The position numbers were made by a program, and so were the translations under genes. A DNA stretch of 64,000 nt, taken from positions 18,296 through 82,295 of IMG/VR virus record IMGVR_UViG_3300033144_005375; one strand, 5' to 3'. The notes beneath the pieces were generated by a model. The model was not told where the DNA came from. It saw only the letters and a list, made by a program, of their open reading frames with translations, and made no database searches. Origin of the DNA: a virus. Of this stretch, positions 1 through 64,000 are shown in pieces (position 1 is the stretch's first letter; each line of letters opens with the position of its first letter).

Positions 1-1213
1 TCGTGATTCCCGAAGAAATCAGGAAAGCGGTTCCCCAGACGACGAGGTCGTCCTTGAGGATGAAATCCGCGCCTTCGATGAAATCGTTGTTGAGCGGAAC
101 GATGCCGCACCGGATGACTTCCGTGACGTTGATGTTCGCCAGGTAGTCGAAGGTGTCCTGCCAGGTGTTGAAGTAGTACTCGATCGTGACGCTGGCACCG
201 ACCTCGGGTGCGAACGGAAGAGTCACGGCCCGGTTTTGACCATCAACCTCGGTCGGGATGACCTGGATGCCATCCACCCGAACCGTCACTTTTGACGTAT
301 CGGTGGTGGTGATGCCGCCATTGGTGCCATCGACGATGGGACCGTTGAACGTGAAGTAGGTCTGGTTGCGGTTGGTGTCTTGACCCTGCGTGAAGCCCAA
401 GATGACGTTGGAAGAGCCGTCACCCATGAGCAGATCGCGGTCTGCAACGAGTCGAACAGCCGTGAGGCCGAAGTTGTTGGTGTACTCCGAGGCCACCAAG
501 GAGGTGCCCGTAGCAGCACCATTGATCAGCGAGACAATGGTGGCAGCGGTGACAGAGCCCGTGGGGAAGACGGTTGTGACGATCTGCTGAGTAGCCAGCG
601 TCGAGTCAAAGTCCACGGTGACACTGAACTGGTTGGTCTCCGAGGTGAACTCGTACTGGTTGCCGATCGCACCATCGAGGATGGCGCTGATCTGAGTCGT
701 CTGGTTCGACAGGTCATCAGTGACCAGCGTGTCCGTGCGCTTGAAGAAGTACGTGATCCGCACATCGTCCCCAAAATTGGGGGCGGTGCTGATCTCGATG
801 ACTCCAACGTCTGCGCGGGCCACGCTCAGGACCACGTCGGCCTGACCGTTGATCGTGACGAAGATCGAGCTTGGGTCTGTGGCGATGATGCCGGCGCCGT
901 CCCCGTTGGTGATCGGGAAGTTGCGCACCTGGATGCGACGACGCTCACCGTTGAAGTCACCAAGGAGGACCTCACCCGTGTCGGTGATCTGAACGACCGA
1001 ACGGCCGGTCTCGTCTTCTTGTGGGACCTGCTGGTCTACCGAGCTCGATGAGCCACGGATGATCTCGAGGTCTTGCTGTTGGAGAAGCTCATTGCCCGTC
1101 CCGATGAGTACCGGAATGCGTACACCAGCCAGCACCGCAGAGACAGGGCTCTGGAATAGCGTTCTCGTGTAAATTCCTGGTGGCGAATAAATGTTGCCCG
1201 GAAAATCTGCCAT
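1..1213 (-). CDS. Putative tail sheath protein, partial
   Basis: The frame opens at an ATG at 1213 and is still open at position 1, so about 404 N-terminal residues are visible and the C-terminus is outside the window. The protein begins MADFPGN and then PPGIYTR, resembling the N-terminus of contractile-tail sheath subunits, and continues as a long beta-rich sequence with no membrane segment or catalytic motif. Sheath subunits wrap the tail tube and contract during DNA delivery. A GAGG Shine-Dalgarno core precedes the ATG. It stands at the end of the virion gene run. The call rests on the N-terminal pattern and context only, because the diagnostic C-terminal sheath domain is missing; another beta-rich virion protein is possible. 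Confidence 0.5.
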   Translation of the reverse strand, partial: MADFPGNIYSPPGIYTRTLFQSPVSAVLAGVRIPVLIGTGNELLQQQDLEIIRGSSSSVDQQVPQEDETGRSVVQITDTGEVLLGDFNGERRRIQVRNFPITNGDGAGIIATDPSSIFVTINGQADVVLSVARADVGVIEISTAPNFGDDVRITYFFKRTDTLVTDDLSNQTTQISAILDGAIGNQYEFTSETNQFSVTVDFDSTLATQQIVTTVFPTGSVTAATIVSLINGAATGTSLVASEYTNNFGLTAVRLVADRDLLMGDGSSNVILGFTQGQDTNRNQTYFTFNGPIVDGTNGGITTTDTSKVTVRVDGIQVIPTEVDGQNRAVTLPFAPEVGASVTIEYYFNTWQDTFDYLANINVTEVIRCGIVPLNNDFIEGADFILKDDLVVWGTAFLISSGIT

Positions 1214-1355
1214 GATGGAGTTACCTCTTCGGTCTTAGGGCGCACGAGTCCAGTGGAGCTCAAAGCCCTGGTTGCAGTCGCTGGTTGCGCTAGAAAAGCG
1301 CTGAGGTTCACATTTGAATCGCGTCCACGTTCGTCTATCGATTTCAATTTGGCCG

Positions 1356-1450
1356 TCTCCCGAAGGAGAGGAATTCTGCTTGGTGCTCCGAGGAGCTGCG
1401 TTTCAATTGGGTCTGTGGATCTAGTTCAATCTGGGTCCTCCCGAAGGAGG
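1356..1450. other. Cluster of three short hairpins between genes
   Basis: Three small inverted repeats lie in the 258-base gap between the FmdB-type gene and the sheath-like gene: 1356-1369 (TCTCC/GGAGA), 1385-1396 (GCTC/GAGC) and 1437-1450 (CCTCC/GGAGG). In minus-strand RNA the first and third have a UUCG tetraloop closed by C-G, an exceptionally stable loop. Each lies near a copy of ATTGAA (1343-1348, 1402-1407, 1425-1430). No U-tract follows, so these are not canonical terminators. They may attenuate transcription, stabilise RNA ends or mark processing sites; this is inference. Confidence 0.5.
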
Positions 1451-1471
1451 CCGGGTGTAGCGACAGCTCCC

Positions 1472-1954
1472 TTAAGAAGCAGCCTCGTCTGGAAGCTCAA
1501 CGGCACCGGCGGACCGGCCGCCCTCTCGCTTCCACTCTTGAATTCGTTGCATCGCCTCTTGGTTCTTGAGGCGCGCTTTCTTCGCGCCGATGCGCTCCTG
1601 CTCCGTCATGACGAAGTACTCGCCACCATCGAGGCGGCTCAGGTTGTCGCCAGTCGTTTCGTTGGCGGTAATCACGCGACGCTTGTAGTCGGATCGTTTT
1701 TGGAACTCGAGCAGGTTGGCCTTGGCGCTTCGGCCGATCACCACATCCACGTCATGATCGACGGAGGTCGCTCCCGTGTTCTGGGGACCTGGGGCACCAG
1801 GCCGATGCGCGAACGTGAAACTCGGAGCCGAAACTGCTCGGGACGCACTTTCACCGCACCTCTTGCAAGGAAGCGTTTCCTTGGCAGCCGTCTTGGACTG
1901 CATCGATCCGAACTGCAAACCACAGTCGGAACAGTGGTACTTGAAAATAGGCAA
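1472..1954 (-). CDS. FmdB-type zinc ribbon protein
   Basis: This 160-residue protein starts MPIFKYHCSDCG and has two CxxC knuckles (C8/C11 and C30/C33) typical of the FmdB/CxxC-CxxC-SSSS regulatory-type zinc ribbon. The rest is charged, with an alpha-helical C-terminus rich in Lys, Arg, Glu and Ala. FmdB-like ribbons are common in large phages, but their role there is not established; DNA binding or protein scaffolding are both possible. A second protein of the same type lies at 27105-27497, also among virion genes, which hints at a virion or morphogenesis role. No strong Shine-Dalgarno sequence is visible before the ATG. Confidence 0.75.
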   Translation of the reverse strand: MPIFKYHCSDCGLQFGSMQSKTAAKETLPCKRCGESASRAVSAPSFTFAHRPGAPGPQNTGATSVDHDVDVVIGRSAKANLLEFQKRSDYKRRVITANETTGDNLSRLDGGEYFVMTEQERIGAKKARLKNQEAMQRIQEWKREGGRSAGAVELPDEAAS

Positions 1955-1995
1955 CGCGCGCGGGCTCCGTCTATATGTGCGCCTCTATAGGCCCA

Positions 1996-3232
1996 CTATC
2001 GAAGCATCGGCCCTGTGTTCTTCTTGCCAGAGAACCCAGGCTTGCCTCCGTACCAGGGATCGGAGGTCTGACTCAGACCCAAGTCGGCCATCAGTTTGAT
2101 GTTGTCCTGGATCTGAGCGATCTGCTCGTCCGTCAGGCCACCAATCTGCTCGATGAAGGGAGGCGTGAGAGGAGCTTGGCTCGGCCCCGTAAGATCGAGA
2201 GGAGCTCCTCCGCTCGGTTCGACACCACGGATACAGATCCCGAGCGGTACGTGAATACTCCAGTCGGTCTGGAGCTGGAGACTGAAACTGGCGTTGTAAT
2301 ACCAGTCGTCCGCATTGTCGTCGTAAACCTCTTCCGTCTCCCCACCCATGCTGATCGACAAAATCTCGATCCCGGCCGTCGAAAGTCGAGGACGAGCTTT
2401 CACGTTGAGCCAAAGGGTCCCGAGCGATCACGTCCACGTCCATCGTCAAATCCCAGCGACCCCCGTACTCCATCGCGGAAATCGACCGTTTGCGTTGAAC
2501 CACGACCGCAAGACGGTCTCCCGCCGTGACCCGACGACCAAACGCCAAGATCGCACCCGGGATGGGCTCCGTCAGAGCTCGTTCCTCCATCACCGCCCAT
2601 GGACCTGTGGTCTCACCAGGCACCTTGTAGTCGGCTGAAATGAAATCCTCCTCCGACACGAGATCGTCGAGAAGGGTGATCTCTCCAGTCTCGGCATCGA
2701 CGTTGTAGTTCACCCCTTCGTACAACTGGATGTTTCCGGGCATCCGGTACAACCGAAGCGTCCCGGCCAGGAAACCTCCGTTTTCGAGTTGGTACTGCGT
2801 GTCGTTGATCTTGAGCGGGGTTTCGTCCACGACCTCAAGCAACGGGTCAAGGTAAAACGCCTTGTCCGTGGGGTTCCCGTTCGCATCACAGAAATCCACG
2901 TAGTAGATCCCCGGAGCCGTCGGGAAAATCCCTCCGTTGTTCTGGATCGCGACGCTGTTCTCCTTGACCCACTCGATGGAAAGACCAGGCTTCCCTTCGA
3001 CGTTGGCCAAATAGATGTAGCTATCGACGTGCCCTTGGAAGTTGTCCGCAGCGAGCTGCACCTGGTTGCCGGAACTGTTCTTGAGAACGATGCCGTACTG
3101 CGGGCGCTCGCGGAACGAGTACTTGCCTTCGATGTGATCGACGATGTCCTGGTACCGAGGGTGGTACGACCAGTAGTTACGAAGTTCTTCGATGAAAACG
3201 CGATGAATTTGTTGGGTGAGGAAATAGTACAC
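1996..3232 (-). CDS. Virion-type protein, frame interrupted near 2414-2421
   Basis: A GTG start at 3232 (with AGGGGG upstream) opens a frame that reads as ordinary protein for about 270 residues (starting MYYFLTQQIHRVF) and then turns into Ser/Arg-rich nonsense. At the GGGACCC stretch (2414-2421) the sensible sequence continues one base ahead, giving LWLNVKARPRLS and then about 130 residues ending NTGPMLR at 1996. Removing one base there joins the two halves into a protein of roughly 410 residues. No conserved domain was recognised; it is probably a tail or baseplate protein from its position. The interruption may be a sequencing error, a mutation or a +1 recoding site. Confidence 0.6.
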
Positions 3233-3300
3233 AGCTCAAAGCCCCCTATAAATTGGGGAGTCCATAGAAGGCTTTGGCATAGGACGAAAACCGTTTCGCC

Positions 3301-4204
3301 CTACTCGTCGTCCTCGACGTACTCCTGCATGGCCTGCACCAGGAGCCCTCGAGCCACGGCATCCAACGGCTCTTTCGCCGCCCGGACTTCGCTGATCTCG
3401 ATGGGGAACTTTTTACGTTTCTCCTTGAAGACCTCAGTGAAGAATTCGAGGAACCCTCCAGCTTTGCTGGTGCCACCCGACACGACGATGGGGATCGGCT
3501 TGGGCAACGAGAACTTGCCTTGGATCTTCTTGAACTCACTCGCCACGTTGTCGATGGAGTACTCAATCAAGTTCTTGTAGTACATGGCCATCGCCTCCTG
3601 CTCACGCCCCTCGGGACGCATGAGGTTGAGCCCTTTCTCCTTGAGCGTGCACATGCGAGCCTGAGTTGAGTTCACCGACTTCGCAGCACCCCGCGCACTC
3701 GGAGTAGATGATCGCCAACGCCTCGTTGCTCGGGTACGCCTTGTAGCCGCACTCAGTCACGATGCGTTCGAGCACACCACGGTGGTAGACCACGTCGCGA
3801 TCTGGGTCATCGACAGGGGCTGCCGGCACCGAGATGTAGCAGACTTCTTTCTCGCTCTTCGGCGTCCCAAGGACGTGCTTGACGAGGATGCCCAGGATCT
3901 CGAGCGCGTCGATCTCCCCGGCCGCGATGAGACCGGACTGGAGAGGGCGCCGCACTTCTCGGCTGAACATGTTCGCCATGTCGTAGGCGGCATCCCCAAC
4001 GATGACGAGACCGTCATCCGTCTGGACATAGTTGACCCCGCTGAGTTTGAGCATCTTGCGGTGCTCAGCAGGAAGATCGAGGAAAGCATCACGAATACGG
4101 TTCGTGATGACGCCCTCTTTGGTGCGTCGGGCGGCCACGATGTTCATCGTGCCCATATCGAGCCCAACTCCCAGGACCAGCTTTTCACTATCGGTTTCGC
4201 TCAT
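3301..4204 (-). pseudogene. Actin-like ATPase with internal deletion
   Basis: The N-terminal part (from ATG 4204) reads LGVGLDMGTMNIVAAR, matching the phosphate-1 loop of the actin/MreB/ParM/Hsp70 superfamily, and the C-terminal part has VVSGGTSKAGGF, matching the adenosine-binding motif. Between them, at about 3685-3697, the frame changes: after IIYSECA the continuation is read in another frame as GAAKSVNSTQARMCTLKEKG. The segment expected to hold the phosphate-2 loop is absent, so several dozen codons seem to be missing. Intact relatives polymerise into filaments used in plasmid or phage DNA positioning. The ATG overlaps the previous stop (ATGA). As given, the gene cannot make an active ATPase; an assembly collapse is an alternative to a real deletion. 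Confidence 0.7.
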
Positions 4205-4929
4205 GACTTCTCCTCGTTCACATTCTTTTTACCGCGCCGTTTGCTTCGCAGTGCACGGAGAGCTGCATCAGCGTCGTCGAGGTCGCCCGCGCCTTCGCTG
4301 GTTTTCTGTTTCACGTCGATCTTGGCCTTGGTGTCCTTGGACACGATGGTCTTCGGAATGAAGACCGGTTCTGCGGGCCCAGAGGACCTGCGTGCGCCAG
4401 GAGCGGCCCCGGTGCCTCCACTGGGCATCCCCACGCGCCGTAGGACGTTCTCCATGGCCGCCTCAAGCTGAGCGGGGTCCACAGGGGCCGGCGCCGCTAG
4501 GGCCTCCTGGGGCGCCGGTGGGACCATCTGAGCAGCCATCTTCCCCATCTCGGCTGCGATGGCGGATTGAAGTCCTGGCAGGAGATCTCCCAATAGCTCG
4601 GCCTTGAGCTTTTCGGTATCCACCTCCTGGACCACCGTCTTCTCAATCACCGTTTCAGTGTGCTTTTCAACCACCGTGTTGGTCAGTGGAGGGTTGTTCT
4701 GTGGACGGCTGTGAGCCACGAACGGAGGAGCGGGACGCCTGGGGTTTTGAGTACCCCGACGGGGCTTGCGACTTACGCGGACATTCCCCTTTCCTTGCTC
4801 CTTGCGAAGATCAACCGAAGCTCGAGCCGAGGCTTCGGACACCCAGCGCTGTTCGCCACGCCGCAAACCGACGATCCCCAGATCGGGGATGTCGCAGGGG
4901 TGGCAACAGATAATCTGGGCTTCGATCAT
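4201..4929 (-). CDS. Hypothetical protein, low-complexity middle
   Basis: This 242-residue protein is not recognised. The start is set by an ATGA overlap with the stop of the upstream gene (4926-4929). It begins MIEAQIICCHPCDIPDLG, with Cys8, Cys9, His10 and Cys12 that could bind metal, then a basic stretch, a Val/Thr/Glu-rich segment likely to form a coiled coil, a Pro/Ala-rich linker and a Lys/Arg-rich tail. Its stop overlaps the start of the actin-like gene, so the two are translationally coupled. A scaffold or adaptor role for the filament protein is possible but purely inferential. Confidence 0.6.
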   Translation of the reverse strand: MIEAQIICCHPCDIPDLGIVGLRRGEQRWVSEASARASVDLRKEQGKGNVRVSRKPRRGTQNPRRPAPPFVAHSRPQNNPPLTNTVVEKHTETVIEKTVVQEVDTEKLKAELLGDLLPGLQSAIAAEMGKMAAQMVPPAPQEALAAPAPVDPAQLEAAMENVLRRVGMPSGGTGAAPGARRSSGPAEPVFIPKTIVSKDTKAKIDVKQKTSEGAGDLDDADAALRALRSKRRGKKNVNEEKS

Positions 4930-5504
4930 GCAATGGGGGTTTTCGTGAGAACCTTCTTGACCTGCTTGGCGAGCATCTTTTTCATCCGGCGTCGGGCCTT
5001 TTCGTACCCACGCCGCACGAACGTGTTTTTCTGGAAACCGGGGTGAATCCACGGTGCTTGGTCTTGGCCTGGGGCCATGCGGTATCCTATGTTACCGGAG
5101 TTGACCACCATGACTCGCTTCCATGCCGGACGGCGTACACCTTTCATTTCAAAGGGTCTACGCCCCTTACCGTCAGAAATGGCACCTGCCACACTGTTGG
5201 CAGGATCGATCTTCGCTTCGTGTTTTGAGTTGAGGTACGTGTCCCAGTCCGAATAGATCTCGACCACGGTGCCTTTGATCTTGTATTTGAACGAATCGAA
5301 AAACCTAACCGAACGTGGAATTCCTTCCGGACTCCCAACCGGAGTCGGCTTGTTCCCCTGTTTCGCAAAATCCTTAGCCGCCTCGTAGACGATGCTCTCC
5401 ACGAGCAGTTTGCCAATCTCGTTCAGGAACGCATCGTCGATAAAATCGTCCGACTCAAGATTCGCCCAAGTTTTGCCCGCAGTTTTCTTGATCCGAAATT
5501 CCAT
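4926..5504 (-). CDS. Putative tail-completion protein (HK97 gp10-like)
   Basis: The 192-residue product starts MEFRIKKTAGKTW. The C-terminal half contains a WIHPGFQKNTFVRRGYEKARRRM segment (read here in pieces: WIHPGFQKN, then FVRRGYEKARRRM), the type of IHPG turn followed by a basic helix seen in HK97 gp10-like tail-completion and neck proteins. Size is normal for that group. Such proteins join the tail to the connector. It is coupled by ATGA to the next gene and lies three bases from the preceding small gene, so all belong to one operon. Similarity is judged by eye only. Confidence 0.4.
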   Translation of the reverse strand: MEFRIKKTAGKTWANLESDDFIDDAFLNEIGKLLVESIVYEAAKDFAKQGNKPTPVGSPEGIPRSVRFFDSFKYKIKGTVVEIYSDWDTYLNSKHEAKIDPANSVAGAISDGKGRRPFEMKGVRRPAWKRVMVVNSGNIGYRMAPGQDQAPWIHPGFQKNTFVRRGYEKARRRMKKMLAKQVKKVLTKTPIA

Positions 5505-5507
5505 CAG

Positions 5508-5702
5508 CTACTCCACGTTGAAAGTCAGGGTGATAAATTCTGCGGCTGTTGGGGCTTTGCCCGTCACATCAGCTCGCAGCACCCCATCCTCCAGGCGGAG
5601 ATCGCCTTCAACATCTGTGAAACCGTACTCTCGCATCAGCGACATCTCGTCCCACATGTAGTCGGCTGTCGCCGACACGATCTTCTCGTCTCGCTCGTCC
5701 AT
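5508..5702 (-). CDS. Small acidic protein
   Basis: A 64-residue acidic protein (starting MDERDEKIVSATADYMW) with the look of a small alpha/beta domain. It begins 15 bases after the stop of the large zinc-binding virion gene and ends three bases before the gp10-like gene. A minus-strand CCTATTG sequence lies just upstream. The family is not recognised; short neck or head-tail joining proteins of this size are common here. Confidence 0.55.
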   Translation of the reverse strand: MDERDEKIVSATADYMWDEMSLMREYGFTDVEGDLRLEDGVLRADVTGKAPTAAEFITLTFNVE

Positions 5703-5717
5703 GGCTATTACACAACC

Positions 5718-7164
5718 TCAATAGGTTATGTTTTCGTATACTGGGGTGCGGCCTCTTTGCTCGCGCTCGTTGGGGACGTTGTCCTTCTCGGTTTGCATCG
5801 GGGTCTGCTGGTACTGCGCGCCAACAGGGTACGGACCCTCGGGCGGGTACTCGGTTTCCCAACCGCCGCCTTGCACAACGGCAGGGCGTCCACGACATTC
5901 CGGCCAGCAGAGCTCCGTCGTGTCGAACAACGGGATGGTGTACCTGATGTCGTTCTCATCGAAGTACTTCATCTGGAAGTGCTGCTGCATCGCATTGCCG
6001 CGGTTGGACGGCTTGCGAACAGGGCCAATCGAGTAACGCTCGTTGGTCTGCTTCACGATGAAATCACGCATGGAGAGCATCGGGCTTGGACCGGTCCACA
6101 CGTCCTGTGTGTGCTCCACATAGCGCCCAGTGGGACCTTGCTTCACAGCTCGCTCTGCATCATCAGGCGCGACGATGAGATCGTAAGGACCTTCGTAGCC
6201 GCCCACGAACCCGGTGCCGAAGCATACCTTGCAGCGGGAATCCGGCTGCTGCATGAACTCGAGCGTTTTCGGATCTCGGCGACAGAAGCACCGTTCGCCG
6301 CTCGTCTTTTTCACGAAGATCTTGACGCGCTCGCCACCCTGCTCGAGAATCCAGTTGTTGCGGCGCATGGCCTCACGCCAGATGTAGTCGATACGCTCGA
6401 CCGTCCGGTGCGTGATCGGCTCAGTGAAATCGAGAGGGGTCTCGCGGAACCCGGTAGGAGACGCAGGGTCCTGGGCCACCGTCGTGACTCGGTACCAGAC
6501 TTTCTTGTCCAGGTCGGTCCTGACCGCGTTCCGGTTGTAGCGGTAACTGATCGACACCGCACTTTCAGGGCCCGTCGGAAGCGTGGGCTCGATCCAGCGT
6601 TCCGTGGCGAAGTTGTAGCCACGCACGTTGATGAGAGTGATCTCCCCGGTGGGGCCGAACACCGCATGGACGGGCACGATCTTGTTGTCGATGACGAGTT
6701 GCACGTCCATCGGGCTGTTGGCCGCGACGGCTTGACCCGAGTTTTTCACGATCGGCAACTTCGACCTCAGAGTCCACGAACGCGTTGTCCGTGAAATCCC
6801 GGTAGAAGGTGCCACCTACAGGAGCGATGTTGAGGCGCTCGTAGGGGCCTCGTTCCGAGGTGTTACTGCGATAGATGTTGACGCCAAGAACGATGAACTT
6901 GCTGTTCTTGGCCAGAACGGCGGGATTGTCCCAACGAATGTCGAGCGTCCCCGTAAACAGCGGGCTGACGACCTCAGCGTTGATCGGTGGGGCCGGACAT
7001 TCGTTCGGCCCCACCTCCCAGCCGGGGCAGCCAGGACCGAAAGGCCCTAGCGGCGGATCGACGCATGGCGGCACCAACGGAGGATCTGGCGTAGCACATG
7101 AAACCGGCTCCAGCGGATTCGCTTTTGCAGCCCATGGTTCAGATCCCTTGTTGATGCACGTCAT
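5718..7164 (-). CDS. Virion-type protein with CxC/CxxC metal site, frame interrupted
   Basis: From ATG 7164 the frame is protein-like (starting MTCINKGSEPW, Pro-rich) to about VDSEVEVADRE, then degenerates. The sensible continuation NSGQAVAANSPMD is in the frame one base ahead and runs to 5718. The switch falls on an A5 run (T5 at 6742-6746 on the plus strand); one A fewer gives a single protein of about 481 residues. Near the middle it has CFC, CKVC and FGTGFVGGYEGPYD, a four-cysteine knuckle with a glycine-rich loop found in some phage virion proteins, so a structural zinc is likely. The family is not named with confidence. Overcalling of the homopolymer is the simplest explanation of the break. 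Confidence 0.6.
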
Positions 7165-7177
7165 AGTTACCTACTCA

Positions 7178-7600
7178 TCATGAAGACGCGGGAGCGCCTC
7201 CTTGAGTCTGACCCGCCTGGGGCGGGTTGACCAGTCGAACGGTTCCGTCTTGCAACGCAACCCATTGGGTTCCACCTTCCAAACCGAAACGCTTGGAGAT
7301 GGCGTTGATGTGTCCTTGACCCTGCTCGTCGAGTTCGTCAAGTTTCGCGATGACGCGCATCTTGAGAACCTCGTGCTCACCGACCTTGGCGAGGAGCTGT
7401 TGGGACTGCTGCTTGATCGACATCAGCGCCTGTTGCTCTTCGGGGGTCAGCTTGCCCAGAACTCCGGGCATCTGGGCTTGCGCCTCAGCCGCCGGGGTTT
7501 CAGGAGTCTCCGCAGCCGCTGCCTCGGGAGCAGGGGTCTGGGGGGCGGGATCGGTGTTGGAAGTGGTGTCTTGTTCTGTTTCCATTTGAGTCTCCGGCAC
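7178..7600 (-). CDS. Coiled-coil protein with Ala/Pro/Glu-rich N-terminus
   Basis: This 140-residue protein has a disordered first 45 residues rich in Thr, Pro, Ala and Glu, a helical middle (LTPEEQQALMSIKQQSQQ) likely to form a coiled coil, and a C-terminal segment GTQWVALQDGTVRLV. It lies 13 bases before the large zinc-binding virion gene in the same operon. Chaperone or tape-associated roles are possible from the layout, but no family is recognised. Confidence 0.55.
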   Translation of the reverse strand: MPETQMETEQDTTSNTDPAPQTPAPEAAAAETPETPAAEAQAQMPGVLGKLTPEEQQALMSIKQQSQQLLAKVGEHEVLKMRVIAKLDELDEQGQGHINAISKRFGLEGGTQWVALQDGTVRLVNPPQAGQTQGGAPASS

Positions 7601-7609
7601 GTTCGTACT

Positions 7610-7849
7610 CTACCCACGCCCCATAACTTTGGCGGCTTCGTCTTCGAGCAGGATCCGACGATGGGCCCGAAGATCCGACAAGAAACTGTCGAAGTGGGTG
7701 CCCACCCGGTCGCCCAGGGTGAGGGTCCGAGCGTGTTTGACTACACTGGGGAATTTCTCGAAAGACCAGAACACGTTGCCGTCCTGGTCGGTGTACTGGT
7801 ACATGCGGAGCCCCTTCGTCGAGGATCCTTCTTTCGTGGAATCCGTCAT
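7610..7849 (-). CDS. Small hypothetical protein
   Basis: A 79-residue protein with the motif MYQYTDQDGNVFWSFEKFP, a strand-turn-strand with three aromatic residues, followed by a basic helical region. Its ATG overlaps the stop of the putative outer spanin gene by four bases (ATGA). No family is recognised and no signal peptide is visible. Confidence 0.5.
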   Translation of the reverse strand: MTDSTKEGSSTKGLRMYQYTDQDGNVFWSFEKFPSVVKHARTLTLGDRVGTHFDSFLSDLRAHRRILLEDEAAKVMGRG

Positions 7850-8454
7850 GGTCTTCCACCCTTCTTGGCCTGCGCTTCTTCTCTCTTTTCGTCTTGAAGC
7901 TGTTCGATCATCTCGTCGAGGTCGTCCTCGGTTTTGTCCATCTGGGCGATCTGCTGTTCGATCAAGTCATACGCAGCGTCCGCAACCTGCTCGGGCTTGT
8001 GCGCCTTCTGGGCTTTGGCCATAGCAGCCAAAGACCGCTCGTCAAGGATCTTGGACACCTTTCGCTTGTCGAGGCACTTGCCTTCAAAACGCATGGAACC
8101 GAGGTAACAACCGTCTTTCTGCTTCCTCTTTTTTTTCTTCTTTGACGCAGTTGGGAGCGGCTCTTCACCAGTAGTCGTTGCCTCTACGGAGCCACCATCG
8201 TCGTCAGCAGCCTCGGGGAACCCAAAAAGCTCTTCGCCAGACTCCCCACCGGAAGACATACCGGCAAGCCCTGCTCCAGCCTCATCCTCGTACGCGTCTT
8301 CCGGCTTGTCACCGTCGTCCGATGAAGCCACCACAGCCGCTGCAGTCGGCGAGTCTCTCTCATCGACCTTCGTGCTCTGCGACGAAAGGCAGGAAATCAA
8401 GAGCAGCAAAAAGCTACTGCCCACGACGGTCGCGTAGTAGCTTTTTGATCTCAT
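7846..8454 (-). CDS. Lipoprotein, candidate outer-membrane spanin subunit
   Basis: Started at ATG 8454, the 202-residue product has a basic N-terminus, a hydrophobic core and a lipobox-like LLLLISC, as in a signal peptidase II substrate. The mature part is acidic and disordered, then has a lysine run and two cysteines (DGCYLG, GKCLDK), and ends in a long helix. The start lies inside the preceding gene, which encodes an N-anchored coiled-coil protein; this overlap is the classical layout of an Rz/Rz1 spanin pair that fuses inner and outer membranes during lysis. It is much longer than usual Rz1 proteins, so another surface lipoprotein is possible. Confidence 0.5.
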   Translation of the reverse strand: MRSKSYYATVVGSSFLLLLISCLSSQSTKVDERDSPTAAAVVASSDDGDKPEDAYEDEAGAGLAGMSSGGESGEELFGFPEAADDDGGSVEATTTGEEPLPTASKKKKKRKQKDGCYLGSMRFEGKCLDKRKVSKILDERSLAAMAKAQKAHKPEQVADAAYDLIEQQIAQMDKTEDDLDEMIEQLQDEKREEAQAKKGGRP

Positions 8455-8719
8455 CAATCTTCTCAACCACGTTGTCGAGCTTGCCCTCGAGTCGTACGAG
8501 CGCAAGCGAGTTGTTCTGGACGGAGTCCGTCACATCGGAGAGTTTCATGAAATCCTCCTGGAGTTCCGTGATGCGCTCGTCCTGGATCGCGTTGTTCACC
8601 TCCAGCGTGCCGCCCCAGATGATCAATGGAATGACAAGTGCCGACAGCACCTTCAAGATGATGTCGAGAAACTTCGCTGCGCCGTCTTTTGACGAACTGG
8701 AACTAGAAGAGGAAGGCAT
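8414..8719 (-). CDS. N-anchored coiled-coil protein, candidate inner spanin
   Basis: The 101-residue protein has a Ser-rich N-terminus, one transmembrane segment at about residues 18-38 (ILKVLSALVIPLIIWGG) and then a continuous heptad-like helix to the end (ITELQEDF, LEGKLDNVVEKIDEIKKLL). This fits an inner-membrane spanin, with the coiled coil in the periplasm; a holin-like or XhlA-type protein is the alternative. The overlapping downstream lipoprotein gene supports the spanin reading. A minus-strand CCTATAGG sequence at 8748-8755 lies about 30 bases before the start. Confidence 0.5.
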   Translation of the reverse strand: MPSSSSSSSSKDGAAKFLDIILKVLSALVIPLIIWGGTLEVNNAIQDERITELQEDFMKLSDVTDSVQNNSLALVRLEGKLDNVVEKIDEIKKLLRDRRGQ

Positions 8720-8759
8720 GGAGAACCCGTGCTCTGGTAAAGGGGACCCTATAGGGCCT

Positions 8760-9119
8760 CTACCGAGCCTTTAGAATGCTAGCCATCAGGTAGCGCGCAG
8801 TGACGCGTGCCACCTTGTTGAGCTCAAGTTCGTCTCCGTCCGTCTTGACCCAGCCTGACTCCTTGAGCGCGTCCACCGCCTGGCGGAAGAACTCGGGGCC
8901 TTCGTTGTGGAAAGGGTAATGGCGGCTGATGTCGCTGCTCATGGTCTCGAGGTTCACCGTGCCTTGGGCAGGGAGATTCTCGAGATACCGTAGAACGATA
9001 CTCTGCGCTTGCTTCATCGAGTCCCCGCCGAAATCGTTGCGGAGATCGGTCCACTCGACGCGACGAGGCTCGAGATCGCCTCTAAGAAATTGCCAGGTTT
9101 GTGGTTCACGAAGTGGCAT
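8760..9119 (-). CDS. Winged-helix-like small protein
   Basis: The ATG at 9119 is preferred because GGAG lies eight bases upstream. The 119-residue product is alpha-helical with a probable winged-helix arrangement in the C-terminal half (FFRQAVDALKESGWVKTDGDELELNK). It ends VARVTARYLMASILKAR, an arginine-rich amphipathic tail resembling the C-termini of the proteins at 27499 and 29284. The function is unknown; regulation or virion targeting are both possible. Confidence 0.55.
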   Translation of the reverse strand: MPLREPQTWQFLRGDLEPRRVEWTDLRNDFGGDSMKQAQSIVLRYLENLPAQGTVNLETMSSDISRHYPFHNEGPEFFRQAVDALKESGWVKTDGDELELNKVARVTARYLMASILKAR

Positions 9120-9193
9120 GGTTGGTCTCCAGTCTGAGGGCCCACTCAAGGGGTTGTGATAGGGGTTTCACCGGCACAGCTCAATACGTGAAA

Positions 9194-9458
9194 TTAGAGG
9201 TTTCCCTCAGCGTGTTTGTAGACGGCATCATGACGTTTGCAGGCCGCATCCAGTTCATCCTTGGCGCCCACATCTGGACCACCATGACCGGGACCGCAAT
9301 GGTTCCCGTACCATTGGAAATCAAATCCTTTGGGGACAGCTTCGGTGTAGTCGCACACAAACACACGGACGCTGAACACCACAGCAACTCCGAACGTGGC
9401 CCAAAAAAGCGTCTTGCGACTCCACACAAGTTTTTCGCTGTTGAAGCCAACTCTTCAT
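9194..9458 (-). CDS. Small membrane-anchored phospholipase A2-like protein
   Basis: The product has one hydrophobic N-terminal segment (FWATFGVAVVFSVRVFVC) and then YGNHCGPGHGG followed by DELDAACKRHDAVY. This matches the phospholipase A2 layout: a YGxxCGxG calcium loop and the DxxCxxHDxxY active-site helix with the His-Asp dyad. PLA2 cleaves the sn-2 acyl chain of phospholipids. The best start is ATG 9458, with GGGAG before it, but it joins the PLA2 frame only if one base of an A5 run (9431-9435) is removed; otherwise a GTG at 9427 gives 77 residues. With about 50 residues after the anchor it is shorter than most secreted PLA2 enzymes. Confidence 0.55.
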
Positions 9459-9500
9459 CTGACTCCCGCCGCTCCTCGGCTCCTTTTTGACTGATTTTAG

Positions 9501-10139
9501 TCATCCTTTTGAAAAAATGCTGAAAGACGCGTAGCGAATCTCGGCAGAGGTTGCGGCGGTAACCATCTCCCCCTCGACAAAATATCGCTGAAGATCGAGG
9601 ACTGGATCGGTGTTTGAAATCATCGTGAACGGCACCCAAACGCCCGCAGTGTCGGGCTGCACGAAGTCTGCCGAAAGCGGCACGGTCGGATTGCCGGGCT
9701 CGTCGTCGCCCATCATAAGGCGCAGATTGCAATCGCCGCCCGCTACCTTGATCTCCCCCGTAACGCTACCCACTGCATCCGCCGGATCGTCGAACCAAGT
9801 CAAAAGTCTACTGCGCAAACCGTCCAGGACGACGGTTGTTGTTGTCGTGAGCGTCGCCTCGGTAACAAAGCGAGAAGCCTGAAAAACGAAGGTCAACGGC
9901 TTATCGACTTCGACGAGAACCGGGTCGGGCACCGCGTCTCGGTCGACGTGCCATTGCTTATGGTTAGCCGCGTCAACGTAAGCGGTCCAGGCCGTATCGA
10001 TCCCAGCGTAGCCCGTCACGGGCACAGCATGCTCGTTCTCAAATTGTGTCACCGCAGTGGCCACGTCTGCGCGCTTTCGAAATTCCTCTACCCGCACGGT
10101 ACCTCCCGCGCCTGCGTCGTTATAGATTGCGACCCACAT
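9501..10139 (-). CDS. Virion appendage protein
   Basis: The 212-residue product starts at ATG 10139, which shares a base with the stop of the upstream gene (TGATG). It is beta-rich, with a threonine-rich patch (ATLTTTTTVVLDG) and no cysteine pairs or membrane segment. It is the last gene of a set of adhesin-like genes running from 19168 to 9501. A tail-fibre tip, receptor-binding or fibre-chaperone role is plausible from the location; no family is recognised. Confidence 0.55.
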   Translation of the reverse strand: MWVAIYNDAGAGGTVRVEEFRKRADVATAVTQFENEHAVPVTGYAGIDTAWTAYVDAANHKQWHVDRDAVPDPVLVEVDKPLTFVFQASRFVTEATLTTTTTVVLDGLRSRLLTWFDDPADAVGSVTGEIKVAGGDCNLRLMMGDDEPGNPTVPLSADFVQPDTAGVWVPFTMISNTDPVLDLQRYFVEGEMVTAATSAEIRYASFSIFSKG

Positions 10140-10804
10140 CACGAAGGCTCCATGATGAAGTACATTGTGCATTCTCCCGGTTTATCATCATCGTCGTATT
10201 CAATTTCCACGTAATCCCCCGCCACCACACTCACACTGATCGTTTCCACGCCGCCAAAGTTTGCGTTGATGTTGGCGAGCACGACGGTCGCTTCCACGGA
10301 CCCGTTGATGTGGACCTTCATTTGGGTCGTACTGGTCGCCTCCTTCGTTTTGTAGACTAACTTAGTCAGCGTCCCGGTGAGCCCGATCGGCTGGCGGGTT
10401 TTCGGCTTTGTGGAATCATCAGCATCGCTTGATTTCCCATTAGCGACTAGAAATTTGGTTGTACTGTCACTTTTGGCTCCAAAGGGACAGCACGCAATGC
10501 GGTCAGTTCCTCCTCCTCCTCCGTTAGCTATCGACGCAGCATCCTCGGGGCTCGGGATGTTTGCAAAAACGTAATCCGTGTCAAACACAAGGATCTCGCC
10601 GGTCTGTGAGCTGGTCAATTCGACGACGACCTCATTGCGCGGGTCACCGATAGATGGCGCGACCGTATTTATGAGGTCGTTCCGCGCGGCGTTTCCAATT
10701 CGCACGATGATCCCGACCTGCATGCGCCCAAGGTTGTGGGTCACCGTGATGCTACTGACCCCAGAAAAGGTCTGCGAAAACAAAGGATAGAACTGGCCTG
10801 CCAT
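10139..10804 (-). CDS. Fibre-type virion protein
   Basis: This 221-residue beta-rich protein begins MAGQFYPLFSQTFSGVSSITVTHNLGR. The N-terminal strand-turn pattern with THNLG resembles domains of phage tail fibre and appendage proteins. A poly-Gly linker (about residue 95) separates it from a C-terminal domain with ATVVLANINANFGG and a run of acidic residues (EYDDDDK) that could bind calcium. The start overlaps the stop of the beta-helix gene by one base gap, so the two are co-translated. The role as a receptor-binding accessory is inferred. Confidence 0.5.
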   Translation of the reverse strand: MAGQFYPLFSQTFSGVSSITVTHNLGRMQVGIIVRIGNAARNDLINTVAPSIGDPRNEVVVELTSSQTGEILVFDTDYVFANIPSPEDAASIANGGGGGTDRIACCPFGAKSDSTTKFLVANGKSSDADDSTKPKTRQPIGLTGTLTKLVYKTKEATSTTQMKVHINGSVEATVVLANINANFGGVETISVSVVAGDYVEIEYDDDDKPGECTMYFIMEPS

Positions 10805-13360
10805 TTATAGAGTCCCTCCGTCGCTGAAGGCGACGCCTTCAAGGATCATCGTCCACATCGTTAGATCCTGATTCGGCGTTCCGTCCGAATCTAGCTCGAA
10901 CCGAATCATCACCAGATCGCCGCCGTAATATCCATTAATGTCAAAAGAGCCAAAAACCATTGAAAGAGCAAAATTGCTGGTCGTGGTCGTTCCCGTTAGC
11001 GCTGTCGGGCCAATGGCCTGACCCGCATTTGCGGTCAGCGTGTCGGTGTTGGCGAGCACCCGAGGAATGGGCACGAGTCCGCCTGACGGGTCGGCAACAC
11101 CTACCCCTTGCACTTCCACCGGGAGCACAGAAACAGTCCCGGTTGGCGCGGTGGTCACGGGCTGCGAACCCGTAACCGAATACACCGGGGTTATTTTCAA
11201 AGGGAACGCGGTGCAGAGACCCTCGGGGAGAACCAACTGAGTATATATGGCGTCCCCTGAGCTGTTCATCCGGCTGTTTGGCGCATTCTGCGTCCACCCT
11301 GTCGGCAACCCTCCGCTGCCAACAATGATGTTTCCTGATTGGACGCCGCCGCTCTCACCGAAGACGTTTCCTCCGATGATCAGCGTTTTTCGCCAAAGGG
11401 CCAAACCTAACGCACGACGACGACCCAATTTGTTGAGTTGGACGTGGCTCGGAGAAAGCCAAACCGTCTCGAAAGTCGGAAGCGTGGTGACCGTGCCGGT
11501 GATCCTCCACCGGACCCAATAGGACGGGCCGATCACAGTGCCAGCCCCGTCCACCGTGGCGAGCCCCCACGTCGTCTCCGTGTCTATTCCGTACTGGAGA
11601 AACTCGCTAGACGCTGCGCGCAGGAATACGTCGCTCGAATAGCGGTAGGTCTCGACCTCTGACGATGCCTGTACACCCACGCCTACCCACGCCGCGCCGT
11701 CCCATATCTCGATGGCGTATGTGCCATCGACGCCTGCCGCCACTTGAGCGACCTTGGCGCCCCAGTGTTTCAAGGCTGCGCCGGCCGTTGTCTCGCGCGA
11801 CGAAGCGAAGTAGATCGCGTTACCAACTCCGACCCCTTGGAATGTCAGCGTCGAACCCGATCGGCTCTGCGCCGCTGCCGTCTCGTCGGTCTGCGATCCG
11901 CCGGTCACAACTGACCCGACCATCGTCTCGCTGCCGTCCGTCGATATGACTTTTATCCCGTCAGAATAGGACGATCCTTCTCCGACCAGCAGGGCCGACC
12001 CGAGTTCGGGGAATCCCGTCACTAGGTCCGCACCGACAACGCGAGACTCAGCGTCCCGCGTGGACGTGAGCGTCTGGTGGAAAGTGGCGTTTAGCTGCAT
12101 TGTCCCGATGGCGGCGGACGGAAAACTAAACAGCGGCTGCACCGTCGTGCCGCTCACCGTAATCGACGTACCTACCCCGGTGAGCGCGGGGTCGACCAGC
12201 AGACTTACGACCGTCGGGTCGATTTTTCCGCCGATCACCGTGACGGCTACGCCGTCCGAGGCAATATGGGCTCCTACGGGAATCCCGAACCAGTTCGGGC
12301 TGTAGATGATGCAGGTCGATGTTCCTGCTACGTGGATGCAATCACCCACGTTGGAGTTGCCGACGTTATGCGCCTGGCCTTGAAATCGTCCAGTGCCCTC
12401 CGTCAACGTGACGTTAGCGATCGTGCCCGCCGACTGTGGAACGTGGACATCATCAAGGGCAAGCACTGCCGCGCTCACGCGTAACAGATTCGTCATGCCT
12501 CCAAGCGAGCACCTTATGTTTCCACCTACGACCTTGCCCGTCCCCGTCTTGACGAGGCCATCGCCTGAGCCCGTCGCCCCGTCGCCTCGAAAATCTAGGT
12601 TATACACAGTGCCGGTGCCGGCGCTGTGGGCAACGCCTGCCACTGATGCCGTGGTCGGCACCGTGACGGCGAATCCTTGCATGTAGCTGCCATCCAATAG
12701 CGTGATCACGTGCGAGACCGCAGCGGCATCGCCTAGGGTGGTGACGAGGAAACTACCCTCGCCGATTAGTGACACCCCCACGGGTACTGTGAGGCCGGAT
12801 TCGGCATAGGTCCCAGGCCGCACCATCACCACGTCCCCGGATGTGGATGCCGTGAGAGCTGCGCCGATCGTCAGCCACGGCAGATCGAATCGATCTGATG
12901 TGGCCGTGCCATCGTTGCCAGCCTTGTCGACCCAATTGATCGACGTGGTAGTGATTGCAGGCGGTGGGCCTGCGGGCACCCAAACGGCTGCGCCATTGGT
13001 CGCATCCACACAGATGTAGGCCGAATCGTTTGTGGTGTCGATCCACATCGACTTTACGCGGTAGCCGGCGTCCGCATCGTCATTGACGGTAGGGGCTGCC
13101 GCCGCCGAATCATTGTCGAGCACGCGGTCATACCCGATGTAAGCCTTGGACTGCTCCTCCGTAAGCACTACGGCGTCCACGGTGAGGGTGATGTCTCCCG
13201 CGTCGATAAAAGCGTTGAGTTCGGGGTCGTTCACCACGTCATCAACAAGCACGCTGTCCGTTGCCAGAATGCTGCCGCTGGCGGGCACGTCGATCCCAAG
13301 CTGTACGAGTGGGATGAGCGACGCCGTGGCGTTATCTAGTTGAATAGCTGGGTTCGACAT
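10805..13360 (-). CDS. Tailspike or tail fibre with right-handed beta-helix
   Basis: The 851-residue protein carries, at about residues 140-210, WVDKAGNDGTATS, then PWLTIGAALTA, then VRPGTYAESGLTVPVGVSLIGEG. This is the start signature of pectin-lyase-like right-handed beta-helices as found in tailspikes that bind or cut surface polysaccharides. Repeating short strands rich in Gly, Thr and Val follow for several hundred residues. The C-terminal 250 residues look like a separate beta domain. It probably forms a trimer on the virion. Catalytic residues of a lyase or hydrolase cannot be assigned by eye, so enzymatic activity is open. Confidence 0.65.
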   Translation of the reverse strand: MSNPAIQLDNATASLIPLVQLGIDVPASGSILATDSVLVDDVVNDPELNAFIDAGDITLTVDAVVLTEEQSKAYIGYDRVLDNDSAAAAPTVNDDADAGYRVKSMWIDTTNDSAYICVDATNGAAVWVPAGPPPAITTTSINWVDKAGNDGTATSDRFDLPWLTIGAALTASTSGDVVMVRPGTYAESGLTVPVGVSLIGEGSFLVTTLGDAAAVSHVITLLDGSYMQGFAVTVPTTASVAGVAHSAGTGTVYNLDFRGDGATGSGDGLVKTGTGKVVGGNIRCSLGGMTNLLRVSAAVLALDDVHVPQSAGTIANVTLTEGTGRFQGQAHNVGNSNVGDCIHVAGTSTCIIYSPNWFGIPVGAHIASDGVAVTVIGGKIDPTVVSLLVDPALTGVGTSITVSGTTVQPLFSFPSAAIGTMQLNATFHQTLTSTRDAESRVVGADLVTGFPELGSALLVGEGSSYSDGIKVISTDGSETMVGSVVTGGSQTDETAAAQSRSGSTLTFQGVGVGNAIYFASSRETTAGAALKHWGAKVAQVAAGVDGTYAIEIWDGAAWVGVGVQASSEVETYRYSSDVFLRAASSEFLQYGIDTETTWGLATVDGAGTVIGPSYWVRWRITGTVTTLPTFETVWLSPSHVQLNKLGRRRALGLALWRKTLIIGGNVFGESGGVQSGNIIVGSGGLPTGWTQNAPNSRMNSSGDAIYTQLVLPEGLCTAFPLKITPVYSVTGSQPVTTAPTGTVSVLPVEVQGVGVADPSGGLVPIPRVLANTDTLTANAGQAIGPTALTGTTTTSNFALSMVFGSFDINGYYGGDLVMIRFELDSDGTPNQDLTMWTMILEGVAFSDGGTL

Positions 13361-13361
13361 A

Positions 13362-14351
13362 TCACGCCCTCCATTTCACACGGGTCCAGACAATCCCGTT
13401 GCTCAATTGGTTTACTCCGTCATTACGCATCCCCAAAACACCACCCTGACTGAAATCGTCGTTGAGCGTCGTGTCCTGACCAGAGACGGCGGTTGAGGCC
13501 ACCGATGAAATCGTGATGCCGTCTTCAGTTACAGCAAAACTGGCGGCATCCGTGTCCGAACGCGTGTACGCAAGGCTCACCACCGTCCCGTCAAACATAG
13601 CCGTGTATCCACGCGTAGAAGACATACGGAGAGTCCCGACCTGAAAGTAAGACCCGCTGTTGAGACCCCCTTGATCAGAAGCATTGAGAATGCAGGTTTC
13701 GACGCTCAACCATTTTGAGCGGCTGCCGTCGTAACGCATTTCCATTTCAAGGACCGTATTGTAGTAACGGTCTCCTTCCGCCGGGGCTGGAGCTGTTGGA
13801 TCAGTTGCAGAATCCGCGTAATGCTTGGGACCGTTGACTTGAACAATGCCGCTGTCCCCTGTCCCGAAACCCGAACCAGGATTGATGACAACATCCCCAC
13901 CATCGTTGTTACCGGCAGTGGCATTACCAGCCGTAATGGGGAGGTCACCCCCAGCTCCGGCTCCGTTATCTTCCCCAACGATGGAATCTCCACTGGAAAT
14001 CTCCGCGTCCGTCCCCCCAGTTGAATTTCCAATGGCGAGAACAGCGGACCAAGCAGGCGTGGTGCCAGAACTGGTGAGCAACTGGGACCACCCAGTGGTC
14101 GTCCCATCCGTATTGACCCACGTTTGACCTGTAGACGCCAACGTCCGTTGGTAGATGTCTCCTTCGTTGCCAGCCAGGAGAGCGACGTTAGGATCTGCGG
14201 TCCCCCTCTTGATATTGTCCGCTGTGAGAACACCGCCGGACTGAAGGGTGAGATCGACCGAAATGAACAAGTCATCGGACGACACGTCGATGGTGCGGTT
14301 AAGCCCCAACGTGTCGTCATTGATGACGAGGTTATCGATCTGGTTCGCCAT
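13362..14351 (-). CDS. Modular fibre protein sharing cassettes with neighbours
   Basis: The 329-residue protein starts MANQIDNLVINDDTLGLNRT, like the start of the 960-residue neighbour (TDNLLLLDLTTGLSRT). It contains LAIGNSTGGTDAEISSGDSIVG, matching LILGNVTGGTNISVSTGDSIIG in the gene at 17480, and an AGNATAGNNDGG plus PGSGFGTG stretch matching the gene at 14585. It is rich in Gly, Thr, Ser and Asp and lacks a membrane segment. It is probably a structural adhesin or fibre assembled from shared modules. It lies one base from the beta-helix gene. Confidence 0.55.
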   Translation of the reverse strand: MANQIDNLVINDDTLGLNRTIDVSSDDLFISVDLTLQSGGVLTADNIKRGTADPNVALLAGNEGDIYQRTLASTGQTWVNTDGTTTGWSQLLTSSGTTPAWSAVLAIGNSTGGTDAEISSGDSIVGEDNGAGAGGDLPITAGNATAGNNDGGDVVINPGSGFGTGDSGIVQVNGPKHYADSATDPTAPAPAEGDRYYNTVLEMEMRYDGSRSKWLSVETCILNASDQGGLNSGSYFQVGTLRMSSTRGYTAMFDGTVVSLAYTRSDTDAASFAVTEDGITISSVASTAVSGQDTTLNDDFSQGGVLGMRNDGVNQLSNGIVWTRVKWRA

Positions 14352-14357
14352 TCAGAC

Positions 14358-14573
14358 TCACTTCACCTTGCTTGTTCCTGCAACTTCGACAGCTTTAACT
14401 GTCACTCCCCAACCCACATCCTTCTGATCCCCACCAAGGTGTTGACCCACCAACGCCCCCAGCCGACGCCGCGAGTAGCGGGCCAACATCCCTGTGATGT
14501 TGGCCTTCTCTTTGGCGGTGAGTTCCGCCTTATCCGGCTCGACTTCAAACTCGACTGTGAGTGTTACTTTCAT
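14358..14573 (-). CDS. Small hypothetical protein between fibre genes
   Basis: The 71-residue protein starts MKVTLTVEFEVEPDKAELTAKEKANI and is predicted to be a strand followed by a basic helix and a final strand. It lies 11 bases after the 960-residue fibre gene and six before the 329-residue one. A role in fibre assembly is possible from position only. Confidence 0.5.
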   Translation of the reverse strand: MKVTLTVEFEVEPDKAELTAKEKANITGMLARYSRRRLGALVGQHLGGDQKDVGWGVTVKAVEVAGTSKVK

Positions 14574-14584
14574 GGTTCAAACTC

Positions 14585-17467
14585 CTATGGGCGGACAGCA
14601 ATGAACTGTGGCTGGAACAGGACCAGCGGAGAGGTGTCAGCCCCGTCCGCACCCTGGAGGATGCCCAGGAGGTAGATGACGTTGCCGGACCCCGTGGGGG
14701 CCGTCAGCGTGGCTTCTCCGGCCGTAGCGCTGACGAAGACAGGACTTCCATTGCTGGCAGCAGCCGGTGCCGCGGCGAAAGACATCGCCACCAGAGAGCC
14801 TGCTACGGTGAAGACTTTGACCGGAGTGGTGTCGGCGGCTGTGAAAGCAACGATGCCGACAGCCAGGCCATCCAGGGTCGTACCCGTATTAGAATCCGCC
14901 AAAATGGCATCACCTGTGGTGGCTTCGATGGTCACAATGTCTCCCACCGTAAGGGCCTCACCTGCGGTAAGGGTGAGTCCGGCACCACTTGCCACGATGT
15001 CAACGAACTGACCCATATCAACGGACGGAGAGGCCGCCGTTGAGTCAAACGTCATGTACGTGTTCGCACCATCGTCGATCACCATTGCCGTTGAGTTGGC
15101 AGCTTCAAATGTGACCGTGATGTCGTCAGCCGAATTGATGTCAATCGTGCCCGACGTGGTGGTTTCCAGGGTCAGGCTGGCAGCAGCAACCGAGAAGTTC
15201 GATGCGGCACCAGCGTCGAGAGAGATGGCCTCCGTGCCAGATACATCGAAATCACCTTCAGCAGCCGAAGTGGTGATCGTGTTTCCAGCCACATACGCCT
15301 CTTGCAAGGTCTCAGTCGTATCCCCTGTTGCAATCTGCTCCCAAGTTGAGCCGTCATCTCCCGCACCGTTGGCATCCACCTGAATGTACGCACGACCACC
15401 AGTTGCAGCAGTCGTTCCGTCGTTGAAGAAGAACACCGAACCAGCAGTTGCTGTGTGACTCGGCACCGTAGACCCGGCATAGAGGTCAGAGTTACCTCCA
15501 CCCCCACTGCCCGTCAGGCCCAGCATGATCTCATCGGCATCGAATGCCCCGGTGATGTCCACGCTTCCGTGAACACCGGTCGTGAAACCATCGCCGGGCG
15601 CCAGGGTGATGCTCGCACCATCCGCAGTGCCAGCCGTCGAGCTACCTGCGGTAATGGTGATGTCGTTACCCGAGGCATCAGCCAGGTCAGCGGTATCCAC
15701 CGTGACGGTCGTGCCGGCGTTGATGTCTACGGTCGTGGCCGCTGTGACATCTACCTCGGCTGCCGAAGACAGAAGCAAATCACCACTTGTTGCGGTGGAG
15801 ACCGTCAGGTTGCCGCTTGTGGCTGTGACATTGGATACCCCAGTACCGTCAATGCTGAAAGCGCCCGTCGACAACATGTCGAACGTGCCCGTCACGTCGA
15901 TGTCCATACCCGCACCAGCGTTCATGTCCACCAGAGCGACACCATCAAGGAGAAGCGTTCCACTGGTTGTGGTGCTCAGGGTCAGGGAAGCCGCATCAAC
16001 CGTGAAATTGGAGGCGCTAGAAGCATCAAGGCTGATTGCCTCAGTACCAGAAACATCCAGAGAACCATTTACAGCATCCGTGACGATGGTATTGCCCGCC
16101 ACGTAGGAGAGCTGAAGCGAATTGCCAGCACCCGTGCCTACAACGGTCCAAGCCGTCGCAGCGGCACCGGTCTTGATGTACATTTCACCGGAAGTGCCGG
16201 CGTTTGCAACATCGCGGTGATAGATCGATCCGACAACGGCTGCGACGCCTGCGGCGGCCGTTGGGTCAACCCCACCAACGAAAACGCTGTAACTGTCTCC
16301 GCCCGTGCCGGAGTTCGTGTAAGTAGCAAACGCCGTCACCTGATCCACGGTGGAGTCAAACGTGAAAGCGCCTGTGCCCGCATCGAAGTTCACCGAAGTA
16401 GCGCCTGTGACGTTACCCATCGTGATGGTTCGTGCTGCGGCCCCAGTGCCGATGTCGATAGCAAAAGCGTCAGCATCGTTTCCGATGCTCAAAGCTCCAG
16501 CCGAAGAGTTGATCTCAACTCCGTCGATGCCATCAATCAGGGCGCTGCCTGATGTGGTCGTCGAAAGCGTTAAATCCCCGGCGTCTACGGTGACGTTTGA
16601 TGCTGCCGTACCGTCGATGGAGAACCCATTGGTCCCCGTCATCTGAACATCAAAAATCGTGCTATCGAAATCGAACGGGGAATCGAGATCGATCCCACCC
16701 GAAGTCGTGATGACGAAAGTTTCGGTGCCGGCAAAAGTGACGTTGCCTTCACCCGCCGAGGTGGTGATGGTGTTGCCTTGGATATAGGCTTCCTGAAGGT
16801 CCACCACCCCCTGCATCGTGATGGTCGTGTACGTGAGGCCCGTGGTCGTGGCCCCTGTGTACGACTCCCAATCTCCACTGGAGTTGCCACGCAAGACGTT
16901 GACGTTGACGAGTGTGATCCCGCCCGCGACCGTCGTGTCCGTCACAAAATCGTTCGTGAACCAATCCTGTGTATTGGCGAAAGTTCCCAGACCGCGAATC
17001 GTGAGGACATTGGCGGCATGGCTCTCGACCTCAAAAAGACCATCGTTGGAGGGGTTATCCGCCCCATCCACCTGGATGATGTCACCCGCCGAGAAAGTCG
17101 CACCACCCGTCGTACTCACCGTTGCATTCGCAGCGCCCGCACGCGCAACGAAACCAGTAGCCGCCACCGTGTCGGTCGTCGCGGTCGGCAGCACGTTGAC
17201 GACAAAACCGCCAGTTTGCGCCACAGCAACGGTGTAGTCCGCATTCAGGTACAGATGGTTGTCTCTGATGTTGACTGCTTCGGAGTGGACCGTGAAAGTC
17301 GTACCGTTGACGGTCAAATTCCCGGCGATGACCACACTCGCCCCGGACACCCACGCCCAGTCATTGCTGGTTTCGATGATGTCAGGTGTTCCTCCCGTCT
17401 CAGGAGTCCGAGACAGACCTGTCGTAAGATCTAAAAGGAGAAGGTTATCGGTTTGTGTGCCAGCCAT
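14585..17467 (-). CDS. Long repetitive fibre protein
   Basis: This 960-residue protein is built from repeated beta segments. A unit beginning LQEAYIQGNTITTSAGEG recurs as LQLSYVAGNTIVTDAVNG and LQEAYVAGNTITTSAAEG, and units such as SNVTVDAGDLTLSTTTSG recur about five times with spacing of 70-90 residues. Such repeats are typical of long thin phage fibres forming extended beta structure. The last 130 residues (TAGEALTVGDIV ... GILQGADGAD ... QFIAVRP) are clearly homologous to the C-terminus of the gene at 17480, so this end is probably a common attachment or folding domain. It lacks Cys pairs and membrane segments. Confidence 0.6.
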   Translation of the reverse strand: MAGTQTDNLLLLDLTTGLSRTPETGGTPDIIETSNDWAWVSGASVVIAGNLTVNGTTFTVHSEAVNIRDNHLYLNADYTVAVAQTGGFVVNVLPTATTDTVAATGFVARAGAANATVSTTGGATFSAGDIIQVDGADNPSNDGLFEVESHAANVLTIRGLGTFANTQDWFTNDFVTDTTVAGGITLVNVNVLRGNSSGDWESYTGATTTGLTYTTITMQGVVDLQEAYIQGNTITTSAGEGNVTFAGTETFVITTSGGIDLDSPFDFDSTIFDVQMTGTNGFSIDGTAASNVTVDAGDLTLSTTTSGSALIDGIDGVEINSSAGALSIGNDADAFAIDIGTGAAARTITMGNVTGATSVNFDAGTGAFTFDSTVDQVTAFATYTNSGTGGDSYSVFVGGVDPTAAAGVAAVVGSIYHRDVANAGTSGEMYIKTGAAATAWTVVGTGAGNSLQLSYVAGNTIVTDAVNGSLDVSGTEAISLDASSASNFTVDAASLTLSTTTSGTLLLDGVALVDMNAGAGMDIDVTGTFDMLSTGAFSIDGTGVSNVTATSGNLTVSTATSGDLLLSSAAEVDVTAATTVDINAGTTVTVDTADLADASGNDITITAGSSTAGTADGASITLAPGDGFTTGVHGSVDITGAFDADEIMLGLTGSGGGGNSDLYAGSTVPSHTATAGSVFFFNDGTTAATGGRAYIQVDANGAGDDGSTWEQIATGDTTETLQEAYVAGNTITTSAAEGDFDVSGTEAISLDAGAASNFSVAAASLTLETTTSGTIDINSADDITVTFEAANSTAMVIDDGANTYMTFDSTAASPSVDMGQFVDIVASGAGLTLTAGEALTVGDIVTIEATTGDAILADSNTGTTLDGLAVGIVAFTAADTTPVKVFTVAGSLVAMSFAAAPAAASNGSPVFVSATAGEATLTAPTGSGNVIYLLGILQGADGADTSPLVLFQPQFIAVRP

Positions 17468-17479
17468 GGTCTTGTTCCT

Positions 17480-19168
17480 TTATCGGCGTTGCGCGATGAA
17501 CTGAGGACGGAACACGACGGTTGGAGTCGTCGTGGCTCCGTCGGCACCTTGCAAGGTGCCGATGGTGAAAATCGTATTGCCCGAAGTGGTGGGCGGGGTG
17601 GGGGTTGCGAATCCTGAAATTGCTGAGATAAAAACGAGGCTTCCGTTCAACGCTCCTGCGGGAGCGGCGCTGAATCTCACAACCGGGCAAGTGCCTGATT
17701 TGGTGACAACCTCTACAGAGGCACCTAGAAGAACGGTCTCGTTTGCGACGCCAATCACCTCCCAATTAGCCCCGGCAATAGAGGAATCCGCGCGGATGGC
17801 ATCTCCTGCGGCGTCGAGAGCCACCAGATCCCCTATTGTGAGGGCTTCTCCGGCAGTAAAGGTCTTGACCTCCAGATTGCCGAGCGCGTTATCGAGGCCC
17901 GCCAGGTGCGCCGTCAGTTCTTCAACACTCGTGACTTCCGGGGGAGTGGTGTCTCGCGTGTAATTCGTCGGGATATACGTGATGTCGAGGATGTCCCCGT
18001 CAATCTCGTCCGTTCCATTGTGAACATGTGTGGGGGCATGAGGCGCAGGGATCGGATTGCCGAAACTCAGGATCCCAAAACTGTCCGTGATGATGGCTTG
18101 CCCCGCGGTGCCGTCCGCATTCGGCCAAGTCAGCCCATCAATGATCACATTGTCACCAACGCCGGCTCCTGGATCGAGCACCAGATCGGTAACACCGATG
18201 ATGCTGTCCCCAGTGGACACGCTAATGTTAGTGCCTCCTGTGACGTTCCCTAGTATGAGCGTCTGAGCCAGAGTCTCTCCGCCACCACCACCACCAGGGA
18301 TGGTGATGTCCACGGCACCAGCACCCGCCGTGCTTGCGGTGACTCCAGCGCCAATGAAATCGAACGACGTGACCGCAGCATCGACAAGGACACCTTCGTC
18401 GAACACCGCAACCGAACCGCCCCCACCACCTCCAGCGTTGGGGAAGAACTGGCCGCCGATGTAACCGAAGACGTTGGTCCCGAAACCCCCAACATCCCCT
18501 GTCGAGTTGAACTGGGAAACGACCCGACCTTCGGTGAGGCACAGATTGATCCCCGTGAGCGTAACCAAAGGGAGAGGAGCTCCCGTTGGGAGGGGAACTT
18601 CAATGAGGTAAGAGCCCGGATCAGCACCACTCAAACCGTCCCCTGGAATGGCTGCCGAGATGACGTACTCGCCGTCGAACTCCCGATACGCAGCCGGCAC
18701 CCCTGGGGCCGAGAACCCAGTGATGGTGACGGGCTCGCCGACCATGAACCCGATCGAGTCAAGGAGGGTGGGGATCACGTTGTCGGGAATGACGAACCGA
18801 AGCGTCTCCGCCCCTCGTTCGACATTGAGAACCGCAGGCCGGAGGGCTTGCCCCGTTCCTGCTGGGCCGCCACAATTCCCTTTGTCACGAAACTGGAGGA
18901 TGATCTCCGTCGTGATCAGCCCCTGCTTTGTGAAAATGCAGATGTCCCCTTCGTGCCAGGACACGAAAGTGCGCGTGGACATGGGGATGTCCACCGGTGG
19001 CAACGTCGTACCGGCGCCAAACGGAATTGGAACCGCTCGAGTACGATTCTTCTGAATCGTGATCTCGTCGAGATCGTAAAGAGTCACCGACGCCGGATTA
19101 GGGCGCCCGTCGGCGTAGACCCCTGTGTGGGTACACCGGACGATCAGAACGGCGACAATGTTGCTCAT
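17480..19168 (-). CDS. Virion fibre protein with shared C-terminal domain
   Basis: The 562-residue protein has a distinct N-terminal domain (about 1-230, starting MSNIVAVLIVRCTHTG), a poly-Gly linker (NAGGGGGGSVAVF), a second poly-Gly linker (PGGGGGG) and a C-terminal domain (about 430-562) matching that of the 960-residue neighbour: FTAGEALTIGDLV, then GTLQGADGATTTP, then FRPQFIAQRR. The linkers mark domain boundaries. The N-terminus may dock to the tail. It is the first gene in the adhesin block; a CGGTTTTCG motif (19222-19230) lies about 54 bases before its ATG. Confidence 0.55.
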   Translation of the reverse strand: MSNIVAVLIVRCTHTGVYADGRPNPASVTLYDLDEITIQKNRTRAVPIPFGAGTTLPPVDIPMSTRTFVSWHEGDICIFTKQGLITTEIILQFRDKGNCGGPAGTGQALRPAVLNVERGAETLRFVIPDNVIPTLLDSIGFMVGEPVTITGFSAPGVPAAYREFDGEYVISAAIPGDGLSGADPGSYLIEVPLPTGAPLPLVTLTGINLCLTEGRVVSQFNSTGDVGGFGTNVFGYIGGQFFPNAGGGGGGSVAVFDEGVLVDAAVTSFDFIGAGVTASTAGAGAVDITIPGGGGGGETLAQTLILGNVTGGTNISVSTGDSIIGVTDLVLDPGAGVGDNVIIDGLTWPNADGTAGQAIITDSFGILSFGNPIPAPHAPTHVHNGTDEIDGDILDITYIPTNYTRDTTPPEVTSVEELTAHLAGLDNALGNLEVKTFTAGEALTIGDLVALDAAGDAIRADSSIAGANWEVIGVANETVLLGASVEVVTKSGTCPVVRFSAAPAGALNGSLVFISAISGFATPTPPTTSGNTIFTIGTLQGADGATTTPTVVFRPQFIAQRR

Positions 19169-19221
19169 GAGAGGGTCCGAAGGCGGGATACACGAATCCC
19201 TACCTACGCCCTGCTATCGAG

Positions 19222-19230
19222 CGAAAACCG
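19222..19230 (-). promoter_or_regulatory. Recurrent CGGTTTTCG intergenic motif
   Basis: On the minus strand this site reads CGGTTTTCG. Closely related sites (GGTTTTC core) occur at 3285-3293, 29730-29738, 31389-31397 and 42164-42172, each 20-60 bases before the start codon of a virion-type gene or of the large paralogue operon. The repeated placement suggests a late promoter element or binding site for a phage regulator. No consistent -35/-10 pair is seen with it. Confidence 0.35.
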
Positions 19231-19234
19231 AGCA

Positions 19235-19252
19235 AAACGGCCCTTGCGGGCC
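19235..19252 (-). terminator. Rho-independent terminator of the homing endonuclease gene
   Basis: In minus-strand RNA a GGCCC stem, a GCAA tetraloop (GNRA type) and a GGGCC stem (19239-19252) are followed by G then UUUU. It lies about 20 bases after the stop of the homing endonuclease gene and would end that transcript before the adhesin operon. Confidence 0.65.
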
Positions 19253-19271
19253 AGGCGCATTCTAGAGCGAC

Positions 19272-20954
19272 TTACGTCAAGAATTCAGCCAACCGTGTTT
19301 TCACGTTCCCAGGAACGGTCTTGACCTCGGATTCCCAGATCACCAGGCACTCGAGCCCAACCTCAGCGTACGCCTCGATGAGTTCTTGCTCGTGCTCCTC
19401 GGGCCACATATCGGTGAACTTTTCACTATGCCAGTAGTCCCCGTTGACTTCCACTACCTTGCGGAGATCGCGAAAAGGGTGATCAGGGACCGGTCCGCGC
19501 AGCACAAAATCAGGGTTCTTGTGTCGCCCTAGCCGCGGGAGCCATCGCCAAAACCTCCGATCTCCCGTGTACATGAGCCGAGGTTCGAGCTCTTGGACTA
19601 AGCGTTCCGGAACGTTTGGGCCTCGTTGATTGGCCTGGGCATGCAACATCAGTCGAGCGTATTCCCGATCCTGCATCGGGTGCGTCATCCCGTAACGCTC
19701 AACCAGGTCCTCAACCGTCTCGGCGTCCTCGTCGTACGTGGGGAATTCGTGGCCTACTTTGGAAAAGCACTCCCGCAGGATCTTCTCCTTCACCCGCGGC
19801 CATGCAAACGGGTTGTCGTCTCCCCGAAGAACCGGACGCTTGCCTACCAACGCTTCTTGAATCTGGACATAGAGCCGAGATCCCCGCGAGAAGATCTCGG
19901 GATCTCCATATCGTTCAGTGTTTGTCCGACCAGTCTTCCCTCGTGTTTCTTTGTCTTGCTGGGGGTTCTCAACTCCCCACCGGTCCAACATCGTACGCAT
20001 TCGACGAAACCGCGCCACGGCACCAAAATCACGCACCATCCACGCGATACATATCTGCCGGTGACGCTTCATCTGCGTGAGACTTGTACTCTCGTGGCCG
20101 CACAGGCACAGCTCAGGGACCTCTGTGTTAGGCCACCCCTCACAAATCGCCTTGTGGCGACTCGTGACCTTCGTGAAAGCCTCGTCGCAGTGAGGGCAAA
20201 TCTCGTAACTCCCAGAAGCAATCAGGGCTTCTCGATGACGCCGCTCACGCTCGCCACGTTTCCGCGACAACTCCAGAAACCATGCAGGAGCCCGTAAGAA
20301 AGACCGCGCCCCGTGGCGCTCCAAGGTGGTCTGCTCGGTACGTGCCCGAATCTCAGGTACCTGCTGGGGATTCTCGGCGCCGTGCCGCTCCTTCATGGTG
20401 CGCCGGATCTTGGTTTTGATCGGTTCAGAGGCGAAGACGTTCTCGGCCCCGTACCGCTCGAGGTTCGTCTTGGCTCGGCGCCGCTTCACCGCCTTCGCCT
20501 GAAGATGGTGATCGACGCCGTACTTCTTCTGCGCGGCCTGACGGGTCTTCTCTTTAACCTCGTCACTTTGACCGACGTTATCGACGCCGTACTTCTTCTG
20601 CGTCGTCTTCTTACGCTTGGCGCCTGACGACCGAGCAACGACAGGAGCCCTGGGGAACTGAGCTTCGTACTCTTTCCGTTTCATGCCCTCGTGGGCCCGT
20701 TTGAGATGATCACTCAGACGTTTCACACGAATTTGTGTGCCCTCAGCCGCACAGAGAAGGCACCCGACGTAGTCCTCGTTCTCGACCTTCTCAGAAGCCC
20801 ACAGGCCGCGCTGAAAGTGCCTGTCGAAGTTGAACTCCGACGGAGACACCCCAATCACCTCGTCCCATTTGGAGCAGCCGTTCGTGTGCTTCGGGATAGC
20901 CTTGGAAGACGAAAGGACTTTCTGACAAGCGGGGCAGCACACTACCGAAAGCAA
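19272..20954 (-). CDS. EDxHD (Vsr-like) homing endonuclease
   Basis: The 560-residue protein has N-terminal zinc-finger-like segments (CCPACQKVLSSSK, CLLCAAEG), then a repeated DNA-reading motif of the form KKYGVDNVGQS (KKYGVDHHLQ, ERYGAENVF, ERHGAENPQQ and later RWGVENPQQ), and a C-terminal nuclease domain with NPDFVL and VVEVNGDYWHSEKF. That end matches the Vsr-like EDxHD fold of the I-Bth0305I group of homing endonucleases. It nicks or cuts DNA to spread its own gene. It is free-standing, has its own terminator and interrupts a virion gene run, as mobile genes of this kind do. The catalytic Asp and His are present. Confidence 0.75.
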   Translation of the reverse strand: MLSVVCCPACQKVLSSSKAIPKHTNGCSKWDEVIGVSPSEFNFDRHFQRGLWASEKVENEDYVGCLLCAAEGTQIRVKRLSDHLKRAHEGMKRKEYEAQFPRAPVVARSSGAKRKKTTQKKYGVDNVGQSDEVKEKTRQAAQKKYGVDHHLQAKAVKRRRAKTNLERYGAENVFASEPIKTKIRRTMKERHGAENPQQVPEIRARTEQTTLERHGARSFLRAPAWFLELSRKRGERERRHREALIASGSYEICPHCDEAFTKVTSRHKAICEGWPNTEVPELCLCGHESTSLTQMKRHRQICIAWMVRDFGAVARFRRMRTMLDRWGVENPQQDKETRGKTGRTNTERYGDPEIFSRGSRLYVQIQEALVGKRPVLRGDDNPFAWPRVKEKILRECFSKVGHEFPTYDEDAETVEDLVERYGMTHPMQDREYARLMLHAQANQRGPNVPERLVQELEPRLMYTGDRRFWRWLPRLGRHKNPDFVLRGPVPDHPFRDLRKVVEVNGDYWHSEKFTDMWPEEHEQELIEAYAEVGLECLVIWESEVKTVPGNVKTRLAEFLT

Positions 20955-20992
20955 ATCTAGCTTGCTTCTAAGTTGTTGAAATCATTGAGTTT

Positions 20993-21901
20993 TTACACAA
21001 ACGAGCGGGGCGATAAAATTCCCCGGCCGACCTGGGGACCGAAGGCAGATCGCACACCGAAGCCAAACTTCGGCTGCTGCAACCCACGAATGAATTTCAC
21101 GGTACGCGCCTTGGCCTCTGTGGCCTTGTCGAGCTGCCCCTCAGCGTTCTGCTTCAAACTCTCGTACTTGCTAGACTTCTCGATGCTGAGGCTGATCCCG
21201 CCAATGCTGTAGTCAAACTCGTCGTGCACCCAATTGATGCTGAGCGCGAACAGGGCATGGACGGCAGCACCCCACAGGATGAACGTGCGCCACACCGGCT
21301 TGCGGGCGCACAGATCGTTCAGGGTGCGGATACCCTCCGTCTCCGGCGGCATCGCGTTGAACCAGTCCAGGGCCATCTCGAGGTAGCACAGAAGCTCGTG
21401 GTCCTCCCAGACGTACCCGAAAACCCGGTTGTACTTCTTGATGACCCCCTCCTGCGTAGGAGGGCGGAAATGGTAGTTCCGGTCGGGGTTATTGTCCCGA
21501 AGCATGATCCGGAGTTTTTCGATCAAATCCTTCTCGCACTTCGACAAAAGTCGCTGCCCCAAGGTGCTGGTCGCAGGGTCGATGACCCCAAACTCCTGCA
21601 CGACCTCTTGGACCTCATCCATCAAGGACTTGCGGAACGACCAACGGATTCGGTAGTCGCCCGCAGTGACCCCAGGAGGCACCATGATGGCCGCGTAGTA
21701 CTCGCCCACCGCAGGGTTCTGAGGAGCCCTCTCGGCCGGTCCTACGAGCACCTCGATGCCTGGTGGGCCCTGGCTCTGATCCACGTAGTACAGCGCGTAG
21801 TTGATTTCGGCCGCGTTGCAAGGGACGCCGAGTTCGTCCACCAGGAAGATCTTGAGATCGTTCCTACCGAGTTCTTGCCCAACAGTGAAGCATACGGCCA
21901 C
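20993..21901 (-). CDS. Virion-type protein with C-terminal helical module
   Basis: The 302-residue protein starts MAVCFTVGQELGRNDLK. The first 110 residues form a beta domain (YALYYVDQSQGPPG, YYAAIMVPPGVTAGDYRIRW) and the rest is helical. The segment CYLEMALDWFNA, then WGAAVHALFALSINWVHDEFD, then a Lys/Glu-rich helix, is clearly similar to the secreted-type protein at 54604. In virions this architecture suggests a neck or capsid-vertex component, but no named family is recognised. It is 38 bases from the homing endonuclease gene, so its 3' flank may be the insertion side of that gene. Confidence 0.55.
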   Translation of the reverse strand: MAVCFTVGQELGRNDLKIFLVDELGVPCNAAEINYALYYVDQSQGPPGIEVLVGPAERAPQNPAVGEYYAAIMVPPGVTAGDYRIRWSFRKSLMDEVQEVVQEFGVIDPATSTLGQRLLSKCEKDLIEKLRIMLRDNNPDRNYHFRPPTQEGVIKKYNRVFGYVWEDHELLCYLEMALDWFNAMPPETEGIRTLNDLCARKPVWRTFILWGAAVHALFALSINWVHDEFDYSIGGISLSIEKSSKYESLKQNAEGQLDKATEAKARTVKFIRGLQQPKFGFGVRSAFGPQVGRGILSPRSFV

Positions 21902-21904
21902 GGC

Positions 21905-22420
21905 CTACAACCTTATGTCGCCGAGCTCGAAAGTGTCGGCCACCGAGATCGGCAATTCTTCGCCACTCGAGGTGTCTTTCACTTCAATTTCGACCCCTTT
22001 CCCGGTTTCGGTTTTCACGTTGACTTCGGATTCGACCTCGATCTTGACCTTCATCTCGTGAGGTGCGGCCGGAGGGCCGTCGTCGAGGAGGTTCTTGCTC
22101 TTGGTCACCCACTCGTCCATGACGTGCAGGAGGTCGTCCAGGAACTGCTCGTCCGATTGGTCGATCGATTTGTACTGAATGAGCCGCGTGTAGATCTCGG
22201 TCTTCCCTTTGAAGGCCGCCTCGATCCCTTCTTTGGTGGTCTTCCCGAGGTCGTCGATCACACCCACGCTTGTCACAGCCGCATCAAGCTGGGGGAGAAC
22301 TTCTTGCTCGATCGCCTTGCGCGCCAAAGGTGACACGGCCAGAAGCGCCGTCTTCTCCCGTTCGGAGGCGACGTGCTGCTGGACCGAATCGTCCCCTTGG
22401 ATGAACTGCTCAAGGCGCAT
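21905..22420 (-). CDS. Hypothetical helical protein with charged tail
   Basis: The 171-residue product is helical over residues 1-115 (start MRLEQFIQGDDSVQQHV) and ends in an alternating Lys/Glu/Val segment (KVKIEVESEVNVKTETGKG) that is probably a beta hairpin. It lies three bases before the gene at 20993. No family is recognised. Confidence 0.5.
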   Translation of the reverse strand: MRLEQFIQGDDSVQQHVASEREKTALLAVSPLARKAIEQEVLPQLDAAVTSVGVIDDLGKTTKEGIEAAFKGKTEIYTRLIQYKSIDQSDEQFLDDLLHVMDEWVTKSKNLLDDGPPAAPHEMKVKIEVESEVNVKTETGKGVEIEVKDTSSGEELPISVADTFELGDIRL

Positions 22421-22426
22421 TGAAAA

Positions 22427-22675
22427 TCACTTGTCCTCGTGAGTCAGGGCCTTCATGACCTTGATCTCGTCAGCGTACGTGAGAGCCGAGACCTTGCTGG
22501 TGCGGTTGTAATACTGATCCCGAAGGTCACGCATGGACGCGCTGTCCGCTTCCCCAAAAAGGAAGTAGACACGTCCCCCATCTCGTTGCGTGCCAGTCAG
22601 TTTCACTCCTGCGACCTTGAGGTATGCGCCGTAATACAGGTCCGAAGTCCTGTAGCCGGTCTTTTCGTCTGTCAT
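22427..22675 (-). CDS. DUF5659-like small protein
   Basis: The 82-residue protein reads YRTSDLYYGAYLKVAGVKL, then GGRVYFLFGEADSASMRDLRDQYYN, then a final helix. The order (RTSDLYxAAYL, a strand ending in F.F, then L..L...YYN) matches the DUF5659 family of short phage and bacterial proteins of unknown function. It precedes a helical gene by six bases. Confidence 0.55.
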   Translation of the reverse strand: MTDEKTGYRTSDLYYGAYLKVAGVKLTGTQRDGGRVYFLFGEADSASMRDLRDQYYNRTSKVSALTYADEIKVMKALTHEDK

Positions 22676-22747
22676 TTTCCATCTCCGTTCGTATGTTTGG
22701 TTATTTGACCGTCCCAGAAAGGGAGGAAGACGTAGGCCGATGACGAC

Positions 22748-23440
22748 CTACGGGAAGACCGTGCCGGTTTCGTCGTAGACCCCGACAGCCGACCCCGTGG
22801 TGGGGACGCCGAGCACGTTGTCGTACGTGAAATTCGCGGACTTGAGCAGCGAGATATTGCCGTTCAAGTTCGAGACCTTGAACCGACCAATGTCGTAGAG
22901 CGGCGTGTAGGTGCCTTGCACGAAAGCGCCAGCGCCTCCGTCAAAATCACCAGCGCCGTCAGAGATCGCCGCACCCGCCGGAATCACGTACTGATTGCCC
23001 GCCAAGACGCTCAAAAGCTCGCTCAGAACACCCGTCGAGCCTCCACCGGTCAAAGAGGTGCCGCCCACAACAGCCGCCAGGACGACATTCACAGCCGCGA
23101 GATCCAGAATGGTGCCCGCCTGTGCGATCACCACGAGCGCCGCCGCAGCAGTGTCAGCTTCGGTACCGCTGAACACGGCAGAAGTCGCAACACCAGTCGT
23201 GTCGATGTTGCCAATCAGATAGGCCGCGACACCTGTCAGATCGACGGCCGCAACGAGCGGAGGACCGGCCGTAACACCAGCCGCGATCAAAGGCTGCGGG
23301 ATGTTGTGGATGTACCCCGTCTGGCCAGGACCAGGCGTGTAGATCTGGTTCCGGCTCGAGGTGTTCGGCCAAAGGTCGACCACCTGGAGAGTCCCAGAGG
23401 GAATGTCAGTCCGACGCATGATGAGAAACATTTGGGCCAT
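22748..23440 (-). CDS. Tandem virion paralogue 1 of 4
   Basis: This 230-residue protein is the first of four adjacent relatives by coordinate. It starts MAQMFLIMRRTDIPSGTLQVVDLWPNTSSRNQ, which aligns with IIMKRSDIPGATLQVLDLDPNTSLRNL of its neighbours. The conserved N-terminal strand set is followed by a variable Ala/Gly/Thr-rich middle and a C-terminal GVYDETGTVFP. The family is not known to me; abundance of small hydrophobic residues, tandem copies and position suggest a capsid, decoration or tail-surface protein. Confidence 0.55.
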   Translation of the reverse strand: MAQMFLIMRRTDIPSGTLQVVDLWPNTSSRNQIYTPGPGQTGYIHNIPQPLIAAGVTAGPPLVAAVDLTGVAAYLIGNIDTTGVATSAVFSGTEADTAAAALVVIAQAGTILDLAAVNVVLAAVVGGTSLTGGGSTGVLSELLSVLAGNQYVIPAGAAISDGAGDFDGGAGAFVQGTYTPLYDIGRFKVSNLNGNISLLKSANFTYDNVLGVPTTGSAVGVYDETGTVFP

Positions 23441-23460
23441 TGTCTTGTCTCCTTGGGTTT

Positions 23461-24510
23461 TTACGGGGTGAAAAAGGTTCCGTCGTCGTTGTAAACGACT
23501 ACAGCTTCGCCATTGGGGTTTCCGGCTACACCCCCGTAGACGAAACCATTGTCAGTGAACCCGAGAAGTTCACCTTGTGCGAAAGAAAGAGGGAGCCCGT
23601 CATTGAGGAACAGAGCTCGTAGGGTGCCAACGATGAAACCAGGACCCCCTGCCGTGCCGACCGGAGGTTGCACATCGAAAGTCGTGCCATCCGAATCGAT
23701 CTGGGTGTTGTTGGGGACGAAGTACTGACGCCCCGCAAGGATGTCGAGAACGTCATCGAGCTGCACTGCCGTGATGGCACCCGTAGTCAACGCACCATTG
23801 ATCGCACCCAAAGTGAGAACACCAGCCGCTGAAGTCAGGTCACCAAAAGCGAGAAGCCCCAACACGTCCGACGCATTGGCGTTGGCCTCCACTGCCGTGA
23901 GGGAGTCCGCATCCGCACCACCAGCCATCGGCGTGGAAGTCAGGCTCGCGCTTGTCTGTGCAATCGCAATACTGTTGCCGGCGGTCCCCACAACGTTCGC
24001 CGTGATAGTCACAACGCCCGCAACAGGAACTGCCGTAACGAGCCCCGTCACGGTGCCTGGAGGCGTGCCGTTCAGAGGATCGTTGATGGCTGCAGCGATC
24101 TCCGTCGCAATAGCTGCGACGGAGCCACCGGAAGTGTCCCAGTCATTCGACCCCGGCGTACGTGGAACCGCAGCTCCAGTGTAAAGCTGACCATCCACCG
24201 TGAACGTGTCACCGGGCATCGCAGGGAACGCAATGGCGGTGATGTCACCAACCGCCGCCGCACCGCCCCCATCGTTGACGTTCGTGGCGAACCACCCCGC
24301 CAACCCACGCGCCTCCCGACGCATGATAATGGGTGTGCCGCCGCCTCCCGGCTGCATCACGACGACCGGGTCGTTCTGAACTGGGTCCACGTACTTCGTC
24401 TGGCCTACTGGCTCGAGCGTCAGGTTCCGCAACGAAGTGTTCGGGTCCATATCCAGAATCTGGAGAACCCCAGCCGGAACATCGCTCCGTTTCATGATGA
24501 TGTACGGCAT
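23461..24510 (-). CDS. Tandem virion paralogue 2 of 4
   Basis: The 349-residue member starts MPYIIMKRSDVPAGVLQILDMDPNTSLRN and ends VVVYNDDGTFFTP. It shares its whole layout with the 348-residue neighbour, including a fully identical stretch of about 35 residues encoded by an identical 107-base segment. Its middle insert (TVDGQLYTGAAVPRTPG ... IAAAINDP) resembles the small domains found in phage tail and baseplate proteins. Copies 2 and 3 are longer than copies 1 and 4 because of this insert. Confidence 0.55.
   Translation of the reverse strand: MPYIIMKRSDVPAGVLQILDMDPNTSLRNLTLEPVGQTKYVDPVQNDPVVVMQPGGGGTPIIMRREARGLAGWFATNVNDGGGAAAVGDITAIAFPAMPGDTFTVDGQLYTGAAVPRTPGSNDWDTSGGSVAAIATEIAAAINDPLNGTPPGTVTGLVTAVPVAGVVTITANVVGTAGNSIAIAQTSASLTSTPMAGGADADSLTAVEANANASDVLGLLAFGDLTSAAGVLTLGAINGALTTGAITAVQLDDVLDILAGRQYFVPNNTQIDSDGTTFDVQPPVGTAGGPGFIVGTLRALFLNDGLPLSFAQGELLGFTDNGFVYGGVAGNPNGEAVVVYNDDGTFFTP
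23792..23898. repeat. 107-base identical repeat, copy A
   Basis: This segment is identical, base for base as read, to 24851-24957 in the next paralogue, while flanking coding sequence has diverged. It encodes a stretch ending around SDVLGLLAFGDLTSAAG. Such a sharp island points to recent gene conversion or duplication between tandem genes, or to an assembly chimera. Confidence 0.8.
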
Positions 24511-24522
24511 TGTCAGGGCTCC

Positions 24523-25569
24523 TTACGGCGTGAAGATGGTTCCGTCGTCGTTGTAAACAGCCACCGCTTCCCCGTTGGGGGTCCCTGCGACGCCTCCGTA
24601 AACGAACCCGCTGTCGAGGAAACCCTCGAGCTCCCCAACGGCGACCGACAGAGTCAGGCCATCGTTCAGGAACAGCACTCGGTTGGTCGCATCGATGAAC
24701 CGAGGCCCCTCGGGCGTACCCACTGCGGGAGCGATCTCGTAGACACCAGCATCTTCGACCAGCGTATCCGCAGGAACGAAATACCGACGCCCAGCCAGGA
24801 TGTCGAGGATATCCGTGAGTTGCCCGGCGACGATGGCACCAGCCGTCAGTGCACCATTGATCGCACCCAAAGTGAGAACACCAGCCGCTGAAGTCAGGTC
24901 ACCAAAAGCGAGAAGCCCCAACACGTCCGACGCATTGGCGTTGGCCTCCACTGCCGTCATGCCGCCTGCGTTGACACCACCCGAGAGAGCGGCACCAGAC
25001 ACCGTGAGGTTGGCACCCGTCTCGGCCAGCGTGATGCCGTTGCCTGCCGCACCGTCTTGAACTGCGGTGAGATCACAGGCTCCAGAACCACCGAACACCG
25101 CCGTCACGTAAAGAGACAGACCGACAGGGATGTTATTGATAACACCGGTGAGGTTGGCAGCAGTTGCGTCCTCGGTACTTCCGATCTGCACCTCGAAAAT
25201 CGAAGCTGGTGCATCCCGAAACGTGAGAGTCACATTCGGGCCACCCACAGTAGAAGTTCCGACGGTGGCAGTGTCGCCGTCGATCGCATTGCCAGCCCCT
25301 ACCGTGATGTCACCACTGGCCGCAGTGCCGGCTACGTCAGGGACATTGGTGAAAAACCAGGCAGCAAGTCCTTGAACATCACGGAACACGGTGCGCTCCA
25401 TCCCTGTCGGGATATACGCGACGACCGTTTCGTTGACGACAGGATTGACGTACTTGGTCTGGCCTGGAACGTCCAAGGTCAGGTTCCGGAGGGACGTATT
25501 GGGGTCCAGGTCGAGGACTTGGAGAGTGGCTCCCGGGATGTCACTCCGCTTCATGATGATGTACGGCAT
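24523..25569 (-). CDS. Tandem virion paralogue 3 of 4
   Basis: The 348-residue member starts MPYIIMKRSDIPGATLQVLDLDPNTSLRN and ends AVYNDDGTIFTP. It differs from copy 2 mainly in the middle insert (NVTLTFRDAPASIFEVQIG, LTGVINNIPVG), whereas the region after it contains the identical island. The genes are separated by only 12 and 9 bases, so all four copies are likely expressed from one transcript and may assemble as a mixed structure. Confidence 0.55.
   Translation of the reverse strand: MPYIIMKRSDIPGATLQVLDLDPNTSLRNLTLDVPGQTKYVNPVVNETVVAYIPTGMERTVFRDVQGLAAWFFTNVPDVAGTAASGDITVGAGNAIDGDTATVGTSTVGGPNVTLTFRDAPASIFEVQIGSTEDATAANLTGVINNIPVGLSLYVTAVFGGSGACDLTAVQDGAAGNGITLAETGANLTVSGAALSGGVNAGGMTAVEANANASDVLGLLAFGDLTSAAGVLTLGAINGALTAGAIVAGQLTDILDILAGRRYFVPADTLVEDAGVYEIAPAVGTPEGPRFIDATNRVLFLNDGLTLSVAVGELEGFLDSGFVYGGVAGTPNGEAVAVYNDDGTIFTP
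24851..24957. repeat. 107-base identical repeat, copy B
   Basis: Second copy of the segment at 23792-23898, inside the third paralogue. Distance between copies is 1059 bases, close to one gene length, as expected for tandem gene duplication followed by local homogenisation. Confidence 0.8.
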
Positions 25570-25578
25570 CGTGTCTCC

Positions 25579-26244
25579 TTAGAGGACCGCACCATTGTCT
25601 GCGAGGATGGTGAGGGCCGGCCCGATCACTCCGTTATATTCGAAGTCCGCGCGTTTGTAGTTGAACAGGTCCCCCGCGCCGTTGGACACGTTGAAAGCAC
25701 CTGTCGCCAGGATGTTCTTGACGCCGGGCAGCGTCGCGAAGAAACCGTTCCGAACGGGGTTGAACACGTTGCCACCATCTTCAACCGTGCTGCCAGCCGG
25801 AAGTTGATACTTCGCTCCGGAAAGGATCGACAGCACTTCCGTCAAAACACCCGTCGAAGGACCGGCCGTGAAATCGGTACCGGCGGTGGCGCCTGCAGCA
25901 ATGAGTGCAGCATTCACGTCCGCCACCGTGATCGAAAGGCCGCCTTCCGCGCGACCGATGACCGCAACCGCCGCATCGTTGGCGTCCGTAGCAGTGATCG
26001 CCGTGCCCGACGAATCCTCGGTGTTATCGATAAAATAGGCCCCGAGACCGCACGAGTCGCGCAGAGTCAGGATCGGGCCTGCGCCCGTCGTGAGCACTGC
26101 GACCTCGGTCGGAATGTCGCGGACATACCCGCTCTGACCTGGAGGATCGAGCGTGTAGTTCCGCTGGGAGTCGTTTGGCTTAAGGTCATCGACCTGAAGC
26201 ACCCCATTCGGGATGTCGGTCCGGCGCATGATGATGTATGGCAT
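25579..26244 (-). CDS. Tandem virion paralogue 4 of 4
   Basis: The 221-residue member starts MPYIIMRRTDIPNGVLQVDDLKPNDSQRN and lacks the insert of copies 2 and 3. Its C-terminus differs from the others (YNGVIGPALTILADNGAVL). It is the first of the four in transcription order; the 78-base gap upstream contains a minus-strand TCTATAG (26294-26300) and CTCTATC (26311-26317) about 50-70 bases before the start. Confidence 0.55.
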   Translation of the reverse strand: MPYIIMRRTDIPNGVLQVDDLKPNDSQRNYTLDPPGQSGYVRDIPTEVAVLTTGAGPILTLRDSCGLGAYFIDNTEDSSGTAITATDANDAAVAVIGRAEGGLSITVADVNAALIAAGATAGTDFTAGPSTGVLTEVLSILSGAKYQLPAGSTVEDGGNVFNPVRNGFFATLPGVKNILATGAFNVSNGAGDLFNYKRADFEYNGVIGPALTILADNGAVL

Positions 26245-26322
26245 CGTGAAAATTCCTCCGGTACCCGGGTTGGGGGTCTCTCTATTGGAGAGGGCTATAG
26301 ACAGATAACCGATAGAGCGCTG

Positions 26323-27108
26323 CTAGCGCAGACCGGTCACGGTTGAGATCAGAAGCGAGAAATTGGGATTTCCGCCCGTAGAGCACAGGACGAGGTCGTC
26401 CTTCATGCCCGAAGCATGGGAAATACTGGTTGCCGGGTCGATCTGGATCAGAGGCTGATCTTCGGCAACGGCGAAATACAGCGGGAGGGCCGCATCGTGA
26501 TTCGTGATGACGATGGCATCGGCAAAAGCTGGGACACCGAACACCATGGCCCCTTGAGGAGCCGGGAGACCAGGTACAGCGGTGCCCAAGCTCGGAGCTG
26601 TCCCATACAGCGAAAGCGCTGGGCGTGGCACGCTCTGGAAATCGGGATCCCGCATGATGAGGATCTTCGACTGGTTCGTCCCGCTCGCCGTTCCTGGGAA
26701 AACGCCACCAGGGTAGCCAGCAGGAACGCTGCCTGCCGCTGCCGCCGAAGCCACCGTGGAAACCTGAGTCCGAACGAACCAGAGGTTGTTGTCGGGTGGG
26801 ACTTCCGGACTCAAACCGAAGAATTCATTCGGGTCGAACGTCGCTCGAGTCTGACCACGCGTGATGTCACCGGAGATTGCCGTTCCCTTTTGCCGGATCT
26901 CCTTGCTGATGAAGGTGCGGTCCCGAAGCACCTCGAACAGTGCAGTCGTACCCACACCACCAACACCGTTGAAAGCTCCGTAGGCGTTGTCCAACGTGTT
27001 GGCTACGCGAATTCGGTAGCCAAGGATGTCTTCATTGTTGATGAACTGGATCAGAGCGAACTGCTTCGCACGATCCAGAATGTTGGGAATAGGGATGCCG
27101 CTGCTCAT
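26323..27108 (-). CDS. Virion-type protein
   Basis: The 261-residue protein starts MSSGIPIPNILDRAKQFALIQFINNEDILGYRIRVAN. It is rich in Ala, Gly and Pro, with short beta strands and no cysteines in pairs or membrane helices. It overlaps the FmdB-type gene by four bases (ATGA) and precedes the paralogue cluster. Its composition resembles that of the paralogues, but no alignment is evident. A capsid or tail surface role is inferred from position. Confidence 0.5.
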   Translation of the reverse strand: MSSGIPIPNILDRAKQFALIQFINNEDILGYRIRVANTLDNAYGAFNGVGGVGTTALFEVLRDRTFISKEIRQKGTAISGDITRGQTRATFDPNEFFGLSPEVPPDNNLWFVRTQVSTVASAAAAGSVPAGYPGGVFPGTASGTNQSKILIMRDPDFQSVPRPALSLYGTAPSLGTAVPGLPAPQGAMVFGVPAFADAIVITNHDAALPLYFAVAEDQPLIQIDPATSISHASGMKDDLVLCSTGGNPNFSLLISTVTGLR

Positions 27109-27497
27109 GCCGAACTAGCCTTGTCTTTCCGAGCCAGCCGCTCGTAGCCGCTCGAGTCTTTGCCTTTGGACTTCGCGAGCTTGGCAGCATCGCTCCAAGA
27201 ATCGGTACGCTCACCACCCACGTTGGGAGCCAGCTTCGGGATCGCCCCGTCCATCTTCAGCTCATGTTGCTTGGCACCGGCACGTTTGCGGTTCGCAGCC
27301 ATCTGACCCGCGACCCGACCATTCTTGGTGCCCCACGAATCCCCTTTGAAAATGGTGCCAGGGAAACGATGGCCCAAAATCCGCTTCGACATCGTCTCGC
27401 ACTCGGGACAAGGCTGAGGATCTTGGTAAAACTTCAAAGGAACGAGTTCGTCGAACTCGATCTCACAGGCTTCGCATTCGTAGGTGTAAGTCGGCAT
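27105..27497 (-). CDS. FmdB-type zinc ribbon protein, second copy
   Basis: Started at ATG 27497, the 130-residue product begins MPTYTYECEACEIEFDEL with the second knuckle CPECE, the standard FmdB-family zinc ribbon (two CxxC pairs about 20 residues apart). The rest is basic and disordered-looking (KNGRVAGQMAANRKRAG, SKGKDSSGYERLARKDK). The start is chosen because an earlier in-frame start would overlap the upstream SWIM-protein gene deeply. It may bind nucleic acid or act as a zinc scaffold protein. Confidence 0.75.
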   Translation of the reverse strand: MPTYTYECEACEIEFDELVPLKFYQDPQPCPECETMSKRILGHRFPGTIFKGDSWGTKNGRVAGQMAANRKRAGAKQHELKMDGAIPKLAPNVGGERTDSWSDAAKLAKSKGKDSSGYERLARKDKASSA

Positions 27498-27498
27498 C

Positions 27499-29280
27499 TC
27501 AGGATTCCTTTCCTTCAAAATACCGACGAAGCACACGACGACTGATCTGTCGTTCCAAATGCCGTTGCGCCACGCGCGCTGCGATTCGTGCTTCCACAGG
27601 TTCGATCTCAATTTGGTAAGAGCTATCGACGAAAAACCGCGAACCCAGCTTCCGGAGCGGGCTCTTCTTGGGTCGCACGAAAAAGTCCTGGGATTTATCC
27701 AGCACCGCGTAGGCGTGCTTGCAGACCGGTCTCCAACGCGCAGGGTCTCGAATCTTGGGGTAGGCGGCCGTCCCCTGGAGTTTCCCCTTCTGGTAGTCGC
27801 TTTTGGTTCCCCAGTGCTCAGGGCCCCACCAACGCCAGAAGGGGCAACTACATGAAATTCGCAGATTGAGTTTCGGGAAATTAGTCGCGTTGCCCCGTTT
27901 GAACGCCTGGACCTTCACCGTGTGGTCCCCAGACTTCCATGTCCAGATCCAGTTCTTGGTGTCGATACGGCTCAGCTTGGGGATCCGCTTCTTCGCCCGC
28001 TGTTTGATCTTCTTGTCGCACCGCTTGAGGATGTCGCCGACCGTGAAAGCCTTCCGTTCGAGCCCGAACTTGCCACGCTCACCAACACCGAAGTGCGGGT
28101 GCGTGAGCTGGTGGATGAACTGCGCCGTGGCCTGCTTCACCTGGAAGTTGTTGTTGCGCTCGTAGCGATCCTGGCGACCGTCAGGAATGGCCTGGGTGTT
28201 GTTGACCATGTCCGTGTACCAGGACATCGGCAGGACCTTCCCTGAACCATCCGTCGGGTTCGAGGTCGAAACATCCGGGTAATCAAGACCTCCGGACGCT
28301 GGCGGCTCGAGCTGCCACTGGAGACCCTTCTGCTCTTTCCCTGGTAGATCAGGAGCCCGCAACGACTCGCCCTGCTGCACGGCCTTGTCCTTGCGCGGGG
28401 TGCCGATGTCACGGCTCTGGCCTTTCCCGAAGTTCTGGTCGAGTTGTCCAGGGGGCACCGTCTTCTTGGTGTGCGTGTTCCAGTTGGAGGGCCAGTTGGC
28501 CGCGTCCAGCTCGATCCCCAGCATCTCCATCACTTCGCCCAGGAGCTCCATCCCGGCCTGCCTCTGTCCCTCCTCGATACGCCACTCCTTGGTCTTCTGG
28601 GCCGGCGTACGCGGATCGATGCCTCGACGCGTGTACCGCGTCGGGTACTCACGCCGGTACTTCCGCTCGAGCTTCTCCTTCGGGAGCCGTTTCCCCCGAG
28701 TTTGGTACTCTACCCTCTCCTCGCGCTTCTTCTTGGGGTTGCGCGCGTACCAACGCTTGGAACGCAAACGTCCTACGTTGCCCTGGTTCTTCTGACGCTC
28801 ATCCGGGAAAATCCCCCCGGTCGTAAGCTGATCGTCGATCGGGTCCTCTTCGTAGATGTCGTCTACGGGTCCAAGCTCGAAGGAATCCTCGCCGGGATCC
28901 TCCGACATACCGAGCGTCTCGTTCCGACGCGTTGGCATGTTGTAGTCGAACTTGGTCGGGTGCCCGTACTCCTCACCAGGAACGGACAGGGTTCGGTCCG
29001 GAACCTTGCGAGGCTTGTTGTAAGTGGTCGGACCGATCCGCTTCTCTCGCTTCTTGTCGTGGTTGGACGGAAGCGGGAGGGCGCGTTGTTTCTCGTGAGA
29101 CTGTGGGAGTTCGACGGGCCACGTCGAATCCAAATTCGACTGGCCTTGATCGATCGAACCGTTGTCGAACTGAGCAGGGAAAATCCCATCATGGGAGTCC
29201 TGATCGACAACGGTTTGGTAGCCAGGAGTATCCTGCCACCGAGGGCGATACGCCTTCTTCTTGATGCCAAAGTCGGGCAC
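27499..29280 (-). CDS. SWIM-type zinc protein, probable virion component
   Basis: The 593-residue protein is highly charged and Arg/Lys-rich, with a long disordered N-terminal half. Near the C-terminus are Cys477, Cys479, Cys520 and His522 (CSCPF ... VCKHAYAVL), the CxCxnCxH arrangement of a SWIM zinc finger, here with a long 40-residue loop. SWIM domains bind DNA or proteins. The tail (ARVAQRHLERQISRRVLRRYF) is an amphipathic arginine-rich helix like that of the adjacent gene. This combination suggests a DNA-packaging-associated or internal head protein, which is inference. Confidence 0.6.
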   Translation of the reverse strand: MPDFGIKKKAYRPRWQDTPGYQTVVDQDSHDGIFPAQFDNGSIDQGQSNLDSTWPVELPQSHEKQRALPLPSNHDKKREKRIGPTTYNKPRKVPDRTLSVPGEEYGHPTKFDYNMPTRRNETLGMSEDPGEDSFELGPVDDIYEEDPIDDQLTTGGIFPDERQKNQGNVGRLRSKRWYARNPKKKREERVEYQTRGKRLPKEKLERKYRREYPTRYTRRGIDPRTPAQKTKEWRIEEGQRQAGMELLGEVMEMLGIELDAANWPSNWNTHTKKTVPPGQLDQNFGKGQSRDIGTPRKDKAVQQGESLRAPDLPGKEQKGLQWQLEPPASGGLDYPDVSTSNPTDGSGKVLPMSWYTDMVNNTQAIPDGRQDRYERNNNFQVKQATAQFIHQLTHPHFGVGERGKFGLERKAFTVGDILKRCDKKIKQRAKKRIPKLSRIDTKNWIWTWKSGDHTVKVQAFKRGNATNFPKLNLRISCSCPFWRWWGPEHWGTKSDYQKGKLQGTAAYPKIRDPARWRPVCKHAYAVLDKSQDFFVRPKKSPLRKLGSRFFVDSSYQIEIEPVEARIAARVAQRHLERQISRRVLRRYFEGKES

Positions 29281-29283
29281 GGG

Positions 29284-29700
29284 CTACCCCTCTCCGAGGT
29301 GCCGTCGCGCAACTTGACGCGCCATGTGTCGCTCCAACACCCGCTGCGTAGTTTGTCGAAGCATGGGAGCCGAAAAGGAACTCGTGCCTTCCACCGTCTC
29401 ATCGACACGGTTACGTCGGGTGATCGGGAGACGCTCACGAAGATGGTCCTTGCCCATCAAAGAGAGCGCGTAATTGATCTCGTCGAGCTGCTCCTCAAGG
29501 ATCTCGAGCCGCTTCGGAAAGTTCACGATGATGTCCCCGGCAACCTGATAGAGATGCTCTTTTTCTGGGGAACTCTCGACGAGCTTGAGCACTTTCGACA
29601 AAAGTTGGTGCAACCGGTGGGCTTCCACCCGTGCGGCACTTACGCCTCCAGTGATCAGGGCCCAGCCGGCCTGGCTTCCTGCGCTTCGTGAAATCGACAT
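29284..29700 (-). CDS. Small helical protein with Arg-rich tail
   Basis: The 138-residue protein starts MSISRSAGSQAGWAL and is mostly helical (HRLHQLLSKVLKLVESSPEK, RLEILEEQLDEINYALSL). It ends RVLERHMARQVARRHLGEG, closely resembling the end of the SWIM protein encoded three bases downstream. An inverted repeat (GGCGCC arms, 29700-29720) covers the ribosome-binding region just before the ATG. Confidence 0.5.
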   Translation of the reverse strand: MSISRSAGSQAGWALITGGVSAARVEAHRLHQLLSKVLKLVESSPEKEHLYQVAGDIIVNFPKRLEILEEQLDEINYALSLMGKDHLRERLPITRRNRVDETVEGTSSFSAPMLRQTTQRVLERHMARQVARRHLGEG

Positions 29701-29720
29701 GGCGCCTTCACAAGGGGCGC
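29700..29720 (-). promoter_or_regulatory. Hairpin over a ribosome-binding site
   Basis: In minus-strand RNA, GGCGCC at 29715-29720 can pair with GGCGCC at 29700-29705, and the inner bases partly pair as well. The GAAGG Shine-Dalgarno core lies in the 3' arm, directly before the ATG at 29700. The fold could hide the ribosome-binding site until it is melted by translation or a protein. Confidence 0.4.
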
Positions 29721-29747
29721 CTCATTGGCCGAAAACCGAAACCCAAC

Positions 29748-31367
29748 CTAATTGTCGTCTTTTTTGGCCTCAGCCCGCTTTTTGAGGGCCGCTGCCATGG
29801 CCTTCTTGATGTCCTCACGGGCCAAGTTCGTCTCCACGGCCAGAATCCCCTTGAGATACTGAGGATCCTTCGTCAGATACTTCAAAGCAGCAGCGACGCG
29901 CACCTTGACCGGCCGATCCTTGTCCCAGTTGAAATCGGGGATCAGCATCTTCACAGCCTCGTAGGCCGGATCGTGTTCCGGACGCCGATGGACCTCCGGC
30001 ACAGGACTGCTCACAGCGTCTGGGAGCACATCTTGAAGCGTCTCCCCACTCTGGGCCTCCTGCACGTCCCCAGTGGCCACGACCGTCACTGGGGCTCCCT
30101 GGGACACGTTCCCAACGACCACCCCATCCTCTTCGTACTTCTCGACCCGAAGGCGCTTGCCACCGGCGGCACGCTCGATCGCAGTGCTCGAGGTGTTCGC
30201 ATCGCTGGCCACGAAACTCTGCTTGGCTGGCGAAAGGATCCGACTCACGGCAACCCCACCGTCGATGGTGACAGGAGGCGCAGCACTGGCTGTCTTCCGA
30301 GTACCGACCTGCGCGCCATCGCCCATCATGATCGACTCTCGGTTCCCCGAGGTGACCTTGGCCGACTCGTCCAACCGAATCGGGGCGCCCGCGGTATTGG
30401 ACAATTTGATCCGAGAAACTTCACGTTGCTCGTCCACGACAATCGCACCGCTGATGCCGGGGCGCTTGGGGGCGCGTGCCTTTTGGGGGACCGCAGGACT
30501 CACACGCATGGCGATCTCCTCCTCACGCTCGATGATGGTGCGCTTCTGGTCACCAACGTTTCCGACGACGGTGCCTTCGGTCTCCGTCGTGTCCTGCACG
30601 ATAGGCATCGTCAGACGCTCATCCTGCATGTCCACGGGAAGGCGACGAGCGCTCGTAGGTTTGGCAACGGCCTTGCGCTTCGCGACCTTCTTGGACTTCC
30701 TCTTCAGAGGGGGCGCCGGATCGTCTTCCGCCCAGTTGAGGAGCGCGATGATGTCGGAATCGACCTCGGCCCTCATCTCGGCCTGTCGCTCTTCCTCTTC
30801 GGTGTCGTCCTCTTCCTCGGGCTCCGTCTCGAAGAGAATCATCTCCTCTTCGATCTCGCTGAAGATCTCGTCAAGCTCTTCGTCACCGGTGCTCTCGACG
30901 TAGTACTCCTCGCCATCCGCCACGGCTTCACGAGCTTCCGGACTTTCGAGTGGCACCCGTCGCGTCGCCTCGAGATTGGTAGCTTCACGCGCAGCCTTGC
31001 GATCTGCGATCGAACCCACCATGCGCTCGTCGTCTTGCTCGAGAGTGATCGTGGTGCGAACCACCCGCTCATCACCACGCGTCTCGGTTGGACGCACCTT
31101 GATGCCGGCAGCCTTGGGACGAACACTCATCACCTGCTTGCCGACTGGCACAAGCCAGTTCGAGTTGAGGATCGCAGTACGAAGCTGCGGCACATCAGGG
31201 AACTCCCGGCCATCCTTGAGGATGACGGTGGACCCGTCGTACTTGAGTTCTTCACCGAGCGCTGGCGTGTAGCCACCTCCGCTGGTGTTGATGAATCCGA
31301 GGGACAGTCCCTCGACTCTCACTTCGTAGGTCCGGAATTCGTTTACTTGAAAGTCGATTGCAGGCAT
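29748..31367 (-). CDS. Large acidic and low-complexity protein
   Basis: The 539-residue protein starts MPAIDFQVNEFRTYEVRVEGLSLGF, a compact N-terminal beta domain of about 75 residues, followed by a long charged region with an acidic stretch (EPEEEDDTEEEERQ), a basic patch (LKRKSKKVAKRKAVAK) and Ala/Val/Thr-rich disordered sequence. The last 80 residues are helical and basic (KVRVAAALKYLTKDPQYLKG ... KKAMAAALKKRAE). It resembles head scaffold or internal proteins in composition only. A GGTTTTC motif (31389-31397) is 22 bases before the start. Confidence 0.45.
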   Translation of the reverse strand: MPAIDFQVNEFRTYEVRVEGLSLGFINTSGGGYTPALGEELKYDGSTVILKDGREFPDVPQLRTAILNSNWLVPVGKQVMSVRPKAAGIKVRPTETRGDERVVRTTITLEQDDERMVGSIADRKAAREATNLEATRRVPLESPEAREAVADGEEYYVESTGDEELDEIFSEIEEEMILFETEPEEEDDTEEEERQAEMRAEVDSDIIALLNWAEDDPAPPLKRKSKKVAKRKAVAKPTSARRLPVDMQDERLTMPIVQDTTETEGTVVGNVGDQKRTIIEREEEIAMRVSPAVPQKARAPKRPGISGAIVVDEQREVSRIKLSNTAGAPIRLDESAKVTSGNRESIMMGDGAQVGTRKTASAAPPVTIDGGVAVSRILSPAKQSFVASDANTSSTAIERAAGGKRLRVEKYEEDGVVVGNVSQGAPVTVVATGDVQEAQSGETLQDVLPDAVSSPVPEVHRRPEHDPAYEAVKMLIPDFNWDKDRPVKVRVAAALKYLTKDPQYLKGILAVETNLAREDIKKAMAAALKKRAEAKKDDN

Positions 31368-31433
31368 GGATGCGCTCCCCTGGGTTGGTGAAAACCGACC
31401 AGGATTACGTTACCCACCTAGATCGCAAGCGGA

Positions 31434-31730
31434 TCAATGAACTGTTTCCCCGTTTTTCCGCACCAAAACGGCTTTCGGGGGCTCTTCGGGGTCCTGGGCT
31501 GGAAATTCCTCCATTGCGCAGCTCAGGGTCTTCCGAATGTTGGGCAAAAATTCCCGCCGAACTCGGACTCGAGAGACCACTGTGGCTTCCTGGAGGTCCG
31601 CCGAGTAGATCATGAAATCCAAGAAACAGTCGTCGCCGATCTCTTTGACAACGCGAAACGCATTTGCGTACTGCCCGAACTTCACGTCCTCCTGGACGTT
31701 GACCTTCGTGATGCGTTGAGACTCAGCCAT
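31434..31730 (-). CDS. DUF3467-like protein
   Basis: The 98-residue protein (ATG 31730, with GAAGG upstream) reads FGQYANAFRVVKEIGDDCFLDFMIYSADLQ and then VVSRVRVRREFLPNIRKTL. This order (YANxxxV..S..eF.LDF.., then VvsRV.I....l..L...L) matches DUF3467, a family of small bacterial proteins of unknown function with an ssDNA-binding-like beta fold. It lies between the 539-residue gene and a small gene, in the same orientation. Confidence 0.6.
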   Translation of the reverse strand: MAESQRITKVNVQEDVKFGQYANAFRVVKEIGDDCFLDFMIYSADLQEATVVSRVRVRREFLPNIRKTLSCAMEEFPAQDPEEPPKAVLVRKNGETVH

Positions 31731-31764
31731 GCGTAAGACCTTCAAGAACTACTGTACCCGTGGG

Positions 31765-32085
31765 TCAGATATCCACCTCACCAGGTTCGAAGCCCATCTC
31801 GAGCAACGAGGTGCGGTAACGGCGGGGGATCTGAAAAATGAAAACAAGACTACCATCGCAAAAATGAGTACCGACCGGGAAGGATGCGCTGGGGCATTCT
31901 TCAAAAAGAATAGCTAGATCATCGAACCGCTCTGCCACCCGCTGCATCGCAACCGCAACGTGCGACATCCCGACCGGCACGTCTTCGTGTTCCTGCAAGG
32001 TTTCACTCACGTTCGGGAACCGAACGTGGCAGGTAATCTTCTCATCCGGGGACGGGAAGCGGAGCACTTGGGCTTCCGATGCCAT
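31765..32085 (-). CDS. Small hypothetical protein
   Basis: The 106-residue product starts MASEAQVLRFPSPDEKITCHVRF and combines a beta-strand set with one helix (HVAVAMQRVAERFDDLAILF) and a final pair of strands. Two methionines are adjacent at the start; the second (ATG 32085) is used here. Minus-strand CCTATAA lies at the junction with the preceding gene. No family is recognised. Confidence 0.5.
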   Translation of the reverse strand: MASEAQVLRFPSPDEKITCHVRFPNVSETLQEHEDVPVGMSHVAVAMQRVAERFDDLAILFEECPSASFPVGTHFCDGSLVFIFQIPRRYRTSLLEMGFEPGEVDI

Positions 32086-32102
32086 CACTGTCTTAGAGGT
32101 GG

Positions 32103-32681
32103 TTATAGGGTTACAACCGTCGCTTCCCGGAGGAATTCATGGATCTCCTCCGAATTCCTGAACCACTCGGCCTCTAAACGCAGGTGGGAAAAACGCGCGT
32201 GTAAGGCGGCTTCCCGATCCATCGTGCCGGGAACCGTTCCCAACAACGTCAACTTGTGCGCGTTCGCAGTTTGAAGTTCCCCAATGCGTCTTTCGATGTC
32301 CTGTGTCCAACCAATCTTGATCGGCCCACCCATACCGGCCTCGACGAAATACACGAGACCATCTCGATCTTTGAGCGCGATGTACTCTGGCTGGTAGCGG
32401 ATCGTTGTGACCCTCACTCGACCATGCACTTCGAATGACTGCCACAGTCCCGTCGAAAGTACGCTGTAGAGCGGCTCTTCCGTGACCGGGCCGTATGCGT
32501 ACGTGACGCCGGAGTTCGTCTTCGTTTCGTCCAGACGAACAAAGTCGGTTCGAAGCACACGCGATGATGCGTGCGTGTCCATCACACAAACGTGATGCGT
32601 CGGAACGAACTCAGCGCTCACAAGGATGTCGGAGTAACACTCCTCCACATCCGTCCGCGTGTAGATCGGTGGTCGGGCCAC
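32103..32681 (-). CDS. T5orf172/MUG113-type GIY-YIG-like protein
   Basis: The C-terminal part of this 192-residue protein reads LVYFVEAGMGGPIKIGWTQDIERRIGELQTA and then AALHARFSHLRLEAEWFRNSEEI. This is the T5orf172/MUG113 branch of the GIY-YIG nuclease superfamily (YFxxxG..IKIGxTxDxxxRi..L...., A...LH.rF...R..GEWF). The N-terminal 110 residues are unrecognised. Such proteins are common in phages, often linked to DNA-binding domains; nuclease activity has not been shown for many. The start is a GTG at 32681 directly after a GAGAAGG sequence. Confidence 0.75.
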   Translation of the reverse strand: MARPPIYTRTDVEECYSDILVSAEFVPTHHVCVMDTHASSRVLRTDFVRLDETKTNSGVTYAYGPVTEEPLYSVLSTGLWQSFEVHGRVRVTTIRYQPEYIALKDRDGLVYFVEAGMGGPIKIGWTQDIERRIGELQTANAHKLTLLGTVPGTMDREAALHARFSHLRLEAEWFRNSEEIHEFLREATVVTL

Positions 32682-32714
32682 CCTTCTCTCTACCCACTAG
32701 TTGTTTGATAGGCC

Positions 32715-33359
32715 CTACGGACCTGGACTATCGAGCATCCAAATCTCGATGGCCTTCTCGATCGCGTACTCCTTGGGCATCGCACCCAGTTCGTAGCCCT
32801 CGTAAAGACTCTCGGCGCGCGGGCGCATGTGCCCACGGATCGCTTCTTCGGATGCCCCGAAAAGACGCTTCACCCGGTAGCTCTCTCGGTACGCCTGGAC
32901 CTCAAGCGCCCAACGACCTTCGGCGACGACGTACATGAGGCCCATCTTGAGCGGCGTGTGGGCGTCGTACTCACGGACGTGCACGATCTCATGCCACAGG
33001 ATCTCGGCCTGCGTGGCCTCCGCCATCTCGTCCCAGTGCTTGGCGACGTAGATCTTGCTGGGGAAGGTCGTCGTGAACTTCTCCCACTGCTCGATCCCCT
33101 CGGCCTTCGGGAGAATGCGGATGCCGTTGTCCTCGATCTCCTGCATGGCGAGCAGCCACGCTTCGTGTGAGTCCGAAGGGATGACCCCTTCTTCCGCCAT
33201 CTCCGATGTACGGTTGGCCAGCTCTTCGTAAAAAGGAGTCGAAGGGACGCCATTTTCGTCATAAGCCGGTGGGCCGACGATGTCGATGGACAGTCCGTGG
33301 GGACACCCTGTTGCGAAAAGAGTCAGTCCGAGTGTGAGCGACGTGAGTACGGTTCTCAT
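32715..33359 (-). CDS. Lipoprotein with HEIVH metallopeptidase motif
   Basis: Started at ATG 33359, the 214-residue protein has a signal with lipobox-like LFATGC and a mature part containing ILWHEIVHVREYD. HEIVH fits the zincin HExxH metal and catalytic site; the following region (VVAEGRWALEVQAYRESYRV) contains candidate third-ligand Glu residues. It may be a surface or periplasmic lipid-anchored peptidase acting on the envelope or on host surface proteins. Upstream, TTGACC and TATAGG separated by 17 bases give a good sigma70-type promoter, the clearest one in the virion half. Confidence 0.65.
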   Translation of the reverse strand: MRTVLTSLTLGLTLFATGCPHGLSIDIVGPPAYDENGVPSTPFYEELANRTSEMAEEGVIPSDSHEAWLLAMQEIEDNGIRILPKAEGIEQWEKFTTTFPSKIYVAKHWDEMAEATQAEILWHEIVHVREYDAHTPLKMGLMYVVAEGRWALEVQAYRESYRVKRLFGASEEAIRGHMRPRAESLYEGYELGAMPKEYAIEKAIEIWMLDSPGP

Positions 33360-33380
33360 GATGCCTCCATCGAAGGGGCT

Positions 33381-33409
33381 CCTATAGAGAGAACAGCGCT
33401 TAGGGTCAA
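33381..33409 (-). promoter_or_regulatory. Sigma70-type promoter for the metallopeptidase-like lipoprotein
   Basis: On the minus strand TTGACC (33409-33404) and TATAGG (33386-33381) are separated by 17 bases, a near-consensus host-type promoter. It ends 22 bases before the ATG at 33359 and could drive expression before phage transcription factors are made. Confidence 0.6.
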
Positions 33410-33442
33410 AGACAGCCATGGTCTCAGGGTGTGCCGGATGCC

Positions 33443-35608
33443 CTACACACGCAAAAACCAGCCCGTGTGTTTCTCGAAAGTGGGAACGAGCGCGTCCTTA
33501 GCGACTTTGTACTGACCCACGACATGCAACGCCCCGGATGCGTCCTTGGCCATGAACAGAATCTCGCATTGTCCCGGCTCATCTTCCATCATGGAAATCC
33601 CGCATTGGGTTCCCTTAGATGCCGTCCGGTTCGGCCAGCTAAACAGCAGCTCATTTTTGTAGAGTTTGAGGTCGCGAGCTCCAAGCATGCTTTCGAGCTT
33701 CCGACGACCACCCAAGGCTTCCAGAATTTCGTGGGCCTTCTTGTCACTGCCCCTTTTGAGACGGTCGATCAGTTTGCTGATCTCGGTCTCGGACATCTTC
33801 TCCAGGGAACTCTTGGACGGCGACTTCCGGCCAGCTTGTTCGAGCAAACTGTGGGCATACGAAACCTGCTTCGAGGAAGCAACCGTCTTCTCTCCCTGCA
33901 TTTTCTCAATGAGCGAGGAAATCTCAGCCTTGGTCTTTTTGGCCAATTCGGATTTCGTATGGTTTTTGCCCTTCTCCTCCGAGAGATCGAGGGCGAACTG
34001 GACCTGAGCCGCAGTCGCATTGTCGATCTTTTCTTCGGCTTCGGCCGCGAGCTTGGAGTGAACGAGCTTGAGTTTGAGGACCGGAAAACCGAGCCCACTA
34101 CCAGACTCCCACACCAACGGCATTCCCTGACCACGATCAGCCAGCATCTCTTGCTCAGGATTGACGCCCTGCAAAAGAACTCCCGGAATGTCAGGGTCGA
34201 AATCAGAATCCACGAGACGTGTCGCGACCTGTTGGGGGTGAAGCTCGTTGGGCGAGTAGAGGATCTCGATCAGGTCGCCTGCACGGAGGTTCCGCAGCAT
34301 CTGGTGCTGGGAGAACTCGTCCATGGCGAAGTCCCGGATGTTGATGTTGATGTTCCCCTCCTTGACGACCTCGCCCAGCAGGGCCTGCCGGAAGCTCGAA
34401 TCTTTTTTGGCAAGATCGATGATGGCACGGGTGGCGTTTTTGGTTGTCATGGCTTTATCCTTTTTGCTGCGCTTCTTGGGGAGGCTGTCCCAGATCTTAT
34501 TCAGGATCTGCATCTCAGTCTTGTCGAGCTGTGGCGCACGCTCGACTTTTTCAGAACCCTTGTTCTTGCCTCGGCTCTTCTCCGAAGCGTTGTGGAGAAA
34601 CTGACCGACCGTCTTCCCATCAGCCTTGGCTTTTCGATCAACGTATTTCTGGAGAACCTGGTCCCTACCGACGGGGAGCTCAAGTTCGATCTCAGAACCT
34701 TGTTCGAACCAGTACTTGCGCCCTTCCGGGAAAGACATCAATTCACTGATGCGGAAAGGGTCCCCAGGCTCTGAAAAAGAACTCGTGTCCTCAAGCTCTT
34801 CGATGAGCCACTTCGGCATCTGACTCACGTCGTTCTCTGGGATATCCCCGTCAAACCCGAGCAGAGGCCAGACGTAGTAGCCCACGTAGTCACCGTCAAA
34901 GCTCCCGGCTCCTACCGTCTTGATGTAGCTATCCGGGGCTACTTCTTTCATGCTGGCCACCTGGGTCGCCAACATCCGCGTCCCCATCCCTTTGGGCGCA
35001 CCACTATCAAGCTCCAGGTGCTTATTCTGGATACTGCCGAGACGACCGTTGAGGAAAAACATCTCCCGGTCCATCTCCACAATATCGTCGCCCTCTGCGG
35101 TGACCATCACAGCAGACCGGTTACCCCTCTTCAAGGTCATGAGTTTCACCGCCTTGAGACCTGGGACGCCGCCGCCTCCGGCCAGATCGAGAGCCAACTG
35201 CTCGGGGGTCATGCCGGCCTTTTTTGCGGCCTCCCCCAAGATGCTGTGAAGCTCCTGTTTGATCTCGTCAGAGTCTTCCCCAAAGGAGCCGTACTCCACC
35301 TCGACGCCCTTGTACCGGTCAGGGTCCTTGTTGGGCGTGAGAGTCGTAGCCTGGAGGGCCTCTTCCGGGATCTGCCGTTGGGGCTTCTTCGGCTCTTCCT
35401 GGGGACGCTGACGACTACGCCTCCAGTACTCGTGGATGCGCTGTTGCTCTTCATCCGGCAAAGTTGCGAACGCGACCTCCACCTTCCGACCGTCAGGATT
35501 CGGGTTCCGGAACTTGCGCCCGCGCATCGCCTCCAGAAACTCCGGAGCGTACTTCGCCCTCCGGACCATCCCCGGGGGTCGAGAGAACAGATCGAGCACA
35601 GCAACCAT
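33443..35608 (-). CDS. Large multidomain paralogue with GNAT-like core (721 aa)
   Basis: This protein starts MVAVLDLFSRPPG, one copy of the DLFxRPP motif that is repeated in its two neighbours, followed by KFRNPNPDGRKVEV and LPDEEQQRI, also shared. Residues about 97-270 contain a core with PKGMGTRMLATQV and GDYVGYYVWPLLGFDG, whose glycine-rich GxG turn and spacing resemble the acetyl-CoA loop of GNAT enzymes. Residues about 365-430 hold the conserved module ILNKIWDSL ... AIIDLAKKDSSFRQALLGEV. The last 200 residues have two copies of a Q-x-x-A-x-x-L helical unit. The multidomain plan resembles polyvalent proteins carried by phages and conjugative elements. Enzymatic activity is unproven. Confidence 0.6.
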   Translation of the reverse strand: MVAVLDLFSRPPGMVRRAKYAPEFLEAMRGRKFRNPNPDGRKVEVAFATLPDEEQQRIHEYWRRSRQRPQEEPKKPQRQIPEEALQATTLTPNKDPDRYKGVEVEYGSFGEDSDEIKQELHSILGEAAKKAGMTPEQLALDLAGGGGVPGLKAVKLMTLKRGNRSAVMVTAEGDDIVEMDREMFFLNGRLGSIQNKHLELDSGAPKGMGTRMLATQVASMKEVAPDSYIKTVGAGSFDGDYVGYYVWPLLGFDGDIPENDVSQMPKWLIEELEDTSSFSEPGDPFRISELMSFPEGRKYWFEQGSEIELELPVGRDQVLQKYVDRKAKADGKTVGQFLHNASEKSRGKNKGSEKVERAPQLDKTEMQILNKIWDSLPKKRSKKDKAMTTKNATRAIIDLAKKDSSFRQALLGEVVKEGNININIRDFAMDEFSQHQMLRNLRAGDLIEILYSPNELHPQQVATRLVDSDFDPDIPGVLLQGVNPEQEMLADRGQGMPLVWESGSGLGFPVLKLKLVHSKLAAEAEEKIDNATAAQVQFALDLSEEKGKNHTKSELAKKTKAEISSLIEKMQGEKTVASSKQVSYAHSLLEQAGRKSPSKSSLEKMSETEISKLIDRLKRGSDKKAHEILEALGGRRKLESMLGARDLKLYKNELLFSWPNRTASKGTQCGISMMEDEPGQCEILFMAKDASGALHVVGQYKVAKDALVPTFEKHTGWFLRV

Positions 35609-35613
35609 CTGGT

Positions 35614-38600
35614 CTAGGAGTCTTCCTTGCTCAGCTCGGTGAGCAACAGCTTACGGAACGCATCGTTGCCTGTAGCGAGATCCACGAGATTCCGCGCGGC
35701 CTCCTTCTTGTGCTTCTTCTTCTTTTTGTTTTTCTTACGAGTTTCGGCACCCATCGCGTCCCAGATGCGGTTAGAAATCTCCTCTTCCTCGGGACCGAAG
35801 GTCGGAGGCTCCTCGACACCCTTCTTCTTGGACTTGCCCTTGGACTTATCCTCGTTCTTGGCCGCCGCGCGGTTCAAGAACTGGTCCACACCGACATCCG
35901 CCTTCTTCTTGGCCACTTCCTGAACGTATTTCGTCAGGTACCCGAGATTCCGAGAACCCTCACTCAAATCGAATTTCATGTTGTCCTCCCCCCTCCCGTG
36001 ATCTTTCCACCAGTCTCGAGCTTCTTGACCGGCCTCCATGACATCGATATAGGTCAGACCGCGTGAGCCGGCAGAGTGGACCTCACGAATCGAATCCTTG
36101 ATGCTGTCAGGCATGCGGTTAAACTGGTCACTCGGGAAAGATTTGTTATAGCCGAACCGCGGCCACACGTAGTACCCGTTGAACTGACCGTCTCGCCAAG
36201 GGCCATTGCCGGCCGGCTGAGTCGAAAGGTACTTGAATCCCATCTCCCGAGCGGCAGCGACTTGAGTGGCAAATGCCTTGAGGCCCATCTGTTTGGGGGC
36301 CGAAGGCTCCAGCTTAAAAATGCTGTTGTAAATAGAGGACGGCTTGCCGCCCTCGAACTTGACCACCCGGCTCATCGTTTCGATGTGGGTCCCCCGAGTT
36401 CTCACAGTGAGCTCTTGGTTCCCACTGTAACCCTCCACAGAGATGCTGACGTGGGTCACCGAATTCGCGAGACCACCCGCGCCAACCAAATCGGCGATCA
36501 CATGCTTCGGATCTCTACCCGCAGCTTTGGGGCCCAAAAGATCCCTCAAAGTCTCTTCGGTTGCGCCATACAAAGTAAAACTAACGTCGTCGTAACGAGC
36601 CGCCTGCTGGTTGGTAGTCAGTTCGCCATGACCCGGCTCGGCAAAACCACCAGGAGGGGCCACGAGCGGAGGCAAAAGGGCCTCTGGAAGATTGCCCTTG
36701 GTGAGGTAAGCCCACTGTTTGAGGTCCGCCTTGCTGAGCTCCTCAGAGTCTCCCTCATTTTCTCCCGTGTTAGCGTTAATGGGCTGGAGTTTCATCGAGT
36801 CTGAACCGATCGACTCGACCCGAACCCACTTGGGGGTCCGGTGGTGCATCGCACGAACCACTTGACCTTGCCGCACGTCCGAAAAGGTCTTGACGCGGTC
36901 ACCCGTTTCCGCCTGCTGCGGAGTCACGGCGATCTTGTAGTCACCGTCGAGATCCGCTTTTCGGACCTTCGTGGGACGACCAACTCCTCGACCGTCATGG
37001 ACATCCTGGATGTGGATCGCGGTGGGCGTCCGATGAACCACTCGATAGGTCTTGTCGCCCTTGGTCACATAGCTCCCAGGGCCCACGTCCGCAGGTGACG
37101 TGATGACGTGGCCCGGACCGATCATCCGCGTGTACGGACCGCGTTGCTCGAAAAGGGTTTTGTTGAGGTCACTCGGAGCCGCCCTCTGGTGCCCCTGGGC
37201 ATCCATGACACGGGAAACAACCTGTCCATTCGGTTTGATCGCCACCACCTCACGGTGCTGGTTCTGGTCACGCAAATAGTTGTTCGAGAAAATGTCCCCA
37301 ATACGAAGCTGACGCGGTTCCGTGATCGTGTCTCCCACGGGGATGTGGGGGAGTTCCCGCTGCCGTTCTCGTTCTCGGTCCCGCCGTTCTTGTCGCTCTC
37401 GTTCTTCTTGTTGTATGCGTTCTTGACGTTGCTCGCGTTCCCGCTGGTCTCGCGCGGCAGCTCCTGTGGCCGGGTCCGCCACACGCTCGTACTGCCCACG
37501 CCCGCTGAAATCCCCTTCCCGAGTGATCCAGGCACGAGGTGTCGTCCGAGGGTCCCGAAGAGTCGCCCCTGTCTCAGCACTGACCTGCTGGGTCTTCATG
37601 TCGCCGTTCGGCAGCACCTCGAGGATCTTGCGCAGGCGCCCCAGACGGGTCAGCTCATCATTCTGGATGAAATCGCCAGCACGGAGCTGCTTGGTGTCAT
37701 CGACTTTGGTGCCGATCTCGACACGCGGTCCCTCATCGGCATGCTTGACAACCTTGTGGTCTTGGATGGAAGTGAATGGAAGGTTGTAGGAGCCATCAAT
37801 CAGGTTTCCGTTGTCGTCCACCTTCTGGACCTTAATCACCCGGCCTTCGTGGAGCAGCTCAAGAATCTTGCGACGAGGTTGACCGTCGTTCGCCTGAAGG
37901 AGGTCCCCCACGCGAACCCGGCTAGGCCGTACAGCCTTCTCGCCGATCTGAGCGCGAGGTCCGTCACCGACAGGTGAGTACTCCCTGAACGATGACTCGT
38001 TCATCGTCCGGGCACGTTCGCTCCAGGACCCGTTCTCTTTTTTCCACTGGTAAATAATCTCCCCGTTTGACGCGTCAACACGGGAGATTCGGATTTCGTT
38101 GCCATCCGAGTTCCGAAGGATGGTGCCAGTCATCATGGCGTCATACGCACTGATACCCTCCGACGGTTGCTGCTGTTCGGGAGCTTCTTGCTTCTTGTAC
38201 TGCATGTTGCGGAAACTGGCTGGGCTCATGGTCCGCGCCCGAGCACTCCAGTTCCCGTCCTCTGTCTTCCAATAGTAACGAATTCGTCCCTCACCATCGA
38301 TGTTCCGGAACTTCATCTCGTGGTTGTTCCGGCCCCGAAGGATGGTGCCCATCTCCAACTCATCTGCGTTTTGGAGAACCCCTCCAGACTGCTGCCCTTG
38401 CTGCTGTTTCCAGGCTGCGAATTCACGAGCGATTTCTTGCCGGAAGTTCTCGTAGTTCATCCCAGTGTTGAACCGGACACGAGGCTCTCGGCTGTTACGC
38501 CGACGACGACGCTGAACTGGATCGGGATGCTCAACAAGCTCACGACCACCCTCATGTTTCTCATCGAGAAACTGTTGCCACAGCTCCTCTCCCTCGAAAC

Positions 38601-39036
38601 CCTCACGGTCACGTCGAGGCCGACGAGCACGTCCCCGTCCTGGGGGAGTCGGGGCCGGCGTTGGGGTTGGGGCGGGCTGAACTGAAGGTCTTTGAGGGGA
38701 TTCTGGGGGCGGACTGAACAGGTCGCGACCGCCTGCGGGTGCCTCGGGCGCAGGTGTCGGAGCCGGGGTCGGAGCCGGTGTCGTCGCACCTGGTTCGGGA
38801 GGCCGAGTGAACAGGTCCAGGACCGGTGCCGCCGCAGGGGCAGCAGGAGCTTCGGCAGCCGGCTCCGGGGCAGCAGGAGCCGCTGGTGACGGCGTAGAGG
38901 CACCTGGTTCGGGAGGCCGAGTGAACAAATCGAGCGCTCCGGAAGAGCCGCCAGCGGGGGCCGCTGGAGCGGGCGCAGAACCACCCTGATCGTCATCCCC
39001 CGGAGGAGGTTGAAACAAATTGAAACTAGCGGCCAT
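35614..39036 (-). CDS. Large multidomain paralogue with GNAT-like core (1140 aa)
   Basis: The N-terminus has four motif copies: FNLFQPPP (5-12), DLFTRPP (36-42), DLFTRPP (74-80) and DLFSPPP (105-111), separated by Ala/Pro linkers. Then follow about seven beta-rich modules of 50-65 residues, such as MGTILRGRNNHEMKF ... YWKTEDGNWS and VRVGDLLQANDGQPRRK, resembling small SH3-like barrels. The GNAT-like core lies at about 814-1010, where the expected GxG is degenerate (PKQMGLKAFATQV), and the shared C-terminal module at about 1080-1140 (RIWDAMG ... ARNLVDLATGNDAFRKLLLTEL). It starts within the end of the next gene by 11 bases. It may be injected with DNA as a multipurpose effector, or act as a virion linker. 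Confidence 0.6.
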   Translation of the reverse strand: MAASFNLFQPPPGDDDQGGSAPAPAAPAGGSSGALDLFTRPPEPGASTPSPAAPAAPEPAAEAPAAPAAAPVLDLFTRPPEPGATTPAPTPAPTPAPEAPAGGRDLFSPPPESPQRPSVQPAPTPTPAPTPPGRGRARRPRRDREGFEGEELWQQFLDEKHEGGRELVEHPDPVQRRRRRNSREPRVRFNTGMNYENFRQEIAREFAAWKQQQGQQSGGVLQNADELEMGTILRGRNNHEMKFRNIDGEGRIRYYWKTEDGNWSARARTMSPASFRNMQYKKQEAPEQQQPSEGISAYDAMMTGTILRNSDGNEIRISRVDASNGEIIYQWKKENGSWSERARTMNESSFREYSPVGDGPRAQIGEKAVRPSRVRVGDLLQANDGQPRRKILELLHEGRVIKVQKVDDNGNLIDGSYNLPFTSIQDHKVVKHADEGPRVEIGTKVDDTKQLRAGDFIQNDELTRLGRLRKILEVLPNGDMKTQQVSAETGATLRDPRTTPRAWITREGDFSGRGQYERVADPATGAAARDQREREQRQERIQQEERERQERRDRERERQRELPHIPVGDTITEPRQLRIGDIFSNNYLRDQNQHREVVAIKPNGQVVSRVMDAQGHQRAAPSDLNKTLFEQRGPYTRMIGPGHVITSPADVGPGSYVTKGDKTYRVVHRTPTAIHIQDVHDGRGVGRPTKVRKADLDGDYKIAVTPQQAETGDRVKTFSDVRQGQVVRAMHHRTPKWVRVESIGSDSMKLQPINANTGENEGDSEELSKADLKQWAYLTKGNLPEALLPPLVAPPGGFAEPGHGELTTNQQAARYDDVSFTLYGATEETLRDLLGPKAAGRDPKHVIADLVGAGGLANSVTHVSISVEGYSGNQELTVRTRGTHIETMSRVVKFEGGKPSSIYNSIFKLEPSAPKQMGLKAFATQVAAAREMGFKYLSTQPAGNGPWRDGQFNGYYVWPRFGYNKSFPSDQFNRMPDSIKDSIREVHSAGSRGLTYIDVMEAGQEARDWWKDHGRGEDNMKFDLSEGSRNLGYLTKYVQEVAKKKADVGVDQFLNRAAAKNEDKSKGKSKKKGVEEPPTFGPEEEEISNRIWDAMGAETRKKNKKKKKHKKEAARNLVDLATGNDAFRKLLLTELSKEDS

Positions 39037-41857
39037 CGATCATTTCCTTCCGCATCTGCTTCCAGACATTGTCCAGAATCTTCTCGTCTTCATCGTCGAG
39101 TTCAGGGGCCTCTTCGACCTCGGCACCCGACTCGCCATCGTCTTTTTCTTGGGCAGCCAAGAACAGGGCCACCCGGCTCAGGCTCGCGGCACGCTGGAGA
39201 TATTCATCCGCACCAATGCCAGCAGCCTCGGCCTTTTCACGAGCGTACTTGGTCAGAGCCTCCACGCTCAGTGAATCCTCTCCCAACGGGAAAGTCATAC
39301 CGCGACCCGTTCCCCATCGGCGCCACCAATCTCGGACAGGTTTGCCCGCAGCCATGACGTGGACAAACTCCAGTCCGATAGGCATCGCACCCTCCTGCTG
39401 ATCCGCCTTTTGAGGGTAAACCTCGAGAACCTTAGCCCTCAACTCTTCCGGCATCGCATTCCAAGAACCACTGGGGTAGTTGGCGTTGTATCCAAGAGCG
39501 GGCCACGCGTAGTAACCCTTGTAGGTCCGGTCGTAAAAACTACCAGCAGCCGAGGTCGAAAGCTGCTCGAACCCAAGCTCTCGAGCCATCGCCACTTGGG
39601 TCGCCAACATCTTCGTACCGATGCCTCGGCCTTTTCGTCCTTTCACCTTGAAATGAGCATTGCTGATATTAGTCGGTTTCCCGTTGGCATCGAAATTAAT
39701 GTGGCGCGTCATCACGCTGACCCCAGGACCCCTCCCCTGGACCGTAATGCTCGAACCGTATGCAGTAATCGTGAGGCTCCGCAAAGAGTTAGCGATACCT
39801 CCAGCTCCGGCCAGATCCGCGGCGACCTCAAGAGGGTCCCGATCACCGAGCTTGTCCCCGAGCAACGTTCGGATCTTAGCCTTCGTCCCCGAAGTCGCGT
39901 TGATCTCCACATCTGCGTAACGATCAGGCTGGAAATTCGGAGTGAGATCTCCTTGACCCTTCTCGGCAAAGGACATCTCCCCACCATCAGGACCAGTGAT
40001 TTTCTTGGGAGGGGGTTGGAGTTTCCTGGGAAGCACGTTGATGCGCCGGACGTGGGCCCAATCCGAAAGCTCCGCACCCGTGAACTCTTCGGGCTCCCCG
40101 ATGTCGCGACCCGTCCGCGAGTTGACACGCTGGATAGTCATCCCCCCTGTGTCACGCGAAACGGAAACGATGCGAGCCCACGTCGGCTTCTTGTCCGAGT
40201 AGATCTTGACGATCTTCCCTTCCCGCACTCGGTGGTCCAGCCGGGAAAGCCGTGTTCCGGGAGGCTTGCGTTTCAGGGGCAGCGAGGGTTGAACGTAGAA
40301 GAACTCTTTGTCCTTAAGGGCCTGAGCTGGGATCTCTTTGGGACGACCGTAACGACGCTCGGACTTCGGGTCGTACTCCTGCGCCATCATCGTGTCGCCA
40401 TCCACCTTGGTGACGTAATACTGCTTGGCGTCGTCACCCTCCCCGACACGCATGATGCCCTTGCGGCGCATCTGTCGAGGTTCTTGAACGCGCTCATCTT
40501 TGATAGGCGCCAGACCCGACTCGAGCAATCGCTTGAACCGTCCGGTAATTTCTTCGGGCTTGAGGCGCTCCGCTTGGCGATTTGTGAGTAGCGTATCCGT
40601 AATCTCTTGGGGAGGGCCAAAGTTCCCGTGGTTGTACTCGGTGGCTATCAACTTGTCGCCGACACTGCGCACCATGACATACCGAGATTCGCCATAGCGG
40701 GCCTTGAACCTGAGAACGTCACCTTCCGCCACGTCCTTCGGATCTCGGACCTCCCCAAAAGGACGCTCGCGGTCAGGATCAGGCGTCGGTGCAGGCTCGG
40801 GCTCGGGTGTGGATTCTGGTGCCGCTTCCGGAGCAGGCTTCCGAAGGTACCCTCCGCCACGTTGTTTCTCGATTTCGTCCGGGTAGTACCAAGGGCCGCC
40901 GTCACCACGAATAGCGCCGTCTCGAATTTCCGTGACCTTGAGGAGCTCCTGGCCTCGGAAACCGTCCTCGTAGAACCCGTCGCCTACCTTGAAACCCGAT
41001 AGGTCATCGACGGTATCGAAACCTTCGGGTATTGCCTTCGAGCGAGGCATCTGTTGCCGTTCGGGCTCGGGTGTCTGCTCCGGTTGTGGCCGCTCCTTGA
41101 GCGTGTACTGGTCACGCACAAAAGTGGAGCGCCGCAACGACTGTCTTCTGTTGCTCCACTCCCCGTTTTGCTTTTTCCAGTGGTACTCCACGCGCCCGTC
41201 ATCGAACACGCGAGTCACCTTGATATCTCGACCCGTTCTCGAACGGAGGATATCTCCGCTTTGGACCTGGTGAGGGTCACGAATCGGACCTCCGCCACCA
41301 GGAGCCTGGCTTTGCTGGCTCTGTCGGAACCTCTGCAGCCACTCCTTCCGAACTCGAGCCTGCTCCGGATCTGGGAGCGAACCGAACTGCACGTCCTGTC
41401 GCGTGTCGGGGTTGCGGAATTTCTTGGGAGGCGCCGAGAACTGGTTGAACGCCGCACGCTCCTCATTGGAAAACTCAGCACCGGGTCCCGCCGGCTCACG
41501 AGGTGCACGAGGCGCTTCGGGCTCGGCTGCGGGACTAGATGGCTCCTCTGGAGGTCGGGTGAACAGGTCAGCGACCGGGGTGGGCTCCGGTGTGGGCTCC
41601 GGTGCCGGTTCCGGTGTGGGCTCGGGCTCCGGGGTGGGTTGAGCTTGAGACGGTTCCTCTGGAGGTCGGGTGAACAGGTCAAGAGGCTCGGGGGCTGCTT
41701 CCGGTTCTGGAGCTGCTTCGGGCTCGGGGGCTGCTTCCGGTTCCGCGTCGGAAGGCGGACGTGTAAACAGGTCCAACCCTCCCGATGGCGCCGAAGGAGG
41801 GGGCGACGCAGGAGGAGCCTCCGAAGTCGGAGCCGGCTGGAACAGGTTGAACGCCAT
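39026..41857 (-). CDS. Large multidomain paralogue with GNAT-like core (943 aa)
   Basis: Four N-terminal motifs (FNLFQPAP, then three of the form DLFTRPP) lie in Pro/Glu/Ala repeats (PEPEAAPEPEAAPEP). Then come KFRNPDTRQDVQFGSLPDPEQ, several beta modules (GDILRSRTGRDIKVTRVFD ... YHWKKQNGEWS), and the GNAT-like core from about residue 645, with the best GxG motif of the three (KGRGIGTKMLATQV, about 742-755) and YKGYYAWPALGYN. It ends EKILDNVWKQMRKEMIDGR, the first half of the shared C-terminal module; the second half is in the gene upstream of it. The start is shared with the stop of that gene (TGATG), so they are coupled. Confidence 0.6.
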   Translation of the reverse strand: MAFNLFQPAPTSEAPPASPPPSAPSGGLDLFTRPPSDAEPEAAPEPEAAPEPEAAPEPLDLFTRPPEEPSQAQPTPEPEPTPEPAPEPTPEPTPVADLFTRPPEEPSSPAAEPEAPRAPREPAGPGAEFSNEERAAFNQFSAPPKKFRNPDTRQDVQFGSLPDPEQARVRKEWLQRFRQSQQSQAPGGGGPIRDPHQVQSGDILRSRTGRDIKVTRVFDDGRVEYHWKKQNGEWSNRRQSLRRSTFVRDQYTLKERPQPEQTPEPERQQMPRSKAIPEGFDTVDDLSGFKVGDGFYEDGFRGQELLKVTEIRDGAIRGDGGPWYYPDEIEKQRGGGYLRKPAPEAAPESTPEPEPAPTPDPDRERPFGEVRDPKDVAEGDVLRFKARYGESRYVMVRSVGDKLIATEYNHGNFGPPQEITDTLLTNRQAERLKPEEITGRFKRLLESGLAPIKDERVQEPRQMRRKGIMRVGEGDDAKQYYVTKVDGDTMMAQEYDPKSERRYGRPKEIPAQALKDKEFFYVQPSLPLKRKPPGTRLSRLDHRVREGKIVKIYSDKKPTWARIVSVSRDTGGMTIQRVNSRTGRDIGEPEEFTGAELSDWAHVRRINVLPRKLQPPPKKITGPDGGEMSFAEKGQGDLTPNFQPDRYADVEINATSGTKAKIRTLLGDKLGDRDPLEVAADLAGAGGIANSLRSLTITAYGSSITVQGRGPGVSVMTRHINFDANGKPTNISNAHFKVKGRKGRGIGTKMLATQVAMARELGFEQLSTSAAGSFYDRTYKGYYAWPALGYNANYPSGSWNAMPEELRAKVLEVYPQKADQQEGAMPIGLEFVHVMAAGKPVRDWWRRWGTGRGMTFPLGEDSLSVEALTKYAREKAEAAGIGADEYLQRAASLSRVALFLAAQEKDDGESGAEVEEAPELDDEDEKILDNVWKQMRKEMIDGR

Positions 41858-42108
41858 CAGCCTTTCCTCGTTTCCTTGAGGAGAGCTTCACGAAGTTCTG
41901 TATTTTCACGAGCGAGGTCGAGGATCAAGCCAGCCGACTTTTTACGATTCCGGGCCTCCTCACGACGACGCTTCTGGATGATCTCCCGACGCATCTGGTC
42001 CCACACCGAATCGAGGATCTTCTCGTCTTCCTCGGTTAGGACGATCTCCTCCACCAGCTTGCGCATCTGTGGCTTCGTCTTGGGGCGCGGTTTTCGGGAG
42101 TTGGCCAT
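41857..42108 (-). CDS. Stand-alone C-terminal module of the large paralogues
   Basis: The 83-residue protein (ATG 42108) contains EKILDSVWDQMRREII, a basic spacer and LILDLARENTELREALLKETRK. The same two-part helical module ends the 721- and 1140-residue neighbours and half of it ends the 943-residue one, so this gene supplies a complete separate copy. It is the first gene of the operon in transcription order. The module is probably an oligomerisation or targeting helix pair. A CGAAAACC site (GGTTTTCG on the minus strand, 42164-42172) and GGCTATCG (42156-42163) lie about 50 bases before the start. Confidence 0.6.
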   Translation of the reverse strand: MANSRKPRPKTKPQMRKLVEEIVLTEEDEKILDSVWDQMRREIIQKRRREEARNRKKSAGLILDLARENTELREALLKETRKG

Positions 42109-42182
42109 TGGATCGGGTCCAGCGAGAGGAAACACCTCTCCCGTCCATGGAAGACCGATAGCCCGAAAACCACGCCCGACGA

Positions 42183-42380
42183 CTATTGCGCGTCTTGCGT
42201 CAACCAGTTTTCACGATCGAGTATCTCAAGCTCGACCTCTCGGTGCCACTGGCGCTTGAGATCGGCCTTGTACTTGCCCTTGAATCCTCGGGCTACCTTC
42301 TTGCCACACACCTCCTTGATCCAAACCCATCGGCAGCCCATGGTGGTGCACTGTTCTTTTCTCTTGTTGCTTTGTTGCAT
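42183..42380 (-). CDS. Small basic protein
   Basis: A 65-residue protein starting MQQSNKRKEQC, with GGAGG eight bases before the ATG (42380), so the start is well supported. Cys11, Cys16 and Cys25 occur in CTTMGCRWVWIKEVCGKKV. The C-terminus is helical. The gene is divergent from the plus-strand sulfotransferase gene, and its leader overlaps an inverted repeat. No family is recognised. Confidence 0.6.
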   Translation of the reverse strand: MQQSNKRKEQCTTMGCRWVWIKEVCGKKVARGFKGKYKADLKRQWHREVELEILDRENWLTQDAQ

Positions 42381-42444
42381 TGCTGAATCCTCCGGCCCCT
42401 GCGTCGCAGCAGGAAGGCGGAAAGAGGTCGTCGAAGATTCAGCA
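42381..42444. promoter_or_regulatory. Inverted repeat in a divergent gene spacer
   Basis: TGCTGAATC (42381-42389) and GATTCAGCA (42436-42444) form a perfect nine-base inverted repeat. Inside it CCTGC (42398-42402) pairs with GCAGG (42408-42412), so the whole can fold into a two-hairpin structure in RNA, or act as an operator in DNA. It starts one base before the ATG at 42380 and includes that gene's GGAGG sequence. It lies between two divergently read genes and could control both. Confidence 0.45.
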
Positions 42445-42507
42445 GCCGCGGTCCTACGGGAGGGCGCGACCCGGGGAAACTACCGGATCCCTGGGTACGA
42501 TGCAAGC

Positions 42508-43155
42508 GTGGCCACCATCCTCCCCGGCAAATTCATCTTCCTCGCGCAGCCACACACGGGCTCGAGCGCCATGGTCCTGGCTTTCCAGGACGCTTTTCCC
42601 GAAGCCCTGGACCTGCGCCCTCATCACATGAGTATCTCCGACGTGAGGGGCCTTCCCGGGGCCACCCGGATGCAGCAGATCAGCCGGCAACGCACCCGCG
42701 TCTGGGACCACCGGCCCGCGAAACGAGCATCGATGTCTTCGATCAACGGGAGCGTCGATCCCGACATCGTGCACAAGTACATCACCGGGAAAGAGCATGT
42801 TTTCACGGTGATCCGAAATCCCTACGACTTCCTGGTGAGCTGTTTCGTGCGTCGGGGACAAGGACAGTCGTTCGAGTCCTTCGTCCGCAGCTACCACGCG
42901 TCTCCCTACATCGAAAACGGGAAACTCTACTACCACGCGCCCAACTGCAACTCAGTCCTGTATTGGGAGAAGATGCCGCTGTGCATCCACCGGATGATGC
43001 GCAAGCTCGATCTACCCGAGTTCGAGATCGGCACCCACAACGTCACCAAAGACAAAGAGCCCTGGCCGAGCTACTTCACGCCCGAGGCTTTCGAGATCGT
43101 GAACGAGCGCTTCGGCAAGGAGTTCTCACCGCACTACAAGATGCGGCACGCCTAG
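42508..43155 (+). CDS. Sulfotransferase family protein
   Basis: One of four plus-strand genes. The product has FLAQPHTGSSAM, matching the 5'-phosphosulfate loop of PAPS-dependent sulfotransferases, FTVIRNPYDFLVSCF, matching the 3'-phosphate motif (RNPxD...S), and a C-terminal YFTPEAFEIVNERFGKEFSPHY typical of the fold. These enzymes move sulfate from PAPS to hydroxyl or amino groups, here possibly of host surface glycans or phage structures. The start is uncertain: a GTG at 42508 gives 215 residues, but the frame is open further upstream. It overlaps the minus-strand gene at 43152 by four bases at their 3' ends. Confidence 0.7.
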   Translation: MATILPGKFIFLAQPHTGSSAMVLAFQDAFPEALDLRPHHMSISDVRGLPGATRMQQISRQRTRVWDHRPAKRASMSSINGSVDPDIVHKYITGKEHVFTVIRNPYDFLVSCFVRRGQGQSFESFVRSYHASPYIENGKLYYHAPNCNSVLYWEKMPLCIHRMMRKLDLPEFEIGTHNVTKDKEPWPSYFTPEAFEIVNERFGKEFSPHYKMRHA

Positions 43156-43700
43156 GGAACGACCACGTCTTTGCGTTCGTACGCGAACGCAGAAGGGGGC
43201 TCCGAAGCCATCGCCCTCCGTTGCCAGTCATCAGGCTCAGACGGCTCCATCATGCGCAGGAGGGCTCCTTCGTAGGCGACCGCTCGCGAACGTAGCTCAT
43301 CTTGTTGGCCCAACTTGCCGTTGTACGCATCCACAGCCTGGGAGACCACGAAAGTCACAGCCCCCAACTGTCGAGTTGGGTCCTCTGCCGCCATCACGGC
43401 CCAGTTGGGTGGGATCAAAATGACCGACTGCTGAACACCATCCCGGGCAATGACCGCCATGGTCAACGTCGTAACCTCGGCATGGATCGCTGTCAGGCAG
43501 TGCTCGTGTTCGATAACTTTCCAAGCATAAGCGCCCAGGTCGCTCAGGTCCGCGAGCTCAAGGCTACGGAGAGTCTCCACGCAACCGGTGAAAATACGCT
43601 CGACTCGGTGTGCCTGAGCACGCACGCCAGCATCCGGGCTGTCGTCTGCCTGGATGGCCTGGTCCCCGAAGAGATGGGAAATGATGTTCGTTGCATTCAT
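43152..43700 (-). CDS. Hypothetical helical protein
   Basis: The 182-residue protein starts at ATG 43700, coupled by ATGA to the KptA gene. It is mainly helical (AQAHRVERIFTGCVETL, IEHEHCLTAIHAEVTTLT, QLGAVTFVVSQAVDAYNG) and has no signal peptide or recognised domain. Its pairing with kptA in every aspect of layout suggests that the two products may act in the same process. Confidence 0.5.
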   Translation of the reverse strand: MNATNIISHLFGDQAIQADDSPDAGVRAQAHRVERIFTGCVETLRSLELADLSDLGAYAWKVIEHEHCLTAIHAEVTTLTMAVIARDGVQQSVILIPPNWAVMAAEDPTRQLGAVTFVVSQAVDAYNGKLGQQDELRSRAVAYEGALLRMMEPSEPDDWQRRAMASEPPSAFAYERKDVVVP

Positions 43701-44281
43701 AGATGTGCTCCGTAACGGGGGTCTTCTGGCCACACGAGGAAATCAGTCGGGACGTGGTCCGTGTACCAAACGTCGTTGGCCGTCAGAAAAAACTGGTGGC
43801 CGTCATCGTGCATCTTCTTGGCCTCGACCTTGATGATGACGGGCTTGCCCCTGCGCTGCCCCACGTTCACCGCCGTCGCGTAGTCCCCAGACAGGTGGAC
43901 CGCGTGCCGGTTCATCTTGAGCAGGCCAGCCGACTTGATCGGTGTGACGAACTTGGTCGGCGTCCCATGGTACAGGGTCTCCGGCGGCTCGGTAGGCTTG
44001 TTCCCGAGATCGACCTGGACGCTGTGTCCCTGTCGAGCCCGGATCTTGGTGCCGTCTTCGCTGTACTCGAACCGCTTCTTGTTGTTGTCTCGAACGACCT
44101 CATCCACGATCTCGCGGTTGAGACCACGAGCTCGCTTCACCACCTGGCACTCCCGAAGGAGCGTCTTCACATCAGCCCAGCCGTTCTTGTCCAACTCGAT
44201 CCCGATCTTGCCGGGGTTGTGCCGCAGCACGAGGCTCAAGAACTTCGAGTACCCCTTTAATTGATTCTCTCTCGTATCCAT
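43697..44281 (-). CDS. kptA: RNA 2'-phosphotransferase KptA/Tpt1
   Basis: The 194-residue protein matches the KptA/Tpt1 family: LSLVLRHNPGKIGI, GWADVKTLL, IRARQGHSVQVDL, LYHGT and HAVHLS are its conserved blocks. In eukaryotes the enzyme removes the internal 2'-phosphate left by tRNA splicing by transferring it to NAD, giving ADP-ribose 1''-2'' cyclic phosphate. In bacteria and phages its natural substrate is unclear; repair of damaged tRNA, removal of ADP-ribose or nucleic-acid end modification are proposed. A sigma70-type promoter lies upstream (44302-44329). Confidence 0.92.
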   Translation of the reverse strand: MDTRENQLKGYSKFLSLVLRHNPGKIGIELDKNGWADVKTLLRECQVVKRARGLNREIVDEVVRDNNKKRFEYSEDGTKIRARQGHSVQVDLGNKPTEPPETLYHGTPTKFVTPIKSAGLLKMNRHAVHLSGDYATAVNVGQRRGKPVIIKVEAKKMHDDGHQFFLTANDVWYTDHVPTDFLVWPEDPRYGAHL

Positions 44282-44301
44282 GTCTTTCTCTTTTCGGGCT
44301 G

Positions 44302-44329
44302 ACTATACGCGGATTATGGTCGAGTCAAC
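44302..44329 (-). promoter_or_regulatory. Sigma70-type promoter of the kptA transcript
   Basis: On the minus strand GTTGAC (44329-44324) and TATAGT (44307-44302) are separated by 16 bases, and the -10 box ends 20 bases before the kptA ATG. This fits a host sigma70 promoter and marks an operon start inside the early-type region. Confidence 0.55.
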
Positions 44330-44415
44330 TCTAATCATGGACAGGAGTGTCTTGATGGTCAGGACGTAGGGAGGGTCGAGCTCCGACAACTCCCAGCGTT
44401 ATACGCTTGCGGGAT

Positions 44416-44745
44416 CTACGCGTCGGGTTCCAACGAACACATGAGCGGATGCCCGTGCTCGGTAGCGAAACCGTGGACCACCGAAACCTTCGTTTCGGCG
44501 ATTTCATGGGTGTAGACACCCGCGATGCCGACACCCTGTTTGTGGACCTGCATGGTGATCCTCATGGCCTCGTCCTCGGCCTTCCGAAACACATGCTTGA
44601 GCATGCCAGCGACCCACTCTACAGGAGTGAAATCGTCGTTGTGGATGAGGACCTTGTACATGGGCGGCCTGCGAGTCTTCTGCTCCTCGCGCTCCTTGAG
44701 CCCAACGCCGCTTTTTCGTTCTTCGTCCCGATCTCGTTCCGACAT
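44416..44745 (-). CDS. clpS: ClpS-like protease adaptor
   Basis: The 109-residue protein matches ClpS throughout: RRPPMYKVLIHNDDFTPVEWV, HKQGVGIAGVYTHEIAETKV and the final GFATEHGHPLMCSLEPDA. ClpS delivers proteins with bulky N-terminal residues (N-degrons) to ClpAP. The N-terminal 28 residues are a charged extension. In a phage it may redirect host proteolysis towards host or defence proteins. The conserved DD of the substrate pocket region is intact. A GCCTATCG sequence lies about 22 bases upstream on the minus strand. Confidence 0.92.
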   Translation of the reverse strand: MSERDRDEERKSGVGLKEREEQKTRRPPMYKVLIHNDDFTPVEWVAGMLKHVFRKAEDEAMRITMQVHKQGVGIAGVYTHEIAETKVSVVHGFATEHGHPLMCSLEPDA

Positions 44746-44781
44746 CTCTCTACTTCTACCCGATCGATAGGCTCGTCACCG

Positions 44782-44997
44782 TCACATGCGCCGAGCGATG
44801 GAGGCGTTGGCCCACATGCGGGTCTCCTCCAAACGCTCCATCGCCAGTGCCTGCTCATGAGAATCCGGGCACACCTCGGCGATGAGGTCCGCCAGTTCAC
44901 GGATCTTCGTACCGAGCTTCGTGTACCGCTCCTGCTGATCCCCCTTGGGAGGATGGTAAGTGAAACGGATGTCGAGTTCTTCCTTGGTGAGGGCCAT
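44782..44997 (-). CDS. acb2: Acb2-like anti-CBASS nucleotide sponge
   Basis: The 71-residue protein reads FTYHPPKGDQQERYTKLGTKIRELADLIAE, then SHEQALAMERLEETRMWANASIARR. This matches the Acb2 family, to which T4 Vs.4 belongs: an N-terminal YHxP segment and the helical (E/Q)xxLAxxxLExxxxWANAxIAR end. Acb2 assembles as a hexamer and binds cyclic di- and trinucleotides, blocking CBASS and related defence signalling. The small size and helical content fit. It lies between clpS and a DUF488 gene. Confidence 0.82.
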   Translation of the reverse strand: MALTKEELDIRFTYHPPKGDQQERYTKLGTKIRELADLIAEVCPDSHEQALAMERLEETRMWANASIARRM

Positions 44998-45005
44998 GCC
45001 CCACC

Positions 45006-45524
45006 CTACCCGAACACGTCAAACGCCGAAGGCTGATTCTCCCCAACGCCTTCCCGAATCTCATGTTCGGAAGCGACGGTGCCGTCCTTGAGGACATGGG
45101 CCAGCTCGATTCCGCGGTCTATGAGATCGGCCCCCACCAGACGGCGCCTGTGGCACCCAATGGGGTCGGCTTCGCTGCACATCAGGGCGACGGCCCCGAG
45201 CGCAGCATTCTTCTCCACGCCGCCCAGGAGCTCCTCGAGCGCTTCCTGGTACTGGGACGACGCCCGGATCTTGTCGTAGTCGATCTTGCCGTTGGTCAGA
45301 AGCGCCTTGTCCTCTGGAACGCCTCCCAGGGAGTGGCCCATCCACACGTAGGGAATCCCGGCTTCCTGGAGGTCTTCGGCGATCACGTACCGGTTGAACT
45401 GCGGGTTGTAGCGACTGAACGGTTTGCTCCGCACGTCCACCACGACGCCGATGCCGTTCTGCTTGAGCCGCTGGATCAGGTTCTCGGTGGGCACGTTGCT
45501 GTGCCCGATCGTGAAAAGTCTCAT
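45006..45524 (-). CDS. DUF488 family protein
   Basis: Started at ATG 45524, coupled to the RNase HII gene by ATGA, the 172-residue product reads TIGHSNVPTENLIQRL, VVVDVRSKPFSRYNPQFN, WMGHSLGGVPED and LMCSEADPIGCHRR. These are the DUF488 landmarks (TIGHS, DVRxxPxSR, LGG, CxExdPxxCHR). The family is widespread and small; its biochemical role is not settled. It is often close to DNA repair genes, which agrees with the neighbour. Confidence 0.85.
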   Translation of the reverse strand: MRLFTIGHSNVPTENLIQRLKQNGIGVVVDVRSKPFSRYNPQFNRYVIAEDLQEAGIPYVWMGHSLGGVPEDKALLTNGKIDYDKIRASSQYQEALEELLGGVEKNAALGAVALMCSEADPIGCHRRRLVGADLIDRGIELAHVLKDGTVASEHEIREGVGENQPSAFDVFG

Positions 45525-46189
45525 CCGTTGAGCAGGTCCATGATGTTGGGGCCCTCGATCACCTTGGGCTTCTCGCGCCACGTCCAGGACTTGCGAGCCT
45601 CGAATGGCAGCTTCCCGTGTTTCTCTTCGTAGACCGCCAGGAAAGCACGAGTCCCCTTGTTGACGTAGCCGCCGCCAGTGATCTTGCCGAACTCGGGCTC
45701 GTACTTCCGGAGAATCTCGTCCATCGCACGGTCTCGCTCCACCTTGGCGATGATGGAGGCCGCCGACACGCAGGTATGCCTTTCGTCCGCCTTGTTCTCC
45801 GCTCGGAGGTTTCCCCATTTGGCTCGAAGGCGTCCGAAGATTGGCTCACCGTCACAGATGATGTCGTCCTCGGCAGTGGCCTCGAGTTCTTCGAGAAGCA
45901 TCATCACCCCTTTCCGTTCAAGGTCATCGAGGCGCCCTTCTTTCACGAACTCATCAATCTCAGCGGGGTGAAACGAGACGAGGGCCCAGTGGCAGCGGGC
46001 CCGGACCGCCGGGACCGCTGCGAGACGGGCCATCTTGGCCTTCTTGCCGCTGCCGTATTTTTTGCTGTCCTGGATGCCGAACTTTTGGAGCTCGGCTTCT
46101 TGTTCAAACGTGATAGCCACGCCAGCCATCACCAGCGGACCCAACACGGGCCCCCGTCCCGCCTCGTCGATTCCGATCAGCCTCTTCAT
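45521..46189 (-). CDS. rnhB: Ribonuclease HII
   Basis: From ATG 46189 the 222-residue product starts MKRLIGIDEAGRGPVLGP, the RNase HII signature with Asp and Glu of the metal site, and has SAASIIAKVERDRAMDE with the third acidic residue. It removes RNA from RNA-DNA hybrids and single ribonucleotides from DNA during replication. The start is supported by an ATGA overlap with the upstream gene. Phage-encoded RNase HII is less common than RNase H1, and it would serve the phage's own replication. Confidence 0.93.
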   Translation of the reverse strand: MKRLIGIDEAGRGPVLGPLVMAGVAITFEQEAELQKFGIQDSKKYGSGKKAKMARLAAVPAVRARCHWALVSFHPAEIDEFVKEGRLDDLERKGVMMLLEELEATAEDDIICDGEPIFGRLRAKWGNLRAENKADERHTCVSAASIIAKVERDRAMDEILRKYEPEFGKITGGGYVNKGTRAFLAVYEEKHGKLPFEARKSWTWREKPKVIEGPNIMDLLNG

Positions 46190-46722
46190 GGAATCCTCTC
46201 GTAGATGCCTTGGTCGGTGCCCCACTTGAGCCAGTGCCCGATGATCGGATCGAGCATCCCCGCGTGCTCCTCCGGGACCACGCTCTCACCGGTGATTTCG
46301 TGCAAGGCGCAGATGCACCCCCAGATCGACAAAGTGCTTGTCGAAGGGTCGTCACAATCAAGGACCTGGAGGAGTGCCGGCACGATAGCTTTCCCCATCT
46401 CCACCAGGTCTGTGTACTGCGGGTAGCCGATCGGCATGCTCGATAGGAACTTGGTCTCTTCGTACAAATCTCGGAGAACTTCCTCCACAACTTCTTGATG
46501 CGGGTAACGCCCTTCCGGAATGAATCTGCTGCTCTCCAACGCGGCCTTGGCTGCGTCTACGCAAGCGGGGCACGCCAGAAGACGCCCTTCGTTCAGTGCG
46601 TTGGCCGTCACATGATCGAGCCCGATGAATATGAACTCGCGCTGCCACTTGGTGTCGCACCAAAAGGCTCTCACCTCGATGGGGTGCTGGATGTGCTTGA
46701 CGTAACTTGGAAGTAATCTCAT
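46186..46722 (-). CDS. Hypothetical protein
   Basis: The 178-residue product starts MRLLPSYVKHIQHPIEVRAFW (ATG 46722, ATGA overlap with the upstream gene). It has CPAC (residues around 48-51), which may be a half zinc site, and a helical C-terminal half with repeating Leu/Ile pattern (YPQYTDLVEMGKAIVPALLQVL, LDPIIGHWLKW). It lies between rnhB and a cysteine-protease-like gene, in the same operon. No family is recognised. Confidence 0.5.
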   Translation of the reverse strand: MRLLPSYVKHIQHPIEVRAFWCDTKWQREFIFIGLDHVTANALNEGRLLACPACVDAAKAALESSRFIPEGRYPHQEVVEEVLRDLYEETKFLSSMPIGYPQYTDLVEMGKAIVPALLQVLDCDDPSTSTLSIWGCICALHEITGESVVPEEHAGMLDPIIGHWLKWGTDQGIYERIP

Positions 46723-47234
46723 GGCAGTTCCAGGATGAAGCAGCGGTCGTTCGGGGCCTCCGGGATGTAGATCGCGTTCCATCGAATGTTCCGGTTCGGC
46801 ACCATGGCCGTCTCGCCCTCAAGCTCGAAAGGACGTTCCGGCGGCCTCTCCCCCAAAACCAAACGCACACGCTCGGTCACGAGACCCTCTTCGACGCGGT
46901 AGTTGAGAACAGTGGCCACGTCGCCAGCCCATCCGACGACGAGCACACAATGAAGGTTGTGCCCGACCTCGGGATTGTAGACGGTGAGCAACACCGGGAT
47001 CTGACCTTGCACTCGAGCCGCGTCGATCGGGACCGCACGCAAGCCGAAGTGCTCAGCCATTCGTTCTTCCGATATGCCGGCCGAGCCATGACGGCATCCC
47101 GAAACCTCGATGATCTCCTCCCACTCTTCGGAGGAGGGATCGACACACGGGATGCCGTAGAAGCGACAGGCATTGACCATCGCCCGAGGGAGACAGTCAG
47201 CAAATTTGCTGTCTTTTTGGCCGACGTACTGCAT
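46719..47234 (-). CDS. Papain/C39-like cysteine peptidase
   Basis: The 171-residue protein has SKFADCLPRAMVNACRFYG near the N-terminus and GHNLHCVLVVGW, then VLNYR, in the middle. Cys14 before a helix, the following His in a strand and an Asn form the papain-like triad in the order of C39-type peptidases and related transglutaminase-like proteins. No signal peptide is present, so it would act in the cytoplasm. Targets are unknown. A TTCGTGAAAA sequence on the minus strand (47268-47259) precedes the start by about 25 bases. Confidence 0.55.
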   Translation of the reverse strand: MQYVGQKDSKFADCLPRAMVNACRFYGIPCVDPSSEEWEEIIEVSGCRHGSAGISEERMAEHFGLRAVPIDAARVQGQIPVLLTVYNPEVGHNLHCVLVVGWAGDVATVLNYRVEEGLVTERVRLVLGERPPERPFELEGETAMVPNRNIRWNAIYIPEAPNDRCFILELP

Positions 47235-47245
47235 GGTCAGTCATT

Positions 47246-47500
47246 CTACGCTGCCATCTTTTCACGAAACGTGTTTCGTCCCACAGAGGTGTAGTCCCGG
47301 CGCCTACGGATGGGCTGCGTGAGGCTAGCAGCCAGTTTCGCGCGTCCCGCCGGGGTGTTGATGTACTCGGAGATGAGCTTCTGCTTGATCCTCTCCTTTT
47401 CGGTGAGGACCTTCCCGCGCCCTTTGCACACCTCACATTCCGCGAGGCTCGTGAAAAGCGGGATGACGCCCTTCCCCTTGCAGTCCTTGCACTCGGCCAT
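47246..47500 (-). CDS. DnaJ-type zinc-knuckle protein
   Basis: The 84-residue protein starts MAECKDCKGKGVIP and continues AECEVCKGRGKVL, two CxxCxGxG repeats as in the zinc-binding domain of DnaJ. The C-terminus is basic. A small protein with one zinc site; tail or replication chaperone functions are guesses. The start ATG 47500 overlaps the upstream stop by TGATG. Confidence 0.6.
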   Translation of the reverse strand: MAECKDCKGKGVIPLFTSLAECEVCKGRGKVLTEKERIKQKLISEYINTPAGRAKLAASLTQPIRRRRDYTSVGRNTFREKMAA

Positions 47501-48846
47501 CACGCATCCTCCCTGAGCCGCATCGAAAGCAGGTCCCGCGATGCGAGGAGCCCCTCGTCCACGAGGTCACGAACGAACTGCGGATACCATTCGGGGTGGT
47601 GGATCTTGATGGAGACGCGAAGCACCTTGTTCTCGGCGTCCTTCTCGGTGGGTTCAGGGAACTCCACCTCCATGCCGTTTTCCGGAGGCACTTTGACCCC
47701 AGCTTTTTTGGCCTTGACCCGAACCGCTGCGAGCAACTCTGAAATCCTCTCCAACATGGCGTCACGGATATCCCCGTTGTTCTCTTTGCCCTCGAACGCC
47801 GACAGCGTCTTGCGCATCTGAGTCTGGAGGTGCTCGGCCATGTACTGCTGCATCACCGTCGCGTTGTCCTTCTGCTCCCAGAACGTGACACCCGAGACCT
47901 CCAGCTTCTCGAAGGCTTCCTCGACGGTGATCTTCTCGTGCAGCCACTCCTGGAACACCTCGTCGAAATTGTCGTGCCCATCGTTCCCCGACTGGAGCGC
48001 CGCGTGCTGGGCATCGTGACGCGTCTTGTACGGGCCCTCGGACCCTTCGTCGGGGTATTCGGCATCGTGGAAGTACCAGCCAGCCGGGAACGGGCTCTCG
48101 ATCTGGATCACGTTCGGGCCGTCAAGAACCGTCGGCTGCCACATGTCGGGGCGAAGGCTCGTCGTCTTCAACCACCAATTGTCGTCCCTGTCGTAGAACG
48201 TCGGTGCGCGTCGGTCTGTAAACCCCGCATCGTCATCAAGCATCGTCACGACGTGGTGTTGTCCCCGAAGCTCAATGCTCTTGAGGACGTGGTCCACGAA
48301 CTCCTGGGGGAGACGCACGTTGTGCTTCTCGAGATAGTGAGCGAGACCTTCGGGCCACACGTACACGCCGTCCGTGAGCTCGCCACGCCCCATGTCCAGC
48401 GTTTCCTGGCGGCTCGAAAGGTTGGCGTCGGTGCTGTTCTTGGAAGCCGTTCGCCGAGCTGCCCGACGCTGCTCCCAGGTCAGAGACTCATCGGCCGTCC
48501 CGGCCCCGGCAAAGAAGTTCTTCCGGACCCCGAGAACGGTTGGGTCCGGGTCACAACCGAGACGGCACCAGCCGTACAGACCGTTGCCCTCAGCGATGCG
48601 CACGAGGGCACCGCCCCGGAGATAGCTGATCACCCTGCGACGCTCCTCGGGGTCCCAGGAGGCGTCCACGAGGTCCATGGGGTCAGGCCACTTCTGCTCC
48701 CAGTAGTGTTTCCAGAAACCGATCATGCGCAGCTTGACGGGCTTGTCGCGGCCGTCGTCCAGGACGCGACGGGCTTGCATGTAGGTCTCGCCCGTCTCAG
48801 CCATGCGGGCACGGACGCGCTTCTTGAATTGCTTGTTTTGGGTCAT
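47500..48846 (-). CDS. Hypothetical protein, 448 residues
   Basis: The ATG at 48846 is preferred (MTQNKQFKKRVRARMAETGETYMQARRVL), because earlier sequence reads as unrelated. The N-terminal helix resembles an RHH-like or basic leader region. Other visible blocks are FWKHYWEQKWPDPMDLVDASWDP, GRGELTDGVYVWPEGLAHYLEKHNVRLP and a helical C-terminus. The TDGVYVWPEGLAHYLExHxVRLP block also occurs in small bacterial proteins of unknown role. No catalytic motif is evident. The 192 bases upstream hold a seven-base hairpin (CCTGTCC/GGACAGG) and no gene. Confidence 0.5.
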   Translation of the reverse strand: MTQNKQFKKRVRARMAETGETYMQARRVLDDGRDKPVKLRMIGFWKHYWEQKWPDPMDLVDASWDPEERRRVISYLRGGALVRIAEGNGLYGWCRLGCDPDPTVLGVRKNFFAGAGTADESLTWEQRRAARRTASKNSTDANLSSRQETLDMGRGELTDGVYVWPEGLAHYLEKHNVRLPQEFVDHVLKSIELRGQHHVVTMLDDDAGFTDRRAPTFYDRDDNWWLKTTSLRPDMWQPTVLDGPNVIQIESPFPAGWYFHDAEYPDEGSEGPYKTRHDAQHAALQSGNDGHDNFDEVFQEWLHEKITVEEAFEKLEVSGVTFWEQKDNATVMQQYMAEHLQTQMRKTLSAFEGKENNGDIRDAMLERISELLAAVRVKAKKAGVKVPPENGMEVEFPEPTEKDAENKVLRVSIKIHHPEWYPQFVRDLVDEGLLASRDLLSMRLREDA

Positions 48847-49038
48847 CTTCGATCTTTCGTCTCCGATGAAAGGTGTCGATCCCGCGCTCGACCCCATCAT
48901 CTGACGAGGTTCGAAGATCCCTGCTCGAGGTTTGGTGGCCCCTCTGTCTCCGTTGCATCCTGTCCGCGGGGACAGGCTATGGAGATCAGGCGTGAACGGA
49001 TCGCCCACACCCACCTTACCCAGCTTTTTGGTTGGCGT
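48847..49038. other. Intergenic spacer with a perfect hairpin
   Basis: No gene was recognised in this gap. CCTGTCC (48959-48965) and GGACAGG (48970-48976) flank a four-base loop, giving a seven-base-pair hairpin between the gene at 49039 and the 448-residue gene. There is no U-tract after it on the minus strand, so terminator function is not certain. Confidence 0.45.
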
Positions 49039-49473
49039 CTACTCCATCCGCGAGATGAACCAAGCATCCGTGGTGGGGGACACGCGCCACAAGCCCCAGT
49101 GGCTCTTACCGTCCTCATCAGGGCGCCAGGCGACAACGTAGTCGTCACCCTCTCGCCGTACGACATGCCACTGGTGCTTGCAGATCGACACGGTGTCGGA
49201 CTCGACACCATCTTGCACGAACTCCTTCTCGACGACGGTGTCCCCCTTCTCGATGAGGGAGTACCAAGGACGCGAGAACGCCAACGGTGGCGTGTGCTCG
49301 AGCGGCTCTTTCCCATCGATCAGGAGACGAGCAAGAAGGCCGTCTCGTAGTGAGTGCCCAGCTTCAACCTGGAAATCACGACCGTCCTTGAGGGGAGCGT
49401 AACCACCTTGAACACGCAGCTCCATCCAGCGGCCGATGATCTCAACGGTCTTCCGTGCTTCCTCGAGGTCCAT
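49039..49473 (-). CDS. Hypothetical protein
   Basis: From the chosen ATG at 49473 (AGGA about 10 bases upstream) the 144-residue protein starts MDLEEARKTVEIIGRWMEL and ends with a beta-rich part (DTVSICKHQWHVVRREGDDYVVAWRPDE, HWGLWRVSP). A longer reading from 49575 overlaps the gyrase-like gene. No family is recognised. Confidence 0.45.
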   Translation of the reverse strand: MDLEEARKTVEIIGRWMELRVQGGYAPLKDGRDFQVEAGHSLRDGLLARLLIDGKEPLEHTPPLAFSRPWYSLIEKGDTVVEKEFVQDGVESDTVSICKHQWHVVRREGDDYVVAWRPDEDGKSHWGLWRVSPTTDAWFISRME

Positions 49474-49544
49474 GTGGGGGTTCCTAGTTAGGGAGGACAT
49501 TAGGCGGAGTATTGAGTTCTCAGTTGCGTCCCTTGGAGACTTTC

Positions 49545-50630
49545 TTATGAGGTCCTCGGGGACTGTGTTCGCCACTCTTGCAGCGTCAGAGCGAACCCGG
49601 TGTCTTCGAGCAACCGGCGCAACGCAACCGTGACGTGGTCGCGCACTAGACCACGGATCTCGGGGTTCGCAAGGTGGCTCTTGGTCGGCTGTGTGTACCG
49701 GGGCTCTGGCACGAACACCGACAACGCGATTTTATGCCCCACGTCGTCGAGCCCAACCTCCCGCAGGGCTTCTTCGACTCCCAGGATGTGGGTGCCGCTG
49801 CTCGTACGGATGCTGTTGGCCCAGGACATGAACTTGGACTTGTCGTCTGGATTGTGCGTCCACTGGATCGCCAGATCGAACTCCAAACCCTCACTACGCA
49901 CGACGACCTGGAAAGGCTCAGTCGGGTGGTAGCCGTACTTCGGGAACGACACTTTCAGAAAATCGGACATGCCGCCGGGCATCGAGATGGCACGGATATC
50001 GTCATCAGATCGGATGGTCCCCTGGAGGTTGGTGCAGGTGGCAGCCATCGCTTCCATCCGTCCCTCAATCCCCGCTCGATTGAACGCCACTTCGTCGAAG
50101 ATCTCGGAGTCGGCCTCAAAAGACACAGAGAACGTGAACCCCTCCGGCAACGGGGTCACCTCGAACATCCAGTCATGTTCAGGCTCCCCACGTCGGTAAC
50201 TCCGCGTGTAGTATTTGCCCTCGTAGAGCGCCGTTACCCGGAGAGTCTCCGAAAGGGCTCGGACAATGACGAGCGAGCCACGGACCTGTTGCTCAGAGAT
50301 GAGTCCCCGGTCAAGCCCCCGGTCAAGCTCACCGAGCGCGCGGTCGAGGGCCTGGTGCACACCGCCGTCACCCATCTTGTCGAGAGAGAACGGCGGTTGG
50401 TTGTCGAGGATGGTGACCCGATTACCGTCCAGTTCCACGAGGAAACGATCGCCGCGACCCGCTCGAGCGTTCTCCAAAATGTTGTCGAGCACGGCGTAGA
50501 CGAGATGGTGCTGCATGCCCGCGTGCGTGCCCCCCAGGTACATGCCGGGACGCATGCGGATGTGCTGAGTCGGGCTCGCGATGATCTTGAGGGGGCTGTT
50601 GCCCCATCCCTCTTCTTTTTCGTCCGCCAT
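49545..50630 (-). CDS. GyrB-like ATPase-transducer domain, catalytically degenerate
   Basis: The 361-residue protein aligns by eye with the N-terminal ATPase and transducer domains of DNA gyrase B: IRMRPGMYLGGTHAG, LVYAVLDNILENARAG, QWTHNPDDKSKF, GTHILGVEEAL, VPEPRYTQPTKSHLANPEIRGLV. However, the catalytic Glu of the EVVDN motif is replaced by Ala (YAVLDN), the DxGRGIP ATP-binding block reads LDNQPPFS, and the GxHGxG lid is missing. The Toprim and C-terminal domains are absent. ATP hydrolysis is therefore unlikely. It could be a decoy or inhibitor of host gyrase. The start (ATG 50630) overlaps the NADAR stop. Confidence 0.72.
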   Translation of the reverse strand: MADEKEEGWGNSPLKIIASPTQHIRMRPGMYLGGTHAGMQHHLVYAVLDNILENARAGRGDRFLVELDGNRVTILDNQPPFSLDKMGDGGVHQALDRALGELDRGLDRGLISEQQVRGSLVIVRALSETLRVTALYEGKYYTRSYRRGEPEHDWMFEVTPLPEGFTFSVSFEADSEIFDEVAFNRAGIEGRMEAMAATCTNLQGTIRSDDDIRAISMPGGMSDFLKVSFPKYGYHPTEPFQVVVRSEGLEFDLAIQWTHNPDDKSKFMSWANSIRTSSGTHILGVEEALREVGLDDVGHKIALSVFVPEPRYTQPTKSHLANPEIRGLVRDHVTVALRRLLEDTGFALTLQEWRTQSPRTS

Positions 50631-51187
50631 CAGGCTTCTTTCCGAAGCCTCTCCCGGGCTTCCATGAGTGCGAATCCCAGGAGATTCTCGCCCTTCCACT
50701 TGTTGGGGTCCTTCGAGTTGGCCTCTTCACGGCGAAGACCGATGCCCCACACCTTGTCATGCGGACTGGCCTCCACGAGCACCATGTCGAGAGTTCCGAG
50801 AAGGAAATCTCGCAGCTCAGGAACCTGACCGAACTTGGCGACGTTGCCGACAACCACGGCCTCGAACTTGTTTCGATCCCACTTGGCCTGGTCCCAGTTG
50901 CTTACCCGGCGACCGAGAAGTTTCGCCTCGTCGGGGCCCGGACTCGCAAGGATGGCTTGAAGAGACATGCCGTCCTCCATGAGACGGGCCTTCTGCGCCA
51001 TCATCCAGTGCTCGGCCGTCGGGTACTTGATGCCGTCGATCTCGAAGTCAGAAAAGTGCCACTGCGAGAAAACGTAAGGGCCGAGTTTGCTCGTGTCGCC
51101 CCCCTTGCGCCCCCAGAATTTGAGGAAGTCGGGACGGGTTCCTTCGTTCCATGCTTTGACGAGTGTGGCTCGATCGCGGAAGTCCAT
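50630..51187 (-). CDS. NADAR family protein
   Basis: The 185-residue protein matches the NADAR (YbiA/COG3236) fold: FSQWHFSDFEIDGIKYPTAEHWMMAQKA, SNWDQAKWDRNKFEAV, and EASPHDKVWGIGL before KGENLLGFALMEAR. NADAR proteins act on ADP-ribose-type substrates in riboflavin metabolism and NAD-dependent conflicts, and some remove ADP-ribose from DNA guanine. In a phage this suggests protection against host ADP-ribosylating toxins. A TTCGTGAAAA sequence on the minus strand (51234-51225) lies about 38 bases before the start. Confidence 0.87.
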   Translation of the reverse strand: MDFRDRATLVKAWNEGTRPDFLKFWGRKGGDTSKLGPYVFSQWHFSDFEIDGIKYPTAEHWMMAQKARLMEDGMSLQAILASPGPDEAKLLGRRVSNWDQAKWDRNKFEAVVVGNVAKFGQVPELRDFLLGTLDMVLVEASPHDKVWGIGLRREEANSKDPNKWKGENLLGFALMEARERLRKEA

Positions 51188-51251
51188 CACTCTTTCTACC
51201 CCTCTGAGACGCCCTCCGAATCCCTTTTCACGAACGGCCTCTGAGAACCAA

Positions 51252-51773
51252 CTACGCTTGTTTGGCCGCCCACGCCTGGATCTTGCGACGATCCTTGCCC
51301 TTGGCCCGGTCGCTCAGAAGAGTGCCCTCCAGGTGGTCGTACTCGTGCTGGAGGGCCACCGAGAGCAGATGGTTGTGGCTCGAATCCATCGTGACCTCTT
51401 TGCCTTCGCGATCGAAGGCTGTGATCTTCACCCACTCGGGACGGCCTACCTCCGCCAGTAATCCAGGAAAACTGAGACAGCCTTCGGGTCGCACCAGACG
51501 GTTGTCGTTCACGGGCTCGATCACCGGGTTGATGAAAACCCAAGGCTCCGTCCGCTTGTTTCCGTTGATGGGCTTCTGATCGAGGATGAAGATGCGAACG
51601 TTCTGCCCCACCTGGGGAGCGGCCAAACCGACTCCTTCGTGGTAGAACATCGTGTAAATCATGTCGTCGATCAGCCCTTGAAACTGATCGAGTTCGTCCA
51701 AATTCACGGGGATGCTCGCAGCCTTCAACGAGGCAACGGGGTACTCGAGGATGCTGAGCAATTTGCCGGACAC
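51252..51773 (-). CDS. def: Peptide deformylase
   Basis: The 173-residue product has all three deformylase motifs: GVGLAAPQVG, EGCLSFP and QHEYDHLEG, the second and third giving the Cys and two His metal ligands and the catalytic Glu. It removes the formyl group from new proteins. The start is a GTG at 51773 with no good Shine-Dalgarno sequence; the frame is open further upstream. Phage deformylases are often short and needed for D1 or other proteins in photosynthetic hosts, but here no such link is visible. It is divergent from the plus-strand response regulator gene. Confidence 0.92.
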   Translation of the reverse strand: MSGKLLSILEYPVASLKAASIPVNLDELDQFQGLIDDMIYTMFYHEGVGLAAPQVGQNVRIFILDQKPINGNKRTEPWVFINPVIEPVNDNRLVRPEGCLSFPGLLAEVGRPEWVKITAFDREGKEVTMDSSHNHLLSVALQHEYDHLEGTLLSDRAKGKDRRKIQAWAAKQA

Positions 51774-51861
51774 ACCACGACTGTACCCACATGTCCCACA
51801 ACTATGCGAACCCGACCCCACGATCTTCGCAGGGTCGTCTCCATTTTTGAATACCGGTCTT

Positions 51862-52653
51862 ATGGCCGGTTCTTTAGTGACTGTGTCTGATGTAGTGCCC
51901 CTACGTGTTCTCCTCGGAGAGAGCAACCCCGGTGATGTTGCGATCCTGGAACACATTCTCACCGAGATGTCGGTCGAGCTTCGTCATTGCAATTCGTTGG
52001 CAGATCTCGAACAACACGGAAAAACCTGGGACCCCGACGTGGTGCTTCTCGACCTGCACCTCGAAAACAGTCAGGATTTCATGGTGACCGCTCGGAGCGT
52101 CGTCGCACTGTTTCCGAACATCCCCATCCTTGCGCTCACCAGTCTCGACAACGAATCCTTTGCCCTACGCGCACTGCAAGCCGGCCTCTCAAGGTACTTG
52201 ATCAAGGGCACGCTTTCAGGCGCGGACTTGATGCGGACCCTCAAAGAAGCACAGGCGAGACAACGAGCCCTGCAACTCTCGCTACCCCCAACGTTCAACC
52301 AAAACGATCTTCGAGAAATGATCCAGGATGCGGTCCGTACCGCGCTCAGCGAACCGGACGACCCCAAAGAAAAATCATCCGTCAGAATCGCAGTCTTGGT
52401 CGTCGTCTCGGTCTTCCTTCTTCTGGGAGGCGCCGTGGGCTGGGGCTACTACCAGATCCAGCAAGCCCACGACGCCAGGAAACCCGCCAAGAAGACTGAG
52501 CAGGACAAAAAGGCGGACCAGTTCCAGGAGTTCCAGAGCCTCCGCAACGCGCACTTCAAAAAGCTAACGCGTTGGGAGAGCAGTGGAAAACTAGGACCGG
52601 CTCCAAAGAAACCACCGCGCCTCGAACAGCTTGAGCAAGAGCTGTCTAAGTGA
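51862..52653 (+). CDS. Membrane-anchored response regulator
   Basis: The 264-residue plus-strand product has a receiver-like domain at about 13-130 (RVLLGESNPGD, VVLLDLHLENSQ with the likely phosphoacceptor Asp64, ILALTS with Thr93, and YLIKGTL with Lys115). After a helical linker there is one transmembrane segment at about 174-196 (IAVLVVVSVFLLLGGAVGWGYY) and a charged tail of 65 residues with a Lys/Glu pattern. Receivers normally act through attached output domains in the cytosol, so a membrane-tethered one is unusual. No kinase gene is nearby. Start sites from 51862 on are possible. Confidence 0.7.
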   Translation: MAGSLVTVSDVVPLRVLLGESNPGDVAILEHILTEMSVELRHCNSLADLEQHGKTWDPDVVLLDLHLENSQDFMVTARSVVALFPNIPILALTSLDNESFALRALQAGLSRYLIKGTLSGADLMRTLKEAQARQRALQLSLPPTFNQNDLREMIQDAVRTALSEPDDPKEKSSVRIAVLVVVSVFLLLGGAVGWGYYQIQQAHDARKPAKKTEQDKKADQFQEFQSLRNAHFKKLTRWESSGKLGPAPKKPPRLEQLEQELSK

Positions 52654-52654
52654 C

Positions 52655-53344
52655 CTAGTGAACCGGAGGGGCCCCTCCCGAACCGGAGCCCGAGCTGTCG
52701 TCGGAATCCGGCACGTCGCTCGTGCCGATGTCGAAGTTACCACCACCACGGTAGCTGGACATGACTTCGCTGACCCCGGCGGATGCAGCGCCCACGTCGG
52801 CCTTGTCGTACATGAGGCGCTTACCCTTGGTGCCCGCCATCATGCGAGCGCCGTCGTCGAACCCCTTCTGGTCCGCGGCCAGGAACAGGAACTCCCAGTT
52901 GTACTTGTCCGTCACGCGACCGATGGCTTCCTGCACATCCTGGGCACTGTTCTCGCGCGAAGAGTTCTCCTGACCGTCGGTGATCATGACGACCACGACC
53001 TTGCCAGGACGATCGGTCTTGGCCTCTTTGAGGATGCGGTCCTCGAGCGACGAAAGAGACTTGACGGCGGCATCGTTGAGCGCGGTTCCTCCACGCGGAA
53101 CGAGGCGGCAGTTGTCCTGCTGGATGTCTCCCGAAGGCTTGGCCTCGAAGACGGTCTCCCACTCGTTGTCGAACTGGTAGAGGCTGACACGGCAGCGGCC
53201 GGGCTGGCCGTGCTGCTCGGTGATGAGGGTCCACAGACCACCTTCCATGTCGTCCTTGATGGAGGACATGGAACCGCTGCGGTCGAGAATAATGGCGACC
53301 TCGGTGAGATCGCTGGTGGGGGGTACTCCGGTTACGTCTGTCAT
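52655..53344 (-). CDS. von Willebrand factor A domain protein
   Basis: The 229-residue protein has DRSGSMSS, the MIDAS metal-binding DxSxS signature, followed by CRVSLYQFDNEWETV, GGTALNDAAVKSL and VVVMITDGQENSS, the other vWA core blocks. The C-terminus is Ser/Gly/Asp-rich and disordered. vWA domains bind partners through a divalent metal, for example in AAA-ATPase or tellurite-type systems. No AAA partner is in the window. The start overlaps the stop of the RHH-type gene (ATGA), suggesting joint control. Confidence 0.85.
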   Translation of the reverse strand: MTDVTGVPPTSDLTEVAIILDRSGSMSSIKDDMEGGLWTLITEQHGQPGRCRVSLYQFDNEWETVFEAKPSGDIQQDNCRLVPRGGTALNDAAVKSLSSLEDRILKEAKTDRPGKVVVVMITDGQENSSRENSAQDVQEAIGRVTDKYNWEFLFLAADQKGFDDGARMMAGTKGKRLMYDKADVGAASAGVSEVMSSYRGGGNFDIGTSDVPDSDDSSGSGSGGAPPVH

Positions 53345-53532
53345 GATGTGTTTTCCTTGTTCCTTTGTTTTTGTTGTTGCCGAACCCAGCGAAGGACCAC
53401 GTATTTGGTTGCCCTCCCCGGAGACTCGAAGCCTTCATCGTGGGCCTCTTTGACCAGCTCGGCAAACTGATCATCGGTCAAATACAATGTCACTCGATTA
53501 CGAGCCGGGTTGTCCGAGTAGGGGCGTCCCAT
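53341..53532 (-). CDS. Small helical protein, possible ribbon-helix-helix
   Basis: From the ATG at 53532 the 63-residue product reads MGRPYSDNPARNRVTLYLTDDQFAELVKEA, then a second basic helix (ATKYVVLRWVRQQ). RVTLYLTDDQFAEL is a strand-helix pattern like ribbon-helix-helix DNA-binding proteins. It may repress its own operon with the vWA gene. The ATG is four bases after the stop of the upstream 38-residue gene; TTCGTGAAAA on the minus strand lies at the junction. Confidence 0.5.
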   Translation of the reverse strand: MGRPYSDNPARNRVTLYLTDDQFAELVKEAHDEGFESPGRATKYVVLRWVRQQQKQRNKENTS

Positions 53533-53536
53533 CTTT

Positions 53537-53653
53537 TCACGAACCGTCCTGCTCTCTGACACAAATTTGGAAAGATTCCTCGATTAATCGATCCCACTCG
53601 GGGACCTCGATCTCGATGGAAAGATGCCGCTGCCAGACCAGTTTCCGTGCCAT
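53537..53653 (-). CDS. 38-residue protein, upstream of the RHH-type gene
   Basis: A short open frame from ATG 53653 to TGA at 53539-53537 encodes MARKLVWQRHLSIEIEVPEWDRLIE and a final QDGS. It has AGG eight bases before the ATG and GC-rich third positions like its neighbours. It fits between two genes with a four-base gap after it. No family is recognised; a leader peptide that controls translation of the next gene is possible. Confidence 0.45.
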   Translation of the reverse strand: MARKLVWQRHLSIEIEVPEWDRLIEESFQICVREQDGS

Positions 53654-53662
53654 CTACCTGTT

Positions 53663-53980
53663 CTACCCCTCACGAAGCCCCTGGAGCGCCGTGAAGACCT
53701 CCCGGCCGACCCGGGCCGCGTCTGTGGGCTGATCGTCAATGACGACTGTGAGGGTCTCTGGGCCCATCAAGACGTGGATGAAGTCGTGGGGGACCTCCTC
53801 GGGCTCGAGTTCTCGACGAAACGAGTCCTGATCCCGGTAAACGAACATCTCGCCGGGCTCCGTCCGGTGGAGAATGGCGTCGGGCCACCGCTGCCGTACC
53901 TCAGAAATCAGGGTCCACCAATCATCTGCGCTGGTGGACCCTTCCAAAATGAGGTCTATGCCTCCTGGAGTCACGGCCAC
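53663..53980 (-). CDS. Small hypothetical protein
   Basis: A 105-residue protein starting MAVTPGGIDLILEGSTSADDWWTL, with VRQRWPDAILH and EMFVYRDQDSFRRE in the middle and a final strand-helix unit. No motif of known function is visible. It overlaps the end of the upstream gene by ten bases. Confidence 0.5.
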   Translation of the reverse strand: MAVTPGGIDLILEGSTSADDWWTLISEVRQRWPDAILHRTEPGEMFVYRDQDSFRRELEPEEVPHDFIHVLMGPETLTVVIDDQPTDAARVGREVFTALQGLREG

Positions 53981-54327
53981 ATGCTACCGACGTTCGGGAA
54001 CTCTTTTTTGAGTCGAATCGCAGACTCCGTCGCTCTCATGAGCCCGACACGAGGTTTGACATTCCGATCGGACCACAAACAGTCGAGGATGAGGCTGGAC
54101 ATCCCATCCGCATCCAAGAGCAGGTACTCGTTTCGCAAAAAGTCGCGAAGCTCGGAGCCGTGCCACAAACCCCAGTTGTTCCGCATCCACATTCCGATTC
54201 CAAAATGCGCCAAAGCACCGGCCTTGCGTCGTGGGCGGCCACTCCACCGACGCAGCTCCTCCGGAGACATCATCTCTTGAAGAGCAACGACAGCTTCTTC
54301 CAATGTCGCCGGGGTCGTTTCATCCAC
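53971..54327 (-). CDS. DUF6794-like protein
   Basis: The 118-residue protein reads LEEAVVALQEMMSPEELRRW, then ALAHFGIGMWMRNNWGLWHGSEL and LLDADGMSSLIL. The pattern with MRNNWGLW and a following DGMSxxI helix is that of the DUF6794 group of small bacterial and phage proteins. Its function is unknown. Confidence 0.6.
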   Translation of the reverse strand: MDETTPATLEEAVVALQEMMSPEELRRWSGRPRRKAGALAHFGIGMWMRNNWGLWHGSELRDFLRNEYLLLDADGMSSLILDCLWSDRNVKPRVGLMRATESAIRLKKEFPNVGSMWP

Positions 54328-54346
54328 ACCCCCATGCTACCGCGCC

Positions 54347-54601
54347 TCACCGACACTCGTCGCACCGGACCTTTTTGGGTGCCGGGACCACATCCTCCAG
54401 GGCTCGAATCGTCGTCCCCTGTTCTCGATCCCCACCCCGGCGCACCCCGGCCTTGTACACGTACGTCACGGGACGGATATCATCGTGACCGCACTCCAGT
54501 ACAAGGCACCACCAACGACCAAGTTTGTCGTCATCCTCGAGGATGGCTTCGGTGACTTGTCGAAACGGGTCTTTCCGATGCCTTCCACCCTTATACCCCA
54601 C
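54347..54601 (-). CDS. Small protein with cysteine pairs
   Basis: The 84-residue protein starts MGYKGGRHRKDPFRQVTE and has a WWCLVLECGHDDIRPV segment and a C-terminal CDEC. The Cys-x5-CGH and CxxC spacing suggests a small zinc ribbon. It lies two bases before the gene at 54604. No family is named. Confidence 0.5.
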   Translation of the reverse strand: MGYKGGRHRKDPFRQVTEAILEDDDKLGRWWCLVLECGHDDIRPVTYVYKAGVRRGGDREQGTTIRALEDVVPAPKKVRCDECR

Positions 54602-54603
54602 AA

Positions 54604-55167
54604 TCAGGCCGGACGGTACTGAGTCTCTGCTTGGTCCACAAAAGCGTCGAAAGCTGCGTCATGCTGCTCTTCCGCCTGCTCCTTGAACCGCTGGAACACG
54701 GGATCCGGATCGCCCGCGACCACCTGCACCCCGTCTCCCTCTCCACGAACCCAGTTGACAGCCAAGGCGAACATGGCGTGGGTCACGGCCATCCACACGA
54801 GGCCGTCTCTCCACAAATCGCGGGCCTCCCCCTGGAGCTCCGTGTAGATCGCATCCCCCACCACTTGCTCGGGGTCCCCAGGAAGGAACCCGTTGATCTC
54901 CTCCCCTTCAAGTCGGGCGTTCATCCAGTCGAGGCTCATCTCGACGTACGCACGCAGCTCTTCTTCGGTGAAAACAGGATCGAACGCAAGAGGGTGGCCC
55001 TTCATGCGATCCTTGATGCCCCACTCCCGGAACTGCGAACGCATCGAGCCATAGAAATCCTCGAGCGGGATGAGGTTGTTCGCCGCCTCCGCAATGTTGG
55101 GCAGCATCGCCGCCGTGGCAGCAACTGGAAGAGCGACGATGGCTTTCAGAAGGGCGCGGCGGTGCAT
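54604..55167 (-). CDS. Signal-peptide protein related to the virion protein at 20993
   Basis: The 187-residue protein starts MHRRALLKAIVALPVAATAAML, a twin-arginine-like signal (HRRALLK) with a hydrophobic core and an A-A cleavage region (IAEAANN). The mature part contains YVEMSLDWMNA, then WMAVTHAMFALAVNWVRGEGDG, then a Lys/Glu-rich tail, which matches CYLEMALDWFNA and AVHALFALSINWVHDEFD of the gene at 20993. Thus one module occurs both in a virion-like protein and in an exported one. It may mimic or replace a host-surface partner. The start at 55167 is the second of two possible codons. Confidence 0.6.
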   Translation of the reverse strand: MHRRALLKAIVALPVAATAAMLPNIAEAANNLIPLEDFYGSMRSQFREWGIKDRMKGHPLAFDPVFTEEELRAYVEMSLDWMNARLEGEEINGFLPGDPEQVVGDAIYTELQGEARDLWRDGLVWMAVTHAMFALAVNWVRGEGDGVQVVAGDPDPVFQRFKEQAEEQHDAAFDAFVDQAETQYRPA

Positions 55168-55214
55168 GGTCAACTATACCCCACTCTCCCCCACGAAATA
55201 TCACCCACGTATTT

Positions 55215-55673
55215 TCACGAAGATGTCTCGTTCTTTTCCGTGTACTCGCGAAAAACAACCCCATCGACCTCGCACTTGCCTTCGCACAGTTTGCAGTTGC
55301 TCCGGTACATGAACAGTACCGTCCACCCCACCCCTTTGCAGGCCGGGCACGGAACGGGATCGTAGAAATCGGACGCAAAATTGGGGGAGTAGACGTTGGC
55401 CTCGGCGTCTTTGGGCTTCTCGTACTCGAGCCCGAGCTGCTCCGCGATCTTCTTGACCAAGTCCTCACCTTTGAGGGTCTCCGAGGCTTTGGAGTAGACC
55501 GACTTCAAAGCCTCCTTGAGTTCGTCGTCGTCCATCTCCTTCTCCAGAGCCTTCACGACATCCAGCTTTTTGAGTTCGAGCAGATCGCAGATCGTCTCGA
55601 AGGGCAGAGATTGCTTCACGTACAACCGGTACATGGCGTCCCAGGTGTCGTTCCGGCTGTTGTCGCAACTCAT
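55215..55673 (-). CDS. Protein with DnaJ-like zinc knuckles
   Basis: The 152-residue protein is helical in its first 100 residues (FETICDLLELKKLDVVKALEKE, EDLVKKIAEQLGLEYEK) and then has VPCPACKGVGWTVL and NCKLCEGKC, two CxxCxG knuckles like the zinc-binding part of DnaJ. A substrate-binding zinc protein without a J-domain is the best description. Confidence 0.6.
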   Translation of the reverse strand: MSCDNSRNDTWDAMYRLYVKQSLPFETICDLLELKKLDVVKALEKEMDDDELKEALKSVYSKASETLKGEDLVKKIAEQLGLEYEKPKDAEANVYSPNFASDFYDPVPCPACKGVGWTVLFMYRSNCKLCEGKCEVDGVVFREYTEKNETSS

Positions 55674-55682
55674 GCTGTCACT

Positions 55683-55862
55683 CTACCGCAACCACGCCGA
55701 GCGCCGGTCGGGGTTCGACACTTGGCCCTCCCAGACGTGCTTGCAGTCCTTGCAGATGATCTTGGCCTTCACGTTGAGCGCGTGATTGTTCTGCTCCAGG
55801 CGCTCCGTCTCGACGGAGATGCTGCCGCACTCGGGACACTTGATTTGTCGAACGCTGGTCAT
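55683..55862 (-). CDS. Zinc ribbon protein
   Basis: The 59-residue protein starts MTSVRQIKCPECGSISVE and has CKDCKHVWEG later, giving two CxxC pairs about 25 residues apart, a classical zinc ribbon. It is coupled by ATGA to the upstream gene. Transcription-factor or ribosome-associated ribbons look like this, but the function is open. Confidence 0.65.
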   Translation of the reverse strand: MTSVRQIKCPECGSISVETERLEQNNHALNVKAKIICKDCKHVWEGQVSNPDRRSAWLR

Positions 55863-56152
55863 CGCACACCGTCCGGAACGGCCACCCACACGGTCGTGAT
55901 GGTTTCCTTCTGCTCGACCTCGGGAAGCCTGAGCACCTTGTCGTCACTCCACCCCTCGGTGGTGTAGATCCCGTGCTCGGAGTTGCACCCGTACTCGAAC
56001 TCGTAGAACTTCCCGTCGTCCTTCGCTCGGAAGATCACGGTGATGGGGGAGTACCCGCTACCGGAATCGTAGGCCCCTTCTTCACGATGCACGGTGTCGT
56101 CCTGCTCGAAGACCACGTCCTTGATGTACTCGAATCGAAATTGCCTGGACAT
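55859..56152 (-). CDS. Small hypothetical protein
   Basis: A 97-residue protein starting MSRQFRFEYIKDVVFEQDD, with an all-beta character (SPITVIFRAKDDGKFYEFEYG, EQKETITTVWVAV). It is coupled to the zinc ribbon gene. No family is recognised. Confidence 0.5.
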   Translation of the reverse strand: MSRQFRFEYIKDVVFEQDDTVHREEGAYDSGSGYSPITVIFRAKDDGKFYEFEYGCNSEHGIYTTEGWSDDKVLRLPEVEQKETITTVWVAVPDGVR

Positions 56153-56157
56153 GCCGT

Positions 56158-56373
56158 CTACTCCTTGGCCTCAACGGCAGTAGCGAGAGTTTCCAACCCT
56201 TCCTTCACGGCGATCCCGAGAAACTCCACCGCCCCAGGCTCCTGCTGAGAACCCTTCCCGAGCGCACGAAGCTCGAACGCCACCGCAAAAAGGGCACCTG
56301 CGATCAACGCACAGCCTCGTTCAGTGGGATCTTCGGACTCGAGATATTCCTGGACTTTGTCTTCCGTCAACAT
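56158..56373 (-). CDS. Small helical protein
   Basis: From ATG 56373 the 71-residue product reads MLTEDKVQEYLESEDPTERGCALIAGALFAVAFELRAL and then a further helix. The hydrophobic middle is amphipathic rather than transmembrane. The ATG is preferred to the longer reading because that part is shared with the gene upstream. TTCGTGAAAA on the minus strand (56403-56394) and GCGTAGAAG lie just before it. Confidence 0.5.
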   Translation of the reverse strand: MLTEDKVQEYLESEDPTERGCALIAGALFAVAFELRALGKGSQQEPGAVEFLGIAVKEGLETLATAVEAKE

Positions 56374-56428
56374 CAAGGCTTCTACGCGGCCACTTTTCAC
56401 GAAAGAGATTGACTCTCGACAACCTCGG

Positions 56429-56911
56429 CTACCGTGGCCCACGCGCGCACCTGGTGGACCCGCGCAAAGTACGTTTCACTTTAGAGAGCGATCCGTATCC
56501 ATTCGTGCGAAGCCACGCGTCCACGGCCGTCCAAGTGGTCTTGTACCCCAGGTACGCCGTCGCATCTCCAGACCCGACAGACGGTTGGTTCTCTGTCGCT
56601 CTGTGGAACCGGAAAATCCCCTTCTTGATGATTTCAAGATCATGGGTAGCCCGGAGAGGTTCGATCCCCATCTCCCGACAGAGCTGGGGGAGAGAACTTT
56701 GTCTATTACGGAGCCACGCGTTCACGGTCGACCAAGTGGCCTTGTAACCCACGTACTCCGTCGCATCTCCAGAGTTCACAACCGGGCGTTTCCCCGTCAC
56801 CTGGCGATGCCGACGAATCCCCTCCTTGATGTCCTCAAGATTGTGAGTCTTGTAGATCCCGAGGAGAGTCCCCAGTTCGGCACAGTTGCGGGCCTGTTGT
56901 GCGCCTCTCAC
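56429..56911 (-). CDS. Protein with two RP-type helical repeats
   Basis: The 160-residue protein starts at a GTG (56911) overlapping the stop of the nine-repeat gene. It contains two related units: THNLEDIKEGIRRH ... GKRPVVNSGDATEYVGY ... TVNAWLRN and THDLEIIKKGIFRF ... ENQPSVGSGDATAYLGY ... AVDAWLRT. The GDATxYxGYxTxWxxVxAWL block also ends the helicase at 58626, and the first half also ends the protein at 60654. It is a DNA-binding-like helical module shared within one operon. Function unknown. Confidence 0.6.
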   Translation of the reverse strand: MRGAQQARNCAELGTLLGIYKTHNLEDIKEGIRRHRQVTGKRPVVNSGDATEYVGYKATWSTVNAWLRNRQSSLPQLCREMGIEPLRATHDLEIIKKGIFRFHRATENQPSVGSGDATAYLGYKTTWTAVDAWLRTNGYGSLSKVKRTLRGSTRCARGPR

Positions 56912-58629
56912 CGTGCCACCCCCGAAATCTTGTTGCGTCCTTTCTTGGGGAGTCCAAGCTCGTCACAGAATTTTGAGACCGAGGACCCGTGATGGTTGCG
57001 GAGCCACCCGTCCCAGGCTTGGAGATCCAACTGTACGGGGCGGTGACCGTGCTTCTTGAAAAAATCCATCATCACGATACGCGCCTGCTCCAAAGTCCTG
57101 CTGTACTGCCACTCCTTCGGCAGACCGAGTGCATCGCAGAACTTGCGCAATGATGACCCACGATACTCAAGCCATCCCTGCCAAGCTGGCAGGTCCTTTT
57201 TCCGCGGTCGTTTTCCGTTCTCCTTGTAGAACCCGAAGACGACTTTGCGCGCTTCCTCCTCGGTTCGGTCCATTCGCAAGAGAGGGGCGTATCCCATTTC
57301 GTCACACACCGCAGGCAAATTCGTGCCGCGAGTCCGGAGCCACCCGTCAACCTTCTGCATGTCTTTGACCCCGGGCCGACGACCATACTTCTCGGCAAAT
57401 TTACGAATCTCGGTTCGGACTGAGCCCATCGTCCTGCCTCGTACCTCGGGACGTTTCGCTGAGAACCCCATCTCTTCACCGAGTCGGGGTAACGAGATGT
57501 CCTGCGACCGAAGCCACCGCGCGAGCTTGGGGAGATCCCGATGTCTCGGCCGATGCCCGTGGGTCTCGTTAAATTCCCCGACTTCGTGTCGAGCAATCTC
57601 CATGGTGTAGCCGTCTACGGGAAGTCCCATTTCATCGCACAGCTCCCGAAGACTGCTGTCATGTCGCTTGAGCCAGTCGGCTCCTTTTCGTACCTCCTTA
57701 TTCATCGGGCGCCGCTTCTCACGGTCGTAGAACTTTTGGACCTCTTGGGTCACCTGCTTTTTGGAAAGCCTCACACTGGCCTTCCCGGGGTGCGCAACCC
57801 GGGAAGACAGTCCCATATCATTACAGACGCCGTGGAGCGTAATGCCTTTGTGGTGTGCTCGGAGCCAACTACACCAGGCCCCCATCTCTTTGTTCGTTGG
57901 ACGGCTCCCGTGCTCGTTGAAAAATGCCTGAAGATCCTCACGGAGGCGAAGCATGGAACGACGCTTTCTGCGACCTTCAGGAAGCCCCATTTTGTCACAG
58001 AGCTTCGATAGGGTCGTACCCCTTCTCCTCAAGAAGTTGACCCACTCAATCATCTCCTTGTTCGTTGGACGGCGCCCTTCCCGGTCGTAGAGCCGCTGGA
58101 TTTCCTCACGGACCCGTTTGATCGTGCGTGGGGTCTTTCCTGTGGGGAGCCCCATTTCGTCGCACAAATCGTGGAGCGACATCTTGTGGTGGTGGGCAAG
58201 CCACTGGTTTTCGCCCGTCATCTCCCGATTCTTGGGCCGTCTACCCTCCCGGTCGTAGAACTTCCTGATCTTCCGTTCGATGCCCCCCTTCGTGCGCCCG
58301 AAATTCCGACCTCCGGGAAGTCCAAATTTCTCGCAGACCTTGTGAATCGAACTGCCGCGCCGCATCAACCACGCGTCCACGTTACGGAACCCATCTTGAT
58401 CTCTCGGGCGACGCCCGTGCCTCTTGAAGAAAGCGAGAATTTTGGTCTCCACACTTCCCATCGTTCTTTTCACGCTCTCCTTGCGATTGCGAGGCTCCGC
58501 GAGTCCCAACAAGACCGCCACACCATGGCAAGTCCGAGCTTGCGGACTTTCCAGCTTTGCCAGATCGAAACCGTCGATCTCCCCCTCGGCTCCTTCGTCA
58601 CTCATGTGGTCGGTCTTGTCGAAAGTCAC
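56908..58629 (-). CDS. Nine-repeat helical protein
   Basis: From GTG 58629 (GTGA overlap with the helicase stop) the 573-residue protein consists of a short N-terminus and nine tandem units of about 57-62 residues. Each unit has RT.....I..FY....GRRP.NKEM....WLRxxGxSLxxLCDEMGLP, with variation such as IRKFYDREGRRPKN, DLCDEMGLPTG, KLCDKMGLPEG. The pattern repeats a helix, a GRRP turn, a helix with WL and a helix with LCDxMGL. Each unit could read a few base pairs, so the chain may wrap DNA or RNA in a modular way. I do not know a named family for it. Confidence 0.65.
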   Translation of the reverse strand: MTFDKTDHMSDEGAEGEIDGFDLAKLESPQARTCHGVAVLLGLAEPRNRKESVKRTMGSVETKILAFFKRHGRRPRDQDGFRNVDAWLMRRGSSIHKVCEKFGLPGGRNFGRTKGGIERKIRKFYDREGRRPKNREMTGENQWLAHHHKMSLHDLCDEMGLPTGKTPRTIKRVREEIQRLYDREGRRPTNKEMIEWVNFLRRRGTTLSKLCDKMGLPEGRRKRRSMLRLREDLQAFFNEHGSRPTNKEMGAWCSWLRAHHKGITLHGVCNDMGLSSRVAHPGKASVRLSKKQVTQEVQKFYDREKRRPMNKEVRKGADWLKRHDSSLRELCDEMGLPVDGYTMEIARHEVGEFNETHGHRPRHRDLPKLARWLRSQDISLPRLGEEMGFSAKRPEVRGRTMGSVRTEIRKFAEKYGRRPGVKDMQKVDGWLRTRGTNLPAVCDEMGYAPLLRMDRTEEEARKVVFGFYKENGKRPRKKDLPAWQGWLEYRGSSLRKFCDALGLPKEWQYSRTLEQARIVMMDFFKKHGHRPVQLDLQAWDGWLRNHHGSSVSKFCDELGLPKKGRNKISGVAR

Positions 58630-60650
58630 GGCGTGGCCTCCATGTTCTTCTGACGCCACGCCATGACAGTTTCCTTGGAGACCGGATGGGCTTGAAGGTA
58701 CGCGTTGACCACACGCCAACTGGTTTCGTACCCCACGTAGGGCGTGGCATCACCGGACGAACTCGTGGGAGGTTTGCCGTGTTCCTCGATGTACTTCACG
58801 GTGCCGGCCATGATGTTGTCGGTGCGGTGTAAAATCCCGACAGTCCTACGCATACTCCGCTCGATCTCTTTGGCGTCACGCCCCGTCAACCGGGAAACCA
58901 TGCGCCAGTTCTTCTTCGACATCGGAGGATCGAATTTGATCTTCCCCCTGTGCTCGCGCACGACGTACTCATCGAACAAGGCGTTGAAAGCCCCCGGAAT
59001 GAGGTCCACAGGGCTCCCCACCGAAGACTTTCGAGACTTGTCCGCAGGGTCCGGCTTCTTTGGCTTGAACATCCTGCGATACGCCAGAGCAAGGGCCTCC
59101 AGCATCGCCTCCCGAGTGTCCTCATCCTTGACGACCGCCGTCACCCGAAGACGCAACAACATTTTCCCTCGGTCATCGAGCCCGAATTTCTCCGCAACAC
59201 GATCCATTTCCGCGAGGCTCAGACTGTCTTCTTCGGGCCGAAGGAACTTGAACGCCACATCAACAGCTTGCATCTCCTCATCCGTGGGCTGGAGCTTGGA
59301 CTCGATCTCGTCGAGGTCCACAGACACAGGTGCCGCAGGAGTGTTGAATTTCACCACGTCCCGGATCACCGACACGAGCATCTGCCCGGCCTCATGGTCC
59401 TCGAGATGCCCAGCCATGAGCAACGCCATCCGAAGGTGGGCGGACTCGAAGGCAGGACGCGCCATCTTGACCTTCATCTCTTTCGTGAACTCCGGCACGA
59501 AGAACGTGATCCGAGCGATCTCAGGATGAAGATGCCCCGTGATGCCCTCCTTGGTTCGGAAAGCGCGACCCCAACGCTGGTTGGTGCGTCGAATCGATTT
59601 CGGGAATCCAACGTGATAGACGTGGCTGCACAGAGGCCAGTCGGTGCCCTCGTTGAACCGCGCGCAAGCAACGATCACATCCGCCTCTGAGTCGTCGATG
59701 TGGGTCACCTCGCGCTCCGTGGCCAGGAGAGCAACCAAACTGTCCTGGAACGCTTTACCGGTGCCCACCGCGTTGTGGACCCTGGCCTTGTCGCCGCCGC
59801 GGTACGGAACGCGCTCCTTCTGGAACGCCTCCACAACACGATGACTCCACGACTTGGATTTTCCGGGAGGAACGATCACAATTACCTTCGGGTAACCATC
59901 CCTGCGCCACTCGCGAACCATTTTCTTGATCGCCCCGGTGCTGATGCGCCTGGGGAGCTTCCGCCCGTAAAGCTCATCGTTGGTACGCACCCGATAACCG
60001 GAAAGCCCCACCGCGTGGATCTCAAAGTACTTCGGGGCGTAGCGTTTCCCATCCACATCCGGCAACGAATGCTGGGCGATGGAGCGGCGCACCTGGACGA
60101 AACTTTCGTCGTACACCCGTAGACCATCCGTTCGGTAAGGCGACGCGGATACTATGGCCAAACACCCTCCACGGTCTGTCCACTCCTTGCGCTTCTTGCT
60201 GATAAGAGGCGCATCGTCTGTGGTTTCCACGGTACTCCCGTGAGCCTCGTCCACGAACAACACCCACCCCGTCAAATCCTTGGGTAGCGAAATGCCGGTG
60301 AAAGACTGACGACAGACCACCGCAGCGAACGGCCGATCCTGCCAGTGTTTCCGGAGCCATTTCCCGACAACCCGTTTGGTGCTTGGCGCCCCGTTGTAAA
60401 TGGTGGGCTCGAACAGACTTTCCGGAGCAGCCCCGTTCTTCATGAAACTGTCTCGGATCGTCACCATCGGAACCGTCACCACGGCGCCGTTCCAGTCCCC
60501 TCGACTCAACTCGGCAATAACGGAGGAGACCACGGTGGACTTCCCGGCCCCGGTCGGGGCGTTGTAAAGCACATCCCGACCATCGTGAAGGGCCCCGAGA
60601 AGGGCTTTGCGGTGCTTGACTTGGTATGGGCGGAGTTTGAACTTCGTCAT
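58626..60650 (-). CDS. SF2 DEAH-type helicase with C-terminal helical module
   Basis: The 674-residue protein has motif I YNAPTGAGKST, motif II LFVDEAHGS, motif III SASPY and motif VI QRWGRAFR, after an N-terminal YQVKHRKALLGAL like the Res/UvsW group. It is an ATP-dependent DNA or RNA translocase or helicase. The C-terminal 60 residues carry SSSGDATPYVGYETSW and VVNAYLQAH, the same block as in the 56429 protein. No nuclease domain is visible. It is three bases after the upstream gene and coupled to the nine-repeat gene, so the three products are made together. Confidence 0.85.
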   Translation of the reverse strand: MTKFKLRPYQVKHRKALLGALHDGRDVLYNAPTGAGKSTVVSSVIAELSRGDWNGAVVTVPMVTIRDSFMKNGAAPESLFEPTIYNGAPSTKRVVGKWLRKHWQDRPFAAVVCRQSFTGISLPKDLTGWVLFVDEAHGSTVETTDDAPLISKKRKEWTDRGGCLAIVSASPYRTDGLRVYDESFVQVRRSIAQHSLPDVDGKRYAPKYFEIHAVGLSGYRVRTNDELYGRKLPRRISTGAIKKMVREWRRDGYPKVIVIVPPGKSKSWSHRVVEAFQKERVPYRGGDKARVHNAVGTGKAFQDSLVALLATEREVTHIDDSEADVIVACARFNEGTDWPLCSHVYHVGFPKSIRRTNQRWGRAFRTKEGITGHLHPEIARITFFVPEFTKEMKVKMARPAFESAHLRMALLMAGHLEDHEAGQMLVSVIRDVVKFNTPAAPVSVDLDEIESKLQPTDEEMQAVDVAFKFLRPEEDSLSLAEMDRVAEKFGLDDRGKMLLRLRVTAVVKDEDTREAMLEALALAYRRMFKPKKPDPADKSRKSSVGSPVDLIPGAFNALFDEYVVREHRGKIKFDPPMSKKNWRMVSRLTGRDAKEIERSMRRTVGILHRTDNIMAGTVKYIEEHGKPPTSSSGDATPYVGYETSWRVVNAYLQAHPVSKETVMAWRQKNMEATP

Positions 60651-60653
60651 GAC

Positions 60654-61517
60654 CTACTCCCCGTCCTTTCCAGTTCCTGTTGCCAAGGGACGTGTTCCGT
60701 GCTCCTTGTAGTATTTCCGGATGCCCTTCTCGATGTCCTTGAGGTTGTGGGTTCCCACCCCCCGTTCAGGAAACAATTCGTTGAGATACAGAGGGATCTC
60801 CCGATCCTCACTGCGCAGCACCAATGAGGTCTTCAAAAGAAACTTCATCTGCTCGAGGGTTTCCGCGAAGGTCACTTTGGAGGAGTTACTCTCCCACTGA
60901 CGCAGTAAACGACCGAGCGTTTGAGTCACCCCGCGCCGATAGGCACGTTCCGCGGGACTCTGGGGAGCGAGCCCAGAGGTAGCCGTCTCTTTGGCAACTT
61001 TCCACCTGTTTCCGTTGAACACGTCGCCGAGAGCAACACGTCGCATAGGGGCCATGCTCTTGACCGCCTCCTGCAACGGCTGCCATGCCGCTTCCAAATC
61101 CTCCTTTGAATAGCAAATCGCCATCAACCGAGACGCCAAAATGTGAGGGAGCTCCTCTCCCCGGCAAAGGGCCTCATGGAGACTCACCGCATCAGGGTCT
61201 CCAGAGACTCCCTCACCGTCCTCGTCCAGAAAACTGCGACCAAAATAGTCAATGGGATCGTGAAGCATCGGATCACCAGACCACTCCGCACGCATCAGGA
61301 TGACGCAATAAGGAGCACCCTCCGGCACCGTGCCAGTCGGGAACTTCGAACTGTGCACCGCCTTCGCAATGTTCCAGTTCTTGTAGCCGTGACTTGATGC
61401 TACAGCATGGAGACAGTTGACGTGACCGAGCTCGATGCCCTGTTCCGCGAGATGCTGACGCAGCAGCTTGGCCTGAGTTTTGAGAGATGGGATGGTAGAC
61501 GAATTTGTGCTGTCCAT
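60654..61517 (-). CDS. Glyoxalase-superfamily-like N-domain protein
   Basis: From ATG 61517 the 287-residue product starts MDSTNSSTIPSLKTQAKLLRQ, then HLAEQGIELGHVNCLHAVASSHGYKNWNIAKAV. This LKxQAKxLRxxLxxxGxxLxHxxxLxxVAxxxGYxxWN pattern is found in proteins annotated as glyoxalase-superfamily and related short domains. The middle is not recognised. The C-terminus (THNLKDIEKGIRKYYKEHGTRPL) is the first half of the RP-type helical module of the next genes, then stops. The truncation of the module may be real or a lost second half. Confidence 0.6.
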   Translation of the reverse strand: MDSTNSSTIPSLKTQAKLLRQHLAEQGIELGHVNCLHAVASSHGYKNWNIAKAVHSSKFPTGTVPEGAPYCVILMRAEWSGDPMLHDPIDYFGRSFLDEDGEGVSGDPDAVSLHEALCRGEELPHILASRLMAICYSKEDLEAAWQPLQEAVKSMAPMRRVALGDVFNGNRWKVAKETATSGLAPQSPAERAYRRGVTQTLGRLLRQWESNSSKVTFAETLEQMKFLLKTSLVLRSEDREIPLYLNELFPERGVGTHNLKDIEKGIRKYYKEHGTRPLATGTGKDGE

Positions 61518-61702
61518 GATCGTGATCCTTCCTGGTGAGACCCTTAAGAGTTCCGTGCTCGCGTTACGGGGTCTGGGTCTCGAGGAGTGGTCAACGACCA
61601 GGGTTGGAGACGCAGGGTTCGTCAGCGGAGCTTTACCGAGTCTCCCGGGGGAGATGCGAGCGGTAGGCGCTCCTGATGCCTTCACCCCTTCTACCCCATC
61701 TT

Positions 61703-61819
61703 TTTTCACGAACAGCTCAACGAACGATCAACTGCCCCATCCGGGCTGTCCGAGCCCAGTCCCTCTTGATCCCGGGGTGACCCTCTTGATCCCCGGATCA
61801 GCGGCTTTTTTCGTGAAAA
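61703..61819. promoter_or_regulatory. Divergent control region with TTCGTGAAAA on both strands
   Basis: TTCGTGAAAA occurs on the minus strand (61712-61703, facing the gene at 61517, with GGGTAGAAG downstream) and on the plus strand (61810-61819, 60 bases before the gene at 61879). The same sequence on the minus strand lies shortly before starts at 47234, 51187, 53532, 55167 and 56373. This suggests a recurring promoter or binding site of the right half of the window. Confidence 0.5.
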
Positions 61820-61878
61820 TCCCAGTTTTGCTGTCAGGTGCTGTCAGCTCTCGGTGTCTACGGAGTGGACCTAATGAA

Positions 61879-62406
61879 ATGGGAATCACGAACGACCTAC
61901 ACACGCGCTGCCACCTCAACCGCCTACGCCGGCACCACGATGCCATGATGGCCCTGAGAGACGACTCGAGGGCCCAGGAGGAGTTCGAGCTCCACGCCTG
62001 GGCCTTCGCCCGGATACTCATCACGTCGGACTACATGAAGCACCTGCTCGATGACATGGTCCAGTGCCATCACCGGCAGACCACCATCTGGGAGATCGAC
62101 GCCGAGTTGGACCGAGACCAGTACCCCAACGCGATCCCTCCCATCTGGGCTCTCGAACTCGTCGAGCTCATCCTCCGTGCCTGCTCCGTCATGAGCAGCG
62201 TCGACTCCAACCACAACACCGAGTTCTACGGAGTCTGGGACGCCTTGAACATGATCGAAGAGTGGAGGCCCTTCGGCAACTACACCAACGCGATCCTCAC
62301 CACCATCTCTGAGGAGGACTACACGAAATGGAGTCGCGGGGGGCTCAACCCCAACTCGTGGCTTGGGTTCCCCATGTTCCTGAAAAAGATCCCCGACGCC
62401 AATTAG
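61879..62406 (+). CDS. Hypothetical plus-strand protein
   Basis: From ATG 61879 the 175-residue product starts MGITNDLHTRCHLNRLRRHHD and is helical with several conserved-looking aromatic residues (YPNAIPPIWALELVELIL, FYGVWDALNMIEEWRPFGNYTNAI). It lacks a signal peptide or recognised domain. The divergent region to the minus-strand gene at 61517 carries TTCGTGAAAA on both strands. A hairpin terminator follows the stop. Confidence 0.5.
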   Translation: MGITNDLHTRCHLNRLRRHHDAMMALRDDSRAQEEFELHAWAFARILITSDYMKHLLDDMVQCHHRQTTIWEIDAELDRDQYPNAIPPIWALELVELILRACSVMSSVDSNHNTEFYGVWDALNMIEEWRPFGNYTNAILTTISEEDYTKWSRGGLNPNSWLGFPMFLKKIPDAN

Positions 62407-62410
62407 AAAA

Positions 62411-62438
62411 CCCCCGCTCCCGAAGGAACGAGGGTCTT
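62411..62438 (+). terminator. Terminator-type hairpin after the 61879 gene
   Basis: Ten-base arms (62411-62420 and 62425-62434, with one G-U pair in RNA) flank a CGAA loop, four bases after the TAG. A short pyrimidine stretch (TCTTC) follows on the plus strand, and the opposite strand has UUUU after it, so the element may also work for the minus strand. Confidence 0.55.
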
Positions 62439-62450
62439 CACTGGCCGAAG

Positions 62451-62466
62451 CCGCTATTTCTAGCGG
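62451..62466. other. Short hairpin in the leader of the 62511 gene
   Basis: CCGCTA and TAGCGG form a six-base-pair hairpin with loop TTTC, 45 bases before the next ATG. It lies between the terminator-like hairpin and the next gene and could act on translation. No other feature is seen in the gap. Confidence 0.35.
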
Positions 62467-62510
62467 GTGACGGTCAGCCTGGTGAGGCCGCGCGGGTTGT
62501 AGGCCAAAAC

Positions 62511-63044
62511 ATGTTAGAAAGAATGATGACGATGACGGCAGCCTCATACCAAAACGAGTCTCTTTCTTGGGAAGAGCGGTACGCTCAACTTGAGAAACAC
62601 CACGAAGAAGAGACTGCGCGGCTCGCCACGGAAATCGAAAACTACAAGAAGCCCCCTTACGCCAGAACTACCATCATGAAAAGCGCGGAGGTTGACGAGT
62701 TGATCGAAAAGGGAATCAAATTTCCCATTCGTACGCTCCACGGCCTTGAGTTCCGTGGGCTGCTCGGGGACATCGTAAAAGAAGTCACCTTGGAGCCTAC
62801 GGGTGAAAAAGACCAATACCAAGCCAGAGTTGTCATCGTTGTCCGATGCGTCGAATCTGGATTCGCTAATCGGGAGGTCATTTTTGAAACTCAGGTCGAT
62901 GCCTCCACGCAGTCTCTCCAAAGAGGGCTCACCGTAGAACAAGAGATCGTCCTGGGTCTGCTCCAGCATCTTGTCTCCCACGAAATACAGGAAGACCTGC
63001 GCCTCGACGGAAAGCACATCGTTACCCCGAAACACGAAATTTGA
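62511..63044 (+). CDS. Hypothetical plus-strand protein, possible readthrough
   Basis: The 177-residue product (ATG 62511; other ATGs at 62523, 62526 and 62532) starts MLERMMTMTAASYQNESLSWEERYAQ. A charged helix (YAQLEKHHEEETARLATEIENY) is followed by an alpha/beta part (IRTLHGLEFRGLLGDIVKEVTLEP, YQARVVIVVRCVESG). After the TGA at 63042-63044 the same frame continues as coding-like sequence (SLDALHPSDLATPSSD ... GFKGLDHR) to TAG at 63198-63200, so an extended product of 229 residues is possible. No family is recognised. Confidence 0.5.
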   Translation: MLERMMTMTAASYQNESLSWEERYAQLEKHHEEETARLATEIENYKKPPYARTTIMKSAEVDELIEKGIKFPIRTLHGLEFRGLLGDIVKEVTLEPTGEKDQYQARVVIVVRCVESGFANREVIFETQVDASTQSLQRGLTVEQEIVLGLLQHLVSHEIQEDLRLDGKHIVTPKHEI

Positions 63045-63206
63045 AGTCTGGACGCTCTCCATCCTTCTGATCTCGCTACCCCTTCTTCGGACGCCGACGA
63101 ACCCAAGGCTCCGACCATCGGGTTCTCGGTCTTTGAAAACTTGACCGGGATCCGACCGAACGTCGCGATAACCGGATTCAAGGGCTTGGATCACCGCTAG
63201 ATCGAT

Positions 63207-64000
63207 CTAAGCCCTGCGGAACACGAGGATCGGCTCCGTGGCGCGCTCCTTCACCCGGTTCAGTCGAGCAAGCGGCATCCCCAAAGTCCTCTCGTACTCG
63301 AACCCCACTTCCAGAGCCAGAGCCTTCACGCGATCCGGCAACGGGAACACCTCTTTGCGGTGCCGAACATCAGCCACGTTCAGCGCCAGCACCCCACCCT
63401 TCCGAAGCCCCTCGTGTGATCGTTGGATGAGCGGCTTCATGAACCCCTCGATCCACTTCTCGAACGTGGAAAAGCTGCGGAAGGACTGCGCCTCACTTTC
63501 ACCGTAGTGCTCCACGTTGAAATACGGAGGCGACGTGAACACCATGTCCACCTCGGGCACCTTGAAAGTCTGGGCCGGCTGGAGAACCACCTGGGCCTCG
63601 TAGCCCAGAGCTTCCGCCAACTTCTGGTTCCCCACCACGGTCTCGGGCTCGACATCGGTGCCGACGTACTCGACCCCAGCCGCAGCCGCCCCCATGAGGC
63701 GTCCTCCCCATCCCGCACAAGGGTCCCAGACGCGCCCTCCCTTCGGACAGTACGTTTCGTACATGAGTTTTGCCACGGCTGGACGGAACACTCCTGGGGT
63801 CCGGCAGCCCATGGTGAGCGCCTGGAGGACGCGATCTGGAAGTACCGGATCCCCGTAGCGGAGCTGAAAACGGGCCGCCTTGAACAATGCCTTGTCCTCA
63901 TGCCATTTTTCGTAAGCGGAGGCACGACCTCGATAGGAGCTTCGATACCGGTGGGGAAAAAAGGAAGCACAGGCCCTCGTCCCCCTCCAAGACTGCGAGC
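63207..64000 (-). CDS. DNA methyltransferase, partial at the window edge
   Basis: The frame is open to position 64000, so the N-terminus may lie outside the window. In the visible part are RYRSSYRGRASAYEKWHED (upstream of a TTG at 63887), then WDPCAGWGGRLMGA, the AdoMet-binding motif I, and FTSPPYFNVEHY, the catalytic motif IV (TSPPY) of N4-cytosine or N6-adenine methyltransferases. The C-terminal half is alpha/beta with no target-recognition domain, so it may be an orphan phage enzyme protecting DNA from restriction. The base type cannot be given from this sequence. Confidence 0.82.
   Translation of the reverse strand, partial: SQSWRGTRACASFFPHRYRSSYRGRASAYEKWHEDKALFKAARFQLRYGDPVLPDRVLQALTMGCRTPGVFRPAVAKLMYETYCPKGGRVWDPCAGWGGRLMGAAAAGVEYVGTDVEPETVVGNQKLAEALGYEAQVVLQPAQTFKVPEVDMVFTSPPYFNVEHYGESEAQSFRSFSTFEKWIEGFMKPLIQRSHEGLRKGGVLALNVADVRHRKEVFPLPDRVKALALEVGFEYERTLGMPLARLNRVKERATEPILVFRRA

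Follow-up and report, generated by a model that had tools for sequence, protein, structure and literature searches.

The homing endonuclease associated repeat (HNH_repeat; Pfam PF18780) is built of helix-GxxP-helix-helix units in tandem, and no functional account of this repeat or of the HA domain (PF03457) was found in the literature. TALE units are about 34 aa long and consist of two helices. TALE, STAR, and pTERF proteins combine a constant scaffold, variable positions, and many units, and are compared here for how they work, with no homology implied. In the text of one article (PMC11417379), the DNA-binding tandem repeat families STAR, MOON, pTERF, NORD, and MIRAGE are presented without a helicase, and neither phage nor HNH is mentioned.

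The window analyzed here is a stretch of 64,000 nucleotides, positions 18296–82295 of the 82,295-base IMG/VR virus record IMGVR_UViG_3300033144_005375, and its end is the end of the contig. Its translation contains four neighboring genes, all on the minus strand, for an upstream protein, an SF2 helicase, an array of tandem units, and a 160-aa protein. The observation behind the original prediction, four genes that include a helicase and tandem helical units and that share a module, was correct. We class the finding as a helicase whose C-terminal repeats have been turned into separate, translationally coupled subunits with a reader-like signature. Window-type arrays were found on three contigs only: the window, IMGVR_UViG_3300031673_000006 (L003), and IMGVR_UViG_3300031566_000066 (L005); comparisons of these arrays draw on those three contigs, which are incomplete genomes, and on one orthologous array pair. 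None was found in catalogued phages or in the genome_contigs set, nor did catalogued phages yield relatives of the window helicase, of the 588- and 202-aa proteins of L003, or of the more distant L007 and L020. The repeat does have relatives: the array scores above the HNH_repeat cut-off, and sister repeats occur on viral and bacterial SF2 helicases. No Rfam elements were found.

The helicase (58626–60650, minus strand; 674 aa) scores 25.6 for ResIII (cut-off, 22.5) and 22.7 for Helicase_C, slightly under the cut-off of 23.5; P-loop (GAGKS) and DEAH motifs are present and PDB profiles match as well. By these sequence features the protein is a member of the XPB/RadD/ResIII group of SF2 helicases. 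Profile comparison gives 2e-11 for XPB-II and 2e-5 for RadD, and in a fold search the helicase model resembles RadD and DNA-bound Type ISP/SNF2 motors. The core is like that of XPB-II and RadD, whereas the C-terminal region differs and carries a repeat unit; the NCBIfam RadD equivalog does not recognize the protein. This single SGDATPYVGYETSW-type unit (58641–58841, minus strand) matches the 160-aa protein (blastp, E=1e-9) and the 202-aa protein of L003 (E=6e-11), which upholds the claim that one related unit ends the helicase.

The array ORF (58719–56908) is open for 603 aa, up to TTG 58719. The most likely start is GTG 58629, because its GTGA overlaps the helicase stop, a Shine-Dalgarno-like GGAGG lies about ten bases ahead, and the arrangement in L003 matches; this start gives the 573 residues originally reported (56908–58629, minus strand). 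The nine tandem units postulated for this protein were recovered by a unit HMM that, to avoid circularity, was trained only on the L003 588-aa and L005 arrays: it found exactly nine in the window array, at 51–65 bits each. These units, of about 56 aa, span 56932–58473 (minus strand), with 5′ ends at 58473, 58302, 58134, 57966, 57774, 57615, 57441, 57273, and 57105. Elsewhere in the window the HMM scored the 160-aa protein at 31 bits and the tail of the upstream protein at 12.5 bits; the best unrelated ORF of the six-frame translation reached 6 bits, and no composition-shuffled control was among the 15 best matches listed. The N-terminal leader of the array (58474–58629, minus strand) contains ARTCHGVAVLLGL, which resembles helix 3 of the unit; the leader recurs in the 160-aa protein and in the L003 arrays, and may be a half-unit cap.

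The 160-aa protein (56429–56911, minus strand), whose GTG start overlaps the array stop as GTGA, consists of two related units, as had been predicted. Unit 1 (56657–56857, minus strand) and unit 2 (56456–56656, minus strand) belong to a sister subtype, SGDATxYxGYxxTW, and are 74% identical to each other over 140 nt. Profile comparison of the array and SGDAT subtypes (hhalign, probability 98%, E about 1e-14; reversed controls, <1%) shows that the two are homologous. The 160-aa protein matches the L003 202-aa protein over the second and third units of the latter (46% over 134 aa, E 1e-34).

The gene upstream of the helicase has an ORF (61709–60654) of 351 aa if fully open; the protein is more likely 287 aa long, from ATG 61517 (60654–61517, minus strand), with a Glyoxalase_8-like stretch followed by a C-terminal half unit, THNLKDIEKGIRKYYKEHGTRP (60666–60749, minus strand). 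No relative of its main body was found in L003, L005, or the viral_contigs set. Over its C-terminal 30 residues, the upstream protein matches the opening half of unit one of the L003 202-aa protein (50% over 28 aa, E=7e-7) and then stops, which agrees with the prediction that the first half of a unit ends this protein. In L003 a complete three-unit gene occupies that place, and the half unit aligns with the beginning of this gene; the half unit is therefore probably a truncated remnant of such a gene. A three-unit gene would once have preceded the helicase, only its start surviving there, and the array is now followed by a related two-unit gene. Contrary to the coupling first proposed, the upstream and helicase genes do not overlap. 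Sharing of one module across four coupled genes therefore stands for neighboring, coupled genes and not for four equal partners, the upstream protein having a truncated half unit only.

The closest relatives show how helicase and units are associated. In L003, whose helicase is 74% identical to that of the window, the order is a 202-aa three-unit protein, the helicase, and arrays of nine (573 aa), five (326 aa), and ten units (588 aa); four-base overlaps (ATGA, GTGA, ATGA, and TTGA) occur at each of the four junctions. The four-nucleotide start/stop overlap between helicase and array is kept in both phages, and the units of the two nine-unit arrays are colinear and 73% identical. In L005, a more distant phage, one 945-aa ORF encodes the helicase followed by seven units, as identified by the unit HMM. 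No other evidence for joint action of helicase and array is as strong as this fusion. The suggestion that the shared module implies a common complex or nucleic acid is consequently supported for helicase and array, by the fusion and the four-nucleotide overlaps, and not for the upstream protein as an equal partner.

Among known families, the best match to the arrays is HNH_repeat, which scores 57.1 bits in the window, 54.9 and 81.1 in L003 (the 588-aa protein scoring 81), and 48.5 in L005 against a cut-off of 26; the L003 326- and 202-aa proteins fall under it. Single-unit matches are limited to two stretches in the window array and one or none in its relatives. By Pfam rules the array is, at the level of the whole protein, an HNH_repeat member without the nuclease, its unit belonging only distantly to the family; Pfam finds no HNH domain in the operon proteins, and the partner here is an SF2 helicase instead. 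Membership of the HA domain family was considered and rejected (17.3 in the window and 20.6 in L003 against a cut-off of 28.4; hhalign not significant). Kinship with TALE was likewise rejected: there was one weak tblastn match (E 2e-4, 21%), no TAL effector repeat family appeared among the Pfam matches of the arrays, and the unit here has 56 aa and three helices.

More distant relatives, found by a search with the helicase alignment, place the operon in a broader clade. Most of its distant helicases have repeats in the corresponding C-terminal position, and these repeats are of at least three kinds. The helicases L007–L009 end in four SGDAT-type units, and L011 has five HA domains (Pfam, 144 bits); a Morganella phage helicase, 24% identical over a quarter of the L011 length, is its sole catalogued-phage relative. 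HA helicases thus belong to the same clade and have their repeats in the same C-terminal place, fused as in L005, whereas the arrays of the window and L003 are separate coupled genes. Helicases with fused SGDAT/GRWP-type units also occur on two contigs of metagenome-assembled genomes (L019, L020) and in a bacterial genome (G480). In another bacterial genome (G522) the repeats are found in 465–501-aa proteins, one of which has a weak terminal helix-turn-helix (HTH) match (24.6 bits; cut-off, 27). SGDAT and GRWP units match each other (hhalign, 98%). The SGDAT/GRWP repeats (L007, L019, L020, G480, and G522) are homologous to the window repeat and lie on related helicases, except for the G522 repeat proteins; they differ in having a longer unit with an insert loop and in being fused to the helicase, whereas the window arrays are split, and they are unnamed in the libraries searched. 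Repeats of the form GRWP...GLPGGSSLA (L030 and L033 of G522; L031 and L034 of G480) make up repeat proteins and helicase tails, and no Pfam family was found for them. Separately, the phage helicases L015, L016, and L017 bear several C-terminal NGGKLP...WLKxNGY...FxHIKRE repeats; homology of these to the window units was tested with hhalign and was not significant. In the helicase tree, the three helicases that come with arrays form a modestly supported group (67/76), which falls among helicases carrying fused SGDAT units (97/97); because of this placement, which is no proof by itself, the split arrays are best read as derived from a fused ancestor.

The fold of the unit was modeled with AlphaFold2 on three window units, with an alignment of 12 triplets. 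The model has nine helices, three per unit (mean pLDDT 86, pTM 0.49), which makes the predicted fold of a unit credible but not the way in which the units pack against each other. A short turn separates the last two helices of the unit, as in HTH domains; in L005, HTH_35 exceeds the Pfam cut-off, and there are weak matches to further HTH families. Searches of PDB and BFVD with the array model gave no significant structural match (best E 0.64 and 0.007, respectively), so the HTH-like reading draws on secondary structure and weak family matches, which suggest that the unit is a three-helix, HTH-like bundle.

Within each array, a constant scaffold (helices 1 and 3) contrasts with 12 variable columns after GRRP: identity is 71% against 18% in the L003 588-aa array and 74% against 20% in L005, and the contrast is milder in the window array (41% against 19%). 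In the model these columns make up the loop that follows GRRP together with the N-terminal half of helix 2; two more positions that vary are found where helix 3 begins. Orthologous units from the window and L003 share 75% identity in the patch, against 24% for mismatched units; in 100,000 permutations the observed identity was reached once, by a permutation equal to the true pairing. The dN/dS of the patch between orthologues is 0.16 (95% bootstrap interval 0.06–0.30) and that of the scaffold 0.14; paralogue dN/dS is not interpretable, as synonymous sites are saturated, and was replaced by the identity contrasts and the orthologue test. The patch is under purifying selection and is unit-specific in this one orthologous array pair, which argues for a function, because a functionless loop would drift between orthologues and this patch does not. 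The array therefore has the signature of the modular-reader class, a constant scaffold with unit-specific, conserved variable positions, and to that extent the proposal that the repeat looks like a modular nucleic-acid reader gains support. Both a modular reader and unit-specific docking of proteins would be expected to show such a patch.

Building on the computed units and their homology, the fusion, the coupling, the helicase class, the variable but conserved patch, and the predicted three-helix fold, we consider it fairly probable that the system is a nucleic-acid-directed motor, in which an SF2 translocase of the XPB/RadD/ResIII group would be the engine and the tandem three-helix units its targeting surface. 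In the ancestral form, represented by L005 and the distant relatives, the repeats would form the C-terminal end of the helicase itself; most of them would have turned into separate, translationally coupled subunits in the window phage and L003, where the helicase keeps one unit. Each unit may face duplex DNA with the loop that follows GRRP, the N-terminal half of helix 2, and the beginning of helix 3; the variable residues would give each unit its own preference, and a nine-unit array would bind a single long site and recruit the helicase to it. We infer the DNA ligand, the sequence specificity, the formation of a complex in trans, the recruitment, and the role, which would most likely be in replication or transcription and tied to one fixed position on the genome of the phage itself. 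A target of this kind would be the simplest, given that the patches are kept in two phages whose helicases differ at about one residue in four. A search of window positions 40000–64000 revealed no repeat that could serve as the target. Short tandem repeats of 12 and 18 nt at 41500–41745 lie in a large ORF and are probably a coding low-complexity stretch.

Tandem units, coupled genes, and unit-specific conserved patches would look alike if the units were protein–protein modules, forming an elongated scaffold for several helicase copies or phage proteins with each patch a distinct docking site, and the lack of a structural match to a DNA-binding protein is compatible with this. We consider such a scaffold unlikely given the high pI of the nine-unit arrays (10.1–10.4 in the window and L003), the likeness to HNH_repeat and HTH domains, and the XPB/RadD-like DNA motor as partner, although a basic charge combined with an HTH-like fold would suit an RNA-binding protein or a protein scaffold as well. 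The units might instead bind DNA or RNA without specificity and raise the processivity of the helicase, the variable segment being a drifting surface. This would suit their positive charge and the free variation in repeat number and kind among helicases of the clade, but drift is contradicted by the dN/dS of 0.16 and by a segment that stays matched unit by unit, and the chances of this reading are slim as well.

A gene for an N6/N4 DNA methyltransferase (63207–63887, minus strand) lies near the helicase and array in the window, and its homologue (64%) adjoins the helicase-array fusion in L005; its linkage to the system is uncertain. Methyltransferase, SF2 motor, and target-recognition array could form part of a restriction-like, defense, or anti-competitor system, in keeping with the ResIII motif, the presence of Type ISP in the fold list, and the weak similarity of L020 to dnd-type restriction and Pbe helicases. 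Such a role is improbable, as the operon has no nuclease, no methyltransferase homologue was found on the L003 contig, no PADLOC family covers the array, and the helicase matches are to generic SF2 proteins. Finally, that the arrays are functionless by-products of homing elements, namely decayed target-binding parts of HNH homing endonucleases, would accord with the name of HNH_repeat and with the LAGLIDADG-type endonuclease genes near the operon in L003 and L005, but is very improbable in the face of purifying selection on all parts of the array, conserved coupling, and the absence of an HNH domain by Pfam.

Homing endonuclease genes lie beside the capsid gene and helicase operon in L003 (6201–7175) and L005 (4537–6513) and elsewhere in the window (19272–20954); the frame of the L005 gene runs on into a DNA methyltransferase. 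A complete capsid gene is absent from the window contig, which stops shortly after its methyltransferase gene, at the point where the capsid gene of L005 is located. Scraps of capsid sequence were seen at 63093–63143 (plus strand) and 62463–62504 (minus strand), corresponding to residues 258–274 and 278–291 with 88–100% identity to L003; one of the two is on the opposite strand. A small ORF around 47267–47389 (minus strand) joins a DnaJ-like CxxCxGxG zinc motif to residues 8–48 of the major capsid protein (88% identical to those of L003), and a 300-aa protein of L005 (10038–10940) seems, by eye, to contain the central part of the capsid protein in diverged form.

Taken further, the favored reading of a nucleic-acid-directed motor could amount to a new class of sequence-reading protein, in which 56-residue three-helix units carry a roughly 12-residue patch that sets base preference and arrays of 5–10 units act in trans to bring a phage SF2 translocase to a defined site; this we advance only tentatively and think doubtful. 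If true, the fold would differ from those of TALE, PUF, PPR, and zinc-finger arrays. Should nucleic acid be read unit by unit, the units would constitute a new repeat scaffold for sequence recognition with a motor attached, for which the natural arrays of 5, 7, 9, and 10 units would offer variable residues already separated from the scaffold by evolution. For this family of helicases, the architectures described here indicate that the repeat tail can be exchanged between kinds and released as separate subunits.
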